Shown: in pieces, positions 1 through 54,784 of the stretch
Layout of the letters: each line of letters starts with the position of its first letter
How positions within the stretch are numbered: position 1 is the first letter of the stretch
Source of the DNA: Actinomycetota bacterium
GTDB taxonomy: Bacteria > Actinomycetota > Acidimicrobiia > Acidimicrobiales > Ilumatobacteraceae
Reading direction: 5' to 3'
NCBI GenBank assembly: GCA_017856115.1
Contig: JAFMFM010000005.1
Span: 1-54,784, forward strand
DNA length: 54,784 nucleotides
Position numbers and translations under genes: made by a program
The notes under the pieces: model-generated
Databases searched by the model: none
The model's input: the letters and a program-made list of their open reading frames with translations, nothing else
Told to the model about the DNA's origin: nothing

Positions 1-20
1 GTGTCGTCACCGGCGGTCAT
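1..20 (-). CDS. start of an unidentified gene downstream of lspA (partial)
   Basis: An ATG on the minus strand at 20-18 overlaps the lspA stop codon in an ATGA junction, the usual coupling in this cluster. Only six codons (MTAGDD) lie in the window, so the product cannot be identified. In many bacteria rluD follows lspA, but nothing here proves it. Confidence 0.35.
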
Positions 21-490
21 GATTCGCGCACCGGCGTCTTGCGAAACGAAGCGATGATCATCAGCATCGCACCGACGGAGATCGCCGAGTCCGCAAGGTT
101 GAAGATGGGAAACCACTGCAGATCCACGAAGTCCACCACCGCTCCGCGAAGCCATGCGTCGCCACGTAGGAGCCGATCGACGAGGTTCCCGATCGCACCA
201 CCCACGATCATGCCAGCGGCGATGGCAGCAAGCCCCTGCGCGGAGCGACGCAACCACAAAACGATGCCGATGATCACCACGAAACCGAGAGCACCGATGA
301 TCGGACCGGCGCCGGTGGCTTGCGAGAACGCCATTCCCTTGTTGAACGCCAGGTTGAACCGCAGCGAGCCGACGATGTCGATGGTGCGATTACCGGACAG
401 TCGGTTGAGGGCCCAGTGCTTGGAGAGTTGGTCGACGACGACGATTGTCGCGACGAGGAGCCAGAGCCGTCGAGTCGCCTTGCGGCTCAT
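17..490 (-). CDS. lspA: Lipoprotein signal peptidase (signal peptidase II)
   Basis: This inner-membrane aspartic protease cuts signal peptides from diacylglyceryl-modified prolipoproteins. The 157-residue protein has the usual length and about four hydrophobic segments. The two conserved motifs are visible: GNLVDRL with catalytic Asp105 and FNLADSA with catalytic Asp134. The ATG overlaps the stop of the DksA-like gene by four bases, so the two are probably translationally coupled. At least two lipoproteins that would need it (fasciclin and Tat ferritin-like proteins) are encoded in this window. Confidence 0.95.
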   Translation of the reverse strand: MSRKATRRLWLLVATIVVVDQLSKHWALNRLSGNRTIDIVGSLRFNLAFNKGMAFSQATGAGPIIGALGFVVIIGIVLWLRRSAQGLAAIAAGMIVGGAIGNLVDRLLRGDAWLRGAVVDFVDLQWFPIFNLADSAISVGAMLMIIASFRKTPVRES

Positions 491-1659
491 CTACTGCCCA
501 GACCGCCGGCACGTTCGGTGACGAGCTCGGTGGCCCAAGGCAACACTTCGAGGCGTTCGCGCGGAATCGGCAGACCCGAATAGGACGAATAGCCGTACTC
601 CCCGATCTGCATTCGCTGGAGGGCGGCATCGATCGCCTCCACCTCGGCGAGCGCCTGATCCGACAGGATGAGGTCGCGTTCACGCTCCACCACCATGGTG
701 TCGCCCTCGCCGCCTTCCTCGCCAAAGTCGACGTCGCCCATCTCCTGATTGGCGACGATTTCCTGGGCCTCCTGTGAGAGCCGCTTTGCTTGGCCCGCCA
801 ACTCGACGCGCTTCTCCAACAGCAACGCTCGCTGTGATTTGAGGAAGGCGATATCGAACTCCTTCGTCGGCGTGATGCCATCGATCGGATCCAGCTTGAT
901 GATCGGCGGCTTTACCGGCTTGGCCATCGCCTTTTCTTGCTGGGCGCGGATTCGTGCCTCTTCTTCCTCGCGCAGTGCGCGAATTCTGGCGCGCTCGGCT
1001 TCGCGGGCTTGGCGCTCGGCTTCCTTGGCCTTGGCAATCTTGTCGCGTTCCCGCTGTTTCTCGCGTCGCTCCTCCTCGATTGCGGCACGCTTGCGTGCCT
1101 GCTCGCGTTTGCGCTCCTCGATCGCTACTTGGCGCTCAAGGTCCCGACGTCGTTTTTCGGCGAGTTTCTCTTTTGCAATCCGCTTTCGTTCGGCGAGTTT
1201 CTCGCGGGCAACTCGCTTGCGCTCACGCTCGAGTGCGACACGCTTCTGCTTCCGCTCACGCTCGGCGAGCAATCTCGCTTGCTTGCGCTCCTTCTCCTCG
1301 GCCTTCTTCCTCAGGGCCGCCTGACGACGCGCCGCCTCGGCCTTTTGCTTGGCCTGTTTGCGGCGCTTTTCTTCCAGCGCTCGCTTGGCCTTGCGGCGCT
1401 TTTCTTCCAGCGCCCGCTTGGCCTTGCGACGTTTCTCATCCAATTGCTGCTTGGCCTTGCGACGGCGGAGTTCCTCGAGTTTCTTGCGTTTCATGGCCGC
1501 TTGCTTCTGCAATGCGGCCCGCTTGGCAGCGGCTTTCTTCTTCAAGGCCAACTTCCTTGCAGCGGCCTTCTTCCTCAGGGCCAGCTTCTTGGCGGCGGCC
1601 TTCTTCTTCGCGACGAGACGTTTCTTTTGCGCTGCCTTGCGCCTGGCGGCTGCATTCAT
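487..1659 (-). CDS. DksA/TraR-like protein without zinc cysteines and with a long Lys/Arg/Ala-rich N-terminal region
   Basis: The 390-residue product has two parts. Residues 1 to about 270 are almost only Lys, Arg, Ala, Glu, Leu and Gln, starting with histone H1-like AAAKK blocks and moving into a charged helix or coiled coil with internal repeats such as EEKRRKAKRAL. The last ~110 residues resemble the TraR/DksA family, which acts on RNA polymerase through its secondary channel. They keep the shape of the zinc-finger block (GEYGYSSYSGLPIPRERLE, then LPWATELVTER), but all four zinc-binding Cys positions are replaced. I chose the ATG at 1659 because it falls 8 bases after the ileS stop; reading further upstream would overlap ileS. 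The basic tail suggests nucleic-acid binding, which is inference. Confidence 0.8.
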   Translation of the reverse strand: MNAAARRKAAQKKRLVAKKKAAAKKLALRKKAAARKLALKKKAAAKRAALQKQAAMKRKKLEELRRRKAKQQLDEKRRKAKRALEEKRRKAKRALEEKRRKQAKQKAEAARRQAALRKKAEEKERKQARLLAERERKQKRVALERERKRVAREKLAERKRIAKEKLAEKRRRDLERQVAIEERKREQARKRAAIEEERREKQRERDKIAKAKEAERQAREAERARIRALREEEEARIRAQQEKAMAKPVKPPIIKLDPIDGITPTKEFDIAFLKSQRALLLEKRVELAGQAKRLSQEAQEIVANQEMGDVDFGEEGGEGDTMVVERERDLILSDQALAEVEAIDAALQRMQIGEYGYSSYSGLPIPRERLEVLPWATELVTERAGGLGSR

Positions 1660-1666
1660 GACCCCG

Positions 1667-4600
1667 TCAGGGTAGCCGCTCCACCCCCACATGGAGTGGC
1701 ACGTCGTCGAGCATCGTGGTGGGCGGCGCTTCGGCACCACCGGGAGCCATGAATCGGAGTTCGCGTGCCAGGGTTTCGCTCATCACCATCTGCTCGTGCG
1801 CCCGTACTGCCACGGCGAGTTCGTCGGGCACACCCAGCGTGAGCCGGATGCGATCGGACACGTGCAGACCGGCATCGCGCCGTGCCTGCTGCACCAGTCG
1901 GATCACGTCGCGTGCCACACCTTCGCGTTGCAAGTCGTCGTCGACCGCCAGGTCGAGCACCACGATGCCCGATCCGTCGGCGAGTGCCGCGCTCGCGCGA
2001 TCGCCCGAACCGGTGGCGACCAACATGAGCGAGTATTCACCCTCCTGCAGATTCACTCCACCGGCAACGACGTTGCCGTCGGTGATCGACCAGTCCCCTT
2101 GCTTCACGGCTCGGATCACCTTCTGCGTGTCGGGCCCCAACCGCGGGCCGAGCGCTGCGGGTGTAACCACCAAGTCGCGCTTTGCATGCTCATCGACGTC
2201 GCCGCTCAGAACGACGTCACGCACGTTCACCTCGTCCTTGATGATCTCGACGAAGTCGCCGAGTGCCACGGCGCGGGAACTCGCGACGACCAGCGACGAC
2301 AATGGTTGCCGTACGCGCAACTGGTGTGCCTTGCGCAAGGACAGCGTGGACGAACACACGTCGCGGGCAAGATCCATCGATGCCACGAGTTCGTCCGCGG
2401 CATCGAGACCATCGACGCTCGGCCACGTGGTGAGGTGAACGCTGCGCTCGCCGGTGAGCCCGCGATAGATCTCCTCCGTGGTGAGCGGCAGCAGTGGGGC
2501 CGCGACTCGGCACACGATGGTGAGCACGCTGTGCAGGGTGTCGATCGCCGACTGGTCCCCATCCCAGAAACGATCGCGACTGCGACGGATGTACCAGTTG
2601 GTGAGCACGTCCACGAATTCGCGCACGGAGACGCAAGCATCGAAGAGATCGTTCCTTTCGAATGCCGCGGTGGCACCCTCCACCAGTCCACGGCACTTCG
2701 CCACGATGTACCGATCGAGCACGTTGTTGCTCGACGTATCGAATCGTCCACGGGTTCCGGCCGCATTTGCGTAGAGCGAAAGGAAGTACCACGAGTTCCA
2801 AAGCGGCAGAATGTTCTGACGAACGGTGTCGCGCATCCCCGCCTCCGTCACGGAGAAATCGGCCCCGCGCAGGATCGACGAGGACAGCAGATACCAGCGC
2901 ATCGCATCCGCCCCGTAGGTATCGAACACCTTCATCGGGTCGGGGTAGTTGCGCAGGCTCTTGGACATCTTCTGCCCGTCGTCACCAAGGACGATTCCGT
3001 GACTGATGCAGCTCTTGAACGCAGGACGATCGAAGAGCGCCGTGGCAAGTACGTGCAGGGTGTAGAACCATCCGCGAGTCTGACCGATGTACTCGACGAT
3101 GAAGTCACCTGGATAATGACTCTCGAACCATTCACGGTTCTCGAACGGGTAGTGCACCTGTGCGAACGGCATCGAGCCGCTCTCGAACCAACAATCCAGC
3201 ACTTCGGGTACTCGACGCATCATGGACTTGCCGCTCGGGTCGTCGGGGTTTGGTCGCACCAGATCATCCACCACCGGGCGGTGTAGTTCCGCGACGCTCA
3301 CACCGAAGTCGCGCTCCAGTTCGGCAATGCTGCCGTACACGTCGATGCGAGGAAACTCGGGGTTGTCGCTACGCCATACCGGGATCGGCGAACCCCAGAA
3401 TCGGTTGCGGCTGATCGTCCAGTCACGCGCATTTTCCAGCCACTTCCCGAAACTGCCGTCTCGAATGTGGTCGGGCACCCAGGTGATCTGCCGATTCAAC
3501 TCCACCATCTTTTCCTTGATCGCAGTGACGTTCACGAACCAGGAACTGACCGCTCGATAGATGAGCGGTGTTCCCGTACGCCAGCAATGCGGATAGGAAT
3601 GGTCATAGGTCTCGTGGCGCAACACGACTCCGAGATCCTTCAGTTTCTTGATGATCAGCGGATTCGCATCGAACACCTGCTGTCCGGCGAAGTCGGCGAC
3701 TTCCGCGGTGAATCGTCCTCGTGAATCGACGGGAACCACCAAGTCGATGCCGGCTTCGGCGCAGATGCGCTGGTCGTCCTCGCCGAAGCCCGGGGCGATG
3801 TGCACCACGCCCGTGCCGTCCTGTGTGGTGACGAAATCTCCGGGCAGAACTCGGAACGCACCCGTAGCCGTTGCGTCACGGGAACTCCCTGCGCGATCGG
3901 CGAAGTACGGCAGCAGCGGTGCATAACGTCGCCCGACGAGTTGATCCCCTCGTAGCGACCCAACGTGGGTCGCACCGGCAAGTTCTCGCTCGTAGGCCTC
4001 GCGCCGCTCGACGGCCATCACGTAGCGAATCCCGTTCAGCTCGTAGATGCCGTAGTCCACATCGGGGGCGACGGCGAGCGCGAGGTTCGACGGCAGCGTC
4101 CATGGTGTGGTCGTCCATGCCAGGAGTCGCTCGCCCGTCTCGAGTGTGAAGCCGACGGTCAACGCCGGGTCCTGCACCATCTTGTAGGTGTCGTCCATTC
4201 GGGTTTCGGAATTGGAGAGGGGCGTTTCCAGCATCCACGAGTACGGCAACACACGGAAACCCTCGTAGATGAGCCCCTTGTCCCACAGCGTTTTGAACGC
4301 CCACATGACGCTCTCCATGTATGGCAAGTCGAGCGTCTTGTAGTCGTCGTCGAAGTCCACCCAACGGGCTTGGCGAGTGACGTATCGTCGCCAGTCGTTG
4401 GTGTATTGGAGGACCGAGGTTCGACAATGATCGTTGAACTTGGCTATTCCGAAGTCGGTGATGGCTTGTCGACCCGAGATTCCGAGTTGCCGTTCGGCTT
4501 CCGCTTCCGCCGGCAGCCCGTGACAGTCCCACCCGAAGCGTCGCTCCACGCGCTTGCCGCTCATCGTGCGGTAACGCGGTACCGCATCCTTCACGAATCC

Positions 4601-4819
4601 GGTCAGCAAGTGTCCGTAGTGCGGGAGTCCGTTGGCGAATGGCGGACCGTCATAGAACACGAACTCCGCGTCGTCGACACCGGACGTACCCGCAACCGTG
4701 CGTGGATGCTGCTCCACCGACGCAACGAAGGTTCGATCGGCTTCCCAAAAGGCAAGAATGCGCTCCTCCACCTCGGGGAGGTTCGGCTGTGCCGCAACGG
4801 GCGGGTAGGAGCCAGCCAT
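1667..4819 (-). CDS. ileS: Isoleucyl-tRNA synthetase, eukaryote-like (IleS2) type
   Basis: This cytosolic class I synthetase charges tRNA-Ile with isoleucine. The 1050-residue protein has the HIGH-type motif as HYGH (residues 67-70) and KMSKS at 617-621, with the editing insertion between them and a long C-terminal anticodon-binding region. The HYGH form and the length fit the eukaryote-like IleS2 group, known for low sensitivity to mupirocin; resistance here is inference from family. It sits between yggT and the DksA-like gene, 13 bases after yggT, with no strong ribosome site, so it probably relies on readthrough from the dcw operon. Confidence 0.97.
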
Positions 4820-4832
4820 CAGACGGCGACGC

Positions 4833-5078
4833 TCACAGCCCCGCGGAGGCCAGCATTCGCTGTACGAATCCGAGGGCGAACACCACCACGATCGGGGAGA
4901 TATCGAGCGGTCCGATGGTGGGAATGATCCGACGGGCAGGACCCAGCACCGGCTCGGTGATTTGGTACAGCACGCGATTCACCGACGACAACGCACCACC
5001 ACTCGAGTTGGGGAACCAACTGAGGATGATTCGCACGAAGATGACGAAGGTGTACAGGGAGATGAGCTGGGAAATCAT
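4833..5078 (-). CDS. YggT family integral membrane protein
   Basis: An 81-residue protein with two hydrophobic helices (about residues 3-22 and 58-78) separated by a loop with the family pattern RIILSWFPN and [14 protein letters not shown]. YggT proteins commonly lie after sepF in Gram-positive division clusters; their molecular role is poorly defined. The ATG is preceded by a strong GGAGGAGG ribosome site about 10 bases upstream. In many actinobacteria divIVA (wag31) comes next, but here the next gene is ileS. Confidence 0.9.
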
Positions 5079-5129
5079 GGGTGGGGTCCTCCTCCATTCA
5101 ACACGGCGATGCGGTGTCGTGCTCGTCGA

Positions 5130-5633
5130 TCAATCGCGGGGAATTCGCACACCATTGGGAGTGATGCGAAACACACCGCGCGAGATGCGCTCGAGCGAAC
5201 CGTTGAGTCCGAACGCCAAGCCGGATACGAAGTCGATGATTCGACGGCCCTCCTCGGGATCGGTGGCGATCATGTTCATGATGACGGGCTGGCCGCTCTT
5301 GAAGCGCTCGGCGATCTCCTTGCAATGGCCGTAGCTGGTCGGCTTGAGCGTTACGGGTTCGACCGTTGCGGAATCCAGTGGCTTCACGTTCTTCTGCGGC
5401 TGGCCGACCGGACCCCGCACGGTGACACCGGAGTCGTCGCGTGCTCGCGTGCGACGAACCGGAGGAGCAACGTCTTCGTAGTCCTCTTCGATGTCTTCGT
5501 CGTCGTACTCCTCGTCGACCATTTCTGCACGCCCGCGTACTGGTCGACGCGCTCGCACCGATTGATCGCTGTCGTCATAGACCTCGTCGGCACCGAGTCC
5601 CAGATACTCCATGGCCCGACGGAACATTGACAT
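5130..5633 (-). CDS. sepF: Cell division protein SepF
   Basis: SepF binds the membrane through its N-terminal helix and polymerises through its C-terminal domain to anchor FtsZ. It is the main FtsZ anchor in actinobacteria, and no ftsA is present here. The 167-residue protein has the amphipathic N-terminus MSMFRRAMEYLGLG, an acidic and Arg-rich linker (about residues 17-75), and a SepF domain with VIMNMIATDPEEGRRIIDF and SGLAFGLNGSLERIS. It lies 5 bases downstream of yggS. A TAATCT element 7 bases before the ATG suggests its own leaderless promoter as well as operon readthrough. Confidence 0.95.
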   Translation of the reverse strand: MSMFRRAMEYLGLGADEVYDDSDQSVRARRPVRGRAEMVDEEYDDEDIEEDYEDVAPPVRRTRARDDSGVTVRGPVGQPQKNVKPLDSATVEPVTLKPTSYGHCKEIAERFKSGQPVIMNMIATDPEEGRRIIDFVSGLAFGLNGSLERISRGVFRITPNGVRIPRD

Positions 5634-5638
5634 ATCGC

Positions 5639-6310
5639 TCAGATTACCTCAGGGCTACCGGTGGCTGACGGACGCTCTCCGAAGAGAGCCGACCCCACCC
5701 TCACCATGGTGGAACCTTCCTCGAGGGCGATCTCCACATCGCCCGACATCCCCATCGAGCAACCGATCACGCCGACGGCATCGGCCAACCGACGGACCAT
5801 CGCGAATGCATCTCGAGTTCGTCGAGGATTCCCGTCCGTGGGTCCAACGGTCATGAGTCCATCCACGATGAGTCCTGCCCGCCGGGCCCGCTCGACCAAT
5901 CCGGACGCATGTTCGGGCTCACAACCACCCTTGTCGGCTTCCGATGTGGCATTGACCTGTATGTAGACGTGTGCTCCGGGACTGCGCTTGGCGAGCTCGT
6001 CCACGATGGACTCGCGATCGACGCTCTGCCACACGGTGACCACCCCGACCAACGAACGCACCTTGTTGGACTGCAATCGTCCGATGAAGTGGACCGGCGG
6101 ATGGTCCGTTCCCACCGCGGCAATCTTGGCGGTCACCTCCTGGGCATAGTTCTCCCCGATTGCGTCGCATCCAAGTCGGTGGGCCAACGCGACGACGTCG
6201 GCTCCGAATCCCTTCGTCACCGCGCAGATCGTGACCGGGCCACGCGTGGCCCCGGCGTTCACGACACGACGAAGCTCCGCCAGTCGGTCTGCAACCGCCG
6301 ACTCGTCCAA
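5639..6310 (-). CDS. yggS: YggS/PLPBP family pyridoxal-phosphate-binding protein
   Basis: PLPBP proteins hold pyridoxal 5'-phosphate and buffer its supply; they have no known enzyme activity. The 223-residue protein shows the PLP-lysine motif ICAVTKGF (Lys33), then AIGENYAQE, HFIGRLQSNK and a C-terminal CSMGMSGDVEIA block followed by VRVGSALFGER. The first usable codon after ftsZ is TTG at 6310, ten bases past the ftsZ stop. The gene normally sits between ftsZ and sepF in actinobacteria, as here, although the usual pgeF gene is absent. Confidence 0.92.
   Translation of the reverse strand: MDESAVADRLAELRRVVNAGATRGPVTICAVTKGFGADVVALAHRLGCDAIGENYAQEVTAKIAAVGTDHPPVHFIGRLQSNKVRSLVGVVTVWQSVDRESIVDELAKRSPGAHVYIQVNATSEADKGGCEPEHASGLVERARRAGLIVDGLMTVGPTDGNPRRTRDAFAMVRRLADAVGVIGCSMGMSGDVEIALEEGSTMVRVGSALFGERPSATGSPEVI
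5641..5646 (-). promoter_or_regulatory. Putative -10 element of sepF (leaderless)
   Basis: TAATCT on the minus strand ends 7 bases before the sepF ATG at 5633, which would place transcription start at or next to the A of ATG. It lies inside the 3' end of yggS. No convincing -35 is seen. Confidence 0.45.
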
Positions 6311-6320
6311 CGAACTGTGG

Positions 6321-7430
6321 TTACTTCAGAAAATCGGGCACGTCGAGATCGTCATCGTCGCCGTCGTCGGTTCCGAAGATTTCGCGTAGGCGCGAACTGC
6401 CCTTACCGGCTTCTGGACGCGCATCCCCCCGCGTCGACGTGGCGTCGACTCGATTTCCGATTCGACCGGCGCCGGCGTCCCAACGTTCGAAGCCGGAGGC
6501 GATGACCGTGACGCGAACCTCGTCGCCCAGGTCGTCGTCGATCACGGTTCCGAGGATGATGTTGGCGTCCTGGTGGGCCACGCGTTGCACCGTCTCTGCA
6601 GCCTCGTTCAGTTCGAAAAGGCTCATGTCCGACGGACCAGCGACGTTCAGCAGAATTCCGCGTGCACCTTCGATGGCCGCCTCGAGCATCGGCGACGTGA
6701 TTGCCGCGATCGCCGCGTTCGCTGCTCGCTTGTCGCCGCTGGCGACACCGATACCCATCAACGACGATCCCGCGTTCGCGAGGATGGTTTTCACGTCGGC
6801 AAAGTCGGTGTTGATGAGACCCGGTGTGGTGATGATGCCGGTGATTCCCGAAACACCCTGCATGAGTACTTCGTCGGCCTTCTTGAATGCATCCAGCAGC
6901 GTGGTCTTGTCGGTGGCGATCGACAGCAGCTTCTCGTTCGGAATCACGATCAGCGTGTCCACTTTCTCCTTCAACTTGGCGATTCCCTGGTCGGCCTGCA
7001 CCGAACGGCGACGCCCTTCGAAACTGAATGGTCGCGTCACGATGCCGATCGTGAGTGCTCCTTCGGCCTTGGCGATTTCGGCCACCACCGGAGCGGCTCC
7101 GGTACCGGTGCCGCCGCCTTCACCGGCCGTGATGAACACCATGTCGGCACCGGCGAGATGTTCTTGAATCTCGTCGCGGTGGGCTTCGGCGGCTTCGCGA
7201 CCGATTTCCGGGTCGCTCCCTGCGCCGAGACCTCGAGTGAGTTCCCGACCGATATCGATCTTGTAACTCGCGTCGCTCATGATGAGCGCTTGCGCATCGG
7301 TGTTGATGGCGACGAAATCGACTCCTCGCAGTCCGGCATCGATCATTCGATTGACGGCATTCACTCCTCCGCCGCCGATACCCACGACCTTGATGACCGC
7401 GATCGGCGTGTTTTGCGAGTTGCTCGGCAT
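6321..7430 (-). CDS. ftsZ: Cell division GTPase FtsZ
   Basis: FtsZ is the tubulin-like GTPase that forms the cytokinetic ring. The 369-residue protein has the signature loop GGGTGTG at residues 105-111, the N-terminal [15 protein letters not shown] nucleotide site, and a C-terminal peptide [10 protein letters not shown] of the type that contacts SepF. I chose the ATG at 7430 because GGGTGAG lies 8 bases upstream; a further in-frame ATG upstream would swallow the leader hairpin. The gene has its own 50-base leader after the murB-ftsQ stop. Confidence 0.98.
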
Positions 7431-7448
7431 GTTGTGTCTCACCCCCAA

Positions 7449-7467
7449 GTTGAGCATGAGGCTCAAC
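7449..7467 (-). other. Leader hairpin just upstream of the ftsZ ribosome site
   Basis: GTTGAGC and GCTCAAC form a perfect 7-bp stem with a 5-base loop. On the minus-strand mRNA it ends one or two bases before the GGGGGTGAG ribosome site of ftsZ. There is no following T run, so it is not a normal terminator. It could tune ftsZ translation or protect the 5' end. Confidence 0.5.
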
Positions 7468-7480
7468 CTCTACCGAAGGC

Positions 7481-7486
7481 ACACTA
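7481..7486 (-). promoter_or_regulatory. Putative -10 element of ftsZ overlapping the murB-ftsQ stop codon
   Basis: TAGTGT on the minus strand begins with the TAG stop of murB-ftsQ (7486-7484). A weak -35 TGGACA lies about 19 bases upstream. A start near 7474 would give a leader of about 44 bases containing the hairpin and the ribosome site. Confidence 0.4.
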
Positions 7487-9661
7487 GTCGTTTTTCACCA
7501 CTGGCTGTCCAGCCGATACATCGATGCCGGTGATGAAGTCGACGTTCTGCTGACTGAGCACGGTCAGCACGCTGATGAGCTTGTTCCGGATGTCCGTCGG
7601 GGCTCCGAGGGTCACCTCGGTGCCGGATTTCAGCGTGAACCCGAGCGACTCGGGTCCACTCACCGTGACGTGCTTGACCCGCGGTGCGAGTGATTCTGGC
7701 AGCGAAACCGCCAGTTGTGCGGCCGCCTGATACACCAACGAAGGCACGGTTCCCGGGGGCAAATTCGGCCCCACACCCTCGATCTTCATGAACTGAGTTG
7801 GCTGCCCGTCCAACACCGCCAGAACGCGACCTTCGAAGTCGAGTACGCGGGCCCGATTGTCCACACCAACGAACCAGGCGACCGCGACTCGCTCGTCGAC
7901 CTCGATCGTGACACGGTTCGGCAGGTACCACGACAATCGCGCTCGAGCCACCCACGGGTCGCCCTCGAGTCGCCGTTGCGCGCCGTCCAAGTCGGCGGTG
8001 AACACGCTCGCCCCACGCAATGAGTCGGTCACGCTCTCCAACAACGTCGGATCGGCGTACGTCACGCCGGTTACCTCGATTCGACGGACGCCGAACAGTG
8101 GCGAGGCGAGCACCACCAGCGTAAGCGCGAAGACGCCGATGAGCATGCCAAAACCGGCGAGTGGCGAGATGCGTCGGGGTACGAGCCGCCTCCACCATCC
8201 ACGTCGGCCGATTCGTTCGTCGACGATGACATCCGCCAGCGTCGTGGCACCCAGCGATGCGGATGGATCGGCATACGGGCTGGTCGGATCCAGGGTCAGT
8301 GACGCCGACCCTTCGGTGCGCTCATGTGGCAACAGATGATCGGAGTCGTCGATCACCACCGGAACCCCGGCTGCAGCATCCTGGGCGGTGCGCAACTGTG
8401 CGGCCGTGGAGATATCGACCACCTCGGCGACGGGTGTGTCGGCACCCGCGTGGTCGTCTTGCAATCCGCGCGACGACCCGTCGCTCGGTGTGGCGTCCGA
8501 TCGGGACGCCGCACCCGGCGCGCCGAAGAGTTCCTCCAATTCGGCCACGGCCTCCGGTGGGAGTGGTGGCGCAATCGTGACCGCACCGAGCGTGTCGTCG
8601 GGTGCGAGTGGGCCGAACTTGTCATCCAACTTGGTCGGCGTGCGGGCGGATACGTCGGTGGCGTCGTACTCCCCTCCTACTTGTGCTCCTGCATCACGTG
8701 CGACATCCGGATCGAATCCGACGAGTCGAACTTCGCTGTGCAGGTCGATTCCCAATTCGTCGTAAACGCGTGAACGCACGTGCGCCATGAGCTCGGCAAC
8801 GTCGTGCGCACTCCCGTCGGGATCGCACTGGATGAAGTTCGCGTGCTTCTCCGACACCTCGGCGCTACCGATACGCAGTCCACGCAACCCCAGGCGATCG
8901 ATGATGGCACCCGCCGATCCACCGTCGGGTTCCGGATTCACGAACACCGAACCAGCGTTGTGTCCACCGGGCTGCCGCTCACGTCGCCAGCGCACGATCT
9001 CGGAGATCTCCTTCTCGCTGGCCGTCTGATCCCCCCAACTCAATGCGAACGATGCCGAGAGCACCACGTGATGCGCACGCACGTCGCTGCCGCGGAATCG
9101 CAGGCCGAGATCATCGGCCTTCACGTTTGCCACGATGCCTTTTGCCAAGTGGAACACCTTCACGCTCTCCACACTGGACGCGATATCGGAGCCATGACCA
9201 CCGGCGTTCATTCGCACGGCACCGCCCACCGAACCGGGTACCCCGACTCCCCACTCGAATCCCGTCAAGCCCCGAGCCGCACTCTGGCGGGCAAGAACGG
9301 GAAGTGCCACCGCTCCCCCTGCCACCACTCGCGGGACTGCCGGTCGCTCCGGCCACGTGATGTCCTCGGCGAATTCCCCGAGCATCACGACGAGGCCATC
9401 GAAACCCTCGTCGGCGATCAGCAGGTTGCTTCCTCGTCCGATGACGAGCAGTGGCACTCTTTGCTCGCGCAGGGCATTGCTGACAGCGTGCAAATCGTCG
9501 ATCGAACGCGCCTTCAAGAACAAGCGGGCCGGTCCACCCACCTTGTACGTGGTGAACTGGGCCAACGAAACGTCCCGCCGAACCCGCGGCCCGAGCAGGA
9601 TGCCGAGCCGATCGAGCGCCCGCCGCTGGCGGGCCACGACGTCCGTGTCGTCAGTTGGCAC
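7484..9661 (-). CDS. MurB-FtsQ fusion: UDP-N-acetylenolpyruvoylglucosamine reductase joined to the division protein FtsQ
   Basis: One unbroken 725-codon frame encodes two dcw proteins. Residues 1 to ~320 are MurB, the flavoenzyme that makes UDP-MurNAc: FAD site IGRGSNLLIADEGF (74-87), PGSVGGAVRMNAGG (142-155), catalytic Ser238 in NAGSVFVNP and Glu310 near EVRLVGF. Residues ~320-498 form an acidic, low-complexity linker. Residues ~499-523 are one membrane helix, followed by the FtsQ POTRA domain (FGVRRIEVTGVTYADP to about 592) and the beta domain to the C-terminus. The topology fits: MurB in the cytosol, FtsQ outside. GTG start at 9661 overlaps murC by 11 bases. A normal arrangement would be two adjacent genes. 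Confidence 0.93.
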   Translation of the reverse strand: MPTDDTDVVARQRRALDRLGILLGPRVRRDVSLAQFTTYKVGGPARLFLKARSIDDLHAVSNALREQRVPLLVIGRGSNLLIADEGFDGLVVMLGEFAEDITWPERPAVPRVVAGGAVALPVLARQSAARGLTGFEWGVGVPGSVGGAVRMNAGGHGSDIASSVESVKVFHLAKGIVANVKADDLGLRFRGSDVRAHHVVLSASFALSWGDQTASEKEISEIVRWRRERQPGGHNAGSVFVNPEPDGGSAGAIIDRLGLRGLRIGSAEVSEKHANFIQCDPDGSAHDVAELMAHVRSRVYDELGIDLHSEVRLVGFDPDVARDAGAQVGGEYDATDVSARTPTKLDDKFGPLAPDDTLGAVTIAPPLPPEAVAELEELFGAPGAASRSDATPSDGSSRGLQDDHAGADTPVAEVVDISTAAQLRTAQDAAAGVPVVIDDSDHLLPHERTEGSASLTLDPTSPYADPSASLGATTLADVIVDERIGRRGWWRRLVPRRISPLAGFGMLIGVFALTLVVLASPLFGVRRIEVTGVTYADPTLLESVTDSLRGASVFTADLDGAQRRLEGDPWVARARLSWYLPNRVTIEVDERVAVAWFVGVDNRARVLDFEGRVLAVLDGQPTQFMKIEGVGPNLPPGTVPSLVYQAAAQLAVSLPESLAPRVKHVTVSGPESLGFTLKSGTEVTLGAPTDIRNKLISVLTVLSQQNVDFITGIDVSAGQPVVKND

Positions 9662-11036
9662 GTGTCAAGTCTCGCCGACGGGCCACCACCTCGTCGGGGA
9701 ATGTTTCGATGTCGCCGCAGCCCATGGAGATGCAGAGGTCACCATCGCGAACTTCCTTGGCGACGAAATCCACCAAGTCGGCACGTTGGGCACACCATTC
9801 CACGCGCCGCGTCGGATGGGCGGCACGAACGGCGTCGACCACCAACTCCCCCGTGACGCCGTCGATTCGTTCGGTCCCCGATGCATACACGTCCGTGATG
9901 AAGACGACATCGGCATCGACGAATGCATCGCGGTACGTGTCCGACATCACCGCCATGCGGTTGAACCGGTTCGGCTGGAACACCGCCACGACACGCTTCC
10001 ATCCGGAACGGTCCGCTCGCACACCCGCGAGCACGGCCGCGATCTCCGCGGGCAGGTGGGCATAGTCATCGACGAAGGTCGCCCCGCCATGTGTGGCGCG
10101 AGTCTCGAAACGTCGCCTCACGCCTGCGAAATCACCGAATGCAGCGGCCGCCACCTCCGGTACCACACCGAACTCGCCCGCCATCGTGATCGCTGCCAGA
10201 CAATTGCGAACGTTGTGCACACCACGAAGCGGAATCGACACGTTCGCCCGACCCCACGGCGAGTGCACCACGAACGTGGTGGCGCCGTCGGCAAAGTGCA
10301 GATCGGTCGCGGTGACGTCGAGTGCACCGCCATCGGCCGCTTTCACTCCGTAGGTGCGCGCCGCGTGCATGCGGGCGAGGCGCAGTGCATGCGGATCGTC
10401 CCCACATACGACCTTGGCACCGGGAATCGCCCCGAGGTACCGGTCGAACGAGTCCATGATGCCCTCGAAGGAGCCGTGCTCATCGAGGTGGTCGACGTCC
10501 ACGTTGGTGAGGATGCCGGCCTGAGGTGCTATCGCCAGATGACTGGAATCGCTCTCGTCGGCTTCAACGACGAACGTGTCCCGTCCCCAGTGTGCGCTCT
10601 GGTCCAACTGGGGAACGTCGGCCCCGATCAGGTATCCGGGGTCCATTCCCGCCCGACGCAGTGCCAACGTAAGCAACGTGGTGGTGGTGGTCTTTCCGTG
10701 CGTGCCGGCAACGGCGATCGTCGGTCGCTGACGAACAATCCATGCGAGCATCATGGCTCGCGTCCACACCGGAACGTTCGAGTCGGTCGCCGCACGCAAC
10801 TCCACGTTTCCACTTCGGACGGCGGCGGAATGCGTCACGACGTCGCAGCCGAGTATCGACGCCGGGTCGTGCGGAACGTTGACAGGAATGCCGCGGGCAC
10901 GTAATCGCTCCAACACCGGCGACTCGCGAACGTCGCTCCCCGACACCACCACACCCATCTCGGCAAGGATGATGGCGATGGCGCTCGTACCCGGGCCGCC
11001 GACACCCACGATGTGGATTCGACCCGGAGGCGTCAT
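9651..11036 (-). CDS. murC: UDP-N-acetylmuramate--L-alanine ligase
   Basis: This cytosolic ATP-dependent ligase adds L-Ala to UDP-MurNAc. The 461-residue protein opens with the nucleotide motif IHIVGVGGPGTSAIA, has the Mur-ligase P-loop VAGTHGKTTTTTLL, and later VFQPNRFNRM, which matches the C-terminal domain. It overlaps murG by 4 bases and the murB-ftsQ fusion by 11, so translation is probably coupled across murG, murC and murB-ftsQ. Confidence 0.97.
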   Translation of the reverse strand: MTPPGRIHIVGVGGPGTSAIAIILAEMGVVVSGSDVRESPVLERLRARGIPVNVPHDPASILGCDVVTHSAAVRSGNVELRAATDSNVPVWTRAMMLAWIVRQRPTIAVAGTHGKTTTTTLLTLALRRAGMDPGYLIGADVPQLDQSAHWGRDTFVVEADESDSSHLAIAPQAGILTNVDVDHLDEHGSFEGIMDSFDRYLGAIPGAKVVCGDDPHALRLARMHAARTYGVKAADGGALDVTATDLHFADGATTFVVHSPWGRANVSIPLRGVHNVRNCLAAITMAGEFGVVPEVAAAAFGDFAGVRRRFETRATHGGATFVDDYAHLPAEIAAVLAGVRADRSGWKRVVAVFQPNRFNRMAVMSDTYRDAFVDADVVFITDVYASGTERIDGVTGELVVDAVRAAHPTRRVEWCAQRADLVDFVAKEVRDGDLCISMGCGDIETFPDEVVARRRDLTRAN

Positions 11037-12181
11037 TGCGCAACCGATTCGATGAGCGAGCCAATTGCCGCGGACCGATTCAACTCGCCCAATGCACGTG
11101 ACGCCGCCCGCAGCCGTTCGCGCTGGGCATCATCATCGATGACGGCCAGCAATCGGCGGTCGAACTGCAACTCGAGGTCCGTCTCCTCGAGGACGAGTGC
11201 CGCTTCGTTCGCACCCAGCCAGTGCGCATTGAGACGTTGGTGGTCGTCGGCTGCCTGAGCCCATGGAATGATCAGCGCGGCGCAGCCGACCGTCACCAGT
11301 TCGGCGATCGTGCTCGCGCCGGCGCGGCACACCACGACGTCGGCAATCTGCCACACGTCGGCCATCACATCATGACGTGCGCGGCGGACGTAATGCAGGC
11401 CGGCACCGGCGGAAGACGGGGATGACTCGCTCATGTAGCGCTCACCCACAAGATGCAGCACCGCAAGGTCCGTTCGCGCGGAGTGCTTCTGCACGAACCG
11501 CTCGATGGCGTCGTTGATGACGCGCGACCCGAGCGAACCGCCCATGACCACCACGATTCGTCGGGCTGGATCGATCCCGAAGATGGATGCGGCCCGCGCG
11601 CGTTCGGAGGCTGTTCCATCGGCGTCGCGCGCGACTTGGCGCACGTCGCTTCGTACGGGTGCGCCAGTGTGCACCGCCCCGGGAAGCGTCGAACCCGCGA
11701 ACGCTGCCGCTACTGCGGCCGCCTTGCGGGCTTGACGACGCGTGGCCAGTCCGGGATGCCGGTCGTAACTCACCACGACGACAGGTATTCGCAGCGCACC
11801 CGCGGCACGCACGGCAGGTTCGCTCGCGAAGCCACCGACACTCACCACCACTCGAGGTTGCCAACGTCGAAGTTGCCTCGTGGCCCGCGCCGTTGCCACG
11901 ACCATCTTGGGAACGGCAAGCATCGTGCGCAACACCGCGCCCGGTCTCAGGCTCCGCTGTAGACCGTCGACGTTGAGCAGGAGACGTGGATGTTCGGTTC
12001 CGGCCAACAGTTGGGCATCGCTGGAGCGCTGGGACGCCACGAATGCAATGGACCGCGGCGCCCGACCGCCGCCGACCAGCTGCTCGGCAATCGCCAGTGC
12101 GGGAACGATGTGGCCCGCGGTTCCGCCGCCGGCGATGACGGCAAAGACTCTGGGCGACGAAGGGATGTTCGCTGTCGTCAC
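11033..12181 (-). CDS. murG: MurG, UDP-GlcNAc transferase that forms lipid II
   Basis: MurG is a peripheral membrane GT28 transferase that adds GlcNAc to lipid I. It shows the N-terminal glycine loop VIAGGGTAGHIVPALA, the C-terminal VVVMGGSLGSRVIN and the CRAGASTIAELVTVGCAALIIPW block that binds UDP-GlcNAc. I place the start at GTG 12181 (382 residues), which puts the glycine loop near the N-terminus as in the family and leaves a 46-base gap after ftsW. A TTG at 12247 would overlap ftsW. Neither has a good ribosome site, so the start is uncertain. Confidence 0.93.
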   Translation of the reverse strand: MTTANIPSSPRVFAVIAGGGTAGHIVPALAIAEQLVGGGRAPRSIAFVASQRSSDAQLLAGTEHPRLLLNVDGLQRSLRPGAVLRTMLAVPKMVVATARATRQLRRWQPRVVVSVGGFASEPAVRAAGALRIPVVVVSYDRHPGLATRRQARKAAAVAAAFAGSTLPGAVHTGAPVRSDVRQVARDADGTASERARAASIFGIDPARRIVVVMGGSLGSRVINDAIERFVQKHSARTDLAVLHLVGERYMSESSPSSAGAGLHYVRRARHDVMADVWQIADVVVCRAGASTIAELVTVGCAALIIPWAQAADDHQRLNAHWLGANEAALVLEETDLELQFDRRLLAVIDDDAQRERLRAASRALGELNRSAAIGSLIESVAQ

Positions 12182-12227
12182 GAGACTGCGTCGAACGCTA
12201 CCGCTGTGCCGTGGTCGCGCCGGGCGG

Positions 12228-13427
12228 TCACGAAACCTTTCGCGCAACGTTCAGCAGCAACCCGGCAGCACCCAATGTGATGAGGAGCGAACTTCCTCCG
12301 TAGGAGATCAGTGGCAGCGTCAAGCCGGTGACCGGAATGACACCGACCACACCGCCGATGTTGATGAGCGCCTGCACGGCGAACCACACCGTGATTCCCG
12401 CGGCCAGGAGCGCTCCGGAATAGTCAGGTGCGCGCATCGCCACGACGAAGCCGAAGAGCGTGAGCAGGAAGAATCCCCCGATCACGAGGGTGGATCCGAA
12501 CAGACCGAACTCCTCAGCAATCACGGTGAAGATGAAGTCACTGTGGGCAAGCGGCACGTATCCCCACTTGCTGGTGCCCGCACCGGGCCCGACACCCAGC
12601 ACGCCGCCGTTGGAGATACTGATGATCGACTGCCACACCTGGTAACTGGTGTGCTCGCGGTTTCCTTCGATGTCGAGGAAGGCCGTCCAGCGACTCAGGC
12701 GAGACGCCGAGGTGAGGACGTATCCGAGACCCAGCAATGCAGCACCGACTGCGGTCACCCCGATCCACCGCACCGGGCAACCGGCCATGTACAACACCGT
12801 GAAGGCGATTCCCGACAGGACGATGGCCGCTCCAAGATCGCTCTGTGCCATCGCGATTCCGGCCGCCACCAGCCACGCAAACACCGCCGGACGGAACGTG
12901 CGCTTGAAATCGGTGAGTTCGCGTTGGCGACGACCCAGGTTGTTCGTGAGGTAGATGATGAGCGCAAACTTGAGCAACTCGGAGGGTTGGAAGCCGATCG
13001 GCCCCATCTCCACCCATGCCCGCGCTCCGTTCACGGTGATGCCGAGCGGACTGAAGGGCAGCATGTTCAATCCGATGACGAATGTGAGCATCGGCTTGTT
13101 GAGCCGCTGCCACGCGCGGTACGGCATTCGATAGGTGCCCAAGGCCACGATCACTCCGAAGAACGCCCACATCAATTGTCTGAGGAACATGGTGAACGCC
13201 GAGCCGCCATTGTTGACGGACTTGATCGACGACGCGGAGAGCACCATGACGAGACCGAGGGCCACCATCACGGTGACGATGAGGAGGATTCCGTAGAAGA
13301 GTTTTCCCGGCTGGGTTTCGGTACCGACGTTCCCGCTCAAGCGCCGCCCGGCGAGTACCGCTCGCCGACGCTCGCGTAATGATGGGATCGAGATGGAACC
13401 CGATGGGTCTGCACTTACCGTCGTCAT
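12228..13427 (-). CDS. ftsW: FtsW, SEDS-family peptidoglycan polymerase of the septum
   Basis: FtsW polymerises lipid II at the septum together with its cognate PBP FtsI, also in this cluster. The 399-residue protein has about ten membrane helices and SEDS motifs such as VNGARAWVEMGPIGFQPSELLK and, near the C-terminus, LPLISYGGSSLLITLGAAG. An ATG at 13427 with AAGGAGAAGG ten bases upstream is the clear start; it overlaps the murD stop as ATGA. Confidence 0.97.
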   Translation of the reverse strand: MTTVSADPSGSISIPSLRERRRAVLAGRRLSGNVGTETQPGKLFYGILLIVTVMVALGLVMVLSASSIKSVNNGGSAFTMFLRQLMWAFFGVIVALGTYRMPYRAWQRLNKPMLTFVIGLNMLPFSPLGITVNGARAWVEMGPIGFQPSELLKFALIIYLTNNLGRRQRELTDFKRTFRPAVFAWLVAAGIAMAQSDLGAAIVLSGIAFTVLYMAGCPVRWIGVTAVGAALLGLGYVLTSASRLSRWTAFLDIEGNREHTSYQVWQSIISISNGGVLGVGPGAGTSKWGYVPLAHSDFIFTVIAEEFGLFGSTLVIGGFFLLTLFGFVVAMRAPDYSGALLAAGITVWFAVQALINIGGVVGVIPVTGLTLPLISYGGSSLLITLGAAGLLLNVARKVS

Positions 13428-14761
13428 GTTGCCTTCTCCTTCGTGAGATCTTGGACGCATCGCGCGAAGTCGTCGCCGCGCTCGCCGTAATTGGAGTACC
13501 AGTCGTAACTCGTGCACCCCGGCGACAACAGGACCACGTCGCCCGGTTCTGCGCTCCGTTGTGCCGCTCGCACCGCCTCCTCCATGCTCGATGCGCGGAC
13601 GACCGTGCACACGCCCGCGAACGCCTCGGCGACGAGATCCGCCGAGTGGCCGGTAGCCACCACCGCACGCATGCGCTGTGGCTGACTGGCCATGGATGAC
13701 AGGTCGAGACCCTTGTTCTTGCCTCCGGCGATGAGCACGATTCGGTCGAACGACGTCAGAGCGGCCTGTGCGGCGTGTGGGCTGGTGGCCTTGCTGTCGT
13801 TGTAGTACGACACGCCGTCGATCTCGGCGACGAACTGAATGCGATGCGGCGCATGCTGGTAACGCGCCAACGCATTCGCGACACCTTCCACCGTGCCGAG
13901 CCCCGACTCCAGCACCAGCGCACTCGCCGCCAGTGCGTTCGTCAGATCGTGCGGCAATGCGCGACCGAGTTGACCCACGTCGACGATGCGACCCTGCGGC
14001 CCGACGAGTGCGTCGTTTTCCACTCGGTAATCGGCGTTCTTCAGTCCGAATGTGACCACTCTCGCTGCAGTGTTGCGTGCGCTTGCCACGATGCCCTGAT
14101 CGCGAATCGGCGCAACCGCGACGTCACTGCTGCGCGCCGCACACCAGATTCGCTCCTTGGCTCGCCGATACGACTCGAGATCGCGATGCCAATCGAGGTG
14201 GTCGGGGGCCAGGTTGAGCCACGTTGCGGCCTCGGCTCGGAAGTCGCGTGTGTAATGGAGACGGAAACTGGAGCACTCGACGGCATAGGCATCGTGTGCT
14301 TCGTCGAGTGCCTCGACCCAGGGAGTTTCCGTGTTGCCCACCGCGGCGGCCCGCCGACCGGATGCCGACAACATCGCTGCCGCCATCAACGTCGTGGTGG
14401 TCTTGCCGTCGGTTCCGGTGATCGCAACGATCGGGCGGGGTGCAGCGCCGGCTCGTTCGTGACGATATGCAAGTTCGATCTCCGAAACGAGTTCCACCTT
14501 GGCTCGTAACGCACTCGCGATGATCGGATGCGACTCGGGAATTCCCGGGCTCGGTGCAACTTGTACGAACTCCCCCATCCGCCGTGCGCAGGCCATGGCC
14601 GCATCGGGACCTTGGTGCAGCTCCGCACCGATCGACGACGCAAACGACTGGTGCTCCTCGGATACGCGATCGTCGGCGACGACGAGTGGCTCGCCCTGCG
14701 CCGCGAGGAATCGCGCGGTGCTCCTACCGGCGACGGCAAGTCCGTAGACGAGCGTGGTCAC
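13424..14761 (-). CDS. murD: UDP-N-acetylmuramoylalanine--D-glutamate ligase
   Basis: This cytosolic ligase adds D-Glu to UDP-MurNAc-L-Ala. The 445-residue protein has the P-loop ITGTDGKTTTTLMAA, NLAPDHLDWH and the C-terminal YNDSKATSPHAAQAAL with LIAGGKNKGLDL. The GTG at 14761 is chosen because AAGGAGAG lies about 7 bases upstream and the protein then begins with the family Rossmann fold VYGLAVAGRSTARFL. It lies 13 bases after mraY. Confidence 0.96.
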   Translation of the reverse strand: MTTLVYGLAVAGRSTARFLAAQGEPLVVADDRVSEEHQSFASSIGAELHQGPDAAMACARRMGEFVQVAPSPGIPESHPIIASALRAKVELVSEIELAYRHERAGAAPRPIVAITGTDGKTTTTLMAAAMLSASGRRAAAVGNTETPWVEALDEAHDAYAVECSSFRLHYTRDFRAEAATWLNLAPDHLDWHRDLESYRRAKERIWCAARSSDVAVAPIRDQGIVASARNTAARVVTFGLKNADYRVENDALVGPQGRIVDVGQLGRALPHDLTNALAASALVLESGLGTVEGVANALARYQHAPHRIQFVAEIDGVSYYNDSKATSPHAAQAALTSFDRIVLIAGGKNKGLDLSSMASQPQRMRAVVATGHSADLVAEAFAGVCTVVRASSMEEAVRAAQRSAEPGDVVLLSPGCTSYDWYSNYGERGDDFARCVQDLTKEKAT

Positions 14762-14774
14762 AATGTGCTCTCCT

Positions 14775-15842
14775 TCACAACACCGCGTCGCCGATGAGTC
14801 GAATTTCGTTCGTGAAATCGGCGATGAAGAGGGCGACACCGGCGGCAACGCACAACGCGGCGAGCAACCAGAAGCGAATGATCACCGTCGTCTCGGGCCA
14901 CCCCGACAGTTCGAAGTGGTGGTGGATTGGGGACATCTTGAAGAGGCGCTTCTTGCGTCCGCTGGCCTTGAACACGCCCATCTGAACGGCGACGGAGCCC
15001 GCCTCCATCACGTTGATTCCGCAGATGATCGGTAACAAGAAGTGCGTGTTCGTCGTGACCGCAAGCAAACCAAGAGCCGCACCGATTCCGAGAGCACCGA
15101 CATCGCCCATGATGATTCGGGCGGGGGCCGCGTTCCACCAGAGGAATCCGCCGCACGCCCCGGCCATCGCGGCCGCGAGAACCGCCAGATCCAGCGGATT
15201 CACCATCGACGAGTAGATGTCGGAATTTCGGAATGCGAAGTAGGCGATGAGCCCGAACGCCCCGAAACCGAACATCGCAGATCCGGCCGCCAGACCATCG
15301 AGACCGTCGGTCACGTTCACCGCATTGGTCGTGGCCCACACCATGAGTGCCGTCCAGATGACCCAGACGGGCGTGCTCACGTCCCAACCTGGCACCTCCG
15401 CGCGGGTGAAGGAGATGGTTTCGCTGACGCCCGTTTGCGTGGCGATCAACCACATCAGCACTACGACGATGCCGAAGGTGATCCAGCCCTTTTTCTTCCA
15501 GAAGATTCCCCGGTTGTGTTGGCGTCGGACCTTCAGGTAGTCGTCGAGAAAGCCAATCGCCGCAAGGATGACGATGGCGAGCCACATGAACAACGCCTGG
15601 TCGGAAAAGACCAAGCCTTCACGAGCGTGTGGAATGAGCCATCCGACGAATGCCGCGAGCAGAATTGCGATGCCGCCCATGGTTGGTGTGCCCTGCTTGT
15701 GCATGTGGTGGGTCGGTCCGCGATCCTCCGCGCCGAGGATGGGTTGGCCCTTGCCCAAACGGGAGAAGAACCACATCAGCGCCCGAGTGAACGTGATGGA
15801 CAGGACGATGGCGATGGCACCTGCCATGAGGATCGCGATCAC
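14775..15842 (-). CDS. mraY: Phospho-N-acetylmuramoyl-pentapeptide transferase (lipid I synthase)
   Basis: MraY is a multi-pass membrane enzyme that moves phospho-MurNAc-pentapeptide onto undecaprenyl phosphate. The 355-residue protein has about ten helices and the motifs KQGTPTMGG, FLDDYLKV, TNAVNVTDGLDGLA and PIHHHFELSGW. The catalytic loop reads GDVGALGIG, where GDVGSLALG is more usual. Its ATG overlaps the murE stop by four bases. Normally murF lies between murE and mraY, but there is no room for it here. Confidence 0.97.
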   Translation of the reverse strand: MIAILMAGAIAIVLSITFTRALMWFFSRLGKGQPILGAEDRGPTHHMHKQGTPTMGGIAILLAAFVGWLIPHAREGLVFSDQALFMWLAIVILAAIGFLDDYLKVRRQHNRGIFWKKKGWITFGIVVVLMWLIATQTGVSETISFTRAEVPGWDVSTPVWVIWTALMVWATTNAVNVTDGLDGLAAGSAMFGFGAFGLIAYFAFRNSDIYSSMVNPLDLAVLAAAMAGACGGFLWWNAAPARIIMGDVGALGIGAALGLLAVTTNTHFLLPIICGINVMEAGSVAVQMGVFKASGRKKRLFKMSPIHHHFELSGWPETTVIIRFWLLAALCVAAGVALFIADFTNEIRLIGDAVL

Positions 15843-17293
15843 TGTCCTGCCCCCAGAATCTGGCGCGCAACGTCGGCGTCGCCGAACGGAACTTCGACAC
15901 CGGCGATGGTTTGCGTCGCCTCATGACCGCGGCCGGCAATGACGACTACGTCTCCCGCTCCTGCCGTCGAACACGCGATCTCGATTGCTCGTCGACGATC
16001 GATCTCGACCACCAACCGACCATGGTGCGAATCCGGGATTCCCGTCACGATCGCCGCGACGATGGCCTCCGGCGACTCGTTGCGGGGGTTGTCGCTCGTC
16101 ACGATGATCCGGTCGGCCACACAAGCGGCCGCACCCATCTCCGCACGCTTGCTCGGATCCCGATCGCCGCCGCACCCGAACACCACGGTGACCTTCGCCC
16201 CCGCCTCGGCGTCGAGTAGATCGCGTGCCGAATTGAGGACGTTGCGCAATGCCTCGGGCGTGTGCGCGTAGTCCACCACCACGGCGAAGTTGCCGTCGTG
16301 TGGCACCACCTCGAATCGTCCGGGGATTTGTTGCATGGTGGCCAGCCCGGCAGCGATGTGCTCCGGGGGGATTCCAAGTTCAGCCGCCGTGGTCGCCGCG
16401 GCCAGGGCATTGAGCACGTTGAAGTCTCCCCCGACCGTGCAGTGGATTCGCGTACCCCTCCAGGAGAAACTGCTTCCACCAACCACCCGAATGACATCGT
16501 CGGCATCGTCGCTGCCGAACGGGGTCACCGGCACGTCCGTTTGTTCGGCGATCTTGCGGCCGTAGACATCGTCGCGATTGATGATCGCCCGCGAGGTGTA
16601 GTCGAGCGTGAAGAGGCTCGCTTTTGCGGCGAAGTACGCGTCATGGGTGCGGTGGAAATCGAGGTGATCGTGCCCGAGGTTGGTGAAGATCGTGGCCGCA
16701 AAGTGCATGCCGGCAACTCGCTGAAGAGCCAGAGCGTGGGACGACACTTCCATCACCACGGTGTGCGTCCCGGCGTCACGTTCGATGGCGAGGGTGCGCT
16801 GAAGTTCGGGGGCTTCGGGCGTGGTTCGCGCGCCGCTCAGGGTTCCAAGCACGGTAGTGCGCCGACCCGCATGCTCGAGGATCGCACCCAACATGTGGGA
16901 GGTGGTGGTCTTGCCGTTGGTGCCCGTCACACCGACTACTTCCACGCTGCTACTCGGATGATCGTGGAATGCTGCAGCCAGGTGTCCCACGGCCGCACGA
17001 GTGTCAGTCGCGATGATCTGCGGGACCTCCAACTCGGGCAGGGAGTGATCCACCAAGAGCGCCACCGCCCCCGACTGCACTGCTTCGCGAGCAAAGTCGT
17101 GGCCGTCGAAACGTTCGCCGCGCACGCAACAAAACATCGACCCCGCACGAACGCTGCGACTGTCGTTCGTGACGTCGGAAACGATGACCCCAGCATCACC
17201 CTCGACACGCATTGACGGAATCGAGCCCGGTGCGATGGGCCGACCCCGCCCGGGCCTCCCCACCCGTGCGAGCACTCCGCCGAGCGTCTGCAT
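15839..17293 (-). CDS. murE: UDP-MurNAc-tripeptide synthetase, meso-diaminopimelate type
   Basis: MurE adds the third residue of the peptidoglycan stem peptide. The 484-residue protein has the P-loop VTGTNGKTTTSHML, MEVSSHALAL, FTNLGHDHLDFH and the DNPRNESPEAI block; DNPR is the known signature for meso-diaminopimelate as substrate. I chose the ATG at 17293, five bases beyond the ftsI stop; an upstream start would overlap ftsI. This is a true MurE, not MurF, so it does not fill the gap left by the missing murF. Confidence 0.96.
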   Translation of the reverse strand: MQTLGGVLARVGRPGRGRPIAPGSIPSMRVEGDAGVIVSDVTNDSRSVRAGSMFCCVRGERFDGHDFAREAVQSGAVALLVDHSLPELEVPQIIATDTRAAVGHLAAAFHDHPSSSVEVVGVTGTNGKTTTSHMLGAILEHAGRRTTVLGTLSGARTTPEAPELQRTLAIERDAGTHTVVMEVSSHALALQRVAGMHFAATIFTNLGHDHLDFHRTHDAYFAAKASLFTLDYTSRAIINRDDVYGRKIAEQTDVPVTPFGSDDADDVIRVVGGSSFSWRGTRIHCTVGGDFNVLNALAAATTAAELGIPPEHIAAGLATMQQIPGRFEVVPHDGNFAVVVDYAHTPEALRNVLNSARDLLDAEAGAKVTVVFGCGGDRDPSKRAEMGAAACVADRIIVTSDNPRNESPEAIVAAIVTGIPDSHHGRLVVEIDRRRAIEIACSTAGAGDVVVIAGRGHEATQTIAGVEVPFGDADVARQILGAGQ

Positions 17294-17297
17294 CGCC

Positions 17298-19163
17298 TTA
17301 GTGCCCCGGTCCGAGTTCGGCTGGTCGCGACCCGACGCATCCGGTGTCACCGGGTTCCGGCCGCAGACTCAGCTCGTTGACGATGACCTGACCGATGCGC
17401 GCGAACACCGGTGCCGCCGCGGTACCACCGAAGCGGTCACGTGAGCTCGGATCCGGTTCGTCAATGGAGACCAGGACGGTGAACTGGGGCTTGTTCGCCG
17501 GCAGGAATCCGACGAAGGACGCAAAATACGCGCGTGAGCCGTCGTCCTTCAGATACGTGCCGTTGTCCTGGCGAATGTAGCCGGTACCCGTCTTGCCGGC
17601 CACCGAAAGACCGGGCATCTTGGCGAGTTGTGCCGTTCCGTAACAGACCACGTCGGTCATGAGTGAACGCATGGTTGCGGCGGTTGCACTCGAAATGACG
17701 CGCCGTGTCGGCGCATCGGGTGTAGGAGTGCTCACGCCGGCGTCGTTCACGGTTGCTGTCACCAGTTTTGGCCCGATGTACACGCCATCATTCGCGACCA
17801 CGTTCACCGCCGACACCAACTGAACGGCGGTGGATGCATACCCGTATCCGTACGAGAACGTGAATTTCTCCGTACCCTCCCAGTTTCGCGCCAACTTGAG
17901 CAAGCCCTTCGACTCGCCCGGAAACTGCAGCGACGTCTTGTCGCCGAATCCGAATGCCGCCAGCCATTGTCGGTTGCGCTCGGTGCTCAGCGTCTGCGAA
18001 ATCTGGATCGTTCCCAGGTTGGATGAGTCGACCAGGATCTTGCGCACGCTCATCGGCTCGGTCTTGTGCGGGTAGGCGTCCTTGATCTCCTGTTCCCACT
18101 GGGTGCCCTGGTTGAACACCTGCTTGCCGGGCACCACGAAACTGGATTGTGGAGTGACCTTTCCTTCCTCGATCGCGGCGGCGACGCTGAAGACCTTTGC
18201 CACCGATCCCGGCTCGTGGGCTTCCACTGCGGCGAAGTTCCCCGAGCTGTGGCCGTAGGTTCCGTCCTCGTTGCGACGCACGTTCGACATCGCGTAGATC
18301 TCCCCGGTTTGCGTGTGCATCACGATCGCCGTACCACTACGCGCGAGCACCCGTTCCACTTGCTGTTGCAGGATTCCGTCGACCTGGAATTGCAGCGCGC
18401 GGTGAATGGTGGTGACGAGATCCCCGCCGTCCACCGGCGAGACGTACGTGGAGTCCGCCGATGCGATGCTCTGTCCGCGGCTGTTTACTTGCCGCTCGGT
18501 CCTTCCGTTCACGCCAGTGAGTACGTCGTCATACTGCAGCTCGATTCCGCCGATACCGACTCCGTCGAGGTCGGTTCTTCCGACGATCGGTCGCAGGCTC
18601 TCGGTGGTCAGCGTGCGGCCACTCTCCCGATACGAAGACACCCCAGGAAGTTTCAGATCGGTCACCGCCTTCGCAATCGCGGTGTCGACCTGTCTGATGA
18701 CGTAGGTGAAGCTGGACTTCTTGTTCTGCAGGCGGGACGCCAGATTGCTTTCGCTCTCGGGCGAAAGTTGCAGCACCATCGCCAAGGCGCGCGCAGTGGT
18801 GATCGGGTCGGTGACCTCCCTGGGATCGGCAAAAATCGTGCGCGTCGGAATCGGAATCGCCAACTCCGCCCCGTCACGGTCGTAGATGCTCCCGCGCTCG
18901 GCGAGAACGACGTCGGACCGGACACGTTGATTGACGCTGTGCTCCCGATTTTCGGACGCCTTGACGGTTTGAAGCACGAACACCCGCAGGTACACCAAGG
19001 AGAGCACCAGAAAGATCACCATGAACATCGTCGATATGCGCTTGCGCATGTCGCCGGCATGGATGTTGTCGGTCATCTTCGTTACGCCGTACGCGGAGAT
19101 TGCTCCGAAGAAGTCGCTCGACGTCATGGAACGCGGTCGACGAATCGGTGACGTGTCGTTCAT
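17298..19163 (-). CDS. ftsI: FtsI, class B penicillin-binding protein (septal transpeptidase)
   Basis: A 621-residue bitopic membrane protein. An N-terminal cytosolic tail of about 42 residues precedes one helix (about 43-65), then the dimerisation domain (RGSIYDRDGAELA) and the transpeptidase domain. The active-site motifs are SVAK (320-323, nucleophile Ser320), SSN (380-382) and KTG (524-526). It cross-links septal peptidoglycan as the partner of FtsW. The ATG overlaps the stop of the upstream ftsL-like gene (ATGA). Confidence 0.97.
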   Translation of the reverse strand: MNDTSPIRRPRSMTSSDFFGAISAYGVTKMTDNIHAGDMRKRISTMFMVIFLVLSLVYLRVFVLQTVKASENREHSVNQRVRSDVVLAERGSIYDRDGAELAIPIPTRTIFADPREVTDPITTARALAMVLQLSPESESNLASRLQNKKSSFTYVIRQVDTAIAKAVTDLKLPGVSSYRESGRTLTTESLRPIVGRTDLDGVGIGGIELQYDDVLTGVNGRTERQVNSRGQSIASADSTYVSPVDGGDLVTTIHRALQFQVDGILQQQVERVLARSGTAIVMHTQTGEIYAMSNVRRNEDGTYGHSSGNFAAVEAHEPGSVAKVFSVAAAIEEGKVTPQSSFVVPGKQVFNQGTQWEQEIKDAYPHKTEPMSVRKILVDSSNLGTIQISQTLSTERNRQWLAAFGFGDKTSLQFPGESKGLLKLARNWEGTEKFTFSYGYGYASTAVQLVSAVNVVANDGVYIGPKLVTATVNDAGVSTPTPDAPTRRVISSATAATMRSLMTDVVCYGTAQLAKMPGLSVAGKTGTGYIRQDNGTYLKDDGSRAYFASFVGFLPANKPQFTVLVSIDEPDPSSRDRFGGTAAAPVFARIGQVIVNELSLRPEPGDTGCVGSRPAELGPGH

Positions 19164-19753
19164 GGCGTACCCACCACCTCGAGCCGTTGCGCTTGCGCCA
19201 ACGCACCGTTCGTCGCCACCCCGGCCGGCGGGTCGGCAAAGAGCGGATTCATGCGCGCAGTGCTCGCCATGACCTCTGCCACGACATCGGCCGGAACTTC
19301 GACGAACTTGGTGCTGAGTCCCTGGTACATGCCCATCATCGTCGCTTCCTCCCGCAATCTGCCCGGAGAAAGCAGTTCAGCGCGCTCCTGGCGCAGATTG
19401 TCGTAGTGCGATTCGGCAAGTCGGAGATCGGTCGTGAGGGCGTCGAGCCGCAACTGCTGTTCCGCGATCGTCGCCTGAAACACGATCACCCCGATCGTGA
19501 ACGTGGCGAGTCCAAACACCACCAACGACGCGCGCGAAACGCCGCTGCGACGACGAACCGGCTGCGGCACCACTCGCAGATGGGCACCCGATTCCCGGTG
19601 ATGGGTGGGTACTGCCACGGGGATTGCATCGTCGTAGTCGGGAATTCGCTCGGCTGAGCCATCGAATCGGGACGAATTGCGCCTCGCCGACGCGGCAACC
19701 GAGCTTCGCGCCTGACGGCGTGCTCGCGCACGGGCAGTTGCCGATGATGTCAT
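19160..19753 (-). CDS. FtsL-like bitopic division protein
   Basis: A 197-residue protein between rsmH and ftsI, the conserved place of ftsL. A basic, Ala/Arg-rich N-terminal tail (1-74) is followed by one membrane helix (about 75-96) and a short coiled coil (97-128) with heptad-like Leu, then a PGRLREEATMMGMY stretch typical of FtsL/DivIC proteins and a C-terminal tail. The ATG at 19753 is chosen because upstream codons would overlap rsmH. Its role as FtsQ/FtsI partner is inferred from position and architecture; sequence conservation in this family is low. Confidence 0.8.
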   Translation of the reverse strand: MTSSATARARARRQARSSVAASARRNSSRFDGSAERIPDYDDAIPVAVPTHHRESGAHLRVVPQPVRRRSGVSRASLVVFGLATFTIGVIVFQATIAEQQLRLDALTTDLRLAESHYDNLRQERAELLSPGRLREEATMMGMYQGLSTKFVEVPADVVAEVMASTARMNPLFADPPAGVATNGALAQAQRLEVVGTP

Positions 19754-19781
19754 GGCGTCGACCCGCGATCCCCGACGAACG

Positions 19782-20735
19782 TCATAGAGGCATCTCGCAG
19801 CGTTCCATCGCGCGCAGTCGCGCCGAGGAGGCACGCGGGTTTCGCTGCTGCTCCGCGGTGCTCGGATGTTTCGCCACCCGGACCTTGCGCCACGCACGGG
19901 GGGCCGTGCGCGACGGGTGGGCGAACGGGGTGGCGATATTCGGGCGTGACGAGTCCACTTCTGCCTCACGCATGACGTTCTTTACGATGCGGTCCTCACC
20001 ACTGTGGTACGACAACACTGCGATTCGTCCTCGTGGTTCGATCATCGCCATGACGTCGCGCAACGACGTCGACAGGATGTCCAACTCGGCGTTGACTTCG
20101 ATCCGAATGGCCTGGAACGTGCGTTTGGCCGGGTGACCACCGCTTCGACGCGTCGCCGCGGGAATCGCCGCGGTAACCACGGCGGCCAACTGCATGGTCG
20201 AGGAGATGGGTCGGGCCGCAACGATGGCCGCGGCGATGCGTTTCGCGAAGCGTTCGTCGGCGTTTCGCTGTAGAAGTTCCGCGATTGTGTCGGCGTCGTA
20301 TTCGTTCACCACGTGCCAGGCCGAGAGGGTTTCGCTGCGGTCCATTCGCATGTCGAGGGGTGCGTCGGTCCGGTAGGAGAACCCACGATCCGCAGTGTCG
20401 AGTTGGGGCGAAGAGACTCCGAGATCGAACAGCGCGCCTGACAGCCGCGTGATGCCGAGCCGCCCGAGCACGTCGGCGGCACGGTCGAATCTGGCGTGCA
20501 CCGCGGTGAAACGCCGCGCGTCGGCGTCGCCGAGCGAGTTCTTCACTTCGATTGCGTGCTCAATGGCCATCATGTCTCGATCGATCCCCACTACATGCAG
20601 ACCTGCGTGTCGCCTGAGTATCGCCGTTGCGTGTCCCGCCATCCCGAGCGTTGCATCGAGCAACACTCCGTTGGGGACTATCGCGAACAGTTCGACGATC
20701 TCTGCGATCATCACTGGTTCGTGGATCTCGCTCAT
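19782..20735 (-). CDS. rsmH: 16S rRNA (cytosine(1402)-N4)-methyltransferase
   Basis: RsmH (MraW) N4-methylates C1402 of 16S rRNA using SAM. The 317-residue protein starts MSEIHEPVMIAEIVELF and has LLDATLGMAGHA (SAM loop), LFDLGVSSPQLD, GFSYRTDAPLDMRMD and the C-terminal LSYHSGEDRIVKN. The ATG at 20735 has GGGGGA six bases upstream and gives the family N-terminus. A second in-frame ATG at 20756 has its own GGAG site and would add seven residues. The two starts are treated differently by the large leader hairpin described separately. Confidence 0.95.
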   Translation of the reverse strand: MSEIHEPVMIAEIVELFAIVPNGVLLDATLGMAGHATAILRRHAGLHVVGIDRDMMAIEHAIEVKNSLGDADARRFTAVHARFDRAADVLGRLGITRLSGALFDLGVSSPQLDTADRGFSYRTDAPLDMRMDRSETLSAWHVVNEYDADTIAELLQRNADERFAKRIAAAIVAARPISSTMQLAAVVTAAIPAATRRSGGHPAKRTFQAIRIEVNAELDILSTSLRDVMAMIEPRGRIAVLSYHSGEDRIVKNVMREAEVDSSRPNIATPFAHPSRTAPRAWRKVRVAKHPSTAEQQRNPRASSARLRAMERCEMPL

Positions 20736-20853
20736 CAGCAGTCCCCCGGCCAACATTTGTCTCCGGGATTTCTCCCCGGATGACGAAGACGGAAGCGGGC
20801 GGAGTTGGGGCTGTCCATCTTTGCTGACCGGGAGACTGCTGATGAGCGAAACC
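20724..20853 (-). promoter_or_regulatory. 32-bp RNA hairpin sequestering the rsmH ribosome site and start codon
   Basis: In the minus-strand mRNA the segment 20853-20822 can pair with 20755-20724 with no gap: 27 Watson-Crick and 5 G-U pairs, around a 66-base loop (20821-20756). The uninterrupted core is GACTGCTGATGAGCGA on the rsmH side, which includes the rsmH ATG; the GGGGGA ribosome site is also inside the stem. The alternative ATG at 20756 sits at the stem-loop edge, with its GGAG site in the open loop. All five arm differences are of the kind that keeps pairing in this RNA and would break it on the opposite strand. Confidence 0.8.
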
Positions 20854-20902
20854 TCAACGTGACCAGTGGTCGCGTCGAAGTGTGCCTCGGTTCTCCCTTC
20901 TG

Positions 20903-20944
20903 TTTTCGTGGTTGAACGTCATGTTCTCGTGAGTGAACGTCATG
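20903..20944 (-). repeat. 21-bp tandem repeat across the mraZ stop codon
   Basis: Two adjacent 21-base copies beginning CATGACGTTCA (minus strand) match at 18 positions. The first carries the mraZ TGA at 20942-20940; the second carries another TGA exactly seven codons later in the same frame. The 9-mer ATGACGTTC also spans the rsmH stop codon at 19784-19782. Confidence 0.8.
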
Positions 20945-21356
20945 AGGCACCGCCGGCCATCTGCTCGGCGCCCGCTTCACTGATTCGTTGGTGACGCGAC
21001 GGATCCCAGATTTCGCAGCGATCGAACGACCCGCTGATCACCACGCGTGAGTCCAGCGTGAGCCCGGCGTACGAGCGCAACTTTTCGTCGATGTTGATTC
21101 GACCCTGGGCGTCGACCGCAACCTCCACTGCGCTTGCGGCCAGGGCGCGCTGTTGGACGCGATCCATCTCGCCGCGACGAACCTTCTCGATGACGTCCTT
21201 GGCGACGTCCTCGAATGCCTCGGCAGTGAGAATGTCGACGCACTTGTCGGCGCCCATCTGCAGGTAACAACGCGGTTCGAGGCGCGGACGAAATGCGGCG
21301 GGAAGTGCAATACGACCCTTTGGATCGAGTTGTCGTTCGTGTACTCCGACGAACAT
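20940..21356 (-). CDS. mraZ: Transcriptional regulator MraZ
   Basis: MraZ is a SpoVT-AbrB-fold DNA-binding protein that heads the dcw operon and represses its promoter by binding TGGGN repeats. The 138-residue protein has the two expected motifs: FVGVHERQLDPKGRIALPAAFR near the N-terminus (given here as two overlapping halves, DPKGRIALP being the core) and the second copy DAQGRINIDEKLRSYAGL. The ATG at 21356 has an AGCGGAAG ribosome site. Matching TGG boxes occur upstream at 21429-21463, so autoregulation is likely. Confidence 0.95.
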   Translation of the reverse strand: MFVGVHERQLDPKGRIALPAAFRPRLEPRCYLQMGADKCVDILTAEAFEDVAKDVIEKVRRGEMDRVQQRALAASAVEVAVDAQGRINIDEKLRSYAGLTLDSRVVISGSFDRCEIWDPSRHQRISEAGAEQMAGGAS

Positions 21357-21420
21357 CTTCCGCTGACTTCCTTCCCATCCGACTGCTCGGATCCCGTGAT
21401 GGGTGACCCCATCGCCCCGA

Positions 21421-21450
21421 ACGCTATCCCCCACTTCCCCCCACTGTCAA
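21421..21450 (-). promoter_or_regulatory. Putative dcw operon promoter (Pmra)
   Basis: A perfect -35 TTGACA (21450-21445) is followed after 18 bases by the -10 TAGCGT (21426-21421). A start near 21414 would leave a leader of about 58 bases before mraZ. The spacer itself holds two TGGGG boxes. Confidence 0.7.
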
Positions 21451-21463
21451 CCATTCCACCCCA
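21429..21463 (-). promoter_or_regulatory. MraZ operator: four TGG boxes at 10-bp spacing
   Basis: On the minus strand TGGGG occurs at 21463-21459, TGGTT at 21453-21449, TGGGG at 21443-21439 and TGGGG at 21433-21429. Each five-base box is separated by five bases, exactly the TGGGN-N5 layout known for MraZ in Escherichia coli. Two boxes lie between -35 and -10 and one overlaps the -35. Confidence 0.75.
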
Positions 21464-21562
21464 CCTCCCCCGTGGAGCCCCCACGATGACCCCCGACCGA
21501 CCAGCTCGGACACGTGCCGACGGCTGCCATCAGCCCCGGCTCGTCCCGGCGGTTGCCATCGG

Positions 21563-21568
21563 TATCGT
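21563..21568 (+). promoter_or_regulatory. Putative -10 element of the ABC exporter (leaderless)
   Basis: TATCGT ends 6 bases before the GTG start at 21575. No clear -35 is visible. Confidence 0.45.
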
Positions 21569-21574
21569 CTCGGG

Positions 21575-23452
21575 GTGCAGATGCACCCGCACTCTCTGCT
21601 GCCGCGTCACTCCGACGCCGTGGCGGGTGCGTCCCTCGAACGCGAGACCCTGCGCCGAGTGTGGCACTTCGCCCGGCCGTACCGCATGACGATCGGGATC
21701 TTTCTCGGGGCCATCTTGCTGTCGGCCCTCGTTGCCATCGTTCCGCCGTTCGTGTTTCGCGCGATTCTCGACACCGCAATCCCTGCCAACGACCGGGCCA
21801 TGGTGTGGTGGCTGGCACTCGTAGCGGTGCTGGCCGCCCTCACCGAAGCGGCGTTGGCCATCGTGCAGCGATGGGGGTCGGCGCGAGTCGGCGAAGGCCT
21901 GATCTACGACCTTCGTGTTGCACTCTTCGACAAGGTGCAGCGGATGCCCATCGCCTTCTTCACCCGCACACAGACGGGGTCGCTCATCAGTCGGCTGAAC
22001 AACGACGTGATCGGTGCCCAGAGTGCAGTCACTTCCACCCTGGGCACCGCGGTGAGCAACGTGGTCATTCTCATCACCACGATTGCGGCAATGGTGGCGT
22101 TGGAGTGGCGCCTCACGGTGCTGTCGTTGGTGGTACTGCCGGCGTTCATCATTCCCGCGCGTCGCGTCGGCAAGAAGTTGCAGGGCATCGCGGCACGCCA
22201 GATGGATCTCAACGCGCAAATGAACACCCAGATGCAGGAGCGATTCAACGTGTCCGGGGCACTTCTCGTGAAACTCTTCGGGCGTCACCGCGACGAGGTG
22301 GGGGCGTTCTCGGGTCGCGCCGCAGGCGTGCGGGATTCGGGTGTCTTGGCCGCGATGTACGGTCGCGTGTTCTTCGTTGCACTCGGCTTGGTGGGGGCAC
22401 TCGGCGCGGTTGCCGTCTACGGCATCGGCGCACAGTTGGTGGTGTCCGGAGACATCACGTCGGGCACCCTCGTTGCCCTGGCAGCACTCGTCACTCGGGT
22501 GTACATGCCGCTCACGGCACTGAGCAATGCCCGGGTGGAGCTCCTCACGTCGTTCGTCAGTTTCGACCGTGTGTTCGAAGTACTCGATGCCCCGACCTCG
22601 ATCGTCGATCGCCCCGGCGCCTTCGACCTACGCGAACCCCGAGGCCGCATCGACCTCGAACACGTTGGTTTTCGTTATCCGCCCGCCGCAGAGGTGTCGA
22701 TCACATCGCTCGAGGCACCCGGTACCCCAGCGGGCGACCCGGACCGCGACGTGCTGACCGACATCAGCCTTTCGATCGCGCCCGGCGAAACCGTGGCCAT
22801 CGTCGGACCGTCCGGCTCGGGCAAGTCCACTCTCGCCGCGCTGATTCCCCGGTTGTACGACGTCACGAGTGGAAGCATCCGACTGGATGGCAACGACGTG
22901 CGCGATCTGACCATCGATTCGTTGCACTCTGCGATTGGCGTGGTGTCACAGGACCCGCACCTGTTTCACGAGAGCATCGAGTCCAACCTGCGGTACGCGC
23001 GACCGGACGCTTCCCTCGCCGACATCGTGACCGCATGCAAGAGCGCACGAATCCACGACACCATCGCGGCACTACCCGACGGATACCGCACCGTGGTTGG
23101 TGAACGGGGCTACAGGTTCTCTGGCGGCGAGAAGCAACGTCTCGCAATCGCTCGAATGTTGTTGAAGAATCCCGTGGTGATGATCCTCGATGAAGCAACC
23201 AGTCACCTCGACAACGAGAGTGAGTCGCTGGTGCAGGCCGCCCTCGACGATGCCATGCAGGGTCGCACATCGGTGGTGATTGCGCACCGACTTTCGACCA
23301 TCACCAGCGCCGATCGCATCGTGGTGCTCGAGCGCGGACGCATCGTCGAACACGGCACCCATCACCAGTTGATGGCGCTAAATGGTGCCTACGCACGACA
23401 AATGCGTGCCGGTGGCGTGTTCGCTTCCACCCAGCCCGGCGTGGCCACCTAG
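21575..23452 (+). CDS. ABC transporter, half-size exporter with fused membrane and ATPase domains
   Basis: The 625-residue protein has a six-helix type IV membrane domain (about residues 35-330) and a nucleotide-binding domain (about 345-610). The latter has Walker A GPSGSGKST, Q-loop VVSQDPHLFHESI, signature FSGGEKQRLAIARMLL, Walker B VMILDEATSHLD and a switch His in VVIAHRLSTI. A ~20-residue insertion (EVSITSLEAPGTPAGDPDRD) sits between the first NBD strands. It probably works as a homodimer exporting an unknown substrate. It is divergent from mraZ. The start may be GTG 21575 or ATG 21581. Its stop overlaps that of the convergent lplA-like gene. Confidence 0.93.
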   Translation: MQMHPHSLLPRHSDAVAGASLERETLRRVWHFARPYRMTIGIFLGAILLSALVAIVPPFVFRAILDTAIPANDRAMVWWLALVAVLAALTEAALAIVQRWGSARVGEGLIYDLRVALFDKVQRMPIAFFTRTQTGSLISRLNNDVIGAQSAVTSTLGTAVSNVVILITTIAAMVALEWRLTVLSLVVLPAFIIPARRVGKKLQGIAARQMDLNAQMNTQMQERFNVSGALLVKLFGRHRDEVGAFSGRAAGVRDSGVLAAMYGRVFFVALGLVGALGAVAVYGIGAQLVVSGDITSGTLVALAALVTRVYMPLTALSNARVELLTSFVSFDRVFEVLDAPTSIVDRPGAFDLREPRGRIDLEHVGFRYPPAAEVSITSLEAPGTPAGDPDRDVLTDISLSIAPGETVAIVGPSGSGKSTLAALIPRLYDVTSGSIRLDGNDVRDLTIDSLHSAIGVVSQDPHLFHESIESNLRYARPDASLADIVTACKSARIHDTIAALPDGYRTVVGERGYRFSGGEKQRLAIARMLLKNPVVMILDEATSHLDNESESLVQAALDDAMQGRTSVVIAHRLSTITSADRIVVLERGRIVEHGTHHQLMALNGAYARQMRAGGVFASTQPGVAT

Positions 23453-24090
23453 CCCAGCAGCTCGGCGAAGTGTGCGAGCGCAGCACTCGCAACGGCGTCG
23501 AGTGCGTCGCCCACTCCCGCGGCGTCGTTCAGGCGCTTCGGTACGACATCGCGCAGCAGCGACTCGTAGAGCGAGACGTCGATCGTGCCGAACACGGTGC
23601 ACTGGAAGCGAGCGGCGTCCTTCGTGCGACGCTGTGAGATTCCCACCACTTTGCGGTTTGCCTGAACCACTTCACCCGGCCCAACCGAAGCAAAGCACAC
23701 CCTACGTTCCGGTGCGGTCGCCACGAGTTTGTCGCGCCACACCCGCCATCCACCGTCGACGGGTCCACCCCCCACCACATCACGTAGTACCTTGCACCAC
23801 GCATCACCCAGCCACCAGCTTGCTCGCTCGACGTCATCGCACCACTCACGGTGTCCTCGTGGCACCGTGACGTCGATCCACACGTGGTCACGTGGTCGCA
23901 GCACCACAACGCCCCCACCACTGCGACGTCGCACGACGTCGAATCCGAGTTCACGAGCCACTGGTGCATTCACGACGTCGAATGATTGGGTACTTCCGAT
24001 CACCACGGCCGGACGCGTAATCTCCAACTGCTCCACCACGGCGGCCGCCACGATCGGTCGCGCGTGCAGCTCGCCCGCGGAGCCCCTCAC
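23449..24090 (-). CDS. Lipoate-protein ligase A-like protein
   Basis: This BPL/LplA/LipB-fold protein (213 residues) probably transfers lipoate or octanoate onto carrier domains of oxoacid dehydrogenases or GcvH. The motifs are RRRSGGGVVVL (substrate loop) and NRKVVGISQRR, with the conserved Lys. I chose the GTG at 24090 because it overlaps the HNH gene stop in a GTGA junction, suggesting coupling; upstream in-frame starts would overlap that gene deeply. It ends face to face with the ABC exporter, sharing the palindrome CTAG as stop codons. Confidence 0.8.
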   Translation of the reverse strand: MRGSAGELHARPIVAAAVVEQLEITRPAVVIGSTQSFDVVNAPVARELGFDVVRRRSGGGVVVLRPRDHVWIDVTVPRGHREWCDDVERASWWLGDAWCKVLRDVVGGGPVDGGWRVWRDKLVATAPERRVCFASVGPGEVVQANRKVVGISQRRTKDAARFQCTVFGTIDVSLYESLLRDVVPKRLNDAAGVGDALDAVASAALAHFAELLG

Positions 24091-24584
24091 GAGGCGATCG
24101 AGAGGTACTGCTTCCACGCCTCCGGCACGCGCACCACCGACACGGTGATCCATGCCATGTCCCGGGGGGTATGCGGAGTCTTGGCCAGCATCATGCCCGC
24201 CTCCTTGGGCGTGCGATCGCGTTTGTGGAGATTGCACGTGCGACATGCCGCAGCCACGTTCTCCCACACGTGTTCACCACCACGGGAGCGCGGCACGACA
24301 TGATCGATCGAGTCCGCCGGACGACCGCAGTACTGGCACTTGTAGCCGTCGCGAGCGAATACGGCACGGCGTGACAACGCCGTACGGCGGCGAAAAGGCG
24401 CCCTCACCACGTAATTGAGTCGGATCACCAGTGGTGAGCGCATCACCAAGGACGCCGCCCGAACCTCGGTGCCGTCGTCCTCGACGATCTCGGCCTTCTC
24501 GGAGAGCACCAGGCAAATGGCGCGCCGCGCCGACACCACGCTGAGCGGCTCGAACGTTGCATTGAGAACGAGCGCGCTCCTCAT
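24087..24584 (-). CDS. HNH endonuclease-domain protein
   Basis: A 165-residue protein with N-terminal SALVLNATFEPLSVVSARRA and a C-terminal HNH/zinc domain: CQYCGRPADSIDHVVPRSRGG, then ENVAAACRTCNLHKRDRTP. Two CxxC pairs (CQYC, CRTC) would bind a structural zinc, and the DHV...N...H residues form the nuclease core. This small HNH family is widespread in actinobacteria as an ordinary chromosomal gene, with unclear substrate. The gene is coupled to the lplA-like gene. Confidence 0.88.
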   Translation of the reverse strand: MRSALVLNATFEPLSVVSARRAICLVLSEKAEIVEDDGTEVRAASLVMRSPLVIRLNYVVRAPFRRRTALSRRAVFARDGYKCQYCGRPADSIDHVVPRSRGGEHVWENVAAACRTCNLHKRDRTPKEAGMMLAKTPHTPRDMAWITVSVVRVPEAWKQYLSIAS

Positions 24585-24588
24585 GCGG

Positions 24589-24876
24589 CTACGCCCTGGC
24601 TCTGGGTCTACTCAATTCGTCCCTGCGTCGCGCCCGAAGTTCACGACGGAGCGATCGACACCAGGATAGATACGTCACGACGTCGTTCGCTTCGGGACGG
24701 TGCATGGCATCACCGTACTGCGTTTCCATTCGGAACTGCAGGTAACGTCGATCGGGCAACGGAAGGAACGGCGCTCTGCGCCACCATCCGTTCGGCGCGA
24801 GACGAAACACCTGCACGATTGCAACACCCCACAATCGTGGACGCCGCGCCACCGCCGTGAACGTCGACTCGGGCAC
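24589..24876 (-). CDS. Conserved hypothetical protein, 95 residues
   Basis: A small basic protein with a Trp/Arg/Pro-rich core (GWWRRAPFLPLPDRRYLQFRM) followed by TQYGD, an Asp-Val-Val-Tyr segment (NDVVTYLSWC) and an Arg-rich C-terminus. No signal peptide or membrane helix is seen. The GTG start at 24876 lies 8 bases after the acyl-CoA dehydrogenase stop and the gene ends 4 bases before the HNH gene, so it appears to be part of one operon. I do not recognise a function. Confidence 0.7.
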   Translation of the reverse strand: MPESTFTAVARRPRLWGVAIVQVFRLAPNGWWRRAPFLPLPDRRYLQFRMETQYGDAMHRPEANDVVTYLSWCRSLRRELRARRRDELSRPRARA

Positions 24877-24884
24877 GGGGATTT

Positions 24885-26105
24885 TCAGCCGGGCTTCGGC
24901 TCTTTCGGCAGGCCGAGCACCATCTCACCGATGATGTTGCGTTGAATCTGCGATGAGCCGGCGTAGATGGTTCCGGCACGGGCATTGAGGAAGGTCATCG
25001 CCCAACTCATCGACGAATTCGGGGCTCCGGCGTCGTCGGTTTGAAAGGCGGTGCTCGGCTTGCGACCAACCGGAATCATTGCATCCATTCCGAGGATGTC
25101 CAGCGCAAGTTCGGTGGACTTCTTGTGGTACTCGCTCCAGTACAGCTTGGAAATCGCACCATCGGGTCCGGGATGGTGTCCGGCGAGGAACTTCGTGAGC
25201 GTGCGACGCCCCAGATACTTCATCACTTGCACCTTGGAATAACACCACGCAAGACGCTGTCGGATGCGCGGATCGTTCAGCACTCCCCGCTCGGTCGCCA
25301 ACGCCACCAGTCGGTCGAATTCTGCTTCGTAACGGATGGGCCCCGTGGCCGCCGCTTCGCCGCGCTCGAAACCCAGCAACGCCATCGCCACGGCCCAGCC
25401 GTTGTTCACTCCGCCCACCACGTTGTCCTTGGGCACACGAACGTCGGTGTAGAACACCTCGTTGAATTCGCTCTCACCCGAGATCATCTTGATGGGACGA
25501 ACCTCGATGCCGGGCTGGCGCATGTCCACCAGCAAAAAGGAGATTCCCTTGTGTTTGGGCGCGGTCGGATCGGTACGGGCCAGGGTGAAGATGTGGGTCG
25601 CGAGGTGGCCCGCCGAGGTCCAGATTTTTTGACCGTTCAGTACCCATTCGTCCCCATCCAGCTCTGCCTTCAGGCCGAGATTGGAGAGGTCGCTCCCGGC
25701 ATTCGGTTCGCTGTATCCCTGACACCAAATGTCGTCTCCTGCGATGATGCGGGGCAAGTAGTGGCGCTTCTGCTCCTCGGTGCCGAACAACAACAGCGTG
25801 TTGCCCAGCATCTGAATGCCAAAGACGTCGTTCATGGCACCCGTTGGAACGCCGGCGCGAGTGAACTCCTCGGCAACGATCACCTGCTCGAGCGCCGACA
25901 GACCACCGCCGCCGTATTCCGCCGGCCAACCGGGCGCCAGGTAGCCGGATTGGGCGAGGTGTGCTCGCCATTCAGTGATGAACGTCTCGAGCTCCTTGCC
26001 GTCAAGGGCCCCGATGCCCTTCCAGTCGGCGGGGAGCTTTTCGGACAGGAACGCCTGCACCTTTTCGCGGTAGGCCTCGGCTTCTGGAGTGTAGGTCGGA
26101 CGCAT
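24885..26105 (-). CDS. Acyl-CoA dehydrogenase
   Basis: A 406-residue flavoprotein of the acyl-CoA dehydrogenase family, which oxidises acyl-CoA thioesters at C2-C3. It shows WCQGYSEPNAGSDLSNLG (FAD/substrate site), GQKIWTSAGHLATH, GFERGEAAATGPIRY and the C-terminal YAGSSQIQRNIIGEMVLGLP. The substrate cannot be told from sequence; several actinobacterial paralogues act on branched or steroid-side-chain acyl-CoAs. It follows a ROK kinase gene by 15 bases but has its own leaderless-type promoter. Confidence 0.94.
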   Translation of the reverse strand: MRPTYTPEAEAYREKVQAFLSEKLPADWKGIGALDGKELETFITEWRAHLAQSGYLAPGWPAEYGGGGLSALEQVIVAEEFTRAGVPTGAMNDVFGIQMLGNTLLLFGTEEQKRHYLPRIIAGDDIWCQGYSEPNAGSDLSNLGLKAELDGDEWVLNGQKIWTSAGHLATHIFTLARTDPTAPKHKGISFLLVDMRQPGIEVRPIKMISGESEFNEVFYTDVRVPKDNVVGGVNNGWAVAMALLGFERGEAAATGPIRYEAEFDRLVALATERGVLNDPRIRQRLAWCYSKVQVMKYLGRRTLTKFLAGHHPGPDGAISKLYWSEYHKKSTELALDILGMDAMIPVGRKPSTAFQTDDAGAPNSSMSWAMTFLNARAGTIYAGSSQIQRNIIGEMVLGLPKEPKPG

Positions 26106-26112
26106 GTGGGCA

Positions 26113-26118
26113 ACGCTA
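26113..26118 (-). promoter_or_regulatory. Putative -10 element of the acyl-CoA dehydrogenase gene (leaderless)
   Basis: TAGCGT ends 7 bases before the ATG at 26105, two bases past the stop codon of the upstream ROK gene. Confidence 0.45.
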
Positions 26119-26120
26119 GT

Positions 26121-26999
26121 TCAGTCCAGCTGACGGCGTGCTACCGCGGCAGCACCAATGAGTGGTGCATCGCCGCCGAGGCCCGTGGGGAGTATTCGTA
26201 CTCCGCGGGCGAACGAGATCATGGCGTAACGGTCTGCCTCATCTTGTGCGGCACGATAAAACGGTTCGCCAAAACCCAACGCCACCGATCCGCCGATCAC
26301 CGCCAGGCGCAGGTCCAGCAGCGCTGCAACCGATGCGACGGCTCGGCCCACGTACGTGCCGGTCTGGTGTACGACCTCGGGTGTCGCATCCGCCGCCGAC
26401 CTTCCCGTCATCGCGGCGATGGCGGTTCCCGATGCGACGGCCTCCAAACAGCCTCTCGCTCCGCACTTGCACAATCGCCCGTTGGGCACCACGTTGATGT
26501 GACCGATGTGTCCGGCATTTCCGGTGTTGCCGTCGAGCAACCTGCCATCGGTGATGATGCCGCCACCCACGCCGGTGGATACGACCATGCCGATGACGTC
26601 TCGAACCCCGACGGCGGCACCGCACCAGGCCTCGCCGAGTACCACCGCCTTTGCGTCGTTGTCCACGAAGGTGGGCAGCCCCGTCAATGAAGCGAGCGAT
26701 GACCGCAACGGAAAATCCCGCCAGGTGGGGATGCTGAGGGTCGACACCTTGTCGCCTTCGTTCGACATCGGACCGCCCGACCCCACGCCGCAGGCGACGA
26801 GTCGATAACCCGCACCATCCGACGAATCGATCGACGAAACACGTGATGCAACGTCGAGTACCAGCGATGCGAGTGCATCCCATACCCCCTCGGCGGGCGT
26901 ATCGCATCGAGCGTGCGTCAGCACTCGCCCGCTCGCCGAGACGATTCCCGATGACAATTTGGTGCCGCCGATATCGACGGCGAGATAGGCCTGATTCAC
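26121..26999 (-). CDS. ROK family sugar kinase, possible glucokinase
   Basis: A 292-residue ROK protein. The N-terminal phosphate loop is LAVDIGGTKLSSGIV; the sugar site includes FVDNDAKAVVLGE; GVGGGIITDGRLLDGNTGNAGHIGH precedes the zinc motif CKCGARGCLEAVASG (CxCGxxGCxE). ROK kinases phosphorylate hexoses such as glucose or N-acetylmannosamine; no DNA-binding domain is attached, so it is an enzyme rather than a repressor. GTG start. It follows the DUF3040 gene by 27 bases. A second ROK kinase is at 35357-36247. Confidence 0.88.
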   Translation of the reverse strand: MNQAYLAVDIGGTKLSSGIVSASGRVLTHARCDTPAEGVWDALASLVLDVASRVSSIDSSDGAGYRLVACGVGSGGPMSNEGDKVSTLSIPTWRDFPLRSSLASLTGLPTFVDNDAKAVVLGEAWCGAAVGVRDVIGMVVSTGVGGGIITDGRLLDGNTGNAGHIGHINVVPNGRLCKCGARGCLEAVASGTAIAAMTGRSAADATPEVVHQTGTYVGRAVASVAALLDLRLAVIGGSVALGFGEPFYRAAQDEADRYAMISFARGVRILPTGLGGDAPLIGAAAVARRQLD

Positions 27000-27017
27000 C
27001 GCTACGTCAACCCGAGC

Positions 27018-27039
27018 CCGCGACCCTTACTGGTCGCGG
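27018..27039 (-). other. Hairpin around the DUF3040 stop codon
   Basis: CCGCGACC and GGTCGCGG form a perfect 8-bp stem with a 6-base loop; the TAA stop of the DUF3040 gene lies in the loop. There is no T run, so it may be an mRNA 3'-end or pause structure rather than an intrinsic terminator. Confidence 0.5.
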
Positions 27040-27380
27040 CCCATCTTGTCGCGAAACTGCTTGGCGTTCTCGCGAGTGGTTCGCAACATCGTTCCCACGT
27101 CCCGGAGCCCCACCTTGCCCACCGCGCGCAACTCCCGCTCGATCACCAGAACGCACAGCAGCATGAGGGCGAAGCCGGCGAAACCGGCGGAAAAATGGAA
27201 TTGCAGACCCACGAATACGAGGCCCAATGACGCAACGGCTCCGAGTGCGGCCCAACGCACTTTCTTGACCGCCGGTCGGTACAAACCGGACGGAGAGACG
27301 GCCTGCGCAAAGCGCTCGTCGCTCTCGAGTTGCGCTTCGATCTGGCGAAGGATCTGCTGTTCGTTGTCAGACAGTGGCAC
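27027..27380 (-). CDS. DUF3040 domain membrane protein
   Basis: A 117-residue protein starting MPLSDNEQQILRQIEAQLESDERFA, the typical opening of the actinobacterial DUF3040 family, followed by two hydrophobic helices (about residues 44-64 and 66-82) and a basic tail. The GTG at 27380 is preferred over GTG 27389 because GAGGTG lies 6 bases before it and it gives the family N-terminus. Function is unknown. Confidence 0.85.
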   Translation of the reverse strand: MPLSDNEQQILRQIEAQLESDERFAQAVSPSGLYRPAVKKVRWAALGAVASLGLVFVGLQFHFSAGFAGFALMLLCVLVIERELRAVGKVGLRDVGTMLRTTRENAKQFRDKMGRDQ

Positions 27381-27458
27381 AGCCGGCACCTCGCACGACG
27401 TTGATGGGGTGATTCATTGGTAGCGAGCGTAGTAGCGCGGTGTCAAAACGCAAATTGC

Positions 27459-28748
27459 TCAGCGCTCATGTTGTTGGTCACGCCGCGGACCCCACGGGGT
27501 GCTACGTGTATCGTCCGTGACTCCCGTACTGATGGCGTCGTCGCCGAACTTTTGTCGAATTTCGTCGACTGTCCTCGACGCAGTGCGCCATTCTGCATCG
27601 GACCGAGTATCGGGTGTATCGAAGAGACTCAACTGACCATCGGGCGCACCGAAATTTCGTAGACTCACACCCGCCAGCCGAACCCCTGCTTGCACATCCA
27701 CTTCCTTCAGCGCTTCGTCGAGCACGGCCATGATCGCCTGGCTTGTTTCCACCGGATCCTCCACGGTGCGTGAACGTGTCATGTTGCTGAAGTCTGCGAA
27801 GCGAATCTTGAGAGTGATGGTGAGTGCCGCAATTCCGCTATCCCTGCACCGACGCGCGACGTTGTCCGCCATACGCAGCAGGTGTCGGCGCAATTCGCCG
27901 CGGTCGGTCACGTCCTCGCCGAAGGTCTCCTCGCTGCCAATCGACTTCGCCTCGCGTTCGGGTTCCACACTTCGATCGTCGATCGCGCGGCTGAGCTCGA
28001 ACAGGTGTCGGGCGTGGCCTTCACCGAGGGCTAGCTCCAGGATCCGCAATTGACAGTTGGCGATGTCACCGACCGTACGCAAACCGATGCCGTGGAGTTT
28101 CTCGAGAGTGACGGGTCCGACACCCCAGAGCATCCCCACATCCAGCGGCGTCAGGAACTCCACTTCCGTACCGGGGTACACCTCGAAAACTCCGGGCCCG
28201 GGATCGATGCGCTGTCGCGAGGCGCGGGGCTTTGCAAACTCGGTTGCGAGTTTGGCGATGAACTTGGAGGTTGCGATTCCCACGCTGCATGCCAGACCCA
28301 CGTGAACCCTCACCGCCCCACGAACCTCGTGCGCGATGGATTGCGCGTCGCCGAATATCCGCCCCGCACCGGAGACGTCCAAGAACGCCTCGTCCAACGA
28401 CAAGCCCTCCACCAGTGGCGTGAACTGCCGGAACACCTCGAATACCCGCGAACTGACGTCGGCGTAGTACTCGTGATCGCCATCGAGAAAGATCGCATCT
28501 GGGCAGAGTCGACTGGCCTGCACGGACGCCATCGCGGAGCGAACCCCGAATTGCCGGGCCTCGTACGACGCAGCCGCCACGACGCCACGTTTGGCGGATC
28601 CACCGACCACCACCGCCTTCCCGAGAAGTTCCGGTCGCCGCAACTGCTCGCACGCCACGAAGAACGCGTTCATATCCACGTGCAGGATGCGTCGTGGGTG
28701 CCGGGCGTGGTGCTGCGTGACGGGTGTCCCCGAACCAGTCGACGACAT
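27459..28748 (-). CDS. dinB: DNA polymerase IV (Y-family)
   Basis: A 429-residue error-prone translesion polymerase. It has the catalytic motifs HVDMNAFFVACEQ and SLDEAFLDVSGAGRIFG, the lesion-tolerant fingers (VVAAASYEARQFGVRSAM), the helix-hairpin-helix thumb (GVGPVTLEKLHGIGL) and a C-terminal little-finger domain. The ATG at 28748 is supported by a TAAGGT element 7 bases upstream and by the family N-terminus; the open frame continues upstream but runs antisense to the IMPase-family gene and has no Pol IV homology. No LexA box is seen. Confidence 0.95.
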   Translation of the reverse strand: MSSTGSGTPVTQHHARHPRRILHVDMNAFFVACEQLRRPELLGKAVVVGGSAKRGVVAAASYEARQFGVRSAMASVQASRLCPDAIFLDGDHEYYADVSSRVFEVFRQFTPLVEGLSLDEAFLDVSGAGRIFGDAQSIAHEVRGAVRVHVGLACSVGIATSKFIAKLATEFAKPRASRQRIDPGPGVFEVYPGTEVEFLTPLDVGMLWGVGPVTLEKLHGIGLRTVGDIANCQLRILELALGEGHARHLFELSRAIDDRSVEPEREAKSIGSEETFGEDVTDRGELRRHLLRMADNVARRCRDSGIAALTITLKIRFADFSNMTRSRTVEDPVETSQAIMAVLDEALKEVDVQAGVRLAGVSLRNFGAPDGQLSLFDTPDTRSDAEWRTASRTVDEIRQKFGDDAISTGVTDDTRSTPWGPRRDQQHER

Positions 28749-28755
28749 GCCGGCA

Positions 28756-28761
28756 ACCTTA
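28756..28761 (-). promoter_or_regulatory. Putative -10 element of dinB (leaderless)
   Basis: TAAGGT ends 7 bases before the dinB ATG, back to back with a TACCGT (28766-28771) that points the other way to the gene at 28781. Confidence 0.45.
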
Positions 28762-28765
28762 GTAA

Positions 28766-28771
28766 TACCGT
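28766..28771 (+). promoter_or_regulatory. Putative -10 element of the small membrane protein gene
   Basis: TACCGT ends 9 bases before the ATG at 28781, giving a leaderless or nearly leaderless mRNA. Confidence 0.35.
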
Positions 28772-28780
28772 GTTGGGACG

Positions 28781-29029
28781 ATGAACGAGCGCCCACTCTC
28801 CGCCCTGCCGTCGCGAACCGCCCGCGTCGTGGCGTTCGTATCCGTGCTCGTTGCCGGTCTCGCCGGTGGCACCATCGGCTATGCACTCGTCGACGTGCAA
28901 TGCAGCGGTGACTGCGGTATGGCCACGGGTCTGGGAATGCTCGTCGGTGCCGTGGGGTTTGCCGCGGGCATGAGCGTGGTTGCCGTTCTCGGATTACGAG
29001 CCATGGGCGAATGGCGCGAACGACGATGA
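28781..29029 (+). CDS. Small two-helix membrane protein, unknown function
   Basis: An 82-residue protein with two hydrophobic segments (about residues 15-38 and 47-71) joined by a short loop with Cys residues (VQCSGDCGM), and a basic C-terminus. The stop TGA overlaps the ATG of the IMPase-family gene (ATGA), so the two are coupled. I do not recognise the family. Confidence 0.7.
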   Translation: MNERPLSALPSRTARVVAFVSVLVAGLAGGTIGYALVDVQCSGDCGMATGLGMLVGAVGFAAGMSVVAVLGLRAMGEWRERR

Positions 29030-29826
29030 CCGACGGGCTGCGTTCACTCGCCGAGGACCTTGCCCGACGGGCTGGCACCCACGCACGAGGTGGTCGATCG
29101 CTCGGGATGCGCGTGGTCGGGACGAAACTCACCGACACCGACATGGTGACGACGTTCGATCGCGAGGCGGAAGCCATGATCATCGGCGGACTCCGCGCCG
29201 CACGACCCGACGACTCCATCGTCGGCGAAGAAGGTGGTGGCCACGTTGGCAGCTCGGGAGTGGAATGGCACGTGGACCCCATCGATGGAACCACCAGTTT
29301 CATGTACGGACTGCCGACCTGGTGCGTATCCATCGGAGCTCGCGACAAACATGGTGCGCTCGCAGGCGCCGTGTACCTGCCGGATCTCGACGAGATGTTC
29401 TCGGCCGCACGCGGTGAGGGTGCAACGTTGAACGGCAATCCGATTCGGTGTTCGTCGCTCACCGATGTGAGCAAGGCATTGGTCGCTACCGGGTTCAGTT
29501 ACACGCCGGCGCATCGCACGGTGCAGTCGCGACGCGTCACCGAGTTCATTCACCTCATTCGAGATATCCGCCGAATGGGTGCCGCCGCCGTTGACATCTG
29601 CTTCGTGGCCTGCGGACGGCTCGACGCGTACTTCGAGGAGAACTTGCACTCCTGGGACGTGCTCGCTGCTGAACTCATCGCGCGCGAGGCCGGTGCCAGA
29701 AGTGGCGACTTCGGCGGTGGTGAACTTCGACCGGCCGAAGTCTTGGTTTCGGCACCGGGCGTCTTCGACTCGCTGTCGGCGCTGCTCGTTGCCTCGCAGC
29801 GACGACATCCGCACGTCGCCACGTGA
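29026..29826 (+). CDS. Inositol monophosphatase family phosphatase
   Basis: A 266-residue metal-dependent phosphatase. The motifs are GEEGG (metal-binding Glu), WHVDPIDGTTSFMYGLP (the DPxDGT core) and SWDVLAAELIAREAGA (second Asp). Members hydrolyse inositol phosphate, histidinol phosphate or related substrates; no motif decides between them. The ATG at 29026 is preferred because it overlaps the stop of the previous gene. It is followed by a two-component pair with its own promoter. Confidence 0.9.
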   Translation: MTDGLRSLAEDLARRAGTHARGGRSLGMRVVGTKLTDTDMVTTFDREAEAMIIGGLRAARPDDSIVGEEGGGHVGSSGVEWHVDPIDGTTSFMYGLPTWCVSIGARDKHGALAGAVYLPDLDEMFSAARGEGATLNGNPIRCSSLTDVSKALVATGFSYTPAHRTVQSRRVTEFIHLIRDIRRMGAAAVDICFVACGRLDAYFEENLHSWDVLAAELIAREAGARSGDFGGGELRPAEVLVSAPGVFDSLSALLVASQRRHPHVAT

Positions 29827-29854
29827 CCGTTCGCCACCGCGTGCGAAACGGCAC

Positions 29855-29860
29855 TACCTT
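29855..29860 (+). promoter_or_regulatory. Putative -10 element of the response regulator gene (leaderless)
   Basis: TACCTT ends 8 bases before the GTG start at 29869. Confidence 0.4.
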
Positions 29861-29868
29861 GGGGCGTC

Positions 29869-30549
29869 GTGGCCACGCGAATTCTCACCGTTGAGGACGA
29901 CGAGCGCATCCGAGCATCGGTGCGCTTGGCGCTCGAGGACGAGGGCTGGACCGTCGACGAAGCGGGAACCGGCGAGGACGCGGTGGCACGTTTCGGCGAA
30001 CAGCCCGCCGACGTGGTGCTCATCGACATCATGCTCCCCGGAATCGACGGGTTCGAGTTGTGTCGTAAGATTCGCGCCAATAGCAGCGTTCCCATCGTCA
30101 TGGTGACGGCTCGCAGCGATACGCACGACGTGGTTGCCGGACTCGAAGCCGGTGCCGATGACTACCTCACCAAGCCGTTCGCACCGAAGGAACTTTCTGC
30201 TCGAATCCGAGCCCTGCTTCGAAGAATCCGCCCGAGCGACCAACCCCACACCACGCTCACCTTCGGCGATTTGGAGATAATCCCCGAAGAGGGACGTGTC
30301 ACACTTGCCGGTGCGGAGGTTCCCGTCACGAAGACGGAGTTCAAGCTCCTCTGCGTTCTTGCGGAGAACCCCAGCGGAGTCTTCAGCCGTGAGGCACTCC
30401 TGGAGAAGGTGTGGGACTACGACTACTTCGGTGACGGTCGTTTGGTGGACGTGCACGTGCGGCGATTGCGCATGAAGATCGAAGTCGATCCCGCAAATCC
30501 GCGCCATGTAGTGACGGTGCGCGGGTTGGGGTATCGACTGCAGTCGTGA
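29869..30549 (+). CDS. OmpR-family response regulator
   Basis: A 226-residue regulator with a receiver domain (1-~118; acidic pocket EDDE, phospho-acceptor Asp53 in LIDIMLPGIDG, Thr80 and Lys102) and a winged-helix DNA-binding domain (about 130-224, EFKLLCVLAENPSGVFSRE and RRLRMKIEVDP). GTG start. Its stop overlaps the GTG of the histidine kinase (GTGA), so the two are made together. The pair resembles MtrAB in layout, but the targets cannot be inferred. Confidence 0.94.
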   Translation: MATRILTVEDDERIRASVRLALEDEGWTVDEAGTGEDAVARFGEQPADVVLIDIMLPGIDGFELCRKIRANSSVPIVMVTARSDTHDVVAGLEAGADDYLTKPFAPKELSARIRALLRRIRPSDQPHTTLTFGDLEIIPEEGRVTLAGAEVPVTKTEFKLLCVLAENPSGVFSREALLEKVWDYDYFGDGRLVDVHVRRLRMKIEVDPANPRHVVTVRGLGYRLQS

Positions 30550-31742
30550 CGAGTCCGATTCGCCCGCTTGGCACGTCGTGGTGGGGCCGCCTGCGGGCAC
30601 TCCGGAGGCGTTGGAGTCCCCGTCGCGTCGGAGTCCGAACACGAATTCTCCTCACCTTCGTGGTGGGCGCGTTGGTGCTCTCGGGCGTGCTCTTCTTCCT
30701 CACGTACACCCTGACGCGAAGCAACCTTCGCGACCGGGAAGGAGAACTGGGGCTCAGCAATCAGCTGATCGCCGAAACCCTCGCCAGCGTCCGCGCTTCG
30801 CTGATCCTCGCCACGGTCATCACGGTGCTGGTGGGCTTCATGTTGGGAATCGTCTCGAGCGAGCGAGTCGTTCGCCCGTTGGCCGGTGCCGCCGAAGCGG
30901 CCCGCGCAATCGCGGATGGTCGCTTGGATACGCGTCTCGAGCCAACCGACGATCCCGACCTCAACGCACTCACCGATTCGTTCAATGCGATGGTTGCCCG
31001 ACTTCAAGATCGCGTCGAGCGTGATGCGCGCTTCGCCTCCGATGTCAGCCACGAACTGCGCTCACCCCTCATGACGTTGGCCGCATCCGTGGAAGTCATG
31101 GTGTCGCGGCGTGACGAACTGCCCGAGCGTGGCCAGGCGGCACTCGATTTGTTGGTCGCCGACGTAGCCCGCTTCAGCGGTCTGGTCGAGGATCTGCTGG
31201 AGATCTCCCGCTACGACGCCGGTGCCGTGCGTTTGACTCGCGATGAATTGCAAATTGGTGAGTTCGTTCGGCAAGCGGTGCTCGCCAGCAGCATGCCCCG
31301 AACGGCGATAAGTATCAACGAACGCTGCACGGACATCCGCATTCATGGCGACCGTCGGCGACTGGCTCGGGTGGTGGCCAACCTCATCGACAATGCACGC
31401 ACACATGGTGGCGGCACGATCTCCGTACACGTCTGCCCTGCCGAGGACTCGGCATCGCACGTGTGGATCGTCGTCGAAGACCGTGGCGAGGGCGTCTCCA
31501 CCTCCGACAGAGAGCGAATCTTCGAGCGATTCTCTCGCGGTGCCGGATCGAGCAAGCGCGGCACGTCCGAGGGCGCAGGACTCGGATTGGCCCTCGTGCG
31601 CGAGCACGTTCGTCTCCACGCGGGCAGGGTCTGGGTGGAGCCACGTCACGACGGCACTACGGGCGCTCGATTCGTGGTGGAGCTGCCGTGCGAGTCCTCG
31701 CGATCACCACAATCCCACGTCGTCACGCCGGTTTCGTCGTAG
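30546..31742 (+). CDS. Membrane sensor histidine kinase, partner of the upstream regulator
   Basis: A 398-residue kinase. Two membrane helices (about 36-58 and 79-101) enclose only ~25 residues, so there is no real external sensor domain and it may sense membrane state or work with another protein. A HAMP domain (RVVRPLAGAAEAARAIADG) follows, then HisKA with the phospho-His169 in SDVSHELRSPLM, and HATPase with NLIDNARTHGGG, VVEDRGEGVS and GAGLGLALVREH. GTG start overlaps the regulator stop. The last codons and the stop lie in a 29-bp tandem repeat. Confidence 0.93.
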   Translation: MTSPIRPLGTSWWGRLRALRRRWSPRRVGVRTRILLTFVVGALVLSGVLFFLTYTLTRSNLRDREGELGLSNQLIAETLASVRASLILATVITVLVGFMLGIVSSERVVRPLAGAAEAARAIADGRLDTRLEPTDDPDLNALTDSFNAMVARLQDRVERDARFASDVSHELRSPLMTLAASVEVMVSRRDELPERGQAALDLLVADVARFSGLVEDLLEISRYDAGAVRLTRDELQIGEFVRQAVLASSMPRTAISINERCTDIRIHGDRRRLARVVANLIDNARTHGGGTISVHVCPAEDSASHVWIVVEDRGEGVSTSDRERIFERFSRGAGSSKRGTSEGAGLGLALVREHVRLHAGRVWVEPRHDGTTGARFVVELPCESSRSPQSHVVTPVSS

Positions 31743-31788
31743 CGACTCATCCGTCGGCAGTTTCGTCGTAACCGTCCATCCGTCGGCA
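31731..31788 (+). repeat. 29-bp tandem repeat across the histidine kinase stop codon
   Basis: Two adjacent copies begin GTTTCGTCGTA and end CATCCGTCGGCA, matching at 24 of 29 positions. The first holds the kinase TAG (31740-31742), the second a TAA at the same place. The second copy reaches to within a few bases of the glpK -10 element. Confidence 0.75.
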
Positions 31789-31789
31789 C

Positions 31790-31795
31790 TATTGT
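31790..31795 (+). promoter_or_regulatory. Putative -10 element of glpK (leaderless)
   Basis: TATTGT ends 6 bases before the glpK ATG at 31802; no ribosome site is visible, as expected for a leaderless mRNA. Confidence 0.5.
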
Positions 31796-31801
31796 CTCGC
31801 C

Positions 31802-33298
31802 ATGGCCACGAAGACCGCATCCAATCGCGCAGGTGCAGGAGTCGTCCTCGCGATCGATGCCGGAACCACCGGCGTTCGCACCAGGGCGGTGTTCAGCGAT
31901 GGTCGGCCCTCCATCGCCGAGTACCGCGAATTCTCTCAGCACTATCCGCAACCCGGCTGGGTCGAGCATGATGCGGAAGAAATCTGGCGCGCAGCGCGGA
32001 CCACTCTGCAATCCGTATGCCGACAAATCAACGAACCCATCGCTGCCATCGGTATCACCAACCAACGAGAGACGGTGGTGGCGATCGATCGACGTTCCGG
32101 TGCGCCACTGCATCGCGCCATCGTCTGGCAAGACCGCCGAACCGCAGAGCGCTGCGATGCGCTCGCCATGCACCTCCCCGAGGTTCGCGCTACCACCGGC
32201 CTGGTACTCGACCCGTACTTCTCAGGATCCAAGGTGGAATGGTTGTTGCGAAACACCAGCGTTGGTGACAATCCGAACCTTGCGTTCGCCACCATCGATG
32301 CCTTCCTGATTCATCGCCTCACCGGCGGCACGGCGTTCGCCACCGACGTATCAAACGCATCGCGGACGTTGCTCTTCGACATTCGAACTCTTCAATGGAG
32401 CCCTCCGATGTGCGCAATGTTCGACGTCGACTCGCGAACCCTCCCCGACGTGGTGCCCTCGAGTGGTCGAATCGGTGTAACGATCGGCGACGGAGACCTT
32501 CCTGCCGGTGTTCCAATCAGCGGAGTTGCCGGCGACCAGCAGGCGGCACTGTTCGGCCAGGCATGTTTTCAAACCGGAAGCGCCAAGAACACCTACGGCA
32601 CGGGCAGTTTCGTTTTACTGAACGTCGGCACCGAGTGTCCGTCACCGACCGACGGCATGCTCACCACGGTGGCGTGGCGGCTCGGAACGGGTCCCGCCAC
32701 CTACGCACTGGAGGGCGCGATCTTCGTGACCGGTGCCGCAGTGCAGTGGCTGCGCGATGGGCTCGGCATCATCGCGAAGTCGAGTGACATCGGCCCTCTC
32801 GCTGAGTCCGTGCCGGACGCCGGGGGTGTGGTGATGGTGCCCGCATTCGCCGGTCTCGGTAGTCCGTGGTGGGATCCGTATGCACGAGGCGCGATATTCG
32901 GCATAACACGGGGCACCAGTCGCGCCCACGTTGCCCGAGCCGTCGTCGAGTCGATGGTGTTTCAGACACGCGACGTCGTCGACGCAATGACCCGCGCATC
33001 GGGTGTTGCGATTCGTGACCTGCGTGTCGATGGCGGTGCGGCGGTCATGGATCTGATGTTGCAACTGCAGGCCGACCAACTCGGTGTCGACGTTCTACGA
33101 CCAACGGAGCTCGAGACCACCGCCATGGGCGCGGCGTACTTGGCTGGTCTCGCGGAGGGAGTATGGGCTTCAACCGACGACATCGCCGCGCGCTGGGCAC
33201 TCGAGCAACGCTTCACTCCCCGCAGTATCGACCGTGACACGGCGCATGCCCAGTGGCTACGTGCCGTCGAGCGCTCGCGTCACTGGATATCGAATTGA
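31802..33298 (+). CDS. glpK: Glycerol kinase (FGGY family)
   Basis: A 498-residue cytosolic kinase making sn-glycerol 3-phosphate from glycerol and ATP. It has the phosphate loop AIDAGTTGVRTRAV, PGWVEHDAEEIW, GITNQRETVVAIDR and WQDRRTAERC typical of GlpK, LDPYFSGSKVEWLL, and the C-terminal YGTGSFVLLNVG and GLGSPWWDPYARGAIFGITRG blocks. The match to GlpK is better than for the second FGGY kinase at 51695. It is not next to the GlpD gene (48400), so the glycerol genes are split between two places. Confidence 0.92.
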   Translation: MATKTASNRAGAGVVLAIDAGTTGVRTRAVFSDGRPSIAEYREFSQHYPQPGWVEHDAEEIWRAARTTLQSVCRQINEPIAAIGITNQRETVVAIDRRSGAPLHRAIVWQDRRTAERCDALAMHLPEVRATTGLVLDPYFSGSKVEWLLRNTSVGDNPNLAFATIDAFLIHRLTGGTAFATDVSNASRTLLFDIRTLQWSPPMCAMFDVDSRTLPDVVPSSGRIGVTIGDGDLPAGVPISGVAGDQQAALFGQACFQTGSAKNTYGTGSFVLLNVGTECPSPTDGMLTTVAWRLGTGPATYALEGAIFVTGAAVQWLRDGLGIIAKSSDIGPLAESVPDAGGVVMVPAFAGLGSPWWDPYARGAIFGITRGTSRAHVARAVVESMVFQTRDVVDAMTRASGVAIRDLRVDGGAAVMDLMLQLQADQLGVDVLRPTELETTAMGAAYLAGLAEGVWASTDDIAARWALEQRFTPRSIDRDTAHAQWLRAVERSRHWISN

Positions 33299-33303
33299 GT
33301 TGC

Positions 33304-33564
33304 TCAGCGCGACACGAACTGCGCCACGACCAACACCACGCCACTCAGCCCCAAAAAGAGGGCGGTAGCAGCAACGACGACAACCACGCGAAGACGTTCG
33401 ATGCGCTCGGGAAGGTGATCGAGTCGCCGCACCGACCGTCGAACGTCGTCTAGGTCACGCTGTACACGGGAGCGAGTTTCGAAGATGGCGTCACTGATGG
33501 CATCGGCGCCGCGCCGCCCGAGCGGGCCACGCAACGCACGACGTAGTTCGGCCTCTTCGTTCAT
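33304..33564 (-). CDS. Small coiled-coil protein with C-terminal membrane helix
   Basis: An 86-residue protein: a helical, charged N-terminal part (RRALRGPLGRRGADAISDAI, then RSRVQRDLDDVRRSVRRLD) followed by one membrane helix (about residues 60-82). Architecture and position match the next upstream protein (33574-34032), ten bases away, so they may form a pair. It ends face to face with glpK, 5 bases apart. Function unknown. Confidence 0.6.
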   Translation of the reverse strand: MNEEAELRRALRGPLGRRGADAISDAIFETRSRVQRDLDDVRRSVRRLDHLPERIERLRVVVVVAATALFLGLSGVVLVVAQFVSR

Positions 33565-33573
33565 GGTGGGTTG

Positions 33574-34032
33574 TCAACCGGCGAGTTGCACGATTGCCAC
33601 CATGAGCCCACCCAATCCAACGAAGAGTGAGATACCCATGGATGCACCAGTAAGCACGATGGTGGTTCGAAGATTGCCGAGCGCCCGCACCTCGTCGCGA
33701 AGCTGCGAGATCTGTTGCTCCAACCCGTCAATGCGTGCTTCGAGTGCATCGATTCGTGCGTCGAGCCGCGCACCAAGCCCATCGATCTTGGCGTCGAGCC
33801 GGCGCTCGACAACCTCGAGATCCGATCGACGCGCCAGGTCACCCCAACCACCTGGCGGGAGAAACTCCATGAGCTCATCCGCCACGGTGATCCCGATTTT
33901 CTCTCGTAGCGAATGATGAAGCCGGAGACGCTTTGCGTCCGGCGATGGACCCGGAATCGGACGCTTGGCGTCCGGTGATCCGACGTGTTGCTCTGCTTCG
34001 GAAATACTCACGACCAGCTGTGTGCGTACCAC
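33574..34032 (-). CDS. Coiled-coil protein with C-terminal membrane helix (LPP-GW family)
   Basis: A protein of up to 152 residues. The recognisable part begins SLREKIGITVADELMEFLPPGGWGDLARRSDLE, a pattern I associate with an uncharacterised actinobacterial family, given here as LMEFLPPGGWGDLARRSDLE for the core. A heptad coiled coil with repeats of LDA(K/R)IDGL/A follows (about 68-115), then one membrane helix (about 121-145). The N-terminal ~40 residues hold a duplicated SPDAKR segment and may not be translated; the start (GTG 34032) is uncertain. Confidence 0.6.
   Translation of the reverse strand: MVRTQLVVSISEAEQHVGSPDAKRPIPGPSPDAKRLRLHHSLREKIGITVADELMEFLPPGGWGDLARRSDLEVVERRLDAKIDGLGARLDARIDALEARIDGLEQQISQLRDEVRALGNLRTTIVLTGASMGISLFVGLGGLMVAIVQLAG
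33927..33974. repeat. Two tandem mini-hairpins with period 33
   Basis: GACGCTTTGCGTCCGG (from 33927) and GACGCTTGGCGTCCGG (from 33960) are near-identical direct repeats, and each is itself a short inverted repeat (GACGC/GCGTC; the second extends to a 7-bp stem). They lie at the 5' end of the coiled-coil gene. Confidence 0.55.
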
Positions 34033-34132
34033 ACCACGACGAGGCAGAAATTCTTCGCGTTGTCATGGCGGGGCACGATAGACCACCGACGGAACTTGTC
34101 AAGCCCGCCGACCCAGCAGGCCGCGGCCGCCC

Positions 34133-35347
34133 CTAGAGCTTCGGTAGACCGTGGTCGAGATTGCGAACGGCTTGGTGAATGCGCTGCTCGTTCTCGATCA
34201 GCGCAAAACGCACAAAGCCCTCGCCGCCCGGTCCAAATCCGGAACCCGGTGACAGCGCCACGTTGCACTCCGTCACGAGGTGCGAACAGAACTCCACCGA
34301 ATTCATTTCGCGGTATGCCTCGGGAATCGGAGCCCAAACGAACATCGAGCCGCGAGGTGACGGAATCGACCAGCCGATACGTTCGAGGCCGTCGATCAAG
34401 GCGTCTCGACGAGATTGATACGTCTTGCATACCTCCACGGGAAAGTCCTGCGCTTCGTTCAATGTGACGGTCGCCGCAATCTGGATCGGCTGGAACGTTC
34501 CGTAGTCGAGGTACGACTTCAACTTCACGAGGGCCTGTACCACCTCGGTGTTCCCCGCGAGGAATGCACAGCGCCAGCCCGCCATCGAATACCCCTTGGT
34601 CATCGAATACAGCTCCACGGCACACTCCATCGCTCCGTCGGCTTGGAGGATCGACGGCGGCTCGTACCCGTTGAAGCCCATGTCGGCATAGGCGAAGTCG
34701 TGCACGACGATCATCTCCCGCTCGCGACAAAAGTCCACAACGCGCTGCATGAAGGACAGATCCACGGTGGCACCCGTGGGATTATGGGGAAACGAGATCA
34801 CCAGCACGCGCGGCTTCGGCCAGCCCACCTCCCAGGCTTTGTGCAGGGCGTCGAAGAACTCGTCTTGATATTCGGCGTCGACATCCGTAGGAGAAAGCAG
34901 CCGTCGTTGGCTACGCATGGGGATTTGTCGTAGATCGGCCCCGGCGAACAGTGGACCGAAGATGTGGATCGGGTAACTCGGACTCGGAACGATTGCTGCG
35001 TCCCCTGACTCGAGCAGCACCCACATCAGGTGACTGAATCCTTCCTTCGAGCCGATCGTATTGGTGATCTGTAGGTCGGGATCGAGTGTCACCCCGAATT
35101 TGCGCTGGTACATCCCCGCCACGGCCTCACGGAGTTTGGGCAAGCCACGCGACAGCGAGTACCGGTGGTTCTTCGGATTGTGCGCCGCCTCCGCCAACTT
35201 CTCCACTGCGATGTCGGGCGATGGAATGTCGGGGTTCCCGAAACCGAGGTCGATGACGTCGTCGCCATCGCGACGAGCAGTGATCTTCAGATTGTTGATG
35301 ATGGTGAACACATACGGAGGCAGGTTGCTTATGCGACGAAAGTCCAC
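34133..35347 (-). CDS. PLP-dependent aminotransferase, AlaC-like (alanine transaminase group)
   Basis: A 404-residue class I/II aminotransferase that moves an amino group between alanine or a related amino acid and a 2-oxoacid. The features are LGFGNPDIPSP, SLSRGLPKLREAVAGMY, ISFPHNPTGATVD, VVHDFAYADMGFNG and the PLP lysine in YSMTKGYSMAGWR; SPGSGFGPGGEGFVRFAL is at the C-terminus. This set is typical of AlaC/YfdZ-type glutamate-pyruvate aminotransferases. GTG start with a TAGGCT element 6 bases upstream. Confidence 0.92.
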   Translation of the reverse strand: MDFRRISNLPPYVFTIINNLKITARRDGDDVIDLGFGNPDIPSPDIAVEKLAEAAHNPKNHRYSLSRGLPKLREAVAGMYQRKFGVTLDPDLQITNTIGSKEGFSHLMWVLLESGDAAIVPSPSYPIHIFGPLFAGADLRQIPMRSQRRLLSPTDVDAEYQDEFFDALHKAWEVGWPKPRVLVISFPHNPTGATVDLSFMQRVVDFCREREMIVVHDFAYADMGFNGYEPPSILQADGAMECAVELYSMTKGYSMAGWRCAFLAGNTEVVQALVKLKSYLDYGTFQPIQIAATVTLNEAQDFPVEVCKTYQSRRDALIDGLERIGWSIPSPRGSMFVWAPIPEAYREMNSVEFCSHLVTECNVALSPGSGFGPGGEGFVRFALIENEQRIHQAVRNLDHGLPKL

Positions 35348-35353
35348 GACGCA

Positions 35354-35359
35354 AGCCTA
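35354..35359 (-). promoter_or_regulatory. Putative -10 element of the aminotransferase gene, overlapping the glucokinase stop
   Basis: TAGGCT ends 6 bases before the GTG at 35347. Its first three bases are the TAG stop of the upstream glucokinase gene. Confidence 0.5.
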
Positions 35360-36247
35360 AGACGCGACGGTGAAGCGTGGCAGCAAGGCGGCACCGATCG
35401 CTCCGGCATGCTCACCCAACTGCGCAACCCGAAGATCGGGATGTTGTCGCTGCTCGGGCGAGTACAGGGTTTCGACGAACCAGCGCTTCACCATCGGCAT
35501 GATCACGTCTGCCGCCTCGGATACTCCCCCTCCAATGACGATGACATCGGGGTCACTCACGTTGGTGAGGTTCGAAAGGCCGATCGCCACCCACCGCGAG
35601 TAGGCCTCCAGCACCGTTATCGCATCGGCGTCACCGCGACGCGACCGCTCGATCACGCTCTCTCCCGGTTCACCGCTCGCCAACATGCCGAGGCCGCGCC
35701 CGGAGGCGTACACCTCCCAGCAACCCTTTCGTCCGCACGTGCAGCGAGGCCCATCGGGGTTCACCACCGTATGTCCGATCTCCCCTGCGAAACCGTTGAC
35801 ACCGCGCTGCACGACCCCGTTCAGCACGTGCCCACCGCCAATTCCGGTGCCGAGCGTGACCATCCACATATTGCGTGCGCCGCGACCGGCGCCGTAGCGC
35901 CACTCGGCGAGCGCGGCGGCATTGCCGTCGTTGTCGACGTGGATGGGACGGCCGAGTCGCTTCGAAAGATCGGGTCCGACCGCGACGTCCACCGAACCGG
36001 GGATGTTCGGTGACGCCCTCATGACGCCGCTCAAGGTGATGAGTCCGGGAACCCCCACCGACAACGTCTCCACTTCGCCGAGCTCGGCGGCCAACACGGC
36101 GAGTGCGTCGACCAACTCGGAAGCGTGTGGTGTTGGGTACCGCACCTCGCGGAGAATGTCGTGCTCGCTACCGATGTCCGAATCGACATCAATTACGACG
36201 CCGAGACACTTGGTGCCGCCGACGTCGATTCCCGCAGCGAGGGTCAC
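35357..36247 (-). CDS. ROK family glucokinase
   Basis: A 296-residue ROK kinase, probably phosphorylating glucose with ATP. It shows the phosphate loop AAGIDVGGTKCLGVV, HVDNDGNAAALAEWRYGAGRG (catalytic Asp), LGTGIGGGHVLNG, GFAGEIGHTVV and the zinc motif CTCGRKGCWEVYASG. This is closer to the actinobacterial glucokinase GlkA than the ROK protein at 26121. The ATG overlaps the stop of the SRPBCC gene by four bases. Confidence 0.9.
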   Translation of the reverse strand: MTLAAGIDVGGTKCLGVVIDVDSDIGSEHDILREVRYPTPHASELVDALAVLAAELGEVETLSVGVPGLITLSGVMRASPNIPGSVDVAVGPDLSKRLGRPIHVDNDGNAAALAEWRYGAGRGARNMWMVTLGTGIGGGHVLNGVVQRGVNGFAGEIGHTVVNPDGPRCTCGRKGCWEVYASGRGLGMLASGEPGESVIERSRRGDADAITVLEAYSRWVAIGLSNLTNVSDPDVIVIGGGVSEAADVIMPMVKRWFVETLYSPEQRQHPDLRVAQLGEHAGAIGAALLPRFTVAS

Positions 36248-36675
36248 GACTCCGCGCGAGTCTTCAATTCTTTCAAGGTGTGCAAGATGCGCACCTCTGC
36301 GCGACGCTTCACGAAACCTGGGAGGGGAATGATCAACTCAATCTTGAGCGAGTAGGTGATGTCGGTTCCTCCGTCCGCCGCAGCGAACGTGTACGCACCG
36401 TCGATCGCCCTCATGATGTCGCCCTCGACCAGCGACCAGGAGATTCGCTCCGGTGCTTGGGAGTAGTCGTATGACAAGGTGTAGTGGGTGCTACGCCCGA
36501 GGGCGCTTGCGCGATATTCCACCTTGGTCGCGCGTCCACTCGGATCACGCTCGAGGATGTTGGCCTCTTTCACGTCGCGCGCCCACTCCGGGTACCGTTC
36601 GAAGTCCACCGCAACGTCGAAGCAACGGGAGGGACTCGCGGCGACGTGTTCCGTTTCGGTCGCCTGGTCGATCAC
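36244..36675 (-). CDS. SRPBCC (START-like, polyketide cyclase/dehydrase) family protein
   Basis: A 143-residue protein with the helix-grip fold pattern: VAASPSRCFDVAVDFERYPEWARDVKEA near the N-terminus (core YPEWA), a central Tyr-rich strand region and the C-terminal helix LPGFVKRRAEVRILHTLKELK. Such proteins bind hydrophobic ligands; the ligand is unknown. The GTG at 36675 is supported by a TAGCCT element 7 bases upstream. It is coupled to the glucokinase gene downstream, and similar genes commonly accompany PimB-like glycosyltransferases in actinobacteria, as here. Confidence 0.85.
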   Translation of the reverse strand: MIDQATETEHVAASPSRCFDVAVDFERYPEWARDVKEANILERDPSGRATKVEYRASALGRSTHYTLSYDYSQAPERISWSLVEGDIMRAIDGAYTFAAADGGTDITYSLKIELIIPLPGFVKRRAEVRILHTLKELKTRAES

Positions 36676-36682
36676 GCAGGCA

Positions 36683-36688
36683 AGGCTA
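36683..36688 (-). promoter_or_regulatory. Putative -10 element of the SRPBCC gene, overlapping the glycosyltransferase stop
   Basis: TAGCCT ends 7 bases before the GTG at 36675. Its first three bases are the TAG stop of the glycosyltransferase gene. Confidence 0.5.
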
Positions 36689-37855
36689 GTTGGTCGTACG
36701 GAGAGCATTCGCGAGGCGGGCCGCCAGCACCGAGTAATCGAACTCGGCAACTGCTCGGGCTCGGGCAGCCATACCCATCCTCGTTCGCACGTTCGCGTCC
36801 TTCAGCAAAAAGGACAACCGTTCGGCGACGTCGTCGACACTCCCGGGGTTGCTCACCACGTAGCCGGTGACGCCATCGACGACGGCGTCGGCTGCGCCCC
36901 CGCTGTCGCCGGCAATCTGGGGCACGGCACATGCCGCAGCCTCGGCGAACACGATCCCGAAGCCCTCTTGCTCGAGGCCCGCCCACCGATTACGACACAA
37001 CATGAGGAATGCATCCGCACAGCCGTACAGCGCTGGAAGGTCGGCGTCCGAAACTCGGCCCAGCAGTCGCACCGGTGCGTCCAGCTCTTTGATCAGCGCC
37101 TGGAGTCGTGCGTGCTCGCGCCCCGTTCCACCGATCAGCATCGTGATTTCCGCAAGTCCGCTCGCGTCACCGGAATCTCGAGCAGCTGACGCCAGCCGGG
37201 CAACGGCACGGATGGCAACATCGAAGCCCTTGCGGGGCACCAGGCGACTGACCCCCACCACCAGCGGCGCGTATGACGACACCCCGAATCGTTCGCGCGC
37301 CGCCCGTCGAGTTGGCTCATCGAGTGGAACGAACCGCTCGGTGTCGACACCGGGTGGAATCTGCACGATCTCGGGCCCGTCGGGCCCACGTCGCCGCGTG
37401 CGTTCCATCGCCCGGATCGCCTCGGCCGTCGGATACCGGCCCGATGCGAGTACCTGGGAGGCTCCATTCAGCACGTGTGCGAGTACCTGACGTGAAGCCG
37501 GTAGTCGTCCCGGCACCGAGATCTCTGCTCCATGCACCATCACGCTGTACGGAAGCGAGAGCGAACGCCCGACGAGCCCCAGCGGTAATGCCGGGTCGAT
37601 CACCACGTGCTCGGCGCCGAATTCCGCGGCCAACCGCTCTATTCGACGAACCATCAGCGGGTGAGGAAGCAACACCGGCTCGCGGATCCGCTCGATGCGA
37701 AATGGTTGCCGAGCATCGAAGTCCCGCGCATCGGGGTGCGGGCTGGTGAGTACGGCAAACGACGAGGGGTCGAGTCTTCGCCACAACTCCCACAACATGT
37801 TCTGGATACCGCCGACCTTCGGCGGAAAGTCGTTCGTCACCAATAGGTGCTTCAT
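36686..37855 (-). CDS. GT4 glycosyltransferase, PimB-like mannosyltransferase
   Basis: A 389-residue GT-B fold enzyme. It begins MKHLLVTNDFPPKVGGIQNML, the classic start of PimB'/MgtA-type GT4 enzymes (core FPPKVGGIQ), has VMVHGAEISVPGRLP, GVSRLVPRKGFDVAIRA and the donor-binding EEGFGIVFAEAAACAVP with the EX7E pair. By family it would use GDP-mannose to mannosylate phosphatidylinositol mannosides or a glycolipid; the acceptor is inference. The ATG at 37855 overlaps the queG stop (ATGA). Confidence 0.85.
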   Translation of the reverse strand: MKHLLVTNDFPPKVGGIQNMLWELWRRLDPSSFAVLTSPHPDARDFDARQPFRIERIREPVLLPHPLMVRRIERLAAEFGAEHVVIDPALPLGLVGRSLSLPYSVMVHGAEISVPGRLPASRQVLAHVLNGASQVLASGRYPTAEAIRAMERTRRRGPDGPEIVQIPPGVDTERFVPLDEPTRRAARERFGVSSYAPLVVGVSRLVPRKGFDVAIRAVARLASAARDSGDASGLAEITMLIGGTGREHARLQALIKELDAPVRLLGRVSDADLPALYGCADAFLMLCRNRWAGLEQEGFGIVFAEAAACAVPQIAGDSGGAADAVVDGVTGYVVSNPGSVDDVAERLSFLLKDANVRTRMGMAARARAVAEFDYSVLAARLANALRTTN

Positions 37856-38904
37856 GTGAGCAGATCCAACCGACCAAGCTTGCGTGCAGCCCACTGGGCA
37901 TGCTCTCGAAGTAGGGCGTCGTCCCCGTGGATGTACTTCGACAAGACCAACGCCACCTCCTCAGTCTCTCCCATGTTGCTGTTCCCCACGATGACGAGCG
38001 CATTGCGCCTCACCCACCGAGGATTGCGGTCGGCGACGTACCACTCATCGCAGATCTCGAGTACTTCGGCGTCGGGAGCCGTGAGAATCTCCAAGGCATC
38101 GACGACGTTGCGGGTGCTCAGATCACCACCATCACTTTCGATCGCGCCACGCCGCGTTGGTGGACACACTTCCTGACAGTCGTCGCAACCATAGATACGT
38201 GTCCCCAGCGCATCCCGGAATGCGGGATCGAATACCCCGGGCTTCTGGATGAGCCATGCCAGACATCTACGGGCATCCACCACACCCGGTGAAACGATTG
38301 CGCCGGTGGGACACGAGTCGATACACCGTCGGCACGTTCCACAGGCATCCTCCACGTTGCGATGTGTCGGAGTGAGCTCGGCGGTCGTCACCACGCAGCC
38401 CAGCACGAACCAGCTGCCGAGTCCTTCCAACAACAGGTTCGCGTTCTTGCCGTACCAGCCGAGCCCCGCACGGTACGCCACCTCACGATCAACGATCGAA
38501 TTGTCGTCCGCAAACACGGTTGCCCTGTACCCGTCGCGCTTCAGTTGCGTGGCAGCAACCCTCAGGGAGTCACGGAGGGGTTCGTAATGATTGCGCCACG
38601 CATAGCGAGCGACTCGGGCCGGAACGTTGGCGTCCGGGTCGCCCATGGTTCGTTCGTCCACGTAGTACGACCGGGCAGCAACCAGGATGCTCTTCGCACC
38701 GGGCACGGACATGGTCGGGGTGGTCGAGCGCTGCGGATTTCGGAACGTGAACTGCATACCGTCGGCCATCCCCGAGGCGATACGGGCCTCGATCGCCTGA
38801 CGGGCCCTCGTCAGCGGCTCGGCGGTGGTGATTCCCGCACGGTCTGCGCCGGCCGCGCGAACCATGGTCATCAATCGTTCGCCGTACGACACGACACCGT
38901 CCAC
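37852..38904 (-). CDS. queG: Epoxyqueuosine reductase
   Basis: QueG is a cobalamin- and iron-sulfur-dependent enzyme that reduces epoxyqueuosine in tRNA to queuosine. The 350-residue protein has the N-terminal cobalamin region (SYYVDERTMG, RYAWRNHYEPLRD, DREVAYRAGLGWYGKN) and two ferredoxin-type clusters, CGTCRRCIDSCPTGAI and CDDCQEVCP, plus the RCLAWL Cys, with a C-terminal HEAT-like region. GTG start at 38904 is supported by a TAGCCT element. No other queuosine gene is in the window. Confidence 0.94.
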   Translation of the reverse strand: MDGVVSYGERLMTMVRAAGADRAGITTAEPLTRARQAIEARIASGMADGMQFTFRNPQRSTTPTMSVPGAKSILVAARSYYVDERTMGDPDANVPARVARYAWRNHYEPLRDSLRVAATQLKRDGYRATVFADDNSIVDREVAYRAGLGWYGKNANLLLEGLGSWFVLGCVVTTAELTPTHRNVEDACGTCRRCIDSCPTGAIVSPGVVDARRCLAWLIQKPGVFDPAFRDALGTRIYGCDDCQEVCPPTRRGAIESDGGDLSTRNVVDALEILTAPDAEVLEICDEWYVADRNPRWVRRNALVIVGNSNMGETEEVALVLSKYIHGDDALLREHAQWAARKLGRLDLLT

Positions 38905-38912
38905 GACCCCGA

Positions 38913-38918
38913 AGGCTA
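38913..38918 (-). promoter_or_regulatory. Putative -10 element of queG (leaderless)
   Basis: TAGCCT ends 8 bases before the GTG start of queG, 6 bases after the protease stop codon. Confidence 0.45.
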
Positions 38919-38923
38919 CGTAC

Positions 38924-39613
38924 CTATCGAATCACCACGCGAGACTCCTCGAGATCACAGGAATAGAGCGCACGCGGTGCCGAGAGCACGTGTGCGATCT
39001 CGGTGTCGCCGATGGCATAGATCACGTCTCGCGTCACGGATCTGGAGAAGAACATCGCGACGAGGTTCCCTTGTTCATCGAACAGTCCGGCACCACTATC
39101 ACCGCGAACCAACTCACCGCGAAGTTCGTACCCAGCGCGGCGCGAGCGCGTGTCCGCCCGCACATCTTCAATGTTGATGGTGACCGGTCGCGTGACGGTC
39201 ACACGCCCGAACGTGGCGTCCGGCAACGCCACCGTCAAATCGTCGCCACTGCTCGCAGTAGCGAGGTCGACGGGTCGAGCACGAATCTCCGGGACACGTA
39301 GCAGCGCCAGATCACGGCGCACGTCCAGGTGCACGATGTCGGCCGGCAGCGACCCGACGACATCGCCCGTCGTGGAGACGGTGACCGATCCCGCACCAAT
39401 CACCACGTGCGCGGCAGTCAGCACGACACCCTCATCAACGACGACGCCCACTCCCGAGGTTGCCGGCGTGGTGCCGCACCGACTGGTGAACACCGCCACC
39501 GATCGGTCGCCGACGCCGCCAGCACAGGAAGTGGTGAGTACCAAAACCGCAAGCAGCGTCACCCAACGTGTCACCGTCGTCGGTACCGCTTGCAGGTGCG
39601 AGCGACTCCCCAT
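38924..39613 (-). CDS. Exported trypsin-like serine protease
   Basis: A 229-residue chymotrypsin-fold protease with the full triad: His69 in LTAAHVVIG, Asp101 in RRDLALLRV and Ser173 in RGDSGAGLFDE. An N-terminal signal segment (about 14-30, VTLLAVLVLTTSCAG) ends in a weak lipobox LTTSC, so it is secreted or a lipoprotein. No PDZ domain follows. Target unknown. ATG start with TACAGT 7 bases upstream. Confidence 0.88.
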   Translation of the reverse strand: MGSRSHLQAVPTTVTRWVTLLAVLVLTTSCAGGVGDRSVAVFTSRCGTTPATSGVGVVVDEGVVLTAAHVVIGAGSVTVSTTGDVVGSLPADIVHLDVRRDLALLRVPEIRARPVDLATASSGDDLTVALPDATFGRVTVTRPVTINIEDVRADTRSRRAGYELRGELVRGDSGAGLFDEQGNLVAMFFSRSVTRDVIYAIGDTEIAHVLSAPRALYSCDLEESRVVIR

Positions 39614-39620
39614 GAGGGCG

Positions 39621-39626
39621 ACTGTA
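39621..39626 (-). promoter_or_regulatory. Putative -10 element of the protease gene (leaderless)
   Basis: TACAGT ends 7 bases before the protease ATG at 39613. Confidence 0.45.
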
Positions 39627-39634
39627 GCCCTGCC

Positions 39635-39694
39635 GTTGCACCAGCTACGCAGTGCGCTGGTGTCGTTGCACCGGCTACGCGGTGCGCTGGTGTC
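39635..39694 (-). repeat. 30-bp tandem repeat across the Cys-rich protein stop codon
   Basis: Two exact-length copies (39665-39694 and 39635-39664) differ at two positions. On the minus strand each reads HQRTA then TAG, in the same frame, so the Cys-rich protein gene stops in the first copy and an identical terminal pentapeptide and stop follow 30 bases later. Each copy can also fold as a small hairpin (CACCAGC/GCTGGTG). Confidence 0.85.
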
Positions 39695-39923
39695 GTATTC
39701 CCGGGGTCAATCCGGCTTTAGTCAGTGCCGCCAACGTACGCAGCTCTTCGTAGTCGAAGATGACGGCATCGGGTTCGCCGCACAACATGGGCACGATGCA
39801 GTCGTCACATGCGGAAGTTTCGCGCATTACACACGTATCACAGGAAATGGTGATGCTGACGCGTCGGTTGTCGGCGGACACGTCGGCACGGCATTGTGGC
39901 ACCGCTGAATGGTCTTGTCGCAT
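39675..39923 (-). CDS. Small Cys-rich protein, possible metal binding
   Basis: An 82-residue protein with the pattern CDTCVMRETSACDDC (CxxC-x8-CxxC) followed by VPMLCGEP, which could hold a zinc or iron-sulfur site, and a helical tail (FDYEELRTLAALTKAGL). The ATG at 39923 has GGTGGA six bases before it. It is divergent from the zinc-ribbon gene at 40005. The C-terminal HQRTA and stop are tandemly duplicated. Function unknown. Confidence 0.65.
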   Translation of the reverse strand: MRQDHSAVPQCRADVSADNRRVSITISCDTCVMRETSACDDCIVPMLCGEPDAVIFDYEELRTLAALTKAGLTPGIRHQRTA

Positions 39924-40004
39924 GAATCCACCGTGGCCAACGGGTGTGCCATGGTTCGAACGCCTCGGTCAACGGCGTCGCACCCCCTTGCCATACTTGT
40001 CCTC

Positions 40005-40166
40005 GTGAGCATCGACATCATCGAAGATGGCACGCCGTGTGACTACTGCGGCACCCTCATCACCTTCTACGACGACGACTTCACCATCTGCCCAGAATGT
40101 GGCAACGAGTTCTGGAACATGGACTACACCGGCGAGTTCCCCGGCGATCGCCCCGACCACATCTAG
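40005..40166 (+). CDS. Small zinc-ribbon protein
   Basis: A 53-residue acidic protein with two CxxC pairs, CDYC (12-15) and CPEC (29-32), spaced as a zinc ribbon, and an aromatic C-terminal part (NEFWNMDYTGEF). The GTG at 40005 is the first good start after the divergent gene. A 9-base direct repeat (ACCACATCT, 40156 and 40171) straddles the stop codon, a weak version of the stop-spanning repeats seen elsewhere. Function unknown. Confidence 0.65.
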   Translation: MSIDIIEDGTPCDYCGTLITFYDDDFTICPECGNEFWNMDYTGEFPGDRPDHI

Positions 40167-40231
40167 CCCCACCACATCTCGAACGTCTCCGTCATCGGGG
40201 GATCTTCAGCGTCCGCCATCACATCTGGGTC

Positions 40232-40804
40232 ATGGACGTGCGTAAACACCCCATGACTTTTTCACTTCCCACCACCATTAGCAGCGATCTCCTCCCTACC
40301 GTGCGCAACATCGACGAAGCACGCGACACCTGCCATAACTTTCAGAGTGTGCTGACCGTCGGTCCGCACCTCGACGAAGTTGCAGATTTCGAGCATCCCG
40401 AACACAAGATCGTCACATTCGACGACGTCACGGTGTCGTACGCCGGATACCGCGCACCCACGTTCGATCACGTTCGCGAGATTGTCGAGTGGGGAAAGGG
40501 TAGGCGAAACCTTCTCGTGCATTGTCACGCCGGTATGTCGCGCAGCACCTCATCGGCGTGGGGCATTGCAATTGCAAACGGATTTGATCCCCAGGAGGCG
40601 TACGATCTCCTCAAGCAGAACCATCCGGTCGATCAGCAACGCATGTGGACCGCTCGTGCCGAACTGTCCACTCGTCCGGGTCGGCGCGCCTTCATCCCGA
40701 ACGAATTGGTGCTGGCACATCTCGAAAGGCTGTTCGATCTCCCGAGCGGAATGTTGCGCAATATCGCTGCAAGCAGTGCCGTTAACGCGCAACCGGACCG
40801 TTGA
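40232..40804 (+). CDS. Dual-specificity protein phosphatase-like protein
   Basis: A 190-residue Cys-dependent phosphatase. The P-loop is VHCHAGMSRSTSSAWG with nucleophile Cys98 and Arg104 (CX5R); an upstream Asp in the TFDD segment could be the general acid. The fold and length fit the atypical DSP/PTP group; substrates may be phosphoproteins or phosphorylated sugars or lipids. The ATG at 40232 or 40253 may be used. The 3' end overlaps thrB tail to tail by 23 bases. Confidence 0.8.
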   Translation: MDVRKHPMTFSLPTTISSDLLPTVRNIDEARDTCHNFQSVLTVGPHLDEVADFEHPEHKIVTFDDVTVSYAGYRAPTFDHVREIVEWGKGRRNLLVHCHAGMSRSTSSAWGIAIANGFDPQEAYDLLKQNHPVDQQRMWTARAELSTRPGRRAFIPNELVLAHLERLFDLPSGMLRNIAASSAVNAQPDR

Positions 40805-41615
40805 GATCCATCTTCAGATGATGCACAACACCACCCTTCGGTAGGGCGCGACCCACGGCATCGGCGCGTGTTGGATCAACGAGACAAGCCATGGTCGGTC
40901 CCGATCCCGACAGCCACGATGCGTACGCCCCCGCCTCCAGTGCCGTTCGCATCGCATGTTTTGTATCGGGCACCATCGCCAGTCGAACGTCTTGATGCAA
41001 ACGATCATGGGTGGCGTCATTGAGTGCGGCGACGTCTCCCGTCACCATCGCGGCGACGAACAACGACGATCGCGAAACGTTTGCAACGGCATCGGTGAGG
41101 CTCACCGATGGATTCAACTTGGTGCGCGACTCCTTGGTCGACGTGGTGATCTCCGGAACCCACACCACCACGTCGGCGTCCACCGCGATTGGTACACGTA
41201 TTGCCCGACCGGCCGCAGCCACGGTTAGCCCACCTAGTGCCGATGCGGCGGCATTATCCGGATGGCCCTCGAGTTCGCTCGCAATCGCAAATGCCGCCAG
41301 TCGAGCATCGAGGGAATTCGCCGACACCACTCCATCACGCTGAGCGATTGCCAACAGGGCTCCACCGACTCGTGCTGCGCCGCTGAAACCAAGTCCGCGC
41401 CCCATCGGAATGCGATCGTGCGACCAGATGGAGCCGACTCCTCCGCTTCGCGCGAAGGCAACTGCCGCCGGATGGTGCGCATCGCAGTTGCGTGCGTCGC
41501 TCGGCTGATGCGGCGACACGAGACCAACCTCCAGATTCATGCTGAGCGCCAATGCGAGCGTGTCGAAACCGGCGCCGAGGTTGGCCGTACTGGCCGGAAC
41601 GGTGATGCGGATCAC
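40782..41615 (-). CDS. thrB: Homoserine kinase (GHMP family)
   Basis: This cytosolic kinase phosphorylates homoserine in threonine synthesis. The 277-residue protein begins IRITVPASTANLGAGFDTLALAL, the standard ThrB opening (core PASTANLGAGFD), has the ATP loop as GRGLGFSGAARVGG, where GLGSSAA is usual, then LEGHPDNAAASALGG, and WLSGSGPTMACLV near the C-terminus. The altered ATP loop is worth noting. The ATG overlaps the trpD stop by four bases, an unusual pairing of threonine and tryptophan genes. Confidence 0.87.
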   Translation of the reverse strand: MIRITVPASTANLGAGFDTLALALSMNLEVGLVSPHQPSDARNCDAHHPAAVAFARSGGVGSIWSHDRIPMGRGLGFSGAARVGGALLAIAQRDGVVSANSLDARLAAFAIASELEGHPDNAAASALGGLTVAAAGRAIRVPIAVDADVVVWVPEITTSTKESRTKLNPSVSLTDAVANVSRSSLFVAAMVTGDVAALNDATHDRLHQDVRLAMVPDTKHAMRTALEAGAYASWLSGSGPTMACLVDPTRADAVGRALPKGGVVHHLKMDLNGPVAR

Positions 41616-42616
41616 GAAGTCAGCGTAGTTTCGGCGACGAACGCGTCGAGCGTCGCGCGGGCCGTTCCACTGTCGATTGCGGCAGTTGCGAGTAGCGCGC
41701 CGGTTTCGAGATCTCGTACCGCACCAGCCACGACCAAGGCCGCGGCAGCGTTCAATACCACTACGTCTCGGATAGGGCCTCGCAGTCTTGCCTCAAGAAC
41801 CTCCCGAACGATTCGCGCATTGTGTGCCGGGTCGGCGCCACGCAACTCGCCGTTTGAAGCACGTACCAGCCCGATGCCCTCACCATCCACGCTGGTGACT
41901 CCGCCGTCGGTGGCGGTCACTTCGTTGGGACCGGCAAGCGACAACTCATCGAGACCACCATGACCGTGCACCACCCAGGCGCGCTTGGTTCGCGAGGCAA
42001 GTGCGCGCGCCATGGCACCGACCCTTCGACCATCGGCCACACCCACCAACATGTACGAAACGGGCGCGGGATTGGCCATCGGTCCCAAGAGGTTGAAGAT
42101 GGTCGGCACACCAAGTTCGCGACGGATCGGACCCACGTGTCGGAACGCCGGATGGAACGCGGGTGCGAACGCGAAGCCGAAACCGGTCTTGGTGACGCTC
42201 CGAGCCACTCGCTCGGAAGGGAGTTCGATCCGCGCACCGAGCGCTTCGAGCACGTCGGCAGTTCCGCACTTGCTCGATGCCGAGCGATTGCCGTGCTTGC
42301 ACACCGGCACCCCGACGCCTGCGACCACCAGCGCGGCCATCGTGGAGACGTTCACCGATCCGCTGTGGTCGCCACCCGTACCGACGATGTCGATCGCCTT
42401 TGCCGATATCTCTGGGGTTAGCGGAATCGCCGTGGCCGCATCGCGCACCGCGCGTAGAAATCCGCCGAGCTCGTCCTCCGTGGCTTCGCGTTGGTTGTAG
42501 GCCAGGAGAAACCGGCGCAGTTCCTCCGAAGTGGATTCCCCGCGCAGAATTCGTTGCATGGCCTCGTAGGCGCCCTCAGCTGTAAGGGATTGCGTCTCGA
42601 AATGACTGCCCACCAC
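41612..42616 (-). CDS. trpD: Anthranilate phosphoribosyltransferase
   Basis: TrpD joins anthranilate to PRPP in tryptophan synthesis. The 334-residue protein has the PRPP loop DIVGTGGDHSGSVNVST, VCKHGNRSASSKCGTADVLEALG and TIFNLLGPMANPAP, all diagnostic. GTG at 42616 is supported by TAGCCT 7 bases upstream; reading further upstream would run antisense to the divergent ABC-F gene. No other trp gene is nearby. Confidence 0.94.
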   Translation of the reverse strand: MVGSHFETQSLTAEGAYEAMQRILRGESTSEELRRFLLAYNQREATEDELGGFLRAVRDAATAIPLTPEISAKAIDIVGTGGDHSGSVNVSTMAALVVAGVGVPVCKHGNRSASSKCGTADVLEALGARIELPSERVARSVTKTGFGFAFAPAFHPAFRHVGPIRRELGVPTIFNLLGPMANPAPVSYMLVGVADGRRVGAMARALASRTKRAWVVHGHGGLDELSLAGPNEVTATDGGVTSVDGEGIGLVRASNGELRGADPAHNARIVREVLEARLRGPIRDVVVLNAAAALVVAGAVRDLETGALLATAAIDSGTARATLDAFVAETTLTS

Positions 42617-42623
42617 TACCCGA

Positions 42624-42629
42624 AGGCTA
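42624..42629 (-). promoter_or_regulatory. Putative -10 element of trpD (leaderless)
   Basis: TAGCCT ends 7 bases before GTG 42616. It is the same hexamer as before queG and the SRPBCC gene. Confidence 0.45.
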
Positions 42630-42688
42630 CGAGCAACGGTCGTTGCACGTGATGCCCACTTCGGGAACCTCCGCCAGAATGAACGACC

Positions 42689-44332
42689 ATGTCCGGCATC
42701 GTCGTCAGTGAATTGGAGTACGGACCTCCCGGCGGAGATCAGCTCTTCTTCGACGTCAGTTTTCGAGTCGCCCCCGGCGAACATGCCGCCATCGTCGGCG
42801 CGAACGGCGTGGGGAAGAGCACCATCCTGCGAATTCTCGCCGGACAGCTGGAAGCAGACGGCGGAGAGTTTTCGATCAACGGCTCCATGCTGTACATGAC
42901 CCAGGACGTCGGCATGTCGCAACCCGGCGACACCCTCCGCGAGATGCTGATTGAAGTCGCGCCACCCGCTCTGCGCCAGGCGGGGCGCGAACTGGTACGG
43001 GCCGAGCAGGCGATGAGCAACGGCGACGACGATGGCATGGCCTACGCAACGGCATTGTCGAACTGGGGCGATCTCGGCGGCTACGAGTTGGAGTCGCAGT
43101 GGCAGGCGGCCGCCCAGCGGAGTGTCAAGAGCCAGGTCGACGACGTGTTCACCCGCTTGGTATCGGAACTCTCGGGTGGCGAACGAAAGCGGTTGGTGCT
43201 CGACCTACTGCTCAACTCGGGGGCGGATGTGCTGCTCTTGGACGAGCCCGACAACTATCTTGACATCCCCACTCGTCAATGGCTGGAGGATCAACTGCAA
43301 TCCTGCCCCTCCACCATTCTCATGGTGAGCCACGACCGTACCCTTTTGGAACGGTGCTCGAACAAGATCATTGCGGTCGAAGGCTCCGGATGCTGGGTGC
43401 ACGGTGGCTCCTTTGCCACGTATCCCGAGGCCCGTGAGAAGCGTCAGGAACTTCTCGGCGACCACCTCAAACGATGGAACGAAGAGGAACGTCGACTCTT
43501 CCACCACATGAAGATCATGAAGCAACGCGCTGCCCAGAACTTCAAGAACGCCACGAAGGCCAACGCCGCCGAAACCCGGTGGGAGAAATTCGTCGCGGCG
43601 GGCCCTCCGCCGCCACCCGTTCCCGATCAGCACATCTACGTTCGCTTGCGCGGTGCCGATGCCGCACGGCGCGTGGCCCAGATTCGCGACGTGTCGATGC
43701 GCGACCTGTTTCTGCCGTTCAGCGACGAGATCTACCACGGAGAACGCGTCGCCCTCATCGGTCCGAACGGAACCGGCAAGACGCACCTGTTGAAGGCCCT
43801 GTCAACCGAACTCGCTCCCTCCACGGGTGAGGTCCGATTCGGTCCACGCACGTCGGTGGGAGTCTTCACCCAGATCAACGATCGTCCCGACTTCCTCGGT
43901 CGCGAGTGCATCGACATCGTTCACGACCGCATCTCCGACGAAGAACGTGCCATGAAAACGCTTGCCCGCTACGGCTTACGCGGGCAAGCCCGTCAGAAGT
44001 TCGAGACGTTGTCCGGTGGCCAGAAAGCCAGACTGGAGATCCTTCGCCTTGAAATCGAGGGACACAACGTGTTGCTGCTCGACGAACCCACGGACAACCT
44101 CGATATCGAATCGTCGGAAGCCCTGGAGAAGGCACTAGACGGTTTCGAGGGCACCGTGGTAGCGGTGAGTCACGATCGCACCTTTCTCGCACAGTTCGAT
44201 CGCTACATCATGATCACCGATGTCGGTGAGGTGTACGCGCTCCCCGACTACGACACCGCACTCCTCGGATTGCGACAACCGGATCGGTTGTCGTCGGTGA
44301 AATTGGCCAAACCACTGCACCAACTCCGGTAG
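42689..44332 (+). CDS. ABC-F family ATPase
   Basis: A 547-residue soluble protein with two ABC domains and no membrane part. Domain 1: GANGVGKST, LSGGERKRL, LLLDEPDNYLD. Domain 2: GPNGTGKTH (with Thr-His in place of the usual Thr-Thr or Ser-Thr), LSGGQKARLEI, LLLDEPTDNLD. The linker is rich in charged residues (about 250-300). ABC-F proteins act on the ribosome in translation control or antibiotic protection; which applies is unknown. It is divergent from trpD. Confidence 0.92.
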   Translation: MSGIVVSELEYGPPGGDQLFFDVSFRVAPGEHAAIVGANGVGKSTILRILAGQLEADGGEFSINGSMLYMTQDVGMSQPGDTLREMLIEVAPPALRQAGRELVRAEQAMSNGDDDGMAYATALSNWGDLGGYELESQWQAAAQRSVKSQVDDVFTRLVSELSGGERKRLVLDLLLNSGADVLLLDEPDNYLDIPTRQWLEDQLQSCPSTILMVSHDRTLLERCSNKIIAVEGSGCWVHGGSFATYPEAREKRQELLGDHLKRWNEEERRLFHHMKIMKQRAAQNFKNATKANAAETRWEKFVAAGPPPPPVPDQHIYVRLRGADAARRVAQIRDVSMRDLFLPFSDEIYHGERVALIGPNGTGKTHLLKALSTELAPSTGEVRFGPRTSVGVFTQINDRPDFLGRECIDIVHDRISDEERAMKTLARYGLRGQARQKFETLSGGQKARLEILRLEIEGHNVLLLDEPTDNLDIESSEALEKALDGFEGTVVAVSHDRTFLAQFDRYIMITDVGEVYALPDYDTALLGLRQPDRLSSVKLAKPLHQLR

Positions 44333-44347
44333 CCCGCGAATGAAAAA

Positions 44348-44389
44348 CATCCGCCGATGGACCCACTCTGGTGAGCCCACCGACGGATG
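44348..44389 (-). terminator. Intrinsic terminator of the fasciclin gene
   Basis: In the minus-strand transcript 44389-44377 pairs with 44360-44348 as a 13-bp stem (two G-U pairs) with a 16-base loop, followed directly by TTTTTC. It lies 24 bases after the fasciclin stop and between it and the convergent ABC-F gene, so the hairpin may also block readthrough from the other side. Confidence 0.85.
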
Positions 44390-44413
44390 GCGGAACGATG
44401 CAATTCGCTTGCT

Positions 44414-44959
44414 TTAGAGCGTGCTCAGGTCCACGGTTGGCGGGACGATAACCGCGTCAATGACGTGGATGACGCCGTTGCTGGCGGCAACATCGACGGA
44501 AACTACGTTTGCTCCGTTAACCATTACTCCCATATCGGTCGTAATTGCGATGGTGGAACCTTCCACGGTCGCGACGTCACCAGCGGTGACATCAGCAGAC
44601 ATCACCATGCCTGGCACGACGTGATAAGTGAGGATTGCGGTCAGCACTCCGACGTTTTCCGGAAGGAGCAACTTCTCGAGCAATCCCTCGGGCAAGGCAG
44701 CAAAGGCTGCATCGGTTGGCGCAAAGACCGTGAACGGCCCTTCGCCCTGAAGGGTTTCAACCAGGCCGGCGGCGGAGAGTGCCGCGACCAACGTGGAGAA
44801 GTCCGGATTGCCACTTGCCACCGCGACAATGTCGTCGGTCGCAACGATCTCCTCGGCGATGGTGTCCTCGGCAACGGTGTCCTCCGACGTTTCGTCATCG
44901 GAGCCGCAGGCTGCGAGTGTGAGTGCGGCCGCAGCGGCCAGTGCAAATACCTTCTTCAT
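44414..44959 (-). CDS. Fasciclin-domain lipoprotein
   Basis: A 181-residue exported protein. The signal peptide [19 protein letters not shown] has a lipobox LAAC with Cys18 as the lipid site, followed by an acidic Thr/Glu linker (about 19-50) and one fasciclin (FAS1) domain with [15 protein letters not shown] and the C-terminal [17 protein letters not shown]1 domains mediate adhesion or matrix contacts. The ATG at 44959 has AAGGAAA upstream. It ends at a strong intrinsic terminator, so it is probably transcribed alone from the 240-base region upstream. Confidence 0.92.
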
Positions 44960-45069
44960 GATGTTTCCTTTTCGTTGGGGGTAAATGTGGCTGATTGCCA
45001 CACGCCTCACCGCAGGGGTCGATTCATCTCCGCGTCATACCTTGCCGCGAGACAAACGGCACCCGAACC

Positions 45070-45171
45070 GTGCGACGTACGACACGCTCGCCGGAGCGAC
45101 CGTGAAAACAACCGGACGAACGTACTTTGTCCGCACGAACGAACGTACCTTCTGCACGAGGTACGCGTACC
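45070..45171 (-). promoter_or_regulatory. GTACG-rich repeat region upstream of the fasciclin gene
   Basis: The 240-base gap between the fasciclin start and the DUF3501 stop holds a 10-base direct repeat (GTACGTTCGT on the minus strand at 45148-45139 and 45125-45116, 23 bases apart), a perfect 12-base palindrome GGTACGCGTACC (45160-45171) and a further CGTACG near 45075. These look like regulator sites; no confident -35/-10 pair is seen. Confidence 0.45.
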
Positions 45172-45199
45172 CGCCGTGAACCCCGCCTTTGTTGCGGAC

Positions 45200-45811
45200 C
45201 TAGGCGTCGTCGCGAAGATCCGTGAGCAGTTCGGTAATGGTGAATTCGGGTAGTTCGATCGCCTCGAGGTAGTTCGAGTGATCGCATCGCACCTGCACAC
45301 CGCCCTTTGCGAACTGGGCGACCTGTTCCTCCGTGAACTCGAAGCGCAGGTAGTGCACGGCCGCGGTGACCGTCTCACGAGTGAGACCTTCGGCGTGCTG
45401 CTCATCGACCACGCCGCGAACTTGCGTTCCATCGGCAAGTTGGACGACGATCGATCGCTCGATTCCCACCAGCTTTGGCAACCATTCCCGCATCTGATCC
45501 TCGGTGGTCAATTCGATGAACAGCGTCGCGCAGAGTTGACCCGGCTCGGGAATCATCGGGTTGAATGCCTTCAACTCCTCCATGACGCCTTCGTCGGTAA
45601 CGACTCGCTCGACGCGCAACATCTCTTGAATCTGGTTCAACATCGTTGCGCGATTTTCGAACGACACGGTAACGACGGTGCCGAGATGCAGCCGACGTCG
45701 ACGTTTCAGCTCAATCACGTTTGCCCGTGATGCCTCACGCACGCGCTCGTACGCGCGATGATCGAGAATGTCTTCGAGGCTCAGCTTGCGGGTCTTCATG
45801 TTCGTGGACAT
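45200..45811 (-). CDS. DUF3501 family protein
   Basis: A 203-residue soluble protein starting MSTNMKTRKLSLEDILDHRAY (core LSLEDILDHRAYE), with IELKRRRRLHLGTVVTVSFENR and a C-terminal EFTEEQVAQFAKGGVQVRCDH. The family is uncharacterised but is repeatedly found beside rubrerythrin and a GlpC-like iron-sulfur protein, as here, suggesting a shared peroxide or electron-transfer role. ATG 45811 has GGAGACA upstream. It is the last gene of the module. Confidence 0.85.
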   Translation of the reverse strand: MSTNMKTRKLSLEDILDHRAYERVREASRANVIELKRRRRLHLGTVVTVSFENRATMLNQIQEMLRVERVVTDEGVMEELKAFNPMIPEPGQLCATLFIELTTEDQMREWLPKLVGIERSIVVQLADGTQVRGVVDEQHAEGLTRETVTAAVHYLRFEFTEEQVAQFAKGGVQVRCDHSNYLEAIELPEFTITELLTDLRDDA

Positions 45812-45855
45812 TGGGGGTGTCTCCTTGGTCGTTGGGGGTGGTTGGTCTTCGGGGA

Positions 45856-47157
45856 TTATTCGGTGTCGAGCCCGTACGCCCGGGCGACGACTTGCAACGG
45901 ATGAAGCGGCTCGACTCCGGCCTGCTCGGTGATTGCGGTGTTGGCCAGGTGACAATCGCCGGCGACCACTTCACCGGCAGCGTCCTTCACCATCTCACCG
46001 AGCTTCTTGCCGATGGGCATGCTGAGTTCGGCGTTTTCTGCACGCAGACCCCACATTCCGTCGATGCCCGAGCACTGCTGCACGAGCTTGATCTTTGCGC
46101 CCGTCAACTTCATGAGGTCCCTGCTCTTCAATCCGATGTTCTGGGCGCGCAAGTGACACGGCGTGTGGTACGTGATGGTTTCGGGAACCGACCCCGTGAA
46201 TTCGGTATCGAGCGATGACCCCTCCGTCTTGTGCACCTTCATGAGGTACTCGGCGGCGTCGAACGTGTGCTCGGCAACCAATTGAGCATCCGGACCACCG
46301 ACATAGTCCAGGTAGTCCTTCTTCAGCACGTAACTGCAGGTTGGCTGCGGCACGACGATGTCGTTGCCCTTGCGAACTTCGGCAGCGAGCGTCGCGACGT
46401 TGTCGACCGCTACCTTGGTGAACTTGGCCATGTCACCACTGTGCAGATACGGGGCACCGCAGCAGCCGGCGTCGGTGAGTGAGCACTCGATGCCGTTGTG
46501 CTCGTACACCTTGACGAGGGCCTTGCCGATCGCCGGCTCCTGATACTCCACCAGACAGGTGGGGAACACGGTCACCTTGCCCTGCTTCTTGCCAACACGA
46601 ATCTTTGGTCGCTTGTTGAACCACGTAGAGAAACGCTCACGTGCAAACTTCGGCAGGAGACGCACGCTGGAGATACCTGCGGTGGCCTCGACGGCCTTAC
46701 GAATGAGCGAACCAGGCTTTGCGCCCATCACCTTGTTGGTGAGTTTCACGGTTGCCACGGACACCTTGCCGATGGCGTCGGTATTGCCCATAAATGCCGT
46801 GGTGGCTTTGTCGCGCAGAGTGACGTGTCCGTTGGCGCGTCGCATCGCATCGGCTCGCAACATGAGGCGCGGGAAGTCGAGCGCCCACTCGTGCTGACCC
46901 GGAATATACGGGCAGTTGATGTAACACAACTTGCATTGGAAGCATTCGTCGATGACGTGGTCCTGTTCGGCCGGGGTCATCCTGCCGGCGTCCTGGTCGT
47001 CGTGACGATCGATGTAGTCGAACAGCGTCGGGAACGATGGGCAGAACTTGAAGCACAAACGACAGCCGTGGCATAGGTCGTACACCCGGGTGAGCTCGGC
47101 GCGAGTGTCGGCCTCATCGAGGTACATCGGGTGGTGCGGGTCGTAGGTAATGGTCAT
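45856..47157 (-). CDS. GlpC/HdrD-like iron-sulfur oxidoreductase
   Basis: A 433-residue protein with two N-terminal 4Fe-4S motifs (CHGCRLCFKFCPSFP and CFQCKLCYINCPYIP) and two C-terminal cysteine-rich CCG domains (TDAGCCGAPYLHSG and the pair CHLRAQN / QQCSGIDG, CCG partly degenerate). The layout matches GlpC, the electron-carrier subunit of anaerobic glycerol-3-phosphate dehydrogenase, and HdrD. No GlpA/B partner is adjacent; the neighbours rubrerythrin and DUF3501 suggest it feeds electrons to rubrerythrin, which is inference. Confidence 0.9.
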   Translation of the reverse strand: MTITYDPHHPMYLDEADTRAELTRVYDLCHGCRLCFKFCPSFPTLFDYIDRHDDQDAGRMTPAEQDHVIDECFQCKLCYINCPYIPGQHEWALDFPRLMLRADAMRRANGHVTLRDKATTAFMGNTDAIGKVSVATVKLTNKVMGAKPGSLIRKAVEATAGISSVRLLPKFARERFSTWFNKRPKIRVGKKQGKVTVFPTCLVEYQEPAIGKALVKVYEHNGIECSLTDAGCCGAPYLHSGDMAKFTKVAVDNVATLAAEVRKGNDIVVPQPTCSYVLKKDYLDYVGGPDAQLVAEHTFDAAEYLMKVHKTEGSSLDTEFTGSVPETITYHTPCHLRAQNIGLKSRDLMKLTGAKIKLVQQCSGIDGMWGLRAENAELSMPIGKKLGEMVKDAAGEVVAGDCHLANTAITEQAGVEPLHPLQVVARAYGLDTE

Positions 47158-47237
47158 GGAAGTTCAGTCTGTGCGGCGCGCGATGGCGGAACGGGTAGGG
47201 CGATGGAATTCGGTGTAAAACGACGGTGACACGAATC

Positions 47238-47283
47238 CATCGACCCGAGCGCCGACGGGGGGAGCCGAACGCTCGGGTCGATG
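47238..47283 (-). other. 14-bp perfect hairpin between rubrerythrin and the Fe-S gene
   Basis: CATCGACCCGAGCG and CGCTCGGGTCGATG pair perfectly around an 18-base loop, beginning 10 bases past the rubrerythrin stop. A T run of four occurs only ~20 bases further on, so this is more likely a partial terminator or mRNA stabiliser that lets rubrerythrin be made in excess of the downstream genes. Confidence 0.7.
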
Positions 47284-47293
47284 AGAAACGTGA

Positions 47294-47713
47294 TTAGGCG
47301 AGAGCCTTCAGACCCTCACCGAAACGGCCTGCATGGCTCTTTTCGGCGCGGGCGAGTGTCTCGAACCAGTCGGCGATCTCGGCAAAGCCTTCGTCGCGTG
47401 CGGTCTTGGCGAAGCCCGGGTACATCTGCGTGTACTCGTAGGTCTCGCCGGCGATCGACGCTTTGAGGTTCTGCTCGGTGTCACCGATGGGCTCGCCGCT
47501 GGCGGGGTCACCGACTTCGGCGAGGTAATCGAGGTGGCCGTGCGCGTGTCCGGTTTCGCCTTCGGCGACCGAACGGAACAGGGCGGCTGCGTCGGGGTAT
47601 CCCTCGACGTCGGCCTTTTGGGCGAACCACAAGTAACGGCGGTTGGCCTGGCTCTCGCCGGCAAACGCCTCCTTGAGGTTCTCATGTGTTTTGGTGCCGT
47701 GCAATTTGGCCAT
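47294..47713 (-). CDS. Rubrerythrin (diiron domain only)
   Basis: A 139-residue ferritin-like protein with the diiron ligands in [49 protein letters not shown] and [11 protein letters not shown] (ExxH pairs). Rubrerythrin reduces hydrogen peroxide. The C-terminal rubredoxin domain of classic rubrerythrins is missing, so electrons must come from a separate protein, perhaps the adjacent Fe-S oxidoreductase. A strong ribosome site (AAGGAGAA) precedes the ATG. It follows a Fur-family gene by 21 bases. Confidence 0.93.
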
Positions 47714-47734
47714 GAGTGTTCTCCTTGGTTGGGG

Positions 47735-48259
47735 TTATGTGTTGGATCCGCGACTCGTACGCCGGGGCGTGCGCTTCGCGGATTTCGCCCGCACGGTTTG
47801 CTGCCGAGCGGGAGACTTGGTGGTGATTCGTGCGGAGCGCGCGGTTCGCGGTGCCGACTTGGCCACACGTCCATGAAAGACGATGCTCACGTTCTGCACT
47901 TCGAACCCGGCGGGCAATTGTGCCCGCAGCGAATCGATGTTGTCGACATATACGTCGAAAAGTTCACCCGTCTCGGCACAGACGGCATGGTGGTGCTCAT
48001 CCACGTTGGGGTCGAATCGCACTGCCCCGCCGTCGCAGTGCATGAGTTGGATCTCCCCCATCTCGGAGAGTTCTTCAAGGGTCTGGTACACGGTTCGCAG
48101 AGAGATGCCGGGCATTCGCTTGCTGGCTTCCTCGAACAACCCCTCGGCAGTGGGATGGGACTCGTTGTTGTGCATGAGGTTGAACAACAGCTTGCGCTGC
48201 GGGGTCAGACGACGACCCTGTTCCTTGTATTTCGTTGCAACGACGTCGGGAGAATGCAC
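47735..48259 (-). CDS. Fur/PerR-family metal-dependent repressor
   Basis: A 174-residue regulator with the winged-helix domain (RRLTPQRKLLFNLMHNNESHPTAEGLF, core RLTPQR; SLRTVYQTLEELSEMG) and the dimerisation domain with metal ligands in DEHHHAVCAETGELFD. The usual structural-zinc pair CxxC is reduced to one Cys, and a second CxxC is absent. An Arg/Lys/Ser-rich tail of about 45 residues follows. Its place at the head of the rubrerythrin module fits a peroxide-responsive repressor. GTG start supported by TACTCT 7 bases upstream. Confidence 0.9.
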   Translation of the reverse strand: MHSPDVVATKYKEQGRRLTPQRKLLFNLMHNNESHPTAEGLFEEASKRMPGISLRTVYQTLEELSEMGEIQLMHCDGGAVRFDPNVDEHHHAVCAETGELFDVYVDNIDSLRAQLPAGFEVQNVSIVFHGRVAKSAPRTARSARITTKSPARQQTVRAKSAKRTPRRTSRGSNT

Positions 48260-48266
48260 GTCGTGC

Positions 48267-48299
48267 AGAGTATTCGCAGTCGATGCTTATTTGCAAATA
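48267..48299 (-). promoter_or_regulatory. Promoter and putative Fur-type operator of the rubrerythrin module
   Basis: TACTCT (48272-48267) is the likely -10, ending 7 bases before the GTG. A perfect 12-base palindrome TATTTGCAAATA (48288-48299) lies at about -30 to -41, over the expected -35. AT-rich palindromes of this kind are typical Fur/PerR sites, and this region is otherwise GC-rich. A second palindrome, TGCACG-T-CGTGCA (48255-48267), spans the start codon. Confidence 0.6.
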
Positions 48300-48385
48300 G
48301 TGCGAACTACATAGTGGTGGTCAGAGGTCACACTCGAGCCGCCATCTCGACTCGTTTCGGGCGGGCGACACGCCAGGGGTACTTC

Positions 48386-48391
48386 TAGGCT
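48386..48391 (+). promoter_or_regulatory. Putative -10 element of glpD (leaderless)
   Basis: TAGGCT ends 8 bases before the glpD ATG at 48400; no ribosome site is visible. Confidence 0.4.
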
Positions 48392-48399
48392 GGCGCGCG

Positions 48400-50082
48400 A
48401 TGGATATGCGCCCGGCTATCTCGGCTCGGCGGGACTCGCTCGATCGTCTGCAGTCCGAAGCGTTCGATCTCTTGGTGGTTGGAGGCGGCATCACCGGTGC
48501 GGGCGTGGCACTCGACGCTGCCGCTCGCGGGCTTCGCGTTGCAATCGTCGACCAGAACGACTTCGCATCCGGAACGTCGTCCAAGAGCAGCAAATTGATC
48601 CACGGCGGGCTTCGCTACCTGCAACAGGGCGACGTGGCGCTGGTGTACGAGGCGCTGCACGAGCGTCAGCGCCTTCTGCGAAATGCGCCGCATCTGGTTC
48701 GCACGCTGCCGTTCATGATTCCGGTCATGACCCGCGATGGAGTCGTTTCGCGAAAGATTGCTCGCGCCCTTGGGTCTGCGCTGTGGATGTACGACCTCAC
48801 CGGCGGATGGCGCGTGGGACGCTTGCACCGACGACTTCGCGCCAAGAAGGCGCTCGCCCACATGCCCACCATGCGCGCCGACAGACTCTCGTCGGCGTAT
48901 TTGTACTTCGATGCGGAGGCCGATGATGCGCGCCTCACATTGGCCTTGGTGCAGTCGGCCATCGAGCGGGGCGCCGTGGCCGTCAACTACTGCACCGTCA
49001 CCAGTCTGCTGAAGAAGTCGACCGAGGGGTCGCCGCACCGGAATGAACAGATTTCCGGGGCAACGGTACGCACCTACGAAGGTCGCACGGTCGACATCCG
49101 CGCACGAGTCGTAGTGAACGCCACCGGCGTGTGGGGCGACGCCATGCGACGAATGGACATCGGTGGCGATGTGACCACCATTCGTCCGGCCAAGGGCATA
49201 CACATCACCGTTCCATGGGAGTTGGTGCAAAACGACATAGCGGTGGTCATCCCCGTGCCGGGCGACAAACGTTCCCTCTTCGTAGTGCCGCACATGCCCA
49301 ATGGTGACGGCACCTACCGCTTCACCTACGTTGGCACCACCGACACCGACTACCAGGGCAGCATCGACGATCCGCAGTGCACCGAGGGGGACATCGACTA
49401 TTGCCTGCGTGCCCTGAACAACGCAGTAGCGGGTTCGCGTGCGATCACTCGCGATGACGTCGTAGGTACCTGGGCCGGATTACGTCCGCTCGTGGTGTCA
49501 AGCGATGGCGAAGCAGCAACGGGTCGCACCGCCGATCTCTCACGTCGACACAAGGTGATGGTGAGCGACTCCGGCATGGTCACCATCACCGGCGGCAAGC
49601 TGACGACCTACCGCAAGATGGCCGAACACACGGTGGATGCGGCGCTCGACGTGATGCGGGACGACGGCACAGCATCGGACATCCGTGCCAAGCGTTGCGC
49701 AACCAAGCGTCTTGCCCTCCACGGTGCAACATCGCATGACCGCGACGATCACCTGGTGTCCCGATTCGGCACCCTGGCCTCCTCGATACGCGAGATGATC
49801 ACCCTCGACCCCGCGCTCGGCGCACCGCTAATCGAGGGGCTCCCCTACCTCCGAGCCGAGGCCGTGTACTGCGCTCGACACGAATTGGTCGTGACGCTCG
49901 AGGATGTGTTGTCGCGTCGCCTTCGCGGTCTGTTGTACGACCGTCACGCCACCGAAGCCGCAGCCGAGAGCACCGCCCGCCTCATTGCCCCCGAATTGGG
50001 ATGGGACGAACTCCGCATCAACGCAGAGGTGCAAAAGTTCTCCGAGATATGCGCCCATGAGGTGGCCGCCGCCCGCGCGTGA
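48400..50082 (+). CDS. glpD: Glycerol-3-phosphate dehydrogenase, FAD-dependent
   Basis: This 560-residue membrane-associated flavoprotein oxidises glycerol 3-phosphate to dihydroxyacetone phosphate and passes electrons to quinone. It has the FAD loop DLLVVGGGITGAGVALDAAARG, then SSKSSKLIHGGLRYL, ARVVVNATGVWGD, the substrate region RPAKGIHITVP and TGGKLTTYRKMAEHTV, with a C-terminal helical domain. It starts a run of three genes on glycerol or DHAP chemistry. The ATG at 48400 or 48406 is possible. Confidence 0.95.
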   Translation: MDMRPAISARRDSLDRLQSEAFDLLVVGGGITGAGVALDAAARGLRVAIVDQNDFASGTSSKSSKLIHGGLRYLQQGDVALVYEALHERQRLLRNAPHLVRTLPFMIPVMTRDGVVSRKIARALGSALWMYDLTGGWRVGRLHRRLRAKKALAHMPTMRADRLSSAYLYFDAEADDARLTLALVQSAIERGAVAVNYCTVTSLLKKSTEGSPHRNEQISGATVRTYEGRTVDIRARVVVNATGVWGDAMRRMDIGGDVTTIRPAKGIHITVPWELVQNDIAVVIPVPGDKRSLFVVPHMPNGDGTYRFTYVGTTDTDYQGSIDDPQCTEGDIDYCLRALNNAVAGSRAITRDDVVGTWAGLRPLVVSSDGEAATGRTADLSRRHKVMVSDSGMVTITGGKLTTYRKMAEHTVDAALDVMRDDGTASDIRAKRCATKRLALHGATSHDRDDHLVSRFGTLASSIREMITLDPALGAPLIEGLPYLRAEAVYCARHELVVTLEDVLSRRLRGLLYDRHATEAAAESTARLIAPELGWDELRINAEVQKFSEICAHEVAAARA

Positions 50083-50094
50083 CAGAGTACGTGG

Positions 50095-51687
50095 GTGCCT
50101 ACGCCATCCGAAACCAACAAGCGAACCCAGCCAACTCCACCGATTGCATTCGGTGGTGGCGTCATCCGATCGCGGTGGAAGGTCGCCGCACCATCCGATG
50201 AAGAAGGCGTGGGCCTCGGATCCGATGCCGGCGTCATCGCATTGCTACGCGATCTGGCAGCAGTGTGCCCCACCAGTACCGAACATCTGACGCTCGCCGA
50301 GCACGCCCGTGACTGGTGGCCTCTGGCCATGCGCTGGGCGCTGCAATCGCAGGTACCGCAGCTACCGGTGGTGGTTGCATCGCCACGAAACACCGAGGAG
50401 GTCCAACGGGTCGTTCGAATCTGCGCGGCGCACGATGTGCCACTTACGGTTACGGCGGGCCGTAGCGGCGTGAGTGGAGCATCGATTCCGCTCTTCGGAG
50501 GCGTGGTGCTCGACATCAACGACTTGCACGGTGTGGTATCGGTCGACCATCAGTCTGGAGTCGTCGAAGTGATGGCCGGAACCTTCGGCCCGGATCTGGA
50601 GGCCGAGGTCGCGCGTCACTCCCTCACCGTCGGTCACTTCCCGCAGTCATTCGATATCTCCACGGTTGGTGGTTGGGTGGCGTGTCTGGGTGCCGGACAA
50701 TTCTCCACTCGCTACGGAAAGATCGACGAAATGGTGGTTGGCCTCGAGGTCGTGCTCGCCGACGGAACCATCATTCGCACGGGTGGCGCCCCGGCCGCTG
50801 CGCATGGCCCCGACTTGTCATCGTTGTTCATCGGTAGCGAGGGAACACTCGGCATCATCACGCGGGTGTGGCTCCGCGCCCACGACCTGGCGCCCACCCG
50901 ACGCAAAGCCGCCTACTTCTTCCCCACGTTCTCGGCTGGCGTCCGTGCGATGCGCGAGGCAATCCGCGCCGATGCAACACCGGCGGTGCTGCGTCTGTAC
51001 GACGCTGTCGAAAGCCAGCGCAGTCACGGGGGTGACGGCAGGAACAGCACCCTCATCGTGCTGGATGACGGAGATCGGGAGATCGTCGATGCCACGCTTG
51101 CGGTGGTCGAACGTTGCGCTCGGACTCACGGTGCAGTCGATGCACCCCAGGAACGCGTCGACCACTGGCTCGCCCATCGCAACGACACGAGCGGCCTCCA
51201 GGCCCTGACGCACAAGGGCTTCGTCATCGACACCATGGAGGTTGCCGCACCGTGGTCGAAGATGGACCAGGTCTATGGCGAGGTATGCGCAGCGGTTTCG
51301 GCCGTGGGGGGTGCCAGAAGCGTGAGTGCACACGTGTCGCACAGTTACTTGGACGGAGCGTGCATCTACTTCACGTTCGTCGGTCAGATTTCATCCCGCG
51401 ACATCAACGACGAAACGACAACGGAACACCAGGATCTTTATCTTGCACTCTGGGACGCTGCGCAACGAGCGGCGTTGCACGCGGGTGGCAATCTTGCACA
51501 CCACCACGGGGTGGGGCTGAACCGCGGGCGCTTCATGCGGGAGGCACTGGGTGACGCGTTCGACGTGCTCGTCCGGATGAAACAGGCACTCGACCCGAAC
51601 GATCTCCTCAACCCAGGCAAGTTGGGACTCCCAACCGCGCGAGGCGAAATGGCATTTCCTCCGTCACCGAACGGCATGGCGAGGTGA
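50095..51687 (+). CDS. FAD-binding oxidase, alkyl-DHAP synthase (AGPS)-like
   Basis: A 530-residue flavoprotein of the vanillyl-alcohol-oxidase/PCMH superfamily. The FAD domain includes TVTAGRSGVSGASIPLFGGVVLDI (core TAGRSGVSGAS) and SFDISTVGGWVACLGAGQFSTRYGK; the C-terminal part has AHVSHSYLDGACIYFTF, NLAHHHGVGLNRGRFM and LDPNDLLNPGKLG. HHHGVG is characteristic of AGPS, which swaps an acyl for an alkyl chain on DHAP. GTG start 12 bases after glpD. True ether-lipid synthesis is unproven; a DHAP- or glycerol-phosphate-linked oxidase is the safer call. Confidence 0.85.
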   Translation: MPTPSETNKRTQPTPPIAFGGGVIRSRWKVAAPSDEEGVGLGSDAGVIALLRDLAAVCPTSTEHLTLAEHARDWWPLAMRWALQSQVPQLPVVVASPRNTEEVQRVVRICAAHDVPLTVTAGRSGVSGASIPLFGGVVLDINDLHGVVSVDHQSGVVEVMAGTFGPDLEAEVARHSLTVGHFPQSFDISTVGGWVACLGAGQFSTRYGKIDEMVVGLEVVLADGTIIRTGGAPAAAHGPDLSSLFIGSEGTLGIITRVWLRAHDLAPTRRKAAYFFPTFSAGVRAMREAIRADATPAVLRLYDAVESQRSHGGDGRNSTLIVLDDGDREIVDATLAVVERCARTHGAVDAPQERVDHWLAHRNDTSGLQALTHKGFVIDTMEVAAPWSKMDQVYGEVCAAVSAVGGARSVSAHVSHSYLDGACIYFTFVGQISSRDINDETTTEHQDLYLALWDAAQRAALHAGGNLAHHHGVGLNRGRFMREALGDAFDVLVRMKQALDPNDLLNPGKLGLPTARGEMAFPPSPNGMAR

Positions 51688-51694
51688 CGCTGCT

Positions 51695-53188
51695 TTGAGC
51701 GTTCTCGTCATCGACGTGGGCACCACCGGTGTTCGTGCGGCCGTGGTACGCAGTGACGCCAGCATCGAGGGATTCACCTACGAGCCACTCCCTCCAGCCA
51801 GCCCGTTTGCAGGCCTGGTCGAGTTCGATGGCTCCGCCATGCGCGAGGCTGTCCTCAGGGTGGCGCACGCCGCGATTGCAACTGCGGGCCACGTGCGTGC
51901 CGTCGGTATCACGGCACAGCGCGCGAGCACCATCGTGTGGGACGCACGCACCGGAGATCCGCTGGCACCCGGCTTGAGCTGGCAAGACCTGCGAACCGTC
52001 GGTGACTGCATCCGACTACGCAACGAGAAGGGCTTGGTGTTTGCCCCGAACCAAACCGCCACCAAACTCACGTGGCTGATGGCAAACGTGGAAGCGGTCC
52101 GATCACCCCACGCGCGCGCGGGCACGGTCGACACTTGGGTTGCAGCAGTGCTCAGCAACTTCTCGACACACGTGACGGACTCGTCCAACGCCGCCGTAAC
52201 CGGCCTGGCCGATCACGCATCGCTCGCCTCGCACCGCTGGTCGAAGAGCGTGCTCGAGACGCTCGACATCAATCCGGATTTGCTGCCTCGCATATCACCC
52301 ACGATGAGTCACACAGGCGACGCGGCTGCGTTGCCTGGGGCTCCACCGATCATGGCGATGGTGGGTGACCAACAGTCGTCCCTCATAGGGCAGGGTGGCA
52401 TCACGGCTGGCGCGGCGAAGGCAACGTTTGGAACCGGCGGCATGTTGGACGTCTACGCGGGAATCGCACCGCCGACTCATCTGGCGCGCACCCCCAACGG
52501 CACGTTTCCCATCGTGGTGTATTCACAGGGCGACACGTTGCACTGGGGTTCGGAAGCGATCATGCTCACCGCGGGCAGCAACGTGGAGTGGTTGGTGAAC
52601 GACCTCGGCCTCATTCCCGATGCGCAATCGAGTGATTCTCTCGCGGCGTCGGTGTCGTCGAGTGACGGTGTCGTGTACGTGCCGGCTCTCATCGGCATGG
52701 GCACTCCGCACTGGGACTACGGAGCACGTGGCACGCTGCTTGGTCTCACTCGTGGCACCACCAAGGCTCACGTCGTGCGTGCAGTGCTGGAAGGCGTTGC
52801 ACATCGCGGGGTGGACTTGCTCGAGGCGACCGAGTCCGACACCGGACTACACGTTGAACGATTGCGAGTCGATGGCGGCATGAGTCGAAACTCCGTCTTC
52901 ACCCAAGCCCTTGCCGATGCCGCGGGTCGCCCGGTGGACGTTTGTCGAGACACCGAAGCCACCACGCTCGGAGCTGCATTTCTCGCGGGTGTTTCCGCTG
53001 GCGTGTGGGAAAACCTCGAGCAGGCAACCTCCCTGGTTCGCCCCCTTCGCACCGTGGAGCCGACGGCGACTGGCACACGATCCAAACGCGATGCGCACGC
53101 CCCACACTCATCCACTCGGGCACAATGGCACGAAGCGGTTGGTCGTGCGCGGTCCTGGATACCGGAACTCTCGGTCCTGGATTTTTAG
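51695..53188 (+). CDS. FGGY family carbohydrate kinase, glycerol kinase-like
   Basis: A 497-residue kinase with the phosphate loop VLVIDVGTTGVRAAVV, GITAQRASTIVWDARTG, MVGDQQSSLIGQGG and the C-terminal GMGTPHWDYGARGTLLGLTRG and RVDGGMSRNSVFTQALAD blocks. It lacks the GlpK hallmark WQDRRT (LSWQDLRTVGD here), so the substrate may be glycerol or another polyol; the position after GlpD and the AGPS-like gene favours a glycerol-type substrate. TTG start with GAGGTGA upstream, 7 bases after the previous stop. Confidence 0.85.
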   Translation: MSVLVIDVGTTGVRAAVVRSDASIEGFTYEPLPPASPFAGLVEFDGSAMREAVLRVAHAAIATAGHVRAVGITAQRASTIVWDARTGDPLAPGLSWQDLRTVGDCIRLRNEKGLVFAPNQTATKLTWLMANVEAVRSPHARAGTVDTWVAAVLSNFSTHVTDSSNAAVTGLADHASLASHRWSKSVLETLDINPDLLPRISPTMSHTGDAAALPGAPPIMAMVGDQQSSLIGQGGITAGAAKATFGTGGMLDVYAGIAPPTHLARTPNGTFPIVVYSQGDTLHWGSEAIMLTAGSNVEWLVNDLGLIPDAQSSDSLAASVSSSDGVVYVPALIGMGTPHWDYGARGTLLGLTRGTTKAHVVRAVLEGVAHRGVDLLEATESDTGLHVERLRVDGGMSRNSVFTQALADAAGRPVDVCRDTEATTLGAAFLAGVSAGVWENLEQATSLVRPLRTVEPTATGTRSKRDAHAPHSSTRAQWHEAVGRARSWIPELSVLDF

Positions 53189-53192
53189 CGAC

Positions 53193-53198
53193 TATTCT
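53193..53198 (+). promoter_or_regulatory. Putative -10 element before the ferritin-like pair
   Basis: TATTCT lies 26 bases before the ATG at 53225 and 4 bases after the kinase stop; no convincing -35 or ribosome site is seen. Confidence 0.3.
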
Positions 53199-53224
53199 TT
53201 TCACGGCTCAGGCCAGCCACCCCT

Positions 53225-53722
53225 ATGACTCTCCCTGCATCCGTCACACCCCCCACCAAGGCGGACCGCGAGCTGCTGGCGTTCGCCAACTCGGCAGAAT
53301 TCGCCGCGCGCGATCTTTACGCCGTCGCCGCATCGCTGGCCCTGTTCAACGACGACGAACGAGCCATGTTGGTGGGTTTCCACGATCACCACCGAGCGGC
53401 GGGCCAGTCACTGGCCGGAATCGTTGGAGCCCTCGCCACCAACGTTCGTTCCGATGCGGTGTACAACGCATTCCGTGGTCGACTCCAGGGCACCGACAAA
53501 AACGCGGTACTCGACGCGCTTCGCGAGTTGGAGAACACGCTCGCCAGCACCCATCTTTCGCTGGTGGGTGCACTCGAGGGGAGCGAAGGTGCCGCGCTCG
53601 TGGCGTCCATCCTCAACATCGAAGCGCGACAGTCGGTTGCACTCGCCATCTTGACTGGTCGAGTACTCGATGATGCACTCACCAACTCTGCGGTGGCCTT
53701 GAGTCCAGTGGTTGGGTCATGA
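53225..53722 (+). CDS. Ferritin-like domain protein without signal peptide
   Basis: A 165-residue mostly helical protein whose four-helix pattern includes FANSAEFAARDLYAVAA, LVGFHDHHRAAGQSLAG, LENTLASTHLSLVGALEG and ASILNIEARQSVALAIL. The Glu and His spacing suggests a ferritin-like bundle, though the full diiron set is not certain. No signal peptide is seen. Its stop overlaps the ATG of the next ferritin-like gene (ATGA), so the two are made as a pair. Confidence 0.75.
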   Translation: MTLPASVTPPTKADRELLAFANSAEFAARDLYAVAASLALFNDDERAMLVGFHDHHRAAGQSLAGIVGALATNVRSDAVYNAFRGRLQGTDKNAVLDALRELENTLASTHLSLVGALEGSEGAALVASILNIEARQSVALAILTGRVLDDALTNSAVALSPVVGS

Positions 53723-54522
53723 ATCGCTTCTCGCGACGCGACGTGTTGCGCCTCGGTGGAGTGAGCGCCGCCGGCATCCTGCTCGCCGCATGCGGCAAAC
53801 AAGCCGGAGTTGAAGAAAGCAAGAACGTGAAGTCCATCGGTGTGATGCCAGAGACCGAGGGACTCGCCAACGTGGAAGTTACCGACATCGTCCTGCTGCG
53901 CACCGCCGCGTCGCTCGAGTACAACGCGATAGACACCTACGATGCGGCTCTCGGCTTGGGTGTGTTTGCCGGCGCGTTCGCGGCGGCGGGTGACATTGCC
54001 AAGCGACTCCGCGACGACCACGCCGGCCACGCAAACGCAATCAATGGCTTGATCACCGAATTGGGCGGAACCCCATTCACGTGTGGCAACCCACGATTGA
54101 ACGAGATCTACATCGCCCCGGCGCTGGCATTGATCACGGACGCGGACAACGAGAATCCCGCGCTCGATGTGGTGGTGCTGGCTCATGCGCTGGAGAATCT
54201 TGCCGCCCAGACGTACCAGGGTGTCGTGACCTTGCTTTCCGATAGGGACCTGCGCCGCGCCGCCATGGGCATCGGCCAGGACGAGGCTCGTCATGCCGCC
54301 GTACTGGCTCAAGCGCTGAATCCGGGAATTGCCGGAGTGCTCCCCAGCGTCGACGCCGATACTGGCAAACCGAACGTCGCTGCAGTCCCAAGCGCCTTCG
54401 GACCCTTGACTCCAATCTCCGTCACGGTTGGCCCAGTGAACGCCGATGGCACTCGCAACTCGCTAATTCTCGAGACGCCGAGCCTCAATTCGCTCGCCTA
54501 CGACGACGTGGCCTGCACGTAG
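53719..54522 (+). CDS. Tat-exported ferritin-like lipoprotein
   Basis: A 267-residue protein with a twin-arginine signal (FSRRDVLRLGG) ending in the lipobox LLAACG, so it is probably exported folded and lipid-anchored. The mature part has a ferritin-like bundle: TAASLEYNAIDTYDAAL, RDDHAGHANAINGLI, VLAHALENLAAQTYQGV and GQDEARHAAVLAQAL carry the E, H and ExxH ligands of a diiron site. The C-terminal ~70 residues are Pro/Thr/Val-rich. The last residues DVACT and stop are tandemly duplicated 45 bases on. Confidence 0.85.
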   Translation: MNRFSRRDVLRLGGVSAAGILLAACGKQAGVEESKNVKSIGVMPETEGLANVEVTDIVLLRTAASLEYNAIDTYDAALGLGVFAGAFAAAGDIAKRLRDDHAGHANAINGLITELGGTPFTCGNPRLNEIYIAPALALITDADNENPALDVVVLAHALENLAAQTYQGVVTLLSDRDLRRAAMGIGQDEARHAAVLAQALNPGIAGVLPSVDADTGKPNVAAVPSAFGPLTPISVTVGPVNADGTRNSLILETPSLNSLAYDDVACT

Positions 54523-54589
54523 CAGCGCATCCCAGCCCGGCCCCGATCTGACGTGGCCTGCGGTTAGCAGCGCATACCAGCCCGGCCCC
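54505..54589 (+). repeat. 45-bp tandem repeat across the ferritin-like gene stop codon
   Basis: Two 40-base blocks (54505-54544 and 54550-54589) start GACGTGGCCTGC and end CCAGCCCGGCCCC, with four mismatches. The first holds the last codons DVACT and TAG; the second reads DVACG and TAG in the same frame. Confidence 0.85.
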
Positions 54590-54619
54590 AAGGAATCGCC
54601 GCCGGTCTCTCGACGGTAC

Positions 54620-54648
54620 TTGACAGATTCTGAATTGCAGGAAATACT
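54620..54648 (+). promoter_or_regulatory. Sigma-70-type promoter for the last gene
   Basis: TTGACA (54620-54625) and AATACT (54643-54648) are separated by exactly 17 bases. A start near 54655 would give a leader of about 45 bases. This is the best consensus promoter in the window beside that of mraZ. Confidence 0.65.
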
Positions 54649-54659
54649 GCCGAAGTTGC

Positions 54660-54685
54660 TCACACGCGCACACAGCATCGTGTGA
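54660..54685 (+). promoter_or_regulatory. Inverted repeat just downstream of the promoter
   Basis: TCACACG and CGTGTGA are perfect 7-base inverted repeats with a 12-base spacer, at about +5 to +30 of the predicted transcript. It could be a repressor operator or a leader hairpin. Confidence 0.5.
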
Positions 54686-54699
54686 ACAGTCTCACCAAC

Positions 54700-54784
54700 A
54701 TGCCGATTCAACATCCCATCACGCTCGAAACCCTGGCCGTTCAGAACGGCGAGATTCGCCTCGATTTGGCGAACGAAGCCAAGG
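54700..54784 (+). CDS. N-terminal fragment of an unidentified protein (runs off the window)
   Basis: An ATG at 54700 opens a frame to the window end, beginning MPIQHPITLETLAVQNGEIR and continuing LDLANEAK. A good promoter and an inverted repeat lie upstream, which supports a real gene. The 28 residues are too few to assign a family; no clear ribosome site is seen. Confidence 0.5.
   Translation, partial: MPIQHPITLETLAVQNGEIRLDLANEAK

Follow-up and report, generated by a model that had tools for sequence, protein, structure and literature searches.

TAG stop codons within predicted TANNNT −10 elements at gene junctions of an Ilumatobacteraceae genome

Introduction

Can the stop codon of one gene also be the first half of the −10 element of the next and, if so, is the overlap selected or does it follow from the promoter motif itself? 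The question is raised by a stretch of 54,784 nucleotides (the window) from an Ilumatobacteraceae genome, part of a 1.67-Mb assembly of 77 contigs. An earlier reading made from these letters alone (the sequence-only reading) placed at three junctions a TAGNNT hexamer opening with the TAG stop of the upstream gene, and interpreted these hexamers as −10 elements. All three hexamers are present in the sequence, each beginning with the upstream stop (Table 1), and the minus strand of the window contains 10 TAGNNT in total.

Related promoters are known from other actinobacteria. Mycobacterial SigA prefers a TANNNT −10, and 24% of mycobacterial transcripts are leaderless (Martini et al. 2019, PMC6448022); these promoters resemble the boxes described here in their TANNNT −10 but belong to a different class of bacteria from the Ilumatobacteraceae genome, and the part of that account consulted mentions no box overlapping an upstream stop. 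In Corynebacterium glutamicum, about one third of mRNAs are leaderless, with initiation at AUG or GUG (PMC3890552), as predicted here, and stop/−10 sharing is likewise not described in the sections consulted. The StartLink paper, citing GeneMarkS-2, reports many leaderless genes in Actinobacteria and suggests that promoter patterns could aid start prediction (PMC9581028); the portion consulted deals with short gaps and with conserved overlaps of 4 and 1 bases between genes, and describes no promoter inside a stop. Sharing of this kind appeared in none of the titles or abstract openings of the papers listed by the literature searches, and it may already have been published elsewhere. What is described here is a variant within a known class of promoter and not a new system.

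Materials and Methods

The sample of the source genome comprised 580,909 bases, in which 508 genes were called from coding potential alone, with no use of upstream motifs. The gene caller was simple and home-made, and some starts were misplaced, including that of the aminotransferase itself. In scoring sharing, all in-frame starts lying no more than 75 bases inside the predicted one were accepted, and positions +12 to +14 were counted from the first base of the stop. A set of 71 loci from one protein search (L041–L111) repeats the aminotransferase junction and was excluded from the sharing count. Retention was counted at seven junctions, including ftsQ-ftsZ; the near-identical genome G009 was dropped and one orthologue was not aligned to its end.

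Results and Discussion

Candidate −10 elements in the window

Table 1. Positions in the window of the genes, predicted −10 boxes and other features discussed.
Feature	Position	Strand	Remarks
Glucokinase/aminotransferase box TAGGCT	35359-35354	minus	Glucokinase stop TAG (35359-35357) is the first half of the predicted −10
Aminotransferase class I/II gene	34133..35347	minus	GTG 35347, predicted leaderless; start backed by homologues; Pfam
ROK-family kinase (glucokinase)	35357..36247	minus	Terminates in the shared TAG; Pfam ROK family
Glycosyltransferase/SRPBCC box TAGCCT	36688-36683	minus	Stop TAG (36688-36686) is the first half of the predicted −10
SRPBCC / polyketide-cyclase-like gene	36244..36675	minus	GTG 36675, predicted leaderless; Pfam
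Glycosyltransferase group 1 gene	36686..37855 (predicted start)	minus	Terminates in the shared TAG; Pfam
murB-ftsQ/ftsZ box TAGTGT	7486-7481	minus	murB-ftsQ stop TAG (7486-7484) is the first half of the candidate −10
ftsZ	6321..7430	minus	ATG 7430; GGGGGT Shine-Dalgarno-like stretch before the start
murB-ftsQ fused reading frame	7484..9661	minus	Terminates in the shared TAG; name taken from the sequence-only reading
Inverted repeat GTTGAGC-CTCAT-GCTCAAC	7449..7467	minus	ftsZ leader, by eye
TAATCT box	5646-5641	minus	Final T opens the upstream TGA stop (5641-5639); next ATG 5633

Two geometries are represented. TAGGCT is separated by 6 bases from the GTG of the aminotransferase gene, and TAGCCT by 7 bases from that of the SRPBCC gene, with stop-to-start gaps of 9 and 10 bases, respectively. 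At the third junction, TAGTGT lies 50 bases before the ATG (stop-to-start gap 53 bases) of a gene that we take to be ftsZ, the name used in the sequence-only reading. A TANNNT box 6–8 bases before the start, the spacing of leaderless sigma-A promoters and the one originally proposed for TAGNNT, is therefore present at the aminotransferase and SRPBCC genes and absent at ftsZ. The first two sites have a leaderless geometry and the ftsZ site a leadered one.

TANNNT boxes in genome samples

In the sample of the source genome, 101 of 496 predicted starts were preceded by TANNNT at a spacer of 6–9 bases. Spacer 6 accounts for 42 of these boxes and spacer 7 for 29, compared with a background mean of 1.43 per position at distances of 17–39 bases. 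Starts with the box rarely carry a Shine-Dalgarno tetramer (4/101, versus 98 of the 395 starts without the box), and none of the 17 starts at sharing junctions has one, the two leaderless-type sites of the window included. TANNNT also occurs 8–17 bases upstream of 11 of 17 tRNA genes (background 0.08 per 10-base bin; 20 tRNA genes were found in the samples of the source genome and of a second species of the genus, G003, and three that follow another tRNA gene were set aside), indicating that the box is not a translation signal. The identical script applied to Escherichia coli detected TANNNT at spacer 6–9 before none of 73 starts. No −35 consensus was evident by eye in the 92 aligned regions upstream of boxes clear of stops; the −35 element is often weak in Actinobacteria. 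The third base of these 92 boxes was G (44), C (35), T (8) or A (5), and this predominance of G and C fits an overlap with TAG rather than TAA, whereas TGA cannot fit the box.

The position of the boxes, their enrichment in the genome sample, their presence before tRNA genes and the scarcity of Shine-Dalgarno sequences, together with the conservation and the fit to a passive null described below, argue that the hexamers are very probably −10 elements of the TANNNT type recognized by the housekeeping sigma factor, with the stop shared passively. The interpretation of TAGNNT as a −10 element that prompted this work is thus supported by several lines of sequence comparison, strongly for the aminotransferase and SRPBCC junctions and fairly well for ftsZ, where the hexamer is probably a −10 preceding a leader. 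At leaderless-type junctions such as those of the aminotransferase and SRPBCC genes, the housekeeping sigma factor would open the DNA at TA(G/C)NNT, and transcription would start on or beside the start codon (GTG or ATG), yielding a leaderless mRNA on which the ribosome could start without a Shine-Dalgarno sequence. The downstream gene would then have its own promoter, the upstream half of which would lie inside the coding sequence of the preceding gene, and translation of that gene would terminate on the box. The ftsZ transcript from its box would instead carry a leader about 44 bases long.

Frequency of stop sharing

The 334 same-strand junctions of the sample end in TAG (99), TAA (55) or TGA (180). 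Both T at +6 and a start in frame at positions +12 to +14 were present at 17/99 TAG, 0/55 TAA and 4/180 TGA stops. For TAG stops, T at +6 and start distance were associated (counts of 17, 3, 8 and 71; Fisher p = 1.7e-10), and for TGA stops in the same sample they were not (p = 0.5). In G003, sharing was observed at 9/65 TAG and 2/50 TAA stops, with a weaker association among TAG stops (9, 8, 7 and 41; p = 0.0032), and five more distant actinobacterial genomes gave 6/86 TAG and 2/46 TAA when pooled (association p = 1e-4); one shared site was found in each of G030 and G082. The excluded aminotransferase loci, analyzed on their own, also displayed the association for TAG (10, 6, 2 and 31; p = 4.7e-5). 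The distance from the stop to the next −10 peaks exactly at zero, with 17/69 in the source genome (i.e., about one quarter of the exactly matching leaderless-type boxes at same-strand junctions use the upstream stop), 11/44 in G003 and 8/85 in the five pooled genomes, against means at neighbouring positions of 0.53, 0.53 and 0.30, respectively. The samples of the seven genomes contained 36 shared sites in total.

A coincidence in a compact genome, with no promoter function, would be compatible with the small number of sites first noticed and with nothing further. We give this explanation almost no credence and reject plain chance, given the junction tests in the source genome, in G003 and in the pooled genomes, the peak at offset zero and the negative control, in which none of 50 gene pairs in 100 kb of E. 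coli had a shared stop/−10. The pattern is well above chance overall.

Alternatively, the short distance between stop and start might reflect translational coupling or reinitiation on a polycistronic mRNA, the T at +6 being accidental. Gaps of 9 and 10 bases would suit such a process, and reinitiation across gaps of about this size is known in bacteria. However, the start distance is tied to T at +6 for TAG and not for TGA stops, TAGNNT persists where the stop lies elsewhere, and the box precedes tRNA genes, which makes this explanation highly unlikely. The excess of starts at +12 to +14 lies with TAG stops carrying T at +6, and translational coupling alone is rejected.

TAG is not commoner at same-strand gene ends (99/334) than at convergent ends (53/144), and sharing therefore does not increase TAG usage overall. 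TAG stops are frequent in the source genus and rare in the larger relative G030 (14/213).

Conservation of the boxes in relatives

Among 80 aminotransferase homologues from public records, 74 had TANNNT at spacer 6–9. Four of the other six carried TAGCGT or TAACGT 10–11 bases upstream, and in the remaining two the assigned start is off and a box is visible before the next ATG. The TA and the last T are constant, and the middle of the box varies (TAGCGT, TAGTTT, TAACGT, TAGGGT). In 32 of the 80 homologues, the TAG or TAA of the box terminates a frame that has been open for 150 codons or more, and is thus a candidate shared stop; at the other loci, the upstream gene ends further off or none is visible. 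The nearest public records are mostly metagenome assemblies of Ilumatobacteraceae, Acidimicrobiia and Actinomycetota, the best with 99% protein identity. Four loci titled Bifidobacterium breve, Acidobacteria, Ferrithrix and Spirochaetaceae (L040, L045, L103 and L111, respectively) encode aminotransferases 69–90% identical to that of the window, and these titles look like wrong labels on metagenome assemblies.

An SRPBCC match was present in 11 of 13 genomes of the genus, all 11 with TAGCCT or TAGTCT. The box coincides with the glycosyltransferase stop in four of them, and in the other seven the same glycosyltransferase (70–78% identity) stops with TGA 18–49 bases before the SRPBCC start. In a tree built from four proteins, the four sharing genomes group as one clade (support 98) and the lineages around it have free boxes, suggesting, most simply, that the SRPBCC promoter is older than the sharing and that the stop moved onto the box. 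Outside the genus, SRPBCC relatives have TAGAAC or CAGAAT-like sequences at the place of the box, which do not match TANNNT and are not counted here; in three loci from outside the genus (L185, L186 and L189), a TAG at −12 closes a long frame at SRPBCC.

A comparable case was found at another junction. Before uvrA, TAGNNT is kept in 9/9 readable loci of the genus, eight of them shared and one with the stop 26 bases further upstream. A methyltransferase junction (L131) counts against the interpretation: sharing was observed in 5 of 10 full-length loci of the genus, and the other five have no TAGNNT at that spacing, and one of them has a TANNNT (TACGAT). The retention of TAGNNT by relatives with the stop elsewhere backs the −10 interpretation. 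The genes downstream of shared stops include uvrB, uvrA, rapZ, GAPDH, an ANTAR regulator and methylmalonyl-CoA mutase. One locus, L128, has four shared TAG junctions within 8 kb, at positions 1798, 3853, 8624 and 9492 (coaE-uvrB, uvrB-uvrA, an unscanned gene-rapZ, and rapZ-GAPDH).

Selected or passive sharing

A box with mostly G or C at its third position often contains a stop triplet, and this would explain why the TAG of the stop is the TAG of the box: a frame entering the box in register must stop there, and both functions would then hold the TAG. Free boxes begin with TAG or TAA in 47–72% of cases, compared with a stop frequency of 2.0–2.7% per triplet in the gaps. A passive null in which the TAG of the −10 acts as a fixed stop triplet, and upstream frames are assumed to enter boxes as often as nearby positions, gave 42.7 expected shared sites, against the 36 observed (15.2 expected versus 17 seen in the source genome, 17.0 versus 11 in G003 and 10.4 versus 8 in the five pooled genomes). 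The inputs are rough (stops between −30 and −3 relative to the box, the gap stop frequency and the third bases of free boxes), and the comparison leaves room for a modest excess of sharing. The count lies within the passive expectation, and selection for sharing is therefore not needed; sharing occurs at about the rate that a fixed, stop-containing box yields by itself. The count of TAG stops within TAGNNT that the sequence-only reading called for thus exceeds by far the expectation from base composition but not that from the passive null. Its picture of a promoter squeezed into the gap, with termination and initiation sharing bases, holds for the shared TAG and needs no special selection, since a stop triplet is frequently part of TA[GC]NNT and any frame arriving in register is trapped by it.

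At orthologous stops located at the same gene end, TAG was retained in 21/22 cases for sharing and 20/34 for non-sharing junctions (p = 0.002, with related genomes treated as separate, although members of the genus are not independent). The single exception among the 22 is a TGA, and T at +6 was retained in 21/21 of the same-end sharing orthologues. Among the 36 orthologues of sharing junctions that were aligned, 14 had a shifted gene end.

That stop and −10 are locked exactly in phase, and that TAG is strongly retained at shared sites, might be taken as signs that the overlap was selected for coupling, with terminating ribosomes or the preceding polymerase occluding or releasing the next −10, such that upstream expression tunes the promoter. 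We consider this very unlikely: the number of shared sites is not above the passive expectation, relatives keep unshared boxes at SRPBCC, at uvrA and at many aminotransferase loci, and TAG retention follows from the two functions alone. The seven-genome comparison with the passive null gave no sign of selection for coupling, and an influence of ribosome or polymerase on the promoter is not required by the data. The related proposal that in leaderless-rich actinobacteria the stop and the next −10 form one dual-use element, in which sigma preference fixes the stop and ribosome termination tunes initiation of the next gene, appears improbable.

Under passive sharing of predicted −10 elements, promoters would fit into junctions of about 10 bases since in many cases the −10 in these bacteria already supplies a stop codon. 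Should the boxes function as predicted, distance alone would be insufficient for calling such gene pairs operons, a TAGNNT at a stop could be used by gene finders as a start signal, and replacing TAG by TGA, which leaves the upstream protein unaltered, should damage the next promoter, an expected cost with which the difference in TAG retention is consistent. The interest of these junctions lies in numbers indicating that a predicted promoter box also serves as a stop codon and determines which stop is used there.

The ftsZ junction

In other actinobacteria, ftsZ promoters lie between ftsQ and ftsZ. The junction described here resembles these in the proximity of a predicted ftsZ promoter to ftsQ and differs in that the candidate −10 begins with the ftsQ stop itself. 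TAGTGT is identical, and always the ftsQ stop, in 10/10 readable members of the genus, including the source genome; it was not seen before ftsZ in the upstream stretches examined from other genera. As neither the hexamer nor its sharing varies among the genus members examined, conservation at ftsZ cannot tell promoter from stop. A search of the ftsQ-ftsZ DNA against a plasmid collection gave no match. The inverted repeat in the ftsZ leader sits just past the expected transcript start and is not followed by a run of T. Judged by eye, most of the 10 genus members retain the repeat; in G010 and G011 its letters differ but can still pair, with G-T pairs included, and G012 has a shortened version.

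Other overlaps in the window

The SRPBCC stop overlaps the glucokinase start by four bases (36244-36247). The kinase may therefore be translationally coupled to SRPBCC, whereas its downstream neighbour, the aminotransferase gene, has its own predicted promoter. A second class of stop/box overlap (offset +5), in which the final T of the box opens the stop codon, was found four times in the sample of the source genome and twice in G003, and is rarer than offset 0. The window has an example at 5639-5646 of the minus strand, TAATCTGA, with identical letters in the genus relatives L201 and L213.
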